A stretch of DNA of 32,881 nt from a virus. Location of the stretch: positions 1-32,881 of IMG/VR virus record IMGVR_UViG_3300048446_000378. One strand, given 5' to 3'. A model generated the notes under the pieces. That model ran no database searches and was not told the origin of the DNA. It saw only the letters and a list, made by a program, of their open reading frames with translations. The position numbers and the translations under genes are program-made. Positions 1-32,881 of the stretch are shown in pieces (the stretch's first letter is position 1; every line of letters begins with the position of its first letter).

Positions 1-144
1 ATTCAGTATGCTTATCGTTTAGCCCGCTGTGGTAAGACCAGTGTCAGGTACTGGACATTCCTAGGGGAAAACGTCAGCGACAGCTTCATTGAAGCACTAG
101 GAGACTTTTCTTTCGCGGTTCCCGTGTTAAAACTGAACCCATAA
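1..144 (+). CDS. 3' end of an unrecognised gene, cut by window edge
   Basis: Frame 1 is open from the first base to TAA at 142-144, giving 47 residues that end in ...VLKLNP. The start lies outside the window. The fragment is mixed in composition, with aromatic and charged residues (RYWTF, SFIEALGDF), and contains no motif I recognise. The main support for a real gene is position: the frame closes about 37 bases before a strong intrinsic terminator, as expected for the last gene of a transcript. A chance open frame of this length is possible, so function is left blank. Confidence 0.5.
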   Translation: MQYAYRLARCGKTSVRYWTFLGENVSDSFIEALGDFSFAVPVLKLNP

Positions 145-180
145 TTGCGTCCACTAAGTTCGTTTGACCAGCGAACATGT

Positions 181-230
181 ACCCCGCTTCGTAGGAATTA
201 TACCTTTCGCCTACGAAGCGGGGTTTTTTT
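181..230 (+). terminator. Intrinsic (rho-independent) terminator
   Basis: A perfect 14-bp GC-rich stem pairs 182-195 (CCCCGCTTCGTAGG) with 210-223 (CCTACGAAGCGGGG), has a 14-nt loop, and is followed by seven T residues at 224-230. It separates the upstream gene from the structural operon that starts at 298. The stem also forms on the minus strand, but the T-tract lies only on the + side. Confidence 0.95.
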
Positions 231-279
231 GTCCATATACATTGTGTGGAGAGTGCAATAGTCAACAGTAATACACGAA

Positions 280-290
280 GGGAGGTGATC
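280..290 (+). promoter_or_regulatory. Unusually strong ribosome binding site
   Basis: GGAGGTGATC at 281-290 is complementary over ten consecutive bases to the usual bacterial 16S rRNA 3' tail, with the core GGAGG 12 bases before the ATG at 298. No other start in the window has so long a match. It decides the start of the short 43-codon ORF and suggests high translation of the first gene after the terminator. I see no convincing -35/-10 promoter between 231 and 280. Confidence 0.75.
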
Positions 291-297
291 TAATCTA

Positions 298-429
298 ATG
301 GCTAAGAAGAAATCAAGCTCACTCAAAGAGAAACTCAACGGCGGGTATCAGAAAATGAAAAAAGGTTCTGATAAGAAGCGTTCAGAAAAGAAGAAGTCAG
401 AATGTTCCTGTGACAAATGCGAAGCATGA
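298..429 (+). CDS. Small Lys-rich protein with Cys cluster, 43 aa
   Basis: ATG at 298 to TGA at 427-429. About a third of the 43 residues are Lys (MAKKKSSS at the N-terminus, further KK and KKK runs), and the protein ends with a CxCxxC cluster (Cys 36, 38 and 41) and EA. The ten-base Shine-Dalgarno match directly upstream is the best evidence that it is translated. A basic chain with a terminal Cys cluster could bind nucleic acid or a metal, but I recognise no family. It is the first gene after the terminator, and the next frame begins around its stop codon, so translational coupling is likely. Confidence 0.65.
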   Translation: MAKKKSSSLKEKLNGGYQKMKKGSDKKRSEKKKSECSCDKCEA

Positions 430-430
430 G

Positions 431-811
431 ATGCAAGAATCCACTAGAACGATGGGCCAGTTCCAGACTTATGTCTGGGATAACTTATCTACCAAACGTA
501 CCGGGGTTGGTAGGGAAGTGGTCGATGATCTGGTGGCCTTGGCTGTACAGGAATGGCCTAGCGAACTTCTAAGTCAGTGCGACTTCAACTCTGTTGAGGA
601 AACTAAACTTCTTGCCGACTTGAAAACCAATGTCAAGCGGCAGGCGCAGTTGTTATATGGCGAAAAAAGATTCAAGAGCCTCTGGCTTATTGCACTACAA
701 CTGCTCCTGCCCTTGATACTGGAAGTCGTTCTTAAATGGTGGCGGGAAAGAAAAACTAATCGTGGTAAGCTAGCTACGTGGCGCAGGCACTGGGAGATAG
801 AACGTGAGTAG
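431..811 (+). CDS. Unknown single-pass membrane protein
   Basis: An open frame of 126 codons from ATG 431, one base after the preceding TGA; an in-frame GTG at 410 would add seven residues and overlap the previous gene. Neither start has a strong Shine-Dalgarno, so the ATG coupled to the previous stop is preferred. Counting from the GTG, residues 90-108 form one hydrophobic segment (SLWLIALQL...), preceded by a soluble, mixed-charge domain of about 85 residues and followed by a Trp/Arg/Lys-rich tail of about 25 residues. The positive tail after the segment suggests it stays cytoplasmic. A holin-like role is conceivable, but one membrane segment late in the chain is not diagnostic. Function unknown. 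Confidence 0.7.
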   Translation: MQESTRTMGQFQTYVWDNLSTKRTGVGREVVDDLVALAVQEWPSELLSQCDFNSVEETKLLADLKTNVKRQAQLLYGEKRFKSLWLIALQLLLPLILEVVLKWWRERKTNRGKLATWRRHWEIERE

Positions 812-1118
812 GATGATACCTTATCTTGTTAAATCTCTAAAAAACAGAGAAGCAGGAAACATCAATCTCAATACTAGGGAGAAAATACCAAACCCAAGCG
901 GCGGGTACTCCACGGTAAACAGTGCTAGTTACAACATTGACGGCAAAGAAGTGCTACTGCCTCGTTCGTTCAACAACAAAGCTGACAACACGGACGAAGA
1001 TACTGTAAACCAGTACCGCAAAACAGGAGAGCACCTAGGCAAGTTCCATACACCCCATCAGGCGAGTCGTTACGCCAGCAGGCTCCACGATAAACAAGCC
1101 GAACAGTACGGAGAATAA
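804..1118 (+). CDS. Small phage protein with a DGKEVLLP / HLGKF-type domain, 104 aa
   Basis: GTG start at 804 overlaps the previous stop by 8 bases, with GGGAGAT at 791-797 in good position; ATG 813 is a weaker alternative. The C-terminal two thirds resemble a short module I remember from many phage virion-associated proteins: IDGKEVLLP, then a YRKTGEHLGKF segment and a helical end with ASRYASRLHDKQAEQYG. In other phages this often sits inside larger structural proteins; here it stands alone after a 40-residue polar N-terminus. The exact role is not known to me. Its place ahead of the capsid block suggests a virion or assembly role (inference). Confidence 0.75.
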   Translation: MSRMIPYLVKSLKNREAGNINLNTREKIPNPSGGYSTVNSASYNIDGKEVLLPRSFNNKADNTDEDTVNQYRKTGEHLGKFHTPHQASRYASRLHDKQAEQYGE

Positions 1119-1121
1119 CTA

Positions 1122-2663
1122 ATGCCAATAGGTATGGAACAACAGATCATGAACTATGGGAAGCGTATGTACGATGCGCTCGATCCCTCCATATCAGGCG
1201 AAGATAAAGAAAAGTATTACGCCGAAGAGCAGGCAGCCGGTAAACCATCCGAACCAATGGCGGCCTATCGTGCCAGTATCGACGCAGAACTAGAGCAACC
1301 TATCAAGTATCGAGCCAATCCTGCCGACCCTAAGAGCGAGGTGTACACGAGCAAGGCCAAGTCGTACCTGATGTTGCAGGCTAACTTCGACCCCGAGGTA
1401 ATAAAGGCGACATATTCGTCAATATACGGGAATAAGTTCGACGGTTCGCCCGAGATAGCAGCGAGAGGCAGGGAAATACACCAATCGCTAGTAGATAACT
1501 ACCGTGCCGCTAGTCCGGGCGGGGCATTAGCGGATAACTCTGGTATTAGCCCGGAAGAGATGCAGCAATACCGGGATACCTACGGATCAGGTAGTGCAGG
1601 CTACTATTATCCCGAAAGACTGCAAGGTAACTTTGATTCGATGCGAAGAGCCGAGCTGTTCTCTGCATTATTGCCAGACGCTGCGGGTAATAGCACGGCA
1701 AATGCTCTAGCGGCGGCAGCCGGTGGGGCATTGGGTGGATTTAAGGGAGGCATGGAGCGATTCACCGGAAGAAACCCTAGTGCCAACGAAACCTTGGAAC
1801 TAGCTCGCATGAGATACGGCGGCATGGACGGCAGGGCCAAGGAAGCAAACTACTGGTATAACCGATCAAAGCCACAAGAAGGTGCAGTAAGGACGTTTCG
1901 TGATCCAAACACAGGAGATTCTTACTACCAAACCTATAGCTCTACAACAACTCCGGGTATATGGGGTGCATTAGGCGAAGATAACTCCCAAACCTACCCG
2001 TATATAGCCAGCGGAACCCTAGGTTTTAGCCAGCATCCCGGCATGGAGCCACATTTACGCAATTTTTTGCGTGATACGCAGCAAAACTACAAGCGTCCTG
2101 TACCTGTTCGCCCAGCAGGGGTGACTCCAGAGCAGATGATGGAGCGAAGAGAGTTCGTTGACGACTATAACACTGCAATGGATGGGTATATTCCTGCAAA
2201 AATAGGGCAAACTTTCGGCTTTTTACCCTCTGAATATAGCTCAAATGCACTGAATATGGGGCGTTATTTAGCCGAACCAATGACCGCTGTTGACCTCGCA
2301 CAGGTGTATGCAGGCAAGGGAGCAAGGGCTTTATTCCAACAATTAGCCGAAGAAGTGGGGGAAGACCAGACTTTCTCTACAACTCTCGAAGCAGCGGGTC
2401 TTGATCCTAACGACGAAGAGGCGGTCGGAGAACTAATCTACAAATACATCACAATGGCCCAGCCTGCTGCCACCAATAAATTCCTAGGCGAAGAATCCCC
2501 AGAGCCAATTATGTTTGACCGCAAAGGAAGCGACCAATTCTACGATCATGTCCAAAAACGCGAGCAGTATTGGGACAATAGACTGAGGGAAGCTGCCCGT
2601 AAAGCAGGGTATCAAGAAGATCGTAGCTGGCAGATGCCCGATCAATCTGTGTATTATCAATAA
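1122..2663 (+). CDS. Unrecognised phage protein upstream of scaffold, 513 aa
   Basis: ATG 1122 follows the previous stop by three bases, with GGAG at 1110-1113 as Shine-Dalgarno. The protein is polar, rich in Tyr, Glu, Ala and Gly, and mainly helical in appearance. An Ala/Gly-rich stretch (NALAAAAGGALGGFKGG, roughly residues 190-206) could be a flexible or membrane-interacting segment; there is no signal peptide. The C-terminal third is acidic and helical (VGEDQTF..., DPNDEEAVGEL). No catalytic motif is visible. Lying directly before the scaffold-like gene, it is probably a structural or internal virion protein; a protease or portal role has no support, and the portal is clearly elsewhere. 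2664-2725 downstream is a short gap with no clear signal. Confidence 0.8.
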   Translation: MPIGMEQQIMNYGKRMYDALDPSISGEDKEKYYAEEQAAGKPSEPMAAYRASIDAELEQPIKYRANPADPKSEVYTSKAKSYLMLQANFDPEVIKATYSSIYGNKFDGSPEIAARGREIHQSLVDNYRAASPGGALADNSGISPEEMQQYRDTYGSGSAGYYYPERLQGNFDSMRRAELFSALLPDAAGNSTANALAAAAGGALGGFKGGMERFTGRNPSANETLELARMRYGGMDGRAKEANYWYNRSKPQEGAVRTFRDPNTGDSYYQTYSSTTTPGIWGALGEDNSQTYPYIASGTLGFSQHPGMEPHLRNFLRDTQQNYKRPVPVRPAGVTPEQMMERREFVDDYNTAMDGYIPAKIGQTFGFLPSEYSSNALNMGRYLAEPMTAVDLAQVYAGKGARALFQQLAEEVGEDQTFSTTLEAAGLDPNDEEAVGELIYKYITMAQPAATNKFLGEESPEPIMFDRKGSDQFYDHVQKREQYWDNRLREAARKAGYQEDRSWQMPDQSVYYQ

Positions 2664-2725
2664 AAGCTGCTGACATAGCTTGCCTCTGACACGCGAAACT
2701 CTTGGGTGTCCCTAGGAGAACAATC

Positions 2726-3793
2726 ATGTCAGAAGAAGAAGTATCGGAAGAAGTCGAAGTCGCTGAGGCTTCAGCACCGGAAGCTGAAGTAGAGGAGTCC
2801 AGTGCCGGTGAGGTCGCCGAACAAGTTGAAACACAGGCAGAAACGCCTGAAGACGTTTGGCAACATTTCCGTGCAATGGAAGGGTTTAATGGTCAAGACG
2901 ACACTGCGATAGCACAACGTCTTTACCAAGCATTGCAGCAAGAACAAAGCGCACAACACGCCTTGCAGCAGTATCAGTCGATAATGCCGGTTGCTCAAGA
3001 ATACTTGAACAATCGAGAATCGTTTGAAGCATGGAAGGCTTCACAGGGCCAATCTCCGCAAGGAGCCGCCCCTGCTCAGGTACAGCCACAGCAGGCAAAA
3101 GAAGCAGAGTCGTGGTGGAATCCTCCAAAGATTTCTGACACTGACAAACGCTTCTTGTCCCGTGATGAAAACGGACGAGAGATAATCAGCGAGCAAGCAC
3201 CATTGGATGTTGCCGCAAGACTGCGTGACTATCAGTCGTACAGAACTGATTTTGCTGAGAGGCTAATTAACAATCCAGAAGAGACTTTGGGGCCAATGCT
3301 TGAGAAAGTAGCTACCGAAAAGGCTCAAGGAATAGTCGAGGAAAGGCTCAGTCAAGAGTCTGACCAAAACTACGTGAACAGTTTAGAGACTGAAAATAAG
3401 GACTGGTTGTACGACGAGAGAGGAAATGTATCTGCGGAGGGTCTCGCAGTCCAGAAATATATACAGGACGCAAAAGCAATGGGTATTGCTGGTGTTAAGC
3501 CTCGATGGGAGTTTGCCACGAAAATGGTTGAGAGGGATTTACTTCTCAGCAAAATGAACCGTGAGCAACAACAACCAGCGATGCAGCAACAACCAGCACA
3601 ACCTGTCGCCCAGCAACCTGTTGCTCAACAACCTACGCAGGCTGAACAAAACATGGAGTATCTGAGAAATCAGGCTCTAAGAAGTTCAAGTCAGCGTGGT
3701 GCGTCACAGCAAACCAACGCCCGTGCTCCTGAAGCTCAAATGACTTTCCAAGAAAGACTGCTGGCTCAGGCGCAAGAACAAGGACTTCTTTAG
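2726..3793 (+). CDS. Probable capsid scaffolding protein
   Basis: ATG 2726 is chosen over upstream TTG 2702 because AGGAGA at 2714-2719 is well placed and the acidic N-terminus begins there; the product is 355 aa. The first 45 residues are extremely acidic (SEEEVSEEVEVAE...), the middle is helical and Gln-rich, and residues of about 275-300 form a Gln/Pro-rich linker with repeated QQPVAQQP units. The C-terminus is basic to neutral and helical. Acidic, helical, Gln-rich proteins directly upstream of the major capsid gene are typically scaffolds, which fill the procapsid and leave before or during packaging. No protease domain is seen. The assignment rests on composition and position, not on a conserved motif. 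Confidence 0.8.
   Translation: MSEEEVSEEVEVAEASAPEAEVEESSAGEVAEQVETQAETPEDVWQHFRAMEGFNGQDDTAIAQRLYQALQQEQSAQHALQQYQSIMPVAQEYLNNRESFEAWKASQGQSPQGAAPAQVQPQQAKEAESWWNPPKISDTDKRFLSRDENGREIISEQAPLDVAARLRDYQSYRTDFAERLINNPEETLGPMLEKVATEKAQGIVEERLSQESDQNYVNSLETENKDWLYDERGNVSAEGLAVQKYIQDAKAMGIAGVKPRWEFATKMVERDLLLSKMNREQQQPAMQQQPAQPVAQQPVAQQPTQAEQNMEYLRNQALRSSSQRGASQQTNARAPEAQMTFQERLLAQAQEQGLL
3565..3648 (+). repeat. Short Gln/Pro-coding tandem repeats in scaffold gene
   Basis: CAACAACCAGC-type units recur here in degenerate form, encoding QQQPAMQQQPAQPVAQQPVAQQP. The repeat is in frame and makes a low-complexity linker before the C-terminal helical region of the scaffold-like protein. Such units expand and shrink by slippage, so length differences between related phages would be expected at this point. 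Confidence 0.7.
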
Positions 3794-3811
3794 TAAAAAG
3801 GAACTAGCGAT

Positions 3812-4966
3812 ATGGCCTCTCCTACTGATTGGAGCCGAGTAATCGGAACGACCATCGTTAATCACCTCCGCGAGGAAGAATTAACGACGTTTCGTAAGTT
3901 TAAGATTTTTGCAATGCTAGAGTCATCTGGCAATGTAGTTATGAACCAAAGCGGACGTGGGTTCGATTGGAATGTTCGATACCGTAATGCCCCAGTAAGT
4001 GGCAATACAGGTGACACTCCACGAACCTTCAGCCGTGTCAACATGTGGAAACGAGCCGAACTCCCTTGGAGAGGCTTCACAACCACTGACGCAATTTACC
4101 GGCGCGAGATGTTAGAAAATCGAGGGCAACAAGCTCTCGTTGACGTAGCGTCCAAGATGGCAGAACGACTCAAGGAAAGCCTAGAGCAGCACTTGAGCTA
4201 TCAGCCATATCGTGATGGCGACGACGCCAACAACTCCAATGATTTCCACGGACTCGAAAGTTTCCTTGGTTACACCGGAACAGTTGACGAGTCATCGTCT
4301 GACGTTGCAGCTTCTCGAACATCTTCCAACCTTGGAGACCGATTCGGTTTTCCAACTGGAACGTATGCTGGCCTAAGCACACAGCTTGGCTACTACGGTG
4401 GTGGTCGAGTAAATTCAACAACAGGCACATGGCCTGATACTCCTGTTGATCCAGAGTTGGACTTCTACTCGCCTATTGTAATTAACTACAATTCGCAGAG
4501 CTTTAACGACGAATCTACTCCAGCAGGTAACTGGACAAAGAATTGCGTTCAGGCTATCCGAGAAGGTATCCATCAATGTAAACGAAACGATACTAAAGAG
4601 GCTCAGATTGACCTCGTTGTTATCGACCGTTCCCTCTACATCAAGTTCTTGAATCAGTACAACGATCAAGAGCGAATTGTAGTTTCCAAGGAAAATGGAC
4701 TCAAAGCGATGGGCTTCAGCGATGTCGTTACTCTCGACGGCGTTGAAGTTACAAGTGAATACGCTTGTCCTAATGGTCGCGGTTATGGCATCTCTGTCGG
4801 GAACATGGAACTTCGTTGCCTTGAGAATCAACTCATGGTTGCTGAAGGCCCGTTCTACTCGGAAGAGACGCAATCTTATCGTTATGCTTGCTCAACTCTG
4901 GGCAACATGCGATTCCGTTCGCCTCGTAACTTCTTCACTCTCGCACCAGTAACCGCTGAATCATAA
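3812..4966 (+). CDS. Major capsid protein (probable)
   Basis: ATG 3812 with AAAAGGA at 3796-3802. The 384-residue product has the features of a phage major capsid protein: a helical N-terminal arm (residues 1-45), a region reading GRGFDWNVRYRNAPV followed by aromatic, beta-rich sequence, a long helix around residues 100-128 (ENRGQQALVDVASKMAERLK) matching an HK97-fold spine helix, and a C-terminal domain ending in beta strands (GNMRFRSPRNFFTLAP). LVVIDRSLYIKFLNQYND near residue 270 resembles the helix-strand element seen in many coat proteins. Placement between a scaffold-like and a decoration-like gene supports the call. It lacks the N-terminal protease-cleaved delta domain, fitting a separate scaffold. 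The HK97 fold is inferred. Confidence 0.88.
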   Translation: MASPTDWSRVIGTTIVNHLREEELTTFRKFKIFAMLESSGNVVMNQSGRGFDWNVRYRNAPVSGNTGDTPRTFSRVNMWKRAELPWRGFTTTDAIYRREMLENRGQQALVDVASKMAERLKESLEQHLSYQPYRDGDDANNSNDFHGLESFLGYTGTVDESSSDVAASRTSSNLGDRFGFPTGTYAGLSTQLGYYGGGRVNSTTGTWPDTPVDPELDFYSPIVINYNSQSFNDESTPAGNWTKNCVQAIREGIHQCKRNDTKEAQIDLVVIDRSLYIKFLNQYNDQERIVVSKENGLKAMGFSDVVTLDGVEVTSEYACPNGRGYGISVGNMELRCLENQLMVAEGPFYSEETQSYRYACSTLGNMRFRSPRNFFTLAPVTAES

Positions 4967-4979
4967 GGAGAAAGCAAAA

Positions 4980-5567
4980 GTGAGTAGTATTTTCTCAGAC
5001 CCATTCTTCCGTCGTGGATCAACCCTCTTGGGTGGCGAAGCGATTGAAACCGACGCTAATGGCCCTATTGCAGGGCGAGAGGTTGTCGGTCAGGTTAAGG
5101 CTTTCCAAGATCAGAAACCTACTGGGCTTGGCGAGCGTTATAGCAGTCGATTGGTTTACTGTGTAGCAGCACGTTACACAGGTAGTGCCAATCTTACATC
5201 GGCAGACGCAGGCAAGTTGTTCGTCTTTGACGCAACAACAACGTCCGGCGATTTGCTTGCAGCTTTCAAAGACGCAGCTACAGCAACAAACGCTAAAGCT
5301 GGCATCGCTGTTGGTGTCCTCGACGAGTATCTAACCGTTGACGTTCGACCGAACGACATCGTTTGGTTAGTAGTCAAGGGGCCAACAACTGTTCGACAGA
5401 CAAACGTATCTATCGTAAAGGGCAAGGGCATCTCGCCTTCAGCCACTGCGGGATCAGTTGTCACGGGTTCATCTTCGGCTGGAGATTTAGTTTGTGGACA
5501 AAAACTGGCAGAGACCAGTGCCGCAAACGCTCTTGTCCGAGTGAACATGCACAGTGATGCAATTTAA
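4980..5567 (+). CDS. Probable capsid decoration or head-stabilising protein
   Basis: GTG start at 4980 with AAGGAG at 4966-4971 just after the capsid stop; the product is 195 aa. It is Ala, Thr, Gly and Val rich with short alternating strands, a typical make-up for small beta-rich capsid accessory proteins. DEYLTVDVRPNDIVWLVVKGP near residue 120 followed by KGKGISPSATAG, and an ending with ETSAANALVRVNMH, resemble the pattern of head decoration (DUF2190-like) proteins, which often end with such a conserved A..LVRV strand. It sits directly after the major capsid gene and is the last gene before a terminator. A minor capsid protein is an alternative. Confidence 0.72.
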   Translation: MSSIFSDPFFRRGSTLLGGEAIETDANGPIAGREVVGQVKAFQDQKPTGLGERYSSRLVYCVAARYTGSANLTSADAGKLFVFDATTTSGDLLAAFKDAATATNAKAGIAVGVLDEYLTVDVRPNDIVWLVVKGPTTVRQTNVSIVKGKGISPSATAGSVVTGSSSAGDLVCGQKLAETSAANALVRVNMHSDAI

Positions 5568-5570
5568 TTA

Positions 5571-5593
5571 GATTGTACCTCCTCATCACAATC
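5571..5593 (+). promoter_or_regulatory. Hairpin with anti-Shine-Dalgarno loop
   Basis: GATTGT (5571-5576) pairs perfectly with ACAATC (5588-5593) around an 11-nt loop, ACCTCCTCATC, that contains ACCTCCT, the exact complement of the AGGAGGT ribosome-binding core. It sits 3 bases past the decoration gene stop and 3 bases before the next hairpin. It may be incidental, but a C-rich loop at an mRNA 3' end could pair with ribosome binding sites. Confidence 0.4.
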
Positions 5594-5596
5594 GGG

Positions 5597-5644
5597 CAGT
5601 GGCCTGCGGAGTTCCGGTGAACGGTTCCGTGGGCCACTGTTTTT
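5597..5644 (+). terminator. Intrinsic terminator after capsid genes
   Basis: CAGTGGCC (5597-5604) pairs with GGCCACTG (5632-5639), with inner pairing CGGA/TCCG (5607-5610 with 5626-5629) and CCG/CGG near the loop, and a T-tract at 5640-5644. It would end or attenuate the scaffold-capsid-decoration transcript before the terminase genes, helping keep capsid protein levels above packaging enzyme levels. Confidence 0.85.
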
Positions 5645-5646
5645 AT

Positions 5647-6312
5647 ATGACACAAAAAACAAAAACATGTTCGATATGCGGTCTTGTCTACCCAGAAGAT
5701 AAACAGCACTTTCGTAATAGAGTGCAGGGAGGCAAGCAGTATTGGTCGGCAGAGTGCCGGAAGTGTCGTGCAAAACAAGACGCTGCCAGTAATCTCCGCA
5801 AGAAAGAAAAGCGGGAGAAAGCACTAGGCAAGATTGAACACGACGGCGTTGGGTTGTTTATGAAAGCTATCCAAAAGGGTGGCTCCAATATCCCACACTC
5901 CGCTGAGTTAATAGAGCAGATGATGAACTACTTTGGTGGAGTAGGTGGATTCTCCGCTGTCATGGTCAAGCAATACTGGGACTCTGACCCGGGTGGCACA
6001 CAAAGAAGTAAGCTGCTCGAAACTATGTGCCGGTTAGTCCAAAAGAACGTAGAGCAGGGTGGGGCCAAGAAGCCCTTGGCTCTATGGTCTGAAGAAGAAC
6101 TCGAAGAAGAGCTTAATGCACGTATTCAAAATGCGTTCACCATCGTCCAAGGAGAGGTAGAAAATGGCGAAGAAGAAGGTAGCCAAAAAAACATCGAGGC
6201 GAAAGCATCCGGCACGGAAGCCGAAACAACTACCGACAGTCCCGGTGATGTCGGAGTTCCAAAAAGACGCAATAAGAGAACTACAAAGCGAAATAAAAGA
6301 TCGTCAGCTTGA
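5647..6312 (+). CDS. terS: Probable terminase small subunit with N-terminal zinc finger
   Basis: ATG 5647 is preferred to an in-frame GTG at 5599 because 5599 lies inside the terminator stem. The product has 221 aa. An N-terminal CxxC-25-CxxC cluster (Cys 8, 11, 37, 40) with many Lys/Arg forms a zinc-finger-like DNA-binding module; residues 84-165 are helical (HSAELIEQMMNYFGG, then RSKLLETMCRLVQKN and PLALWSEEELEEELNARI), as in small terminase cores. The last 49 residues, acidic then strongly basic (PKRRNKRTTKRNKR), are read in a frame that overlaps the start of the large subunit. Position directly before terL and helical content support terS; sequence alone does not prove it. TerS recognises phage DNA and controls the motor. 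Confidence 0.75.
   Translation: MTQKTKTCSICGLVYPEDKQHFRNRVQGGKQYWSAECRKCRAKQDAASNLRKKEKREKALGKIEHDGVGLFMKAIQKGGSNIPHSAELIEQMMNYFGGVGGFSAVMVKQYWDSDPGGTQRSKLLETMCRLVQKNVEQGGAKKPLALWSEEELEEELNARIQNAFTIVQGEVENGEEEGSQKNIEAKASGTEAETTTDSPGDVGVPKRRNKRTTKRNKRSSA
6149..6154 (+). promoter_or_regulatory. Shine-Dalgarno that fixes the TerL start
   Basis: AAGGAG at 6149-6154 lies nine bases before ATG 6164, inside the small terminase gene. The next in-frame ATG (6248) has no such site. This supports a genuine long overlap between the two terminase genes rather than a mis-called start. Confidence 0.75.
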
Positions 6313-7891
6313 GGCACTGCGTCTATATACTCCCAACACCAACCAAGAAAAGATACACCAAACGCCAGCCAGTGAAGTCCTAGTCATCGGTGGTAATAGA
6401 TCAGGCAAGTCATTATGTACATTTGTTGAAGACGCCAGAGCAGTCACAGGACAAGACCCTCATGACAAATACCCGAAAGAGAATGGTATCCTTGTTGTTG
6501 TGGGCAAGGATTGGAAACACATTGGACTTGTGTGCGTACCTTATCTCTTTAGGGAGGGTGCGTTTAGAATCATCAAGGACGAAGAAACGGGTGAGTGGCG
6601 ATCATACAATCCCGTTACCGACGAACATAGAAAAAAGGATACGAAACCTGCTCCGCCGCTAATACCCCCGCGAATGATCAAGAAAACTTCGTGGGTTCTC
6701 AAGTCTGCCAACTACATGCAGACTTGCACACTTACCAACGGGTGGGAGATACATTTCTTTTCCAGCGAAGGTGATCCGGTACAGGGCTTCCAAGCAGATA
6801 GAGTTCACATTGACGAAGATATAAACAACGAGCAATGGGTTCCTGAAATGCTCGCACGTATCGTAGACCGCAAGGGTAAGTTTACTTGGTCTGCTATGCC
6901 GCATTCTACTAACAATGCTCTGCTAGGCTTGAAAGAACGTGCCGACGCAAGTATGGAAGACTTAGGGGATAGCTCCTCTATTCAGCAATTTAAGTTGCGA
7001 TTCCTAGACAATCCATTCTTAGACTCTGAAGAGAAAAAGAAATCCATAGAACGGTGGTCTGCGGTTGGAGAAGACGTTCTTCGTATGCGAGCCGAAGGTG
7101 ATTTCATCACGGACTCGATACTGGTGTATCCGTCATTTGATATGCGAATACACGGAATGGATCGCTCTGAACTACCAGACGGCGGCATTGTTCCATCAAC
7201 ATGGACTCGATACTGTGCTATTGACCCGGGTCACGCAGTAACGGCAGTATTGTTCCTAGCAGTTCCACCGGACGAAAAGTTCTGGTTATGCTACGACCAG
7301 CTATATTTACGGCAGTGCAATGCTACTAAGTTTGGTAACGAGTTTGCAAAAAAGGTAGGGAACTCTCATTTCCACGCATTTATCATTGATGCTCATGGTG
7401 GACGATTGAGAGATATAGGCTCAGGTCGCTTGCCGTCTGAGCAGTACACAGAGCAGTTGCTCAAGCATGGAGTTAAGTCGCAAGTATCCGGTGCATCGTT
7501 TCTAGCTGGGTGTGATGACATATTGGCTCGTTGTGAAAGCACACGTATTTCCCTGCATATCAGGCCAGAAGGTACTCCTCAAATGAGGATTCTTGCAGGT
7601 GCTTGCCCAGACTTAGAGAGAGAACTCAAGCGGTACAGGAAACTTGTCAACCATATTGCAGGGGTCTCTGTGGTAACAGATAAGCCTAATACTAAGGGAG
7701 AATGCCATATTGCCCAGTGTATGGAATACCTAGCGGCATATAGGCCAAGCTATCACAAACCTCCCCCAACTTTCCAAGAAGAAGACCCTTGGTGGGTTAA
7801 ATGGCAAAAAGATAGAAAAAAGCGGCTGACAGACCAGCACGGGGCGTTCGTATATTTGGGGCCACAAGGAGATAGAAATGGCTCAAACTAG
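6164..7891 (+). CDS. terL: Terminase large subunit (packaging ATPase-nuclease)
   Basis: 575 aa. The N-terminal 50 residues, rich in Lys/Arg (MAKKKVAKK...), overlap terS. The ATPase domain shows a Walker A GGNRSGKS at residues 76-83, a Walker B strand ending VHIDED at 214-219 with the catalytic Asp-Glu pair, and a coupling segment TWSAMPHSTN at 241-250. The nuclease domain begins near 345 with CAIDPGH (Asp354), followed by FIIDAHGG (Asp409). At the place of the usual third metal ligand near residue 515 the sequence reads CHIAQCMEYL, with His rather than the common Asp. Length is normal. The protein drives DNA into the prohead through the portal and cuts concatemers. It ends 14 bases into the next gene. 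Confidence 0.96.
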   Translation: MAKKKVAKKTSRRKHPARKPKQLPTVPVMSEFQKDAIRELQSEIKDRQLEALRLYTPNTNQEKIHQTPASEVLVIGGNRSGKSLCTFVEDARAVTGQDPHDKYPKENGILVVVGKDWKHIGLVCVPYLFREGAFRIIKDEETGEWRSYNPVTDEHRKKDTKPAPPLIPPRMIKKTSWVLKSANYMQTCTLTNGWEIHFFSSEGDPVQGFQADRVHIDEDINNEQWVPEMLARIVDRKGKFTWSAMPHSTNNALLGLKERADASMEDLGDSSSIQQFKLRFLDNPFLDSEEKKKSIERWSAVGEDVLRMRAEGDFITDSILVYPSFDMRIHGMDRSELPDGGIVPSTWTRYCAIDPGHAVTAVLFLAVPPDEKFWLCYDQLYLRQCNATKFGNEFAKKVGNSHFHAFIIDAHGGRLRDIGSGRLPSEQYTEQLLKHGVKSQVSGASFLAGCDDILARCESTRISLHIRPEGTPQMRILAGACPDLERELKRYRKLVNHIAGVSVVTDKPNTKGECHIAQCMEYLAAYRPSYHKPPPTFQEEDPWWVKWQKDRKKRLTDQHGAFVYLGPQGDRNGSN

Positions 7892-8210
7892 CACCAAATC
7901 ATGGACGATGCCCCAGCCGAACATTGGCGACTGCGTTCTTTTCAGCAAGGACTACCGGGATTTCTCCAAGCCAACAGTTGGTTGGGTCATGCAAGAACCC
8001 GGGCATAAGACCATAAGTATTGTAACCTTCACGCCTTCAGGGTATTCCTTGGTATTCAATAGTTGCCACCACAAAGACGATCCGGCACTGAGCGAAGACA
8101 ACGGATGGCAAGACCTCGGCGTGTGGGACTTTGCACCTTCTACCAAGAAGATGCGGGAACTCACGAAGAAAAACGAGGCAACAAGTGCAGGAAAGTCTTC
8201 CTCAAAGTAA
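7878..8210 (+). CDS. Small beta-rich protein between terminase and portal, 110 aa
   Basis: ATG 7878 overlaps the end of terL by 14 bases, with AAGGAGA just upstream near 7867. The core, residues 14-85, alternates short strands and turns (IGDCVLFSKD, VGWVMQEPG, TISIVTFTP) and looks like a small SH3-like barrel; the C-terminal 25 residues are Lys/Ser rich and probably disordered. It overlaps the portal start by 26 bases. Small proteins of this sort between terL and portal occur in other phages, but I cannot give a function. A packaging or portal-assembly helper is a guess from position. Confidence 0.75.
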   Translation: MAQTSTKSWTMPQPNIGDCVLFSKDYRDFSKPTVGWVMQEPGHKTISIVTFTPSGYSLVFNSCHHKDDPALSEDNGWQDLGVWDFAPSTKKMRELTKKNEATSAGKSSSK

Positions 8211-10248
8211 TCCGCTTAGGCAAGTAGTCCAGACGTGGGTTAAAAAACTAAAGGCAGCAGAAGCATACAAAAAGCCATTTAACGACGACGCTAAAGAAGC
8301 CTGTTCGTTTTATGACGGAGACCACAACTGGATGTGGAAAGATGCGTATGCACGGGGGGAACGGGGCTACAACTCATCTATAGCCCCGCCTTCTTTCCGT
8401 ATGCAACTCAATAAAGTATTTGAGTTAGTAGAGATATTTGCCAGCGTTATCTATCACCGAAACCCAGTGAGAACTGTATCGGTAATGGAATACCCGCAAA
8501 TACCGGGGGAGATAATGGGTTTGCCAGAAAACCCTGACCCAACGCAAGAGGTGACGCCTGAGCAGCAGCAGTTGATTGGTGTTGTTGCAGCAGAGCTTGA
8601 ACAAAAGAAACAACGCAAGCTAGGTGCTGAACTACTTGAGCACTACCTTAATTGGACACCCGTTGAATTAGACCTAAAGCGACAGGCTCGCATGGTTGTC
8701 AATGAAGCAATGATAAAGGGTGCTGGCGTGTTCTGGACTGAGATGATAGTAGCTGACACTACTGCCGACTCCCAGATGCCGCCGATGAAGATGGTTGGTA
8801 GTTTCTACGACACGATAGATAATCTTCTTGTAGACCCCGACTTCGACAACGCAGACGACCAGTTGTGGTGTGCTCGCAAGATGGTTCGACCTATCACGGA
8901 GGTAGCCGAACAATACGGAATACCTGTAGAAACCTTAGAGAAGCATTACGACAAAGAAACGCCTACGTTACAAAGGCAGCCAAAAGACAAGAAGAAAAAA
9001 GACGGAACGAACAAGCTCATTACGTTCTATAAGATTTGGAGCAAGACCGGAATGGGCGACAGGTTGAAGGACGCCCCAAAAGAAAACAAAGGTGTCTTCG
9101 ACCCTCTTGGCAAGTATGCCTATCTTGTTGTGTGTGAAGGTGTTCCCTATCCGCTTAACGTCCCACCCGAAGTATTAGAAGAGGAGGTCAACGAAGAAAC
9201 TGGTTTGCCAGATAGCCTGCTTACCAGAACCGCTTGGCCTATTCCTTTCTATGCTGACCCACAAGGGTGGCCCTACACGATGCTCGCTTTCCACAGAAAG
9301 CCGGGGTATAGCTGGCCTATTAGCCACATACGCCCTGCAATCGGCGAGTTGAGACTATTGAACTGGTGCTTCTCATTCCTTGCTACAAGGATTGCAACAT
9401 CCTGCGAAACAGTTGTTGCAGTGACAAAGGCAGCAGACCAAGACATTAAAGAGCAGTTGCTTGCTCCATCTGAAGGTGGCTTCAAGATAATTGAATTGTC
9501 TGAGCTACTAGGCAGAAGAGTAGAAGACATTGTATCCGTATTCCAAATGCCCCCCGTCACCAAAGACCTTTGGGATATTATCAGTGCGATACTAGATCAG
9601 TTTGCACAACGAACCGGCCTGTCAGAACTCGTATATGGCTACACCCGTTCTCAGTTTAGAAGTGCTGCGGAAGCGACAATTAAAAACGAGAACATTAGCA
9701 TCAGGCCAGACAATATGGCTAACGAGTTAGAAGACACCATGTCTCTACTTGCTAGGCGAGAAGCACTTGCTGCAAGATGGTTACTAGAGCCAGTAGACGT
9801 TGCTCCTGTCATTGGGCCTCTAGGGGCAGCAGGATGGCAGCAGACTATTAACAGCGTAGACATCGTTGCTCTTACGAGAGACTTCTTGTTTAGGATCGAA
9901 GCAGGCTCTGCTCGTAAGCCAAATAAGGCAACTCGTGTAGAACAAATGCAAATGTCAGTTCAGACCCTCGGCCCAATACTTTCGCAGTTGGTCGGTGCTG
10001 GTATGCCCGGGCCTTTCAATGCACTCATGAGTGATTGGGCTGATTCGCTAGATATTGACCCAACGCCGTACCTTGTTCCACCTCCACCTCCACCTCCAAC
10101 AGAACCACCAATGCCTCCGGGCGCACCAATGCCTCCCGACGCACCCCCTCCTCCTCAGCAGCGGCTCCCCGGTACACCCTCCCCGGGAGAGCGCGCGGAG
10201 GATGGGGCAGAAGAATTACCTCAAGTTCCGCAAGAGCTTAATCCGTAG
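8185..10248 (+). CDS. Portal protein
   Basis: GTG 8185 (VQESLPQSNPL...) is preferred; a TTG at 8131 would add 18 residues from within the previous gene. The 687-residue length is typical of podovirus portals. Near the N-terminus is an amphipathic helix (WVKKLKAAEAYKKPF), then a DGDHNWMWKD segment and a long helix with RMQLNKVFELVEIFAS, matching the portal pattern of an N-terminal strand followed by a helix preceding the wing. A central region carries loops with AILDQFAQRTGLSEL and RSAAEATIKNEN, typical of the stem-clip helices. The C-terminus has a proline run at about residues 631-638 and ends acidic. The dodecameric ring is the DNA channel for packaging and ejection. Confidence 0.9.
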   Translation: MQESLPQSNPLRQVVQTWVKKLKAAEAYKKPFNDDAKEACSFYDGDHNWMWKDAYARGERGYNSSIAPPSFRMQLNKVFELVEIFASVIYHRNPVRTVSVMEYPQIPGEIMGLPENPDPTQEVTPEQQQLIGVVAAELEQKKQRKLGAELLEHYLNWTPVELDLKRQARMVVNEAMIKGAGVFWTEMIVADTTADSQMPPMKMVGSFYDTIDNLLVDPDFDNADDQLWCARKMVRPITEVAEQYGIPVETLEKHYDKETPTLQRQPKDKKKKDGTNKLITFYKIWSKTGMGDRLKDAPKENKGVFDPLGKYAYLVVCEGVPYPLNVPPEVLEEEVNEETGLPDSLLTRTAWPIPFYADPQGWPYTMLAFHRKPGYSWPISHIRPAIGELRLLNWCFSFLATRIATSCETVVAVTKAADQDIKEQLLAPSEGGFKIIELSELLGRRVEDIVSVFQMPPVTKDLWDIISAILDQFAQRTGLSELVYGYTRSQFRSAAEATIKNENISIRPDNMANELEDTMSLLARREALAARWLLEPVDVAPVIGPLGAAGWQQTINSVDIVALTRDFLFRIEAGSARKPNKATRVEQMQMSVQTLGPILSQLVGAGMPGPFNALMSDWADSLDIDPTPYLVPPPPPPPTEPPMPPGAPMPPDAPPPPQQRLPGTPSPGERAEDGAEELPQVPQELNP
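10078..10164 (+). repeat. Polyproline-coding low-complexity tract in portal gene
   Basis: CCACCT units repeat from about 10078, giving seven consecutive prolines, then MPPGAPMPPDAPPPP. The tract is in frame with the portal and makes an extended, exposed tail, either outside the ring or at the crown. Translation through seven prolines would usually need EF-P. Confidence 0.8.
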
Positions 10249-10769
10249 TGTCACCCAGTAAGTGGCGGAGAAACAAAGAGCAACAGTTTGAAAACAACCT
10301 CAAGAACCGTTACGGAATTACGGTTGAGGAATACAACAAACTCGTTCTAGAGTCCAAGAACAAATGCCAGATATGCGGGAAAAAATGCAACCGACTCGTA
10401 ATAGACCATTGTCACAATAGCAACAAGATTCGGGGTATGCTTTGCCAGCAGTGTAACTCAGGCATTGGATTCCTCGGCGACTGCCCAAGAAGATTGGAAC
10501 TAGCCCTTGAGTACCTCAAACGACCTACCCTTCGACATACAAGACGCACCAAGGTCAGTTCAAAAAGCATACATCGAGATGATCGAAAACGATGTGCCTC
10601 CAAGAATGGCAGAAATGCTCGCCCTGCAACAGCCCCCCGGCGTAAAAGGAGGGGACAGGGCGTTCATGGAAGGGAGGTACAACAACCAGCAGTTCGACAA
10701 GATGCCGAAGGATCACGCCCAGAACATCATAACACTCGCAAAAAGAGCAGGAATAAATCCAAGCGGTAA
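10248..10769 (+). CDS. Endonuclease VII-type HNH endonuclease
   Basis: GTG 10248 shares its first base with the last base of the portal TAG. Residues 20-90 match the recombination endonuclease VII family: YGITVEEYNKLV, zinc ligands CQIC (Cys40, Cys43) and CQQC (Cys66, Cys69), and the catalytic LVIDHCH (Asp53, His54, His56) followed by KIRGMLCQQCNSGIGFLGD. The family usually ends at the helix seen here as LALEYLKR. The further 83 residues are an Arg-rich, low-information tail (RRKRRGQG) read in a frame that overlaps the next gene by 263 bases, so the original end was probably lost. It may resolve branched DNA before packaging or act as a mobile free-standing endonuclease; the sequence does not decide. 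Confidence 0.88.
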   Translation: MSPSKWRRNKEQQFENNLKNRYGITVEEYNKLVLESKNKCQICGKKCNRLVIDHCHNSNKIRGMLCQQCNSGIGFLGDCPRRLELALEYLKRPTLRHTRRTKVSSKSIHRDDRKRCASKNGRNARPATAPRRKRRGQGVHGREVQQPAVRQDAEGSRPEHHNTRKKSRNKSKR

Positions 10770-11058
10770 GTATTATTGTGCCGGTCTTGCCGATGGTCGC
10801 GGCGTCCAAGACCCAGCAGCATGGGTAGACGGTGCTGGAGATGTGAAAAAAGTAGCTGAAGTTCGCAACCTGACAGTAGACGGTGCTGTTCAGCACAAAG
10901 GGAGACCACAGCCTAGGCCAAAGAGCGTCAGGTTAAGCGAAAAGCTGACAAAAGAAATGATGAACGTCGAGAAAAAGCGTAAGCCGACCATGAAAAAAGA
11001 AGAGCTACGTGAGTATGTAACTGAAAAATACGGTCGCAGGAAAAAGCCAAACGAATGA
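10507..11058 (+). CDS. Unknown phage protein between portal and adaptor, 183 aa
   Basis: TTG 10507 is the earliest start; ATG 10579 is an alternative that removes 24 residues. The first 88 codons overlap the endonuclease gene in another frame, and the better-conserved-looking protein sequence is this one: LPFDIQDAPRSVQKAYIEMI, ALQQPPGVKGGDRAFMEG, then KYYCAGLADGRGVQDPAAWV and a basic C-terminal helix (KLTKEMMNVEKKRK, REYVTEKYGRRKK). The frame ends in an ATGA overlap with the adaptor gene. Function unknown; the position suggests a head-completion or packaging role. The unusual TTG start fits a gene whose 5' end was disturbed by the endonuclease gene. Confidence 0.75.
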   Translation: MSTSNDLPFDIQDAPRSVQKAYIEMIENDVPPRMAEMLALQQPPGVKGGDRAFMEGRYNNQQFDKMPKDHAQNIITLAKRAGINPSGKYYCAGLADGRGVQDPAAWVDGAGDVKKVAEVRNLTVDGAVQHKGRPQPRPKSVRLSEKLTKEMMNVEKKRKPTMKKEELREYVTEKYGRRKKPNE

Positions 11059-12332
11059 ATACTGCACAAGATTTAGTAGCACACTTGCTTGCGAGCACTG
11101 GGGGAGGTGCTCAGGACGGGGAACATCAGGCTGTACGACATGCCGTCATCAGTGGCGTCCGCGAAGTCATGCAATGTAGGGATTGGCTTTGGCATGAAAA
11201 GATGGGTTCTTTTTCTACGAAGACCCCGACTACACAGGCAAAGATGGTGGCAGGCAATGATATTATCAGTGTCTCAGACGCCACGTACTTTGCTCCCGGC
11301 AGGATAGTGCAGTTCCCTAAAGGCACGTTCAAGAGTCCTGCTCGCGTTAAGGCCGTCAATGGTAATTTTATTACACTGAATCAGGCTCCTAAAAGCAGTG
11401 GCGACAGTGTGACAGTCAAGCCGCAAGTTTACTACGACCTGCCAGAAGACCTTCACAATATCGGAACTCTCAAGACAAATACCGTTGGCACGTTGCATTG
11501 CAGGATAAGCCCTACTGAATGGCAGCAGCTTGAGATAAATACAGACGGATCAGGTGAACCTTATTACTACACAGTCATGAGGTCTGACCAGAATCCAGAC
11601 AGATACCAAATACGATTTGTAGGCGTACCAGCCGATGACGTAATTGTTCATTACGTTTACAGAGTAACGCCAAAACCCATAAAGTATTTTGGTTACGAAC
11701 GGATATGCCGAGAAGGAACGGTTCAGATGGCACAAAATGCCACTGACAAAAAGATGTATGTCACTGGAACAGGGACTAGCTTCCCTCAAGATTGTGCTGC
11801 GGCATACATTCGGTTCGGTGCAGACGGATACCCAGCCGACCCCATAGGATCGACGGTTCCATTTATCATGGAGCGACGTATACAAGAATGGAAATCTGCA
11901 ACAAGCCTATGCGTAAGTGATAACACAGTTTACGAGCGACCGGGGCCAGACGGGATATACGAAACAGAATCGTTTGATGCAGGCAACGCAGCACTTCTGC
12001 CCCCTCCAACTGTGTCCGAGGAAAACCCTCCAACAGTTTCGACAGACTACGACGAACCTAATACCCCAATACCAGCACTTACAAAATACGCAATTACGGA
12101 TGTTATTAACTCATCCCCGCACATGTGGACAGCAATCCTGTCAGGTGTCGAAATGTGGTACGCACGTATTGCAGGAAAACCTGCGGACGTAGCTATGGCA
12201 ATGTTTAACAGAGACCTTCGCCTTGCTATGGAGGCCGACGTAGTAACGCCTATGACCGGCCTTTTCCACAATGCTTATCCAACCCCAAGGTCAATGGGAT
12301 GGCAGTCTTCGCTTCTGCCTGATAATGAATGA
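11055..12332 (+). CDS. Probable head-to-tail adaptor protein
   Basis: ATG 11055 overlaps the preceding TGA (ATGA). The 425-residue product starts with a helical region (ATG to about residue 50: AQDLVAHLLA, HAVISGVREVMQCRDWLWH), followed by beta-rich sequence with YYDLPEDLHNIGTL and RYQIRFVGVPADDVIVHYVYRV, patterns common in podovirus adaptor or tail tubular A proteins that bind the portal and pass contact to the nozzle. The C-terminus is helical (MWTAILSGVEMWYARIAGKP, AMAMFNRDLRLAMEAD), again typical. About 120 residues of loop sequence in the middle (residues 235-345) exceed the minimal fold. Directly downstream is the nozzle, the expected partner. Family membership is inferred from pattern and place. 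Confidence 0.78.
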   Translation: MNTAQDLVAHLLASTGGGAQDGEHQAVRHAVISGVREVMQCRDWLWHEKMGSFSTKTPTTQAKMVAGNDIISVSDATYFAPGRIVQFPKGTFKSPARVKAVNGNFITLNQAPKSSGDSVTVKPQVYYDLPEDLHNIGTLKTNTVGTLHCRISPTEWQQLEINTDGSGEPYYYTVMRSDQNPDRYQIRFVGVPADDVIVHYVYRVTPKPIKYFGYERICREGTVQMAQNATDKKMYVTGTGTSFPQDCAAAYIRFGADGYPADPIGSTVPFIMERRIQEWKSATSLCVSDNTVYERPGPDGIYETESFDAGNAALLPPPTVSEENPPTVSTDYDEPNTPIPALTKYAITDVINSSPHMWTAILSGVEMWYARIAGKPADVAMAMFNRDLRLAMEADVVTPMTGLFHNAYPTPRSMGWQSSLLPDNE

Positions 12333-15300
12333 TTAAGATTAACCAATGGCTAGGATACAACGAAGACGCATCTCAGTACCTGCTGAGGCCGGGAGAGTTG
12401 CGTGTTCTAAACAACCTACAGCCACGTCGTCCCGGTATGCTCCTGAGTAGGAGTGGACTAAAGAAGATATACGGCAAGTATGACAATGATTCTATATTTG
12501 GAATATATCGTAGGGCTACAGTTCTTGGTAGCAACAATGACTATCTTTGGTTTCAGAAAATCAAAGTTGACAAACTATTAACTATCGAAGAAATAGAGCA
12601 GAACCTTCCAGACTTTGAGTTGCAATGGGTAGTTCGCCGTGTCATTGGCAATGAATCCAGAGTAATCGACACGATGGAAGAAAGGCCAGATGGAGTCAAT
12701 GAGCTACACAACTTCAGCATAGCAGAGGACAGGCGAGGAAGACTATTCATCATATATGGTCACGGAGTAAAGCCACGACTCTATCTCCCACAATCATTGA
12801 CCAACTCTGCGATAGAAATGGGGATGCCAACTCCTACAGTCGCTCCAGTTGTCACGCCCTCTGGAAGAGGCCGCTTCATAGAATCTGTTAATGTCCGTTT
12901 TGCTGGAGGTTCGTATTACGACGCACCGGAAGTTACTATCTTAGGTGACTGCGACAGGCAAGCGCAACTCACTCCTATTATTAGATTCGGAAAAGTTACC
13001 GGAGTTGAAGTCACTGATGGGGGTGCTGGTTACAAGGACGCTCCAAAAATAACCTGCACCGTTAATCCACAGGGTTCTGGGTTTAGGGCATTAGGAAACT
13101 TCAGTAGTTCTGCAAAAGAAATAATTGGCTTTGACACCACCGTAAACGGAACATTCCTAGCACCGGGAACTTTCTCCGGGCCAGATGACGATGAGACATT
13201 CGGAACAAAAGATGCCGGTACTACAGACCAATCCATAGTCCTGTCAGGTCACGAAAGAGAAGAAGTAGGCCCGTACATCATAAAAGGTGTTGCTGGCACA
13301 GCCACCCCTGACGGTGGCTCAAGTATTACGCTAATTACTTTACAACTAGAAACCGTAGGAGATATTCACGTAGCGGACGCTGTTGATATATTCCCGAAGC
13401 TAGATGTAGTTGCTCAAGACATCACAAACGTCCAGTCGATAGATGAAGAACAAAACCAAATAACGCTATCCGTGAATGTCTTCGATGGTGGAACAACTCT
13501 TGCGGGCGTAATTGTTCCAGACGAACACACTATCACTTTCAAAAGAAACACACAAAGAGAATTTCCGCTTACATACAACGACAGGACAAAACAATACTCT
13601 GTTACGGTTCCTACGACTTATGAGCCAAAAGCCTCTAATGCTGTTACGCAAGAAGGCACAATAGCAGGTGGCGGCACATCACATACGAACACACAAGACA
13701 CAGATGACGCATTAAAAACAGCCCTTGCAACCCTACGATTCTCTCCTAAGTCATACGGTTTTGCTGTAAACACAGCAGCACCTTGGGACTCCATCGAGAC
13801 TACAGTAAGTAACTGGCAGACTTACGGAGGCGGTAAGCCATTTCTTTACAATGAGTTCTGGGAAGGCTCGGACTTTAACAGGAAAGGAAGTGCTGGCAAT
13901 GCTCGTTACGGTGGACTACAAGCTAGTGGCAAGCAATTCGTAAGAGGGTTTATTGGTTCTGTTGGAGGCAGGAGTGCCGAAGTATATTGGCCCGACTATT
14001 CAGAAATATCTGTATGGGTATGCACCGGAACGTACTCAGCAGGGCTTGGTCAATGGACTCGCCTGAGTATTCCTGTAGAAACAGAGACTACTACTACATC
14101 AGCAGGTGACACTGCATCCTCAAAGTTTATTAGATTCAGGGTTCCTGCAACATCTAGAGCTAGAACTGCTCGCTCAATAAACAAAGATTTAGTCGCTTCT
14201 GAGTACGAGGGATGGGACGGTCTGCCTGACGCTGAAGGCCCACTTGTAAAACTTTATTTGACAGAATGCCCAGACTCATGGATCAGTGACAGTACAGACC
14301 AGTGCTTGCCGACTCAAGCAAAAGAAAACAAACCAAACAGGCTTGAGTGGTGGGTCTCTGGCACAAATGTGACAAGGCCACTTGTGAACATTGTTCCAGA
14401 GGGCGGTGAAATAGATGCGAACACACTTGTTATAGAAGACCCCGGCAAGGGTTGGGCAAAGAACGCATTGTTCGCCATGCGTCTCTACCAAGGCAACGCA
14501 TACGAACAGAGAGTAGATTACAACACGGCAGCAGAACAAACGTCTATCCCCGGTGCTGCGAGCAGGTCGGGAGGTTATGTTGAATTTCGCTTGAGAGCAA
14601 ACGCTCCAGACGCAGCTTCCACGCCAGATGGCCCTCCCCATGTTTTACTATCGCCAACTCACATATCTAGTTTTGATGACGGGTGGTCATCCGGTCAAAG
14701 TGCAAGGTTGTTGTTACTGAAAAGAAAAAGGGAAACGCAAGAGTATGGTATTGCACACTGGATGGAGTGGACAGCTAAAGTTTTAGCCACTCTCGAATCG
14801 AGTGCCGGAAGGCTGACCAGTGTTTCTATCCTAACAAGGGGCAACAACTATTTCTCTGAACCAGAACTTACCATTTCGGGAGGCAACGGCTTCGGTGCAA
14901 AGGTTTCTCCTGTTCTGCAAAATGGACAGATTGTCAGATGCACTATAGAAGACCCGGGTCTTTCTTATACAGACAGGCCAGAGATAACAACAGACTCTAG
15001 GCCAGCAAAGCTCTCTGCTGTTATGCGACCGACAATGAAAGGTCGGTATCGCTGTGCTTACAGATTTGTTGATAGGGCAGAAACTCTCGTAAAAACATTT
15101 ACAGCTACCAAAGGTAATTCGTCAAACATCATATTGACTGACGATCCAGAAGGTATCGAAAAGGACATGATTCTTGAGGGAGAACACATTCCTTGGAACG
15201 CAAGAGTTACAAGTGTAAGCGATAACGAGATAACGCTGGACAGAGACGTTGACACTCTGTCGGAAGGTCATGACTTGCTTTGGCAGTCCAATGAAAAAAC

Positions 15301-17977
15301 TGGAGAATTTACTGAAGCACTGACTCTCCTCGGGGCTAACGCTGGGTCAAAAATATACGTTGGAGAAGTCTATTTCAGTCCTAATAAAGAATACAGGTTA
15401 GAGTTTACTTCTGTTGGAAACCTAGAGCTTCGCAGGAAAAAAAGGATAACGCTGTCTTCAGGGATAGTAGTAGAACAATACTCAGAGTTCGTTTATGACT
15501 CCGGTACTGCCCGAGAGATTACAGGACGCAATTACATTCCGTACCGACCATTTATACAGTTTAATGAAAACGGACAGCTAGAAGTAAAAGACGAGATTCT
15601 GGATGTCAACGGGGGTGTAGTAGAGGTTCAGCACTTCGGATACCTCAACACAACGGCTGCAACCAACCCTACGCTTGAGCTTACTAATGGCGGTTTCTTA
15701 GGGGTCTACACTGAAATTCCATCAACATCTGTACAGCTTCGGGACATGACGCAGCCCATATCGTACAGTGACTTTAGTCCTATCGTTGACCTAAACGCTG
15801 GGCCTAACGAAGAGAGACCGTTCTGTTCAGAAATAGAATGGAAAGTTCCGGGCATAGAGATACCGTCAAGAGCAGACCTAGTTGAGTTCTGGAGAACAAG
15901 TTCAGCACAAAGCCTCGTGTACTATCGGGCAGAAGTGTATGGAGTTCCGGCTGAAGAAGGCGTTGAGGTAGTCGGCAAGGACACATTGTCCGACGAAGAA
16001 CTGTTCGACACCGACAGACCATTTTATCAGGCGATGCCTGTCGTGCTTCCCAATGGAAATGTAAACGCATACAGGTTTGGTCAACCTCGATCCGACATGT
16101 CATGCGTGGCATCTTTTCAAGACCGCTTGTTTATGGGCGTGTCAACAAGTGGCGAAAAACCAAACACAATCTTCTACAGCGAGTACGACGAATTTGAGTC
16201 GTTCCCCGATGTAAACGAACTCCCTATCCAGTTGAACCAAAAGAACACGGATACGCTCACAGCATTAGTACCGTTTGGCTCGATGTTGCTTTTAATGCAG
16301 CATACTCACACTTATAGCCTTGCATACAACACAGACCCAGCCGTAGACGCATCAATACAGATGATGAGTCATAGAGGAACGCTGCATAATAGAACTTGGG
16401 ACATACATGAAAACATCCTGTACTCGGCAGACGAGTCTGGGATATATGCTATGTCCCGTGCCGGAGAGGTGTCCGAAATAAGCCTGCCGCTGAGGGACTT
16501 CTTTGTAAGTGAGTTGATCGACTTCGCTAAGAGAGAAAAGTTCTTCTTGCAAATTGACCCTCGTACACACATCCTAAGACTCTTCTGTTGCCTTAAAACA
16601 AATCCATCAGAAACTCCAACACAGGCTTTATGCTTTGACATACAAGCAAAAACTTGGTGGACAGAATCGTATCCTAACTCTATCACGTCTTCTTGTTCCG
16701 GTAGGCCGTCTGACACAAGGACAAACACAATACTGCTGGGTGCTATTGACGGCAATATGTACGACCTTGACGGTCACGAAGATCACAGCAATCACAGTCT
16801 CACTGACACCATTGTTCAAAACGCTGGCAGAGGATACATCAAGCCTCCGAACATAACTGTACCTAATTGCAAGGGAGCACATGTCCAAGCGGTTGTTACA
16901 GAGGGCAGGCTAGTAGACGTAGTTATTCAAGACGCTGGATATGACGCCGACTACGGAATAGACATATTGTCTGAAGACGGCAAAATACTGAAGGGTCACG
17001 ATGACAAATTAGTTCAAGGCGTTGAGTACGCTGGCATTAAAATGATTATCGACCCACCAGAACCCGGGGGAACACAAGCAGTTGCGAGGGCTAACTTCAG
17101 CGTCCTCCCTGTTATCCGTCGTCTTGTCAATGTTAGTAAAGGCGAGTCGTTTGTCCGCATACTCCCTACGCCCGTGCCTCAAATCGAGCCACTAAAAAAT
17201 GATTACCTTGCTACAGAGTCCGGTGCAGACCTCGTGAGCGAGAGTGGAAAACAACTGGAAACAGTGACTCCAGCCTGCGAAATAGGCATGGAAGCGATTG
17301 GCGAGTTTATTCCTCTTAATGCGTTTGTCTCCAGAATAGAAGCAGACAATGTACACTTAGAACATCCAGATGGGACTCCTGCTCTTATTCTGCATGGGGC
17401 CGAAAGAACTAACCTGTACCCGACAGACGAAAGCCGCTTAGAGCTTGGTGGCACAGAAATGATGATAGAGTTCCGAAAGCCAGCAACTACAAATGTACCG
17501 TTCAGAATGGTCACAGGTGCTATGGCTATTGCGAACGAGGAGAACACACGGGCTGGTGACAGGCTCATGGACAAGTCTATTACTCTAGTTTACACGCCAA
17601 CTGACAACTCTAAAGAAGTTGAAATACTTGAGCGATTCAACGGCAGAGATGAATTAAGAGCGAACTCTGCAAGGAACAGCAGGCACGGGGCGGGTGGATG
17701 GAGACACAGAGAAGACTCAGGATCAACTGTTCTCGATCTCAGCGATACTGCTAGTCATCTAGGATTATCAACAGGCGTAGCAAAGGCAACATTTGCATCA
17801 CGCACTACGACAGACATGGGCGGGACAGACCGACACCTGCAAATAGAATTACATGGGAATCCCACAAGAACTAGCAAGTTTTCTCGCACAAACTTCTGGG
17901 TTAAAGAAGACAACCCAGACGCACAGCAGTTTGTAATGCACTCAATGAGTGTGAACGGAGTGACGGCAGATGGCTAA
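12329..17977 (+). CDS. Giant tail nozzle / tail tubular B-like protein, 1882 aa
   Basis: ATG 12329 overlaps the adaptor stop. The start (MIKINQWLGYNED, LRPGELRVLNNLQPRRPGMLLSRSGL) and the part from about residue 1160 to 1485 match podovirus nozzle proteins: a beta domain with FWRTS..YYRAEVYG, then VASFQDRLFMGV, NTIFYSEYDEFESFPD, TALVPFGSMLLLMQ and a propeller-like region ending ILLGAIDGNMYDLDG. Inserted are three related modules of about 60-75 residues near 183-255, 827-900 and 1498-1547, each with a GxxY..P.(V/I)T(I) strand pair and a GxVxxVxVxDxGxGY-like turn. Usual nozzle proteins are about half this length. It would form the distal tail tube; the modules may be exposed and bind fibres or glycans. 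The last 330 residues are unrecognised. Confidence 0.85.
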   Translation: MIKINQWLGYNEDASQYLLRPGELRVLNNLQPRRPGMLLSRSGLKKIYGKYDNDSIFGIYRRATVLGSNNDYLWFQKIKVDKLLTIEEIEQNLPDFELQWVVRRVIGNESRVIDTMEERPDGVNELHNFSIAEDRRGRLFIIYGHGVKPRLYLPQSLTNSAIEMGMPTPTVAPVVTPSGRGRFIESVNVRFAGGSYYDAPEVTILGDCDRQAQLTPIIRFGKVTGVEVTDGGAGYKDAPKITCTVNPQGSGFRALGNFSSSAKEIIGFDTTVNGTFLAPGTFSGPDDDETFGTKDAGTTDQSIVLSGHEREEVGPYIIKGVAGTATPDGGSSITLITLQLETVGDIHVADAVDIFPKLDVVAQDITNVQSIDEEQNQITLSVNVFDGGTTLAGVIVPDEHTITFKRNTQREFPLTYNDRTKQYSVTVPTTYEPKASNAVTQEGTIAGGGTSHTNTQDTDDALKTALATLRFSPKSYGFAVNTAAPWDSIETTVSNWQTYGGGKPFLYNEFWEGSDFNRKGSAGNARYGGLQASGKQFVRGFIGSVGGRSAEVYWPDYSEISVWVCTGTYSAGLGQWTRLSIPVETETTTTSAGDTASSKFIRFRVPATSRARTARSINKDLVASEYEGWDGLPDAEGPLVKLYLTECPDSWISDSTDQCLPTQAKENKPNRLEWWVSGTNVTRPLVNIVPEGGEIDANTLVIEDPGKGWAKNALFAMRLYQGNAYEQRVDYNTAAEQTSIPGAASRSGGYVEFRLRANAPDAASTPDGPPHVLLSPTHISSFDDGWSSGQSARLLLLKRKRETQEYGIAHWMEWTAKVLATLESSAGRLTSVSILTRGNNYFSEPELTISGGNGFGAKVSPVLQNGQIVRCTIEDPGLSYTDRPEITTDSRPAKLSAVMRPTMKGRYRCAYRFVDRAETLVKTFTATKGNSSNIILTDDPEGIEKDMILEGEHIPWNARVTSVSDNEITLDRDVDTLSEGHDLLWQSNEKTGEFTEALTLLGANAGSKIYVGEVYFSPNKEYRLEFTSVGNLELRRKKRITLSSGIVVEQYSEFVYDSGTAREITGRNYIPYRPFIQFNENGQLEVKDEILDVNGGVVEVQHFGYLNTTAATNPTLELTNGGFLGVYTEIPSTSVQLRDMTQPISYSDFSPIVDLNAGPNEERPFCSEIEWKVPGIEIPSRADLVEFWRTSSAQSLVYYRAEVYGVPAEEGVEVVGKDTLSDEELFDTDRPFYQAMPVVLPNGNVNAYRFGQPRSDMSCVASFQDRLFMGVSTSGEKPNTIFYSEYDEFESFPDVNELPIQLNQKNTDTLTALVPFGSMLLLMQHTHTYSLAYNTDPAVDASIQMMSHRGTLHNRTWDIHENILYSADESGIYAMSRAGEVSEISLPLRDFFVSELIDFAKREKFFLQIDPRTHILRLFCCLKTNPSETPTQALCFDIQAKTWWTESYPNSITSSCSGRPSDTRTNTILLGAIDGNMYDLDGHEDHSNHSLTDTIVQNAGRGYIKPPNITVPNCKGAHVQAVVTEGRLVDVVIQDAGYDADYGIDILSEDGKILKGHDDKLVQGVEYAGIKMIIDPPEPGGTQAVARANFSVLPVIRRLVNVSKGESFVRILPTPVPQIEPLKNDYLATESGADLVSESGKQLETVTPACEIGMEAIGEFIPLNAFVSRIEADNVHLEHPDGTPALILHGAERTNLYPTDESRLELGGTEMMIEFRKPATTNVPFRMVTGAMAIANEENTRAGDRLMDKSITLVYTPTDNSKEVEILERFNGRDELRANSARNSRHGAGGWRHREDSGSTVLDLSDTASHLGLSTGVAKATFASRTTTDMGGTDRHLQIELHGNPTRTSKFSRTNFWVKEDNPDAQQFVMHSMSVNGVTADG

Positions 17978-18647
17978 CGAACTAGAAACAGCACTAATTG
18001 ACGGCGGAATAACCCCAGTAGCTGCAAAGTTATTGAGTAATGCCATCAATAACGCTGCTGTCGGCCTTACTACAACAGGGCGACAGGTCACGGATAACAC
18101 CCCAACTGAGCAAATGAGGCAGATTGGGCCAGAATCCCGCAGGCTCTTATTCACTAATCTTGACCATCCAACAGAGGGTTTAGCTGCTCGGATGCAGGTG
18201 AAAGACGGTTATGACCCAATAACTAACCCGCATCCGTATGAAAATAGCCAACCCGCAAGTGCCGATCCGACCCTAAATACACCTAATTTACTTGCCGGAG
18301 ACTACCTGAACGTGAAGCAACAGGTCGAAAACTCCGTGGCTCAGTCCGAAGTTGGGCTTGAGATAGAGGAAAAGGGAGGTGTCCACGCCCGTGTAAATAA
18401 AGCAAAAGGAACCATTGAGAGCGTTCCGTTTATTGTGAGGTGTGAACCAGAAAATCTATTAGAGGCTGAGTTTATTGAGGAGGACGGACAAACAATACTA
18501 CAGATTAGGGCTAAGGGTCTAGCACAAGCTGCTAGAATCACTGGTTTTACGCAACGGACAATGAGTCAATGGAGCCAATACGTTAGATACGCACAAGTCG
18601 GCGGTGGTCATAATAATTTCACAGTAACTGAAGTAAAGCTATCATGA
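17970..18647 (+). CDS. Unknown virion-associated protein, 225 aa
   Basis: ATG 17970 overlaps the end of the nozzle gene by 8 bases. The N-terminal 45 residues are helical (ELETALIDGGITPVAAKLLSNA), the middle is rich in Asn/Pro/Asp turns, and the last 110 residues are a beta-like domain (VGLEIEEKGGVHARVN, LLEAEFIEEDGQTILQIRAKG) ending in a basic C-terminus. I recognise no family. Position between nozzle and the internal-protein-like genes suggests a tail-tip or stabilising protein. It ends in ATGA with the next gene. Confidence 0.72.
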   Translation: MANELETALIDGGITPVAAKLLSNAINNAAVGLTTTGRQVTDNTPTEQMRQIGPESRRLLFTNLDHPTEGLAARMQVKDGYDPITNPHPYENSQPASADPTLNTPNLLAGDYLNVKQQVENSVAQSEVGLEIEEKGGVHARVNKAKGTIESVPFIVRCEPENLLEAEFIEEDGQTILQIRAKGLAQAARITGFTQRTMSQWSQYVRYAQVGGGHNNFTVTEVKLS

Positions 18648-19186
18648 GTGCATTTACTAAAAGCCTAAGTCCACTGAAAGAGATTGGGGCAATGCCAAAA
18701 CCGGGGTATAAAAACCCAAGGTTCTGGAGTCCATCTCGTAGTGAACCCAAAGTGCCGCAAGGTGGGTTTACAAGTATTATCGACAGAGGCCCAGCGTTCG
18801 ACGATGCAGACATAAGAAAGATTATGAATGTCGCATCTATGCCGCCAGCGGTAGGCTCTACGCAAAGCGCGGGAGAGTCCGGCAGTGCCTCTCTCGACGC
18901 AATGAGAGATTCATTTGAAGGAATGTCTCAGAACGCCCTTGGCTCTGCTCAAGACGAGTTCAACGTAAAGAAGAGAATGCAGGCTGAAAAGTCTTACGCA
19001 GAAGACCAGCTAGGACAACAACAGACTGCTGTCGATGACCTCCGAAGGGAGTTAGGCGCAGAGTCTTTTGGGCGAGATACTTACCAACGATTGCTGCAAG
19101 GATTCCTAGACCTTCAGCAATACGTCAATGAAGAAAAGAAAAATGCTTCTAATAGGTTTTGGTCAGGATTCCTAGGGGGTCTCTAG
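18644..19186 (+). CDS. Unknown, possible internal virion protein, 180 aa
   Basis: ATG 18644 (ATGA overlap). Residues 1-75 are Pro/Gly/Ser rich and probably unfolded; residues 85-165 form a charged, helical stretch with coiled-coil character (QAEKSYAEDQLGQQQTAVDD, LRRELGAESFGRDTYQR), ending in a Phe/Gly/Leu tail (FWSGFLGGL). No signal peptide or catalytic motif. Short helical proteins after the nozzle are often ejected with the DNA in podoviruses, which is the reason for the suggestion. Confidence 0.7.
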   Translation: MSAFTKSLSPLKEIGAMPKPGYKNPRFWSPSRSEPKVPQGGFTSIIDRGPAFDDADIRKIMNVASMPPAVGSTQSAGESGSASLDAMRDSFEGMSQNALGSAQDEFNVKKRMQAEKSYAEDQLGQQQTAVDDLRRELGAESFGRDTYQRLLQGFLDLQQYVNEEKKNASNRFWSGFLGGL

Positions 19187-19189
19187 TAT

Positions 19190-19720
19190 ATGTTTAGATC
19201 AACCGGCGAATCAGGAATAACGGCAGGAACAGACGCACCCGTCCAAGGTCGCGTTAATAATATGTATCAGACCACGTTTAGTGGCCCGATACAAAAAGAC
19301 CGCACGTTCCAAGACGCTGCACGAAATGAATCAATGGCGAAGGCCGCTTACCAAGGCGACACTCGTCAGTTTATGGGAAACCAAGGTAAGGGTATACGTG
19401 CTGGCGGCAAGATGGAGGCTTATCGTGCTGGCGTCCAAGGTCAGGCGAAGGCGTCCAAGGCATACGCACAAGCACAGCAAGACGTTCTTAATAGGCTAGC
19501 CGACTCAAGGGCAGCCGAGTTACAGTTTCAAGAGAGACTGTCTGGAGAACGAGGATGGATGCGTGACCTCAAGATGGATGTAAATAACATCAACACCAGA
19601 ATGGCTATGAACGCATACAAAGAATTTGCTGATGTGGAATTGGCAGAAAAGGAACGAGAAGCCAAACGAATCGTCAATGCCGCTAACCGAGAAGCGACTA
19701 TGATGAGCGCACTATTCTAA
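19190..19720 (+). CDS. Unknown, possible internal virion protein, 176 aa
   Basis: ATG 19190 follows the previous stop by three bases. Gly/Thr/Gln-rich at the N-terminus (RSTGESGITAGTDAPVQG), then predominantly helical from about residue 65 with many Ala, Lys, Glu and Gln (QGQAKASKAYAQAQQDVLN, ELAEKEREAKRIVNAANRE). Repeated Ala-rich helices and high charge fit podovirus ejection proteins; no enzyme motif is seen. It forms a tightly packed series with the genes on both sides, so it is probably made at the same time in assembly. Confidence 0.7.
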   Translation: MFRSTGESGITAGTDAPVQGRVNNMYQTTFSGPIQKDRTFQDAARNESMAKAAYQGDTRQFMGNQGKGIRAGGKMEAYRAGVQGQAKASKAYAQAQQDVLNRLADSRAAELQFQERLSGERGWMRDLKMDVNNINTRMAMNAYKEFADVELAEKEREAKRIVNAANREATMMSALF

Positions 19721-19729
19721 GGAAACCAA

Positions 19730-20011
19730 ATGATTATTTCTATTGCTACTGATATTCGTGATGTTTTAGAAGACTCGCTAGACAAAGAGTTCAAGCGACG
19801 AAAACCTTTACATCGACGTGATGAAGTAAAGAAGTCCAAGAAAGACGCTTCGACTGAAGAGCAGGACGACGAGAACGAAAAGCTCGCCGACCTTGCTGAA
19901 GAGCGTGGATCGCCAGCACCGCTACCACTTGACGACGAAGATTTCTCAGACGAAGGCATGGAGCCTCTGAAGAAAAAAGCCGCCAAGAAAAAGAAGGCTA
20001 AGAAAAAATAG
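19730..20011 (+). CDS. Small highly charged protein with Lys tail, 93 aa
   Basis: ATG 19730 with AAGGAAA just upstream. Residues 1-20 form a short hydrophobic/acidic helix (IISIATDIRDVLEDSLDKEF), then basic (KRRKPLHRRDEVKKSKKD), acidic (EEQDDENEKLADLAEERG; DDEDFSDEG) and finally a run of Lys/Ala (KKKAAKKKKAKKK). Such block-charge proteins bind nucleic acid or partner proteins, but there is no recognisable family. It directly precedes two Arg/Lys-headed, disordered proteins, which suggests a shared nucleic-acid-associated role. Confidence 0.7.
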   Translation: MIISIATDIRDVLEDSLDKEFKRRKPLHRRDEVKKSKKDASTEEQDDENEKLADLAEERGSPAPLPLDDEDFSDEGMEPLKKKAAKKKKAKKK

Positions 20012-20014
20012 ACA

Positions 20015-22144
20015 ATGGCACGTCGCCCAAAAAAGCCTACCCCTAAAGTAAACTCACTTACTAAGGGAATCCAGAACCGAAGGCAGAGTAAGGTGTTCGC
20101 TCAACATAGCGAACGTCTGCGTAGAATGTTTGCTAATCCAGAGCAAGTAGATGACGCTATTGAAATACTCGAAACCTACGCAATGGAGATTGATCCATCT
20201 AAGCCTAGTGACGGGTCGCCTATTTCATCGGCCCCCGTATTAAAGGCACTAGACGAACTGCCAGCGGGCAGGCGAGACGAGCTTTTTAGCCAGCTATCAG
20301 ACAATGCCCGATCAGTCCTAAGTTCATCGTCACTAGAAACCTTGCCTACCCCAGACCTAGACGCACTAAACAAGGCAGAAGAACTTCCAGATTTCAACAG
20401 GACTGAACTAGAGGACAAGGCAAGAGGCATGGGTATTGACCCATCCAGCATGTCCGACCAGAAGCTATCAAATGCTGTTATTAAGTTACAGCGAGATAAG
20501 CTGACAGCGGCAAAGCAAGGAACCTTGGGTGGAGACAGTTCTAAGATTCCCGGCAGAGACGATGGCCTTCGCTCTGGTCTGGATAAAGCAACATCGTATG
20601 AAGAACTAAAAGCAAAAGAAGAGTCTGGCGAACTAAAGAGGACGGCAGAAGAGGCTCGGGACGACCAGATGGCTGGCATTATTGGTCAGGGTGCAGCGAA
20701 AGAACTAAAAGACAAAACAAAAATAGCACACACGGCTGGTGGGTTTGATAAGACTCCAGAGGGAACGAAGCAGGCTCAAGGTCAGCTAGGGCTACCTCGT
20801 ATCGAAGAGGTGTCCAGAACTAAGGCCGAAAAAACTCTCAGTCCTCTTGGTAACTTAACCGATCAAAGCCTTGTTAATCGAAGGGTAAAGGACGAAGTTA
20901 TCCCTACCGGGGCTAGGGATTCAGACATAGTACACTTAGAGCAGGTCAAAAAGCATCTAGCAGAAACGGGTGAACTTCTAAATCCAGAACTTAGGGATGG
21001 TGACGTAGACGACCTTGTTGGTATTCCTCTGAATGACCAGCAAAAGGAAATGTTTACGAAGCTCGTTGACGACGCACTTGCAGATGCCTACAAGAGACGA
21101 GCCGGTTACGGGGGCGAGAGGTTTGAGACCCCGCTAACATCAGACCCTGCTTCTACTTTAATGACAGGCACTGGGGGTACAGCAAATCCAAGTCCTTCCG
21201 GCAACTATTCCGGCAGCAAAACAATAGACAGGCAGCTAGAAGAATCTTCTTCATCTCGTCTAAGCCGTTTGCTAGACAGAATACGTCAAATATCTAACAG
21301 GAGTTCTGGCAATTTCGGAACACCTGACGCTCCAATGGAAACATACTTTGGAGACAACCCCGGAGAAGGCGGCACAGCATTAAGCGGACTGCTTGACGAA
21401 ACTTTTGAAACCAGTTCGCAAACCCCAGACATGCAGCCCCCAGATTATGGAGGCAGCTTCCTTGATACTGTTGATCTTGACAATACCTTCCCTATCTGGC
21501 GTCAACAAATGCCACAGATGCAGCAGGGTGGTGGTATTCAATACGGCAACATGCCGACAGGAGAAGCACTTGCTAGGCGAATAGCCAACGCTGCTCAAAT
21601 GACCCCCGATGCAGCAGAATCATTTGTAATTGAAGCAAGAGATATTCTTGACAAATCCATTCGTGAGCAAGGCGGCAGACCAGCACTGACTAAAGCGTCA
21701 GAACAAGCCTCAAGGGTTCGTCTTGTCCCGGGTCAAGAAGGCCAAAACTTCTTTGCAAAAGATGCTAATAGAAAAATCAACGAGGGAATGTTTTCTGACG
21801 ACAAGTTCAGTGAAACAGGTCTAGACAAGATTTACACAAGCAAAGATAAAAAACCACCGCTTGATGTCGAGCTAGAAGAACTGAAACAACAGCTAGCAGA
21901 AGCAGAGTCAGACCTTAAAAACGCTGGCATGGAAAAGTTTCCAGACGGGCTTGATCTTTCTCCATTCGACAGGGAGATGGAAGAGCTTCGCCAAAGTTTA
22001 CAAACAAAAGAAGATTATACGCCCATTGAATCAGACGAGCCGCCACCAACGATGGGCGAAGGTGGACAAGACTACGTTCCGATTGATGATCTCGGATTTA
22101 TGAAACCAAGAAAAAAGGTATCCCTGCAAGGGTTAATCGCTTAG
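20015..22144 (+). CDS. Large, mostly disordered protein, 709 aa
   Basis: ATG 20015 follows the previous stop by three bases. It opens with MARRPKKPTPKV, almost the same as the next gene, then a charged, Ser/Asp/Glu/Lys-rich body with short helices. Residues 615-643 form a coiled coil (LDVELEELKQQLAEAESDLK), and near the end are two IDD/IES-containing motifs (DYTPIESDEPPP and DYVPIDDLGF) shared with the next gene. The middle (residues 390-540) is Gly/Ser/Pro/Gln-rich. No enzyme signature. Low complexity and position after the nozzle suggest an internal virion or ejected protein; recruitment of host factors is also possible. Function unknown. Confidence 0.72.
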   Translation: MARRPKKPTPKVNSLTKGIQNRRQSKVFAQHSERLRRMFANPEQVDDAIEILETYAMEIDPSKPSDGSPISSAPVLKALDELPAGRRDELFSQLSDNARSVLSSSSLETLPTPDLDALNKAEELPDFNRTELEDKARGMGIDPSSMSDQKLSNAVIKLQRDKLTAAKQGTLGGDSSKIPGRDDGLRSGLDKATSYEELKAKEESGELKRTAEEARDDQMAGIIGQGAAKELKDKTKIAHTAGGFDKTPEGTKQAQGQLGLPRIEEVSRTKAEKTLSPLGNLTDQSLVNRRVKDEVIPTGARDSDIVHLEQVKKHLAETGELLNPELRDGDVDDLVGIPLNDQQKEMFTKLVDDALADAYKRRAGYGGERFETPLTSDPASTLMTGTGGTANPSPSGNYSGSKTIDRQLEESSSSRLSRLLDRIRQISNRSSGNFGTPDAPMETYFGDNPGEGGTALSGLLDETFETSSQTPDMQPPDYGGSFLDTVDLDNTFPIWRQQMPQMQQGGGIQYGNMPTGEALARRIANAAQMTPDAAESFVIEARDILDKSIREQGGRPALTKASEQASRVRLVPGQEGQNFFAKDANRKINEGMFSDDKFSETGLDKIYTSKDKKPPLDVELEELKQQLAEAESDLKNAGMEKFPDGLDLSPFDREMEELRQSLQTKEDYTPIESDEPPPTMGEGGQDYVPIDDLGFMKPRKKVSLQGLIA

Positions 22145-22153
22145 GAGCAGATT

Positions 22154-23740
22154 ATGGCTAGACGACCAAGAAAACCAGACGCCCCCAAGAAACCAAAGAG
22201 TAAATCTGGCGGTGGTGGCGGTGGTGGTACAGCAACAGCTAAACAAGCCCCTGCCGCCGACGCTCGGTTTCAAAAGATGCGTGAAATTCTAGAGAAGGGG
22301 ACAGGCGAAGATTTATCTCAATATACTAACGAAGACATACTAGAACTTTACACTGGTCTTGCAGGTGATTTGGGCGTAGATAGCATGAGCATCGACGATG
22401 CCCACGCATCAATCACAAAAGAGACAGGTGCTCCTGTCGAGGCACAGGCCGAAGGTGGCAGTGCTACAAAAGAAGACTTCAAGCCTATTGATGACGCTGA
22501 TGTAGGAACGAAGGAATCTGTTGAAGACGAGTTTGTCTCAAGCGAGCCAGACCCAGACCGTGACATGCCGTCACAAGAAGAACTGGACGACATGGTAGAA
22601 GCTGAGGAAGTCGTGGAGCAAGCTCCCGAGCCTCAAGCTGCTGCGGCTGGCGGTGGCGGTGGCCCACCTGATGATCCTGAAAGACTTCAGCGTTTACTTG
22701 ATGCTAGCAAACTGAGCGAAAAAAAGAAAAAGGCAGACCCAGACCTCGGCCCGTACATGAGAGGCAAAGGGGCAAACAGGACAAGCAAAGCTGCCGCAGA
22801 GATCGAAGAGTTTCTTAGTCAGAACGGCTACACGATAACCCAAAGCGGTAAAATATCGGAAGCCAAGGCGCCAAAGGCGTCTAAGCCTAAGAATAAGAAG
22901 GAACCAACAGGCGATGCTGTTGACACCTCCGCAGACGAAAGAATAGACGGTGGCGATGAACTTAATGGCACAGCAGACGCTGATATGGGTGATGAGACTC
23001 CGGGGTATAAAGCTATTGACGACGATCTTCCCGACCCACCTCCAGAAAAACCAGAAACCAAAAAGGACACGGGCAAAAACAAAAAGGACACGGGCGGCAA
23101 CGAGACCAAATCATCTAGCGGCAAAACACAGCGATGGTGGGAACAAACCATTCCCGCAAAAGAGGTCACAGGCAGATCAGACAGAATATGGATTCAATCA
23201 AATGATCCGGGGCCGAACGCCCCGCAAGACGCCAAGGCTAAATTTCTTAACGATCTAGACGCAAGGCTCAACTCCAGAGATGCAGAAGTAACAGCTAAAG
23301 CTGACGCCCAGACCGAAGAACTTAAAGCAGCAAGAGATGCAGAAACAGCAGCAAATGATGAGAAGAGGAAGAAATTCAAAAAGAAAGTAGGGTATGGTGC
23401 TTTAGGTACTGCTGAATTGATAAGAGAGTTGGTATCTAACGCTCGACGAAACCCAGACGAAGAAGGGGGATTCGTCACTCCAAATATGACTGAGCCTATA
23501 ATGGCAGCCGCGAACTTATTGACCGGGGGTGGTGTAGAAGGTATCAATTCGACCCAAGCACCACAACAGCAACAAGGTCGTGACCCAAATGATGTAATAG
23601 ATTCAGCTATAGGGAGAAGTGCATCGCCGTTTTCAAGGGTATTAGAAGACTTTGGCCCACCACAGAATGCCCCCGGACGTTTACCCGCTGACGAACCTGT
23701 CAGTACAGAAGATATAATCCGTCGTAACAGACCCCAATAA
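22154..23740 (+). CDS. Disordered protein, partner or paralogue of preceding gene, 528 aa
   Basis: ATG 22154 with AGGAGCAG at 22144. It begins MARRPRKPDAPKKPK, followed by a seven-Gly run at residues 19-25, and is highly acidic in its middle with Gly, Asp, Glu and Lys clusters, e.g. two copies of KKDTG around 23070-23095. It repeats the DFKPIDD and GYKAIDDD motifs found in the preceding protein. Residues of about 380-440 are helical and basic (KRKKFKKKVGYG, then TAELIRELVSNARR). No catalytic motif. The shared N-terminus and motif suggest the two arose by duplication and divergence or bind the same partner. Internal virion or ejected role is inferred. Confidence 0.72.
   Translation: MARRPRKPDAPKKPKSKSGGGGGGGTATAKQAPAADARFQKMREILEKGTGEDLSQYTNEDILELYTGLAGDLGVDSMSIDDAHASITKETGAPVEAQAEGGSATKEDFKPIDDADVGTKESVEDEFVSSEPDPDRDMPSQEELDDMVEAEEVVEQAPEPQAAAAGGGGGPPDDPERLQRLLDASKLSEKKKKADPDLGPYMRGKGANRTSKAAAEIEEFLSQNGYTITQSGKISEAKAPKASKPKNKKEPTGDAVDTSADERIDGGDELNGTADADMGDETPGYKAIDDDLPDPPPEKPETKKDTGKNKKDTGGNETKSSSGKTQRWWEQTIPAKEVTGRSDRIWIQSNDPGPNAPQDAKAKFLNDLDARLNSRDAEVTAKADAQTEELKAARDAETAANDEKRKKFKKKVGYGALGTAELIRELVSNARRNPDEEGGFVTPNMTEPIMAAANLLTGGGVEGINSTQAPQQQQGRDPNDVIDSAIGRSASPFSRVLEDFGPPQNAPGRLPADEPVSTEDIIRRNRPQ
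22207..22232 (+). repeat. GGTGGC trinucleotide repeat, polyGly tract
   Basis: A run of GGT/GGC codons encodes seven glycines after a basic N-terminus, making a flexible linker. A second shorter Gly run is at about 22645-22662. Such tracts may vary in length between copies. Confidence 0.7.
23061..23098 (+). repeat. Short direct repeat encoding KKDTG twice
   Basis: AAAAAGGACACGGGC occurs twice, 9 bases apart, inside the disordered gene at 22154-23740. It codes KKDTG-KN-KKDTG and is in frame. It looks like a local slippage duplication rather than a regulatory element. Confidence 0.65.
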
Positions 23741-23752
23741 CAAGGACGAACA

Positions 23753-25216
23753 ATGGCTGAATCCGTCAAGATTAGTAACCTGCCCGCCGCTACATCCATA
23801 ACGCCAGATAATATTCTGCCGTCAGTGGATGGTGCTAACACGCAGACCAGCAAAATAACGGTCGAACAGATACAAGACCTTGGCCCGGGCGTTAATACCG
23901 TTAGTGATGAACATGTTAAGAACGGTCACATCCCCCCAGCGAAGTCAGGCTTTTCAACAAGAAACGCAATTACAATCGCTCGAAACGATTCAGTGCTTTC
24001 TCCTCAAGTTAGTGATGGCACGATTCAAAGAATCCAAGGATATGAAACGTACATATCAAACTACATTGCTACGACTCTGTTCACAGCAGAAAGCGGAACA
24101 GACCTGCGTACCTTAATCAATGATTCGTCTACCTTCCCTAGTGGTGTACTTACCGGCCCGGGAAGCGAAGAGAATCCATCGTACAGGTTTGGCTCTGTTG
24201 ATGACGACGGCAATATACAAGAAGAAAGTCAGGATTCTGCTGGCAATCCAATCAAGTCTGGCTTCTATGCTGACGCCGCTGGATCAGTTTCTTTTACTTC
24301 TCAGGGCAAAAGCATCTGGAGAATACAAGGTACTGATATGTTTCGGATGCACTACCGATACATCGACGGTACGAACGTACAGCCAGAGGACATTGACTAC
24401 GACACAGAGGGAGACCTTATCCCTAACTATGCTATCACTGCTTCGTGCTCTTTCACCCCAGCCCAAGCCGCTTCTCAAATATCACTGCGGGGTCATGGTG
24501 CAGTAGCAAGGTACTTCGGGGAGTACCGTGGAGGAACTGCAATTAGTTGGAATAGTTCTCTTCACCTCGATGGCACTGGTCAAGCAGTTCCGTTCCTAGG
24601 CTCAAGTGGAACAGACAGAAGATTTGTGCAGCTTATTGGTAACAGCCAACAAGCTGTTCTAACTAGATACCTAACTGCCGACAGCGCAGTTATCGGGGCA
24701 GGTAATGGTGGTAGAATATTTGAGTTTCTTCATGGAGAAAACTTTATAGAAATAATCGCTTCTCGTCACGACCCGTACCACAGATCGTGGACAGGCGTAA
24801 CGACTAACTATCACAGTCCCGGCGATAACTACCACTCGACGGTAGATGGAAACGGAAACATAGTAGGCCGAGTCAAAGGCCCGAGTAAAACTGGCTCACC
24901 TTGGATTGGGCAGTTGTATTTCAAGAGACCAGCGGCCCAGCCGTATATGAAGATGTCGAAGAACATCGCGTCTATTCAATACAATCACCCTGTCACTGGA
25001 ACCTATACATTCACGTTCCAAAAGGATATGCCTGATGACTGTTATCAGGTTTATTTTAATCAACAACTCGATACGACAAACGGTCAGCGAGTTATCATGA
25101 CAGTAACAAGTAAATCCGCATCTAATTTTACTGCCAGATTTCATAAAAACAGTACAACGACTTTAGCGGATGCAGGTTCAGCAGCAGGAATTTTTGACAT
25201 TTGCGTAGTGAGGTAA
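23753..25216 (+). CDS. Tail fibre or receptor-binding protein, 487 aa
   Basis: ATG 23753, 12 bases after the previous stop, with AAGGACG near 23742. Residues 1-45 (VKISNLPAATSITPDNILPSVDG..TSKITVEQIQDL) are the common attachment module at the N-terminus of podovirus and siphovirus fibres. The centre is beta-rich, Ser/Gly/Thr/Asp-heavy with Tyr-rich loops, and residues 400-487 form a compact C-terminal beta domain (NIASIQYNHPVTGTYTFTF, DDCYQVYFNQQL) like those ending many phage fibres. There is no peptidase motif, so self-cleavage is not indicated. It is the first of two fibres, and its C-terminus probably defines host choice. Confidence 0.82.
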   Translation: MAESVKISNLPAATSITPDNILPSVDGANTQTSKITVEQIQDLGPGVNTVSDEHVKNGHIPPAKSGFSTRNAITIARNDSVLSPQVSDGTIQRIQGYETYISNYIATTLFTAESGTDLRTLINDSSTFPSGVLTGPGSEENPSYRFGSVDDDGNIQEESQDSAGNPIKSGFYADAAGSVSFTSQGKSIWRIQGTDMFRMHYRYIDGTNVQPEDIDYDTEGDLIPNYAITASCSFTPAQAASQISLRGHGAVARYFGEYRGGTAISWNSSLHLDGTGQAVPFLGSSGTDRRFVQLIGNSQQAVLTRYLTADSAVIGAGNGGRIFEFLHGENFIEIIASRHDPYHRSWTGVTTNYHSPGDNYHSTVDGNGNIVGRVKGPSKTGSPWIGQLYFKRPAAQPYMKMSKNIASIQYNHPVTGTYTFTFQKDMPDDCYQVYFNQQLDTTNGQRVIMTVTSKSASNFTARFHKNSTTTLADAGSAAGIFDICVVR

Positions 25217-25218
25217 TC

Positions 25219-25449
25219 ATGACAAGCAAACCACAAGTAATACTTTTTGAACAAGATGATGGTCGGGCAGGAATTATATACCCTGCACCAACACTAGATA
25301 TACACGAAGTAGGTAAAAGGTCTGTCCGAAAAGACCACGCTTATGTAGTCGTAGACCAAGAAGACTTACCGACAGACCCAGTAGAACTAGACGCTATGGT
25401 TCCTGACCTGTCTGAACCTGACGGATACGGAGAAAACGAATATGTCTAA
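25219..25449 (+). CDS. Small fibre-associated protein, 76 aa
   Basis: ATG 25219 with GAGG at 25210-25213 is chosen over an upstream TTG at 25201 that lies in the fibre gene. The protein has a short beta N-terminus (QVILFEQDDGRAGIIYPAP), a linker with ARKD-like spacing (EVGKRSVRKDHAYVVVD), and an acidic C-terminus with DLPTDPVEL. It resembles the short proteins placed after fibre genes in other phages, with a VxxP...RKD...VVxxxDLPxD layout; an assembly helper is the usual guess. It overlaps the next gene by 8 bases. Confidence 0.65.
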   Translation: MTSKPQVILFEQDDGRAGIIYPAPTLDIHEVGKRSVRKDHAYVVVDQEDLPTDPVELDAMVPDLSEPDGYGENEYV

Positions 25450-25819
25450 ATTTACTATTAACCCAATAGCCAAAGCGATGTCGCAGTCGGTAGCAGACCT
25501 GAAGGCGGCAGACGAATGGTTCGAGGAGAAAATAGCAGAGGGCTTTACTTCGGAGACCGCCGAGATAACGCTCGGCCTATCTGAGTCGGATGTAACCTTG
25601 CTGACAGGGAACTTTGTCCTTGCTAAAGAAGCTGACGAATTAGAACTTGACATACCACCAATCATTGGCTCAGACGGAACAGTCAAGCAGTTGACGATGC
25701 CACAACTGTCCGCATTGATGCTTGAGTACGGAAGTTACAGGGCAACTCTTTCAGCACAATACGCACAGAAACGTGTCGATGCACAGTACGAGCCACCGCA
25801 ATACGAAACAACGGAGTAG
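25442..25819 (+). CDS. Small fibre-associated protein, possibly chaperone-like, 125 aa
   Basis: ATG 25442 overlaps the previous stop. Helical, acidic N-terminal half, then IIGSDGTVKQLTMPQLSAL MLEYG-type sequence: the pattern TMPQLSALMLEYGSYRATLS (residues 88-107) resembles the segment seen in phage proteins of the DUF4376 type, where a T(V/M)xxLxxLM..Y helix follows a short strand. The C-terminus is QAQY..PPQYET. These proteins often precede or follow fibre genes and may aid trimerisation. The identification is tentative and from memory only. Confidence 0.62.
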   Translation: MSKFTINPIAKAMSQSVADLKAADEWFEEKIAEGFTSETAEITLGLSESDVTLLTGNFVLAKEADELELDIPPIIGSDGTVKQLTMPQLSALMLEYGSYRATLSAQYAQKRVDAQYEPPQYETTE

Positions 25820-25826
25820 TTAGCAC

Positions 25827-28800
25827 ATGCCTATCATCCAGCAGCGTAGAGGTACAGCCGCAGTCCTTGCTGCCTCAAACGAAACTCCACTACCGGGGCA
25901 AATATATTTCGAGACAGACACGAACCGAGTGAAGATAGGCGCACTTGATTCATCTGGTAATGGAATTGCGTACAACGATTTGCCCTATCTCAACGTGCCT
26001 ATTCAGGAATCAGAGATAGCCCCGAACACAATCGTCGAAAACAAGATTGTAGATAGTGCTGTAACCACAGCTAAACTTGCAGACTCTTCTGTCACTGAAG
26101 CGAAAATTGCAAACGATGCAGTCACTGCTGACAAGATTGCACACAACACGATACTTACTGGCAACATCGCTTCTGGTGCGATAAACACGCAAAGCATTGC
26201 GGACGATGCTGTTACCTATGCAAAGGTACAGAATGTAAGTTCTGGAAATGTTCTCCTAGGACGGCAAGCATCTAGTGCAGGTCTAATACAGGAAATAGAA
26301 TGCACACAAACTGGTAGAGATTTAATTGCTTCGAGCAGTGCTGCCAATGCAAGAGCAGCGATTAGTGCCGTTCATCAAAGCGATGTTGATGCTTCTATAG
26401 CAAACCTTGTTGACTCAGCCCCGGGTACACTAGATACGCTTAACGAGTTAGCCGACGCACTAGGGGACGACGAGAACTTTAGCACAACTGTTGCTACAAA
26501 CATTGCCAATGTTACCACCCTTGCTAACACTAAAATGCCGCTTGCTGGTGGCACTTTCACTGGTGAAGTAACCTATGAAGAACTGCTAAAGATAAACAAA
26601 GGCGGCACGTCTGCGAACCCCGCAGGTATATGCTTTGACGGTGACATAGACACAGGAATCTTTCAGGGAAGTATAACCGACACCATGTCGTTCACGGCGG
26701 GTGGAAGTAGAAGGATGCACTTTGTAGACGACATAACTTACTTCGACCGTGCGGCTAATTTGCCCACCATCAAGGCTAGTACCGCTGCCTCCGGGTATAT
26801 GATAATTGATTCCAATTCATCTGCCCCTGTGAGTATCAATCATTATTCTGATAACGATATTTGGCTGAACTATAATAGTGATGGTAATGCCGGTTCTACT
26901 CTTATAGGCCCACCTACCACATCCTCGTCAGCAGGAACGCACAAACTAAAAGTTTTTGGTACTGCACAGGTGACAGGTGATTTCTTTGCAGGTATTGCTA
27001 ATGGTGGTGCTGTCTACCATTCAGTGGCTCGTGCAGGATACCTCGGCACTCAAGGCGTAACCAACTGTGCGTACAGCATAACCGGAGATGGAAATACTGG
27101 ATTGTATTTTCCAAATCAATTTTCCTCCAGTGCTGCTGCCGGTACAACCGGAGATGAAATAGCACTCGCAACTGCCGGTGTAACTCGTTTACATATAGAT
27201 TCTCAAGGTGCAACGGCTCTTGGGGCAGCACCTATCTCTGTGGCGAATGGCAACAACAGCCACTACGGTTTATACCAAGTAATCGGAAAAACAGAACACG
27301 ACTCCCTACAGGGTAGTGTTAATTCTGTAACCCACACCGTAACAGACGCTGCTCAGGCATACCACACGATTGGCGTAAATGGTTCTGCCTATAAAACTAT
27401 TACCTCCGATAATGTTACGGAGGCAGGCGGCTATGTTAGAGGAGGTCATTTCGCAGCCAGTACGAGGACGCAAACCGGATGTACTTCTGGACAGACTATT
27501 GGCGTATACTCCGTTGCCCAGCACCTTAACTCAACCGCAGGTAGCACCCAACTTGTTGGCGGTCAGTTCCTGTGCTACCAATCCTCCCCCGGATCAATAG
27601 CAGTTGGTGCATACGGTGTGTTTGCTAGATGTGCGATAACAAGTCTAGCGGACGCAAGCAGTATTATAACCAACGCTTACGCCCTATATTCAGATGTCAC
27701 CAAAAGCACCGGAACTATTACAAACGGATACGGTCTGCTTATTGGAGACATAGACGCTACCAATAAGTACGGCGTATATGTAAACGATACCGATGCAATC
27801 AATGTATACAAAGGAACAAGTAAATTTGGTGCTACTAAAGGAAGTGCTGGGTCACTCGTTCCGGGCATTACTTTTGACCAAGACCCAGACACTGGGTTTG
27901 GAAAAAACGTAGGCACTGGAAACGTAATCGACGTTATAACCGGCGGGAGTATGGTCGGATTCTTTAGTACCGGCGGCATTCGGATGATCGACGGTACATC
28001 TTCTGTTTGCTCCTACGCATTCACAGGGGATGCCGACACAGGGATGTTCCGGTCTACGTCTACCGGACTGAATCTACAGTGGTCAGGGTCAGGCATACAG
28101 ATTGCTTCTGCGTACATCAACAACCAAAAGCAGTTGCGGATACCAGATGGCACTGCCGACGATCCTGCTATTGCCTTTGCTAATGACCCAGACACGGGCA
28201 TCAAACGTAATGCCAATGGCAATATGGATTTGGTGTGGGGCAAATCCAACAAGATTTCCATTACTTCACAAGGCAGTACACTAGGCGGCACTGTAACTAT
28301 TTCCAACGGACTTGCGGTATCAAACCTAGCTCAGTCTTCAGCCTCGACCGATGAGTTCTTGAAATGGAACGGAGCTGCTTGGGTTCCTGCTTCTCCCACT
28401 ATAAACAACATTTCTGATGTTACGGTATTCCCGTCATCAGGCGAGGTGCTTTACTACAACGGAACAAACTGGGAAAACAAAAGTGCCTCGGCAGTTATAG
28501 CAAATGCCTCCATTGGAGACTTGGGCAATGTATCATCTGCAACTCCAAGCACAGGTAACGTCCTAACATGGAGTGGATCAGCTTGGGCGCCAGCAGCACC
28601 AACTGGTGGTAGCGGCGGTAGCGGGTCTAGTACGCTTGTTGGGCTAACCGACGTTACTGTATCGAGTGCAGCATCAGGAGAAGTTCTGTACTGGAATGGT
28701 AGTGGATGGGTTAATCAAGACTTAGGACTACATGCAGTAGCAACATCTGGAAGTTACAACGATCTTGCTAACAAGCCGACGTACTCTACTGTTGCAACTT

Positions 28801-29951
28801 CAGGAAGTTATACCGACCTTGCCAACATACCTTCCACGTTTGCTCCTTCGACGCATGTGCATCCAATCAGTGCGGTAACAAACCTGCAAACAGAACTGAA
28901 CGGCAAGGCAGCATCTAGCCACAGTCATTCTCAGTCCGAAATTACTGATCTAGTAAGTGACCTAGCAAGCAAAGCTACTTTGGTTGGTGGTAAAGTAGCA
29001 TCTGCTCAACTACCAAGTTTTGTTGATGATGTTGAAGAATACAACGGCACTTCTGCATTCCCTTCCACTGGGGAAACAGGCAAGATTTATGTTGACACCA
29101 GCACGAATAAGACTCATCGCTGGACAGGTTCGACGTATATAGAAATTTCACCAAGCCCCGGCACTACAGATGATGTAGCCGAGGGTAGTACAAATCTTTA
29201 CTTTACAAACGCTAGAGCTGATGCTCGGGTAGCCAACTCTATAATCAACGACGGTAGCCTTACTGCCAACAGCACGACTAAAGCTGCCTCGCAATCATCG
29301 GTCAAGGGTTACGCTGACAATATATACACTACCGTGCTGGGTATGCTAGCCAGCACTAATGCGACCGTACAAACAAAAGCGGCTACATCTTCACTAAAGC
29401 CAGTAGCAACTGGTGGCAACTACTCCGACCTCAACAACATACCAAGTACCTTCGCTCCTTCGTCCCATACGCACCCCTATTCAGCAATTACTGGGAGAGT
29501 TGAAACGCTTGACGACCTTGATGATGTTTCACTAGCATCGCCGTCTGCTGGCGACATACTGAGATACAACGGTTCAAGTTGGGTTAAAGAAAACCCTGAG
29601 TTAATAAGCACAATCAACACGACTTCAACCAATCGTGCGATTGCCTTGAACTACAATTTCGCCCAATCGTTTGTAGCGAACATGCAGTCCTCTGCATTAC
29701 ACACCGTTACATTAACAAACTGGCCTACAACTAATCCTTTGCGTGTGCTAACCGCAACACTGATTATGAAGTTCCCCGGCACTGGAGGTGCTGCGACAAC
29801 AGCTACAGTGTCTTGGCCTAGTTCGGTTAAGTGGCCCGGAGGAACAGCACCAACTATTACGAACAAGGCAGGCGCAATAGATGTGTTCAGTTTTGTTTCT
29901 TACGACAACGGAGCATCTTGGCTCGGATTCACTGGTGGTCAGGAGTTCTAA
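25827..29951 (+). CDS. Very large repeat-built tail fibre, 1374 aa
   Basis: ATG 25827. The N-terminus (PIIQQRRGTAAVL, GQIYFETDTNRVKIG..YNDLPYL) is the attachment module of phage fibres. Residues 61-138 are eight ten-residue repeats (ENKIVDSAVT, EAKIANDAVT, ADKIAHNTIL), typical of a triple beta-helix shaft. Five modules carry a D(I/G/P/A)(D/N)TG(I/L/F/M) motif near residues 272, 421, 686, 735 and 786. A further set of repeats has a dv....s.GevLxYNGtxW pattern (28340-28710 and 29517-29583), mixed with three SGSYxDLxNxPs / FAPSxHxHP units. The last 90 residues (VTLTNWPTTNPLRVLTATL, WPGGTAPTIT..GAIDVF) match a widespread C-terminal fibre domain. Role: host recognition; shaft trimerisation expected. 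Confidence 0.9.
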   Translation: MPIIQQRRGTAAVLAASNETPLPGQIYFETDTNRVKIGALDSSGNGIAYNDLPYLNVPIQESEIAPNTIVENKIVDSAVTTAKLADSSVTEAKIANDAVTADKIAHNTILTGNIASGAINTQSIADDAVTYAKVQNVSSGNVLLGRQASSAGLIQEIECTQTGRDLIASSSAANARAAISAVHQSDVDASIANLVDSAPGTLDTLNELADALGDDENFSTTVATNIANVTTLANTKMPLAGGTFTGEVTYEELLKINKGGTSANPAGICFDGDIDTGIFQGSITDTMSFTAGGSRRMHFVDDITYFDRAANLPTIKASTAASGYMIIDSNSSAPVSINHYSDNDIWLNYNSDGNAGSTLIGPPTTSSSAGTHKLKVFGTAQVTGDFFAGIANGGAVYHSVARAGYLGTQGVTNCAYSITGDGNTGLYFPNQFSSSAAAGTTGDEIALATAGVTRLHIDSQGATALGAAPISVANGNNSHYGLYQVIGKTEHDSLQGSVNSVTHTVTDAAQAYHTIGVNGSAYKTITSDNVTEAGGYVRGGHFAASTRTQTGCTSGQTIGVYSVAQHLNSTAGSTQLVGGQFLCYQSSPGSIAVGAYGVFARCAITSLADASSIITNAYALYSDVTKSTGTITNGYGLLIGDIDATNKYGVYVNDTDAINVYKGTSKFGATKGSAGSLVPGITFDQDPDTGFGKNVGTGNVIDVITGGSMVGFFSTGGIRMIDGTSSVCSYAFTGDADTGMFRSTSTGLNLQWSGSGIQIASAYINNQKQLRIPDGTADDPAIAFANDPDTGIKRNANGNMDLVWGKSNKISITSQGSTLGGTVTISNGLAVSNLAQSSASTDEFLKWNGAAWVPASPTINNISDVTVFPSSGEVLYYNGTNWENKSASAVIANASIGDLGNVSSATPSTGNVLTWSGSAWAPAAPTGGSGGSGSSTLVGLTDVTVSSAASGEVLYWNGSGWVNQDLGLHAVATSGSYNDLANKPTYSTVATSGSYTDLANIPSTFAPSTHVHPISAVTNLQTELNGKAASSHSHSQSEITDLVSDLASKATLVGGKVASAQLPSFVDDVEEYNGTSAFPSTGETGKIYVDTSTNKTHRWTGSTYIEISPSPGTTDDVAEGSTNLYFTNARADARVANSIINDGSLTANSTTKAASQSSVKGYADNIYTTVLGMLASTNATVQTKAATSSLKPVATGGNYSDLNNIPSTFAPSSHTHPYSAITGRVETLDDLDDVSLASPSAGDILRYNGSSWVKENPELISTINTTSTNRAIALNYNFAQSFVANMQSSALHTVTLTNWPTTNPLRVLTATLIMKFPGTGGAATTATVSWPSSVKWPGGTAPTITNKAGAIDVFSFVSYDNGASWLGFTGGQEF
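26007..26240 (+). repeat. Decapeptide tandem repeats in fibre shaft
   Basis: Thirty-base units encode eight consecutive ten-residue repeats with alternating hydrophobic positions (K-I/L-A..A-V-T). Such exact periodicity is expected of a beta-helical shaft and is unrelated to CRISPR spacers. Confidence 0.85.
28340..29583 (+). repeat. Dispersed fibre repeat modules (GevLxYNGtxW and SGSYxDLxN types)
   Basis: The fibre gene contains at least five units with a strand-turn pattern ending YNG..W, W.G..W or WNG..W, and three units starting SGSY/GGNY followed by DLxNxPS and FAPS-H-HP. They are interleaved rather than in one array. Homologous segments like these are hot spots for recombination within and between fibre genes. 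Confidence 0.8.
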
Positions 29952-30746
29952 ATGTTCGCAGCAGTCAGGGCAAGTAGAGCAATCAAGCGTTCCTCGGGTC
30001 GCCGTAAGGGTCGCGTGAAGTTACTTCATTGCAGCACTTTCTATGGTGGTGCATATCAAACTAGCCCTGCCTACCATAGCATTCAACAAAACCCTCAAAT
30101 CCAAACGTCACTGGTTAAGGATAACAACTACACGCAAATCGCTCCTTACAACACTAACACGAGGGCGGGAGGTGCAGCCTACACCTATCTTTTTCAATTC
30201 ACTCTGTCAGGCTTGCCGCTTCTAATAACGCCGGGGACAGGGATAATTGTGCCTAACGGAATGCTGAAGTTTCATTCCACAAGTTCGACATACGGTCGTG
30301 CGTGGAACAACATAACAAGCCGATACTCTATTTACCAATACCGAAGAGTACGAAGCGGCAGGTTTCGTAGAACATACAGAGATACCGGCTACTTCACTTG
30401 GATGCTTTATTGTGTCACCGGATCAACTATTCAGCAAGCCAAGTACCGTCTAGTACCTGAACACACCGGCTTATCAGGAAGTAGCAGTTATAACGCACGA
30501 TACCTTGCCGCGCCACTTGCAAGATTTCGGAACTACATGAAAAGCGGCAGCGACGCAACTCTCAAAAGAGTCTTAGGTAATTATTCAAACCGAGGATACA
30601 CCGCTTTCATCCAAGGCCAGAACGTATGGAATTATGGTACTTATAACGTCGGTCAGGGCAATAGAAATTTCTACCCTTATGGATACCAACTAAATCTAGA
30701 AATGCTAAATGCACCCGGAAATTATCTTGAATGGAGAAGACAATAA
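29952..30746 (+). CDS. Unrecognised Tyr/Arg-rich protein, 264 aa
   Basis: ATG 29952 directly follows the fibre stop. The protein is basic and rich in Tyr, Arg, Asn and Ser: RASRAIKRSSGRRKGRVK at the N-terminus, SIYQYRRVRSGRFRRTYRD around residue 125, then Tyr-Gly-Asn-rich loops near the C-terminus (VWNYGTYNVGQGNRNFY). Some hydrophobic beta-like stretches are present (LFQFTLSGLPLLITP, FTWMLYCVTG). I recognise no family. A virion surface or fibre-tip protein is plausible; a DNA-binding protein less so. The neighbours suggest host interaction. Confidence 0.7.
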   Translation: MFAAVRASRAIKRSSGRRKGRVKLLHCSTFYGGAYQTSPAYHSIQQNPQIQTSLVKDNNYTQIAPYNTNTRAGGAAYTYLFQFTLSGLPLLITPGTGIIVPNGMLKFHSTSSTYGRAWNNITSRYSIYQYRRVRSGRFRRTYRDTGYFTWMLYCVTGSTIQQAKYRLVPEHTGLSGSSSYNARYLAAPLARFRNYMKSGSDATLKRVLGNYSNRGYTAFIQGQNVWNYGTYNVGQGNRNFYPYGYQLNLEMLNAPGNYLEWRRQ

Positions 30747-31433
30747 ATGTCAGTTTACATAGGACAAGAAAGCGGGACTCCCGTGCTGCTAGACGAGTTG
30801 AGAAACATAGCAACTAATATAAGTTTCCCAGATGCAGAGTTGACTACAGCGTCCGATTGGGCCGACGCGCTTACAGGTGTGTCGTATGAAGTAGTAACAA
30901 TAACAAACGCAGAAACAGACGTTACTCCAGCATGGAACCAAAAGGTTGAGTTAGGGCTGTCGTCCCGTGTAGGAGGAAATCTTCAAGCCTCATGGGCCGC
31001 AGTGGCTATGACTACAGCCGAAGCAGCAGCAGCACTTGAAGCAATAAAGCAAGAAGCAGAGGACACTACGCAAACAGAGCAAGATTTAATTGCACGGGAC
31101 AGTAAGAGTTTTGCTAAAAGCAGTGCAACCGGAGCAGCCGTAATAACTCTTAACTACGACAACCAAACACTGGGATACATCACTCAACTTCTTCAGGTCG
31201 CTCAAAACGCCAACGCGAGCAACGTCACCCTCCAAGACTCTGCCGGTACAGACCAGACCTTAACCTTAAACGAATTGAAATACATTTGCGCAAGCATGGT
31301 CGAGACTGCACAGGATTTAATTGAAGATGTCGAAACGTGTCTGCTTGGCATTGAGGCTGCAACTACAGGCACTGCTGTTACCACTACCAGAACAACATTC
31401 ACAACCAGCAATCCACCACCATCCACATCATGA
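30747..31433 (+). CDS. Unknown fibre-module protein, 228 aa
   Basis: ATG 30747 directly follows the previous stop; the gene ends in ATGA with the glycosyltransferase. Residues 1-85 are mixed with short strands; 85-115 are Ala/Glu-rich helical (MTTAEAAAALEAIKQEAED); residues 165-205 read TLTLNELKYICASMVETAQDL, a helical segment similar in layout to DUF4376-type phage proteins that often accompany fibres. The C-terminus is Thr/Pro/Ser rich (TTTRTTFTTSNPPPST), possibly a site for sugar attachment. Assignment tentative. An assembly helper or virion surface protein is the best inference. Confidence 0.65.
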   Translation: MSVYIGQESGTPVLLDELRNIATNISFPDAELTTASDWADALTGVSYEVVTITNAETDVTPAWNQKVELGLSSRVGGNLQASWAAVAMTTAEAAAALEAIKQEAEDTTQTEQDLIARDSKSFAKSSATGAAVITLNYDNQTLGYITQLLQVAQNANASNVTLQDSAGTDQTLTLNELKYICASMVETAQDLIEDVETCLLGIEAATTGTAVTTTRTTFTTSNPPPSTS

Positions 31434-32380
31434 GCATTGGAATTGTACTGTGTTTCTTTACTGGCTGCCCAGCGGAGCGACCGAGGACACATGCTATTAA
31501 CACTGTGCAGTCTGTAGCAAGCACTGGTGCTCCAGTGTCTTTTGCTCAAGTTGTACGAACCGGACAAGAGCCTTTGCCAGTTCCCGATGGAGTAATATCC
31601 CAGACTTTCGCAAGTGATGAGTACATCTTCTTCAAGGAAAACTTATGGAACTTAGCGGCAGCAAAGTTAGACGTAGACAACCTCGTGTTTCTTGACAGTG
31701 ATGTTTTCTTCAAAGACCATCAATGGCTTGAGAATACTGAAAGAACCCTCAATGAGTTTGATTTCGTGCAGCCGTTTTCTATGTGCCACTGGCTTAGTAA
31801 AAGTGGGGAAATAGAAATGAGCCGACCAGATTCTTGCACAGCAATACTCCAAGGTTTACATCCAAAAGGTGGCGACTACCACCCCGGGTTTGGCATGGCA
31901 ATGACAAAGAGGCTTTACGACTACATGGGCGGAGTGTGGGATGGAGGTGTATGCGGTGGCGGTGGTGACGGTGCGAATGTATTTGCACACTCCAGATCAG
32001 CCGGAACCGACAAGTACCTTGCCAAGTTAGCCGACCGAAAGCATTTCAGCGGCATGACGATGGAGGATCACAGGAGATTTTTTTACAGCCCTTCTTGGAA
32101 AACATACCGCCAGAGGTCTATGGATTACGGCGTTCGTGTTGGTCACGTCCCTAATCAAGATGTGTACCACCGATGGCATGGCGAAAGGCACAAGAGGCGA
32201 TACACCACTAGAGCAGAATTTTTTAATTGGCCTGCCGATGGACACCCGCCGGTCAGATACAGGCAAGACGGCCTACAGGAGTGGACTATTCCTCAGCCTC
32301 GTGCAGCCGATTACTTCTATGGAAGAGACGAGGACGGAGAAAATCCAGTTAAAGCAAGTCGGTACATTCCTGTAGACTAA
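31430..32380 (+). CDS. GT-A-type glycosyltransferase
   Basis: ATG 31430 overlaps the preceding TGA. The 316-residue product starts with a beta strand (IGIVLCFFTG), has a DxD motif in LVFLDSDVFF (Asp89, Asp91) after a helix (FKENLWNLAAAKL), and a segment HPGFGMAMTKRLYDYMGG followed by GGGGDGANVFA at residues 151-186, where GT-A enzymes bind the acceptor and nucleotide-sugar metal. Several phages carry a related enzyme with this HPGFxMA...GG...GGD layout near their fibres. The C-terminus (residues 215-316) is Arg/Tyr-rich and not recognised. No membrane segment. It may glycosylate virion or host-surface molecules; donor and acceptor cannot be inferred. Confidence 0.85.
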   Translation: MSIGIVLCFFTGCPAERPRTHAINTVQSVASTGAPVSFAQVVRTGQEPLPVPDGVISQTFASDEYIFFKENLWNLAAAKLDVDNLVFLDSDVFFKDHQWLENTERTLNEFDFVQPFSMCHWLSKSGEIEMSRPDSCTAILQGLHPKGGDYHPGFGMAMTKRLYDYMGGVWDGGVCGGGGDGANVFAHSRSAGTDKYLAKLADRKHFSGMTMEDHRRFFYSPSWKTYRQRSMDYGVRVGHVPNQDVYHRWHGERHKRRYTTRAEFFNWPADGHPPVRYRQDGLQEWTIPQPRAADYFYGRDEDGENPVKASRYIPVD

Positions 32381-32429
32381 CGGGAATTAAGCCCATAAAC
32401 GTAGTGACCCCCTACAAAACAGGTGAAAA

Positions 32430-32881
32430 ATGCCAAAGTTATTAGAACCACAAGGCCCAGAGCCACTCGCTAGACAGATGGCGATGAGAGAATCCCGCAG
32501 AAAAGGCAGCGGTGACTTCCTAGACATTATGTCCGAGATGGCCTCCAGAGACGCTGAGTCTGGTACGGACGTAGGCAGGGGCATGTCAGCCCCAGTGCAG
32601 CCTGACCGGGGAACTCCAGCCATGCTGGCCTCAATGACGACAGCCGGTAATCAGGAGGGCGGTGGGTTAGTGAGTCGGGCTAAGGCCCAAGTCATGCCGG
32701 TGTCAGGTAGGTTTAATCTGTTCGGCGGCATGAGGGGTGCTCCTAGTGGTGGTCAGCAGAAGAAAGGTGGCGGTTGTTATAGAGGCCCAAACGGTCAGAT
32801 GATCTGCCCAACACAGCAGGGGGGGAGTCAAGTCGGTACTCCCGATGATGGCATTAAGGCTGGTGGCGGTATGCCCATTAT
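32430..32881 (+). CDS. Gly/Met-rich unknown, 5' part only
   Basis: ATG 32430 preceded by AGGTGA at 32421-32426; open to the window end (150 codons, no stop). Met, Gly, Ser and Gln are abundant (MAMRESRRKGSGDFLDIMSEMASRDAE-type start, GQQKKGGG, QQGGSQ) and the protein looks disordered. Two cysteines, CYRGPNGQMIC, lie near residues 115-125 and could pair or bind a metal. No family recognised. 32381-32429 before it holds no terminator I can support. Only the N-terminal part is visible, so length and role are unknown. Confidence 0.6.
   Translation, partial: MPKLLEPQGPEPLARQMAMRESRRKGSGDFLDIMSEMASRDAESGTDVGRGMSAPVQPDRGTPAMLASMTTAGNQEGGGLVSRAKAQVMPVSGRFNLFGGMRGAPSGGQQKKGGGCYRGPNGQMICPTQQGGSQVGTPDDGIKAGGGMPI

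Follow-up and report, generated by a model that had tools for sequence, protein, structure and literature searches.

An endonuclease VII gene at the portal junction of an uncultivated phage lineage runs on into an alternate-frame tail apparently kept open by selection

Endonuclease VII of phage T4, the product of gene 49, is a Holliday-junction resolvase that is bound at the portal and required for DNA-full heads (T4 packaging review, PMC10893049). Phage nucleases may also behave as mobile genes: the HNH homing endonucleases of lactococcal Skunavirus occupy a fixed junction in some phages, are missing from it in others, and are exchanged between relatives (PMC12724721). Long same-strand gene overlaps, for their part, are usually explained without selection for the overlap, since neutral models require none and instead invoke selection against overlaps longer than 60 bp (PMC2542354, PMC3887535). 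The window analyzed here, a stretch of viral DNA of 32,881 nucleotides (positions 1 to 32,881 of IMG/VR record IMGVR_UViG_3300048446_000378), carries an endonuclease VII gene seated between the portal gene and a downstream gene, with a reading frame that continues far into the latter. The features at this junction are the following.

8197..10248, + strand: portal protein gene; the start is not settled, the frame being open from a TTG at 8131
10246..10250, + strand: TAGTG, in which the portal stop overlaps the GTG start of the endonuclease
10248..10769, + strand: endonuclease VII ORF, 173 aa, GTG start; nuclease domain plus overprinted tail
10293..10520, + strand: Endonuclease_7 domain (PF02945), Pfam match, residues 16-91
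10507..10769, + strand: dual-coding region of 263 bp, the overlap of both ORFs
10507..11058, + strand: downstream gene, 183 aa, TTG start; adjoins the portal gene in carriers and in endonuclease-free relatives
10527..10766, + strand: alternate-frame C-terminal tail, ~80 aa, Arg-rich, stop-free, predicted to be disordered (ORF, stop test and structure model)
11055..12332, + strand: next gene, weak match to phrog_6005 (virion structural family), in ATGA overlap with the downstream gene

The portal assignment rests on a weak PHROG match (phrog_156, E=1.4e-4), and relatives of this protein are 62-93% identical; in most carriers of the endonuclease TAATG, TGATG or xTGA equivalents replace TAGTG. 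An earlier note on this DNA had described the overlap from the TTG at 10507, and both ORFs were reproduced, the endonuclease matching PF02945 at 73.5 bits against a cut-off of 23.6 (E=1.3e-20, profile positions 2-81 of 82). Beyond the domain end at ALEYLKR another ~80 residues follow in frame before the TAA at 10767-10769; the 83 extra residues given in the earlier note agree with the count from the conserved YL, and 80 are counted from the last matched domain residue. Endonuclease codons begin at the third base of downstream-gene codons, so that the tail is read, as the note had it, in the alternate frame of that gene.

Could the overlap be a product of annotation? The downstream frame opens at 10504, and the TTG at 10507, preceded at 8 nt by a weak ribosome-binding site (GGA), is the earliest codon in it that could serve as a start. 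Starting at the next ATG, 10579, would delete part of what 25 relatives conserve, since conservation among them begins at residue 8, itself invariant, and the nearest relative (L039) has the identical start, TTGAGTACCTC. The downstream start therefore cannot lie after 10769, an alternative that the earlier note had raised against its own overlap, and the overlap cannot be put down to annotation. A scan of the junction revealed no outstanding sigma-70-like promoter or forward-strand terminator.

The nuclease domain is well conserved in its functional residues. C40, C43, C66 and C69, the zinc Cys4 set, together with D53, H54 and H56 of the D-H-x-H motif and the Asn N70, are invariant in 29 relatives; the active-site residues presumably correspond to D40/H41/H43/N62 of the T4 enzyme. 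A structure model is confident for this domain and gives pLDDT of ~50 for the tail, which is accordingly predicted to be disordered, and tails searched alone against PHROGs matched no family at E<=0.001. The downstream protein matches no Pfam or PHROGs family, and its model has no convincing fold match in the PDB.

Searches of viral contigs with the portal and downstream proteins as queries supplied the relatives. The downstream protein has ~460 relatives in viral contigs, 80 of them listed, and related contigs reach ~62 kb. Nucleotide and protein searches of 50,697 phage records yielded no relative of the portal, the junction or the downstream gene, so this lineage is wholly uncultivated. The sole bacterial-genome matches of the downstream protein, L236 and L237, lie on small contigs in Pirellulaceae and Prosthecobacter MAGs, which hints weakly at hosts among the planctomycetes or Verrucomicrobia, given that the binning of phage contigs is unreliable.

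At less than 95% identity the relatives comprise 29 carriers, in which an endonuclease VII gene fills the exact junction of portal and downstream gene, and 23 endonuclease-free phages in which these two genes overlap by ATGA or nearly abut. The earlier note's placement of the endonuclease between the two genes, and its expectation that some relatives would lack it there, are thus borne out. With 13 carriers found later, the non-redundant total, the window included, is 42. All 42 have the endonuclease at this junction in the identical frame relative to the downstream gene, and in all of them its ORF extends 42-171 residues beyond the conserved YL; in seven the tail is only 42-58 residues long. 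At 36 unrelated loci the endonuclease VII frame closes within 1-23 residues of the matched domain (one being clipped by a contig end), and it also closes shortly after the domain in four genes that endonuclease-free phages of the group carry at other places. Mapped on the portal tree, presence and absence of the endonuclease call for three changes, each on a well-supported branch. A single gain at the root of a 37-member clade, followed by losses in L083/L086 and in L088-L097, would account for them; this polarity is drawn from a midpoint root and from where the basal phages fall, three gains being formally possible as well. The endonuclease-free sites of L083 and L088 show a plain ATGA overlap of portal and downstream gene.

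A frame shared by every carrier bears directly on the history proposed in the earlier note, which saw here a snapshot of intrusion: an inserted endonuclease that lost its stop and captured an alternate-frame tail. On that reading the event would be recent and the tail an accidental, neutral read-through. Several considerations favor such a history. The sequence of the tail drifts freely, an upstream stop in this phase cannot coincide with ATG, GTG or TTG, and neutral models do expect long overlaps (PMC3887535). However, an overlap common to 42 of 42 carriers, with site, frame and at least 42 open residues shared, is not what a recent event in one genome would leave, and were the read-through neutral, stops should be as frequent as in the background.

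This prediction can be examined because in this phase a T at the third position of a downstream codon, when followed by AA, AG or GA, creates an endonuclease-frame stop, and a synonymous codon avoids each such case. Stops were counted against a null in which the downstream protein is kept and codons are drawn from each phage's own context-dependent usage, from 25 codons before to 30 after an anchor (GGDRAFMEGR, starting at residue 48 of the window's downstream protein), an interval covering roughly the first 75-80 downstream codons. Carriers show 7 stops where 61.1 are expected, a depletion of about nine-fold that 0 of 1000 simulations reach, although all comparisons come from metagenomic contigs whose sequences are related, so that counts are not fully independent and significance is inflated. 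Clustering at 80% identity, which leaves 21 carriers, does not change the depletion, and the 13 previously unseen carriers, an independent set, have 9 stops against 28.2 expected (0/500 simulations). The overlap of the window itself has none, against ~4.5 expected from the downstream protein and local codon usage. Before the anchor, codons ending in T make up 1/173 in pooled carriers where the T creates a stop versus 74/597 elsewhere; in endonuclease-free phages the corresponding figures are 8/77 and 59/340.

Two endonuclease-free groups show no such depletion: the 15 basal endonuclease-free phages have 17 stops against 21.6 expected, and L083/L086, which apparently lost the gene, have 13 against 9.1. 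L088-L097 have 1 against 5.3 (about 2% of simulations are as low) and may still bear the imprint of a gene lost more recently. In carriers, depletion fades about 30 codons beyond the anchor, the point at which most tails stop (next bins 17 vs 19.7 and 18 vs 16.7); at 58-80 codons it is partial (15 vs 31.8) and may be due in part to long-tailed carriers. Because each of the avoidable stops is synonymous for the downstream protein, and they are nevertheless depleted in carriers, these codon comparisons show the tail frame to be kept stop-free by what appears to be selection against truncation. On the comparative evidence the overlap is old and maintained across the group and is no recent accident. 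A recent lost-stop event is refuted by the 42 of 42 carriers together with the stop depletion, and a neutral tail is scarcely credible. What may survive of the recent intrusion concerns the nuclease domain alone, considered below, and not the overlap.

While the frame is held open, its residues are not. Between the window and L039, 36/72 tail residues differ against only 8/73 downstream residues, the drift that the earlier note had allowed for. Across independent carrier pairs, identity at downstream fourfold sites is 61% over the whole overlap and 59% beyond it, with one 20-codon stretch of the overlap somewhat higher at 68%; no conservation of the tail beyond what the downstream gene dictates is seen in this comparison. 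The first 25 tail residues carry a modest excess of Arg and Lys, for which a charge-selection test is only suggestive. The openness of the tail thus appears to be selected and its residue sequence not detectably so, with at most its general composition constrained, the pattern expected of a flexible spacer or a bulk-charge tail. The earlier note had held that a tail conserved in length and sequence would speak against its reading; presence and a minimum length are indeed conserved, and sequence is not.

Stops might, however, be avoided for the sake of translation rather than of the tail. In this main rival to a selected tail, ribosomes translating the endonuclease open the downstream start, or must not terminate inside the gene, and the tail is a by-product. 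The downstream start does sit inside the endonuclease frame behind a weak ribosome-binding site in the window, and coupled translation of adjacent phage genes is common. But the depletion reaches ~75 codons into the downstream gene, far beyond any initiation region, and the portal frame terminates at or beside the endonuclease start, so termination near starts is tolerated in these phages; we consider the translational explanation unlikely. A related proposal, that the frame stays open up to a site of +1 ribosomal frameshifting that yields an endonuclease-downstream fusion, is very unlikely. A +1 shift from the endonuclease frame does reach the downstream frame, and a shift site ~30 codons beyond the anchor would explain why stops are avoided as far as that boundary. 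Yet no conserved slippery site came to notice in passing, fourfold-site conservation, at the resolution used, gives no sign of a strong local element, and in the seven short-tailed carriers the frame already closes 42-58 residues past the domain.

The nuclease domain has a more mobile history than its tail. L046 and L053 have portals that are 96% identical and flanking DNA that is mostly 85-97% identical, while the DNA of their nuclease domains is only 51-75% identical by segment; identity breaks at the endonuclease start codon and returns at the downstream N-terminus. The domain is thereby shown, as a matter of sequence, to have been swapped between close relatives, evidently as a cassette from the portal stop to the downstream start, and the tail stays in place through the swap because the neighboring downstream gene encodes it. 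The window and L039 present a similar pattern (42% amino acid identity in the endonuclease domain against 89% in the portal), although here rapid divergence is harder to exclude. An origin of the window's domain outside the clade is unsupported, the best outside and inside matches scoring 85.9 and 86.3 bits, and the resolution of the endonuclease tree does not suffice to prove any individual transfer.

Is the endonuclease then a homing-type mobile gene that entered the portal/downstream junction, its tail reflecting the joining of the cassette? Presence and absence with intact empty sites, and sharp-bordered exchange at one site between relatives, are both found here, as in phage HNH homing (PMC12724721). 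Against this, every carrier record tested has exactly one PF02945 gene, and among the endonuclease-free records G001, G002, G003 and G006 have an endonuclease VII elsewhere (the remainder, which may be incomplete, have none), as would befit a single resolvase that is needed; moreover, the active-site residues are invariant across an old clade. Homing chiefly contests a resolvase role and is compatible with a selected tail, and while it is the least improbable of the alternatives, we do not expect it to hold. In L153-L156, which stand for endonuclease VII genes elsewhere in endonuclease-free phages of this kind, the ORFs close shortly after the domain, and those of L153 and L154 have repeated CxxC zinc-finger motifs N-terminal to it.

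The reading that we prefer, with a probability of roughly 0.6, is that of a packaging or recombination resolvase seated at the portal whose disordered C-terminal tail is overprinted and under selection. The invariant active-site and zinc residues, the structure matches to Hpy99I and T4 endonuclease VII and the portal role of the T4 enzyme (PMC10893049) suggest that the clade's endonuclease VII probably acts as a Holliday-junction or branch resolvase around genome packaging, from a gene seated at the portal/downstream junction. Its minimal nuclease domain lacks a stop of its own, the protein running on for at least ~42 and usually ~80 residues in the alternate frame, and the swapped domains are joined to one and the same tail encoded by the neighbor. 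The tail, presumably translated, could be a flexible basic extension that aids branched-DNA binding by a small domain or docking to the portal and packaging machine, and might take the place of the C-terminal domain that the T4 enzyme has. Tails of 42-58 aa in several carriers imply that not all 80 residues are needed. The existence and maintenance of the tail have support in the codon comparisons; the job assigned to it is a guess.

A second overlap in the window has the same phase.

5599/5650-6312: TerS-like gene, overlapping TerL
6164-7891: TerL; the TerS-like overlap is 6164-6312, 149 bp, in the phase of the endonuclease/downstream overlap

Among 36 clade members, TerS-frame stops are depleted over the N-terminal codons of TerL (2 vs 30.2 and 7 vs 28.3), and most TerS ORFs close six codons before the Walker A motif of TerL; in basal phages the overlap is short or absent and mostly in another phase. 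The lineage thus carries at least two such stop-depleted overlaps. A tentative generalization, which we hold at somewhat less than even odds, is that it keeps the disordered tails of packaging-module proteins, endonuclease VII and the TerS-like protein, by selection on length or bulk composition alone, each in an alternate frame over the gene that follows, such that an exchangeable enzyme domain takes its tail from whatever gene it comes to lie next to. The protein at the TerS position (5599-6312) also has an N-terminal CxxC...CxxC zinc-finger-like segment, and it is this segment that weakly matches the HNH/endonuclease VII families phrog_2255 and phrog_1035.

A literature search did not find this arrangement described. 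The 42 carriers, the free relatives with their apparent losses and the domain-swap pair form a natural experiment that separates selection on an open frame from selection on sequence, the frame remaining open as residues drift. The case they make for a disordered, overprinted tail is clean and can be put to the test, as is that for an exchanged nuclease domain supplied with its tail by the neighbor, and gene callers that trim such overlaps would mis-annotate these proteins.

Among known systems, T4 endonuclease VII (PDB 1e7l, 1en7, 2qnf) shares the domain family, the zinc Cys4 and the D-H-x-H/N active site. The profile covers only T4 residues 10-85 of 157, and the T4 C-terminal part beyond residue 85, a domain absent from the window protein, is unmatched; in its stead the window enzyme has a predicted disordered tail in the next gene's alternate frame. 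The C-terminal domain of Hpy99I (PDB 3fc3) is the top sequence match among solved structures (E=2e-9) and also the top fold match, but Hpy99I is a restriction enzyme of larger fold, with no overlap and no tail beyond the domain. The Skunavirus HNH enzymes likewise come and go at a fixed junction and are exchanged between relatives, whereas the window enzyme belongs to the endonuclease VII family, occurs once per genome, is of old residence and bears an overprinted tail. Finally, the overlap resembles those of the neutral models in being same-strand and in a phase where short overlaps form with difficulty and long ones prevail, and differs from them in that stops appear to be actively kept out.
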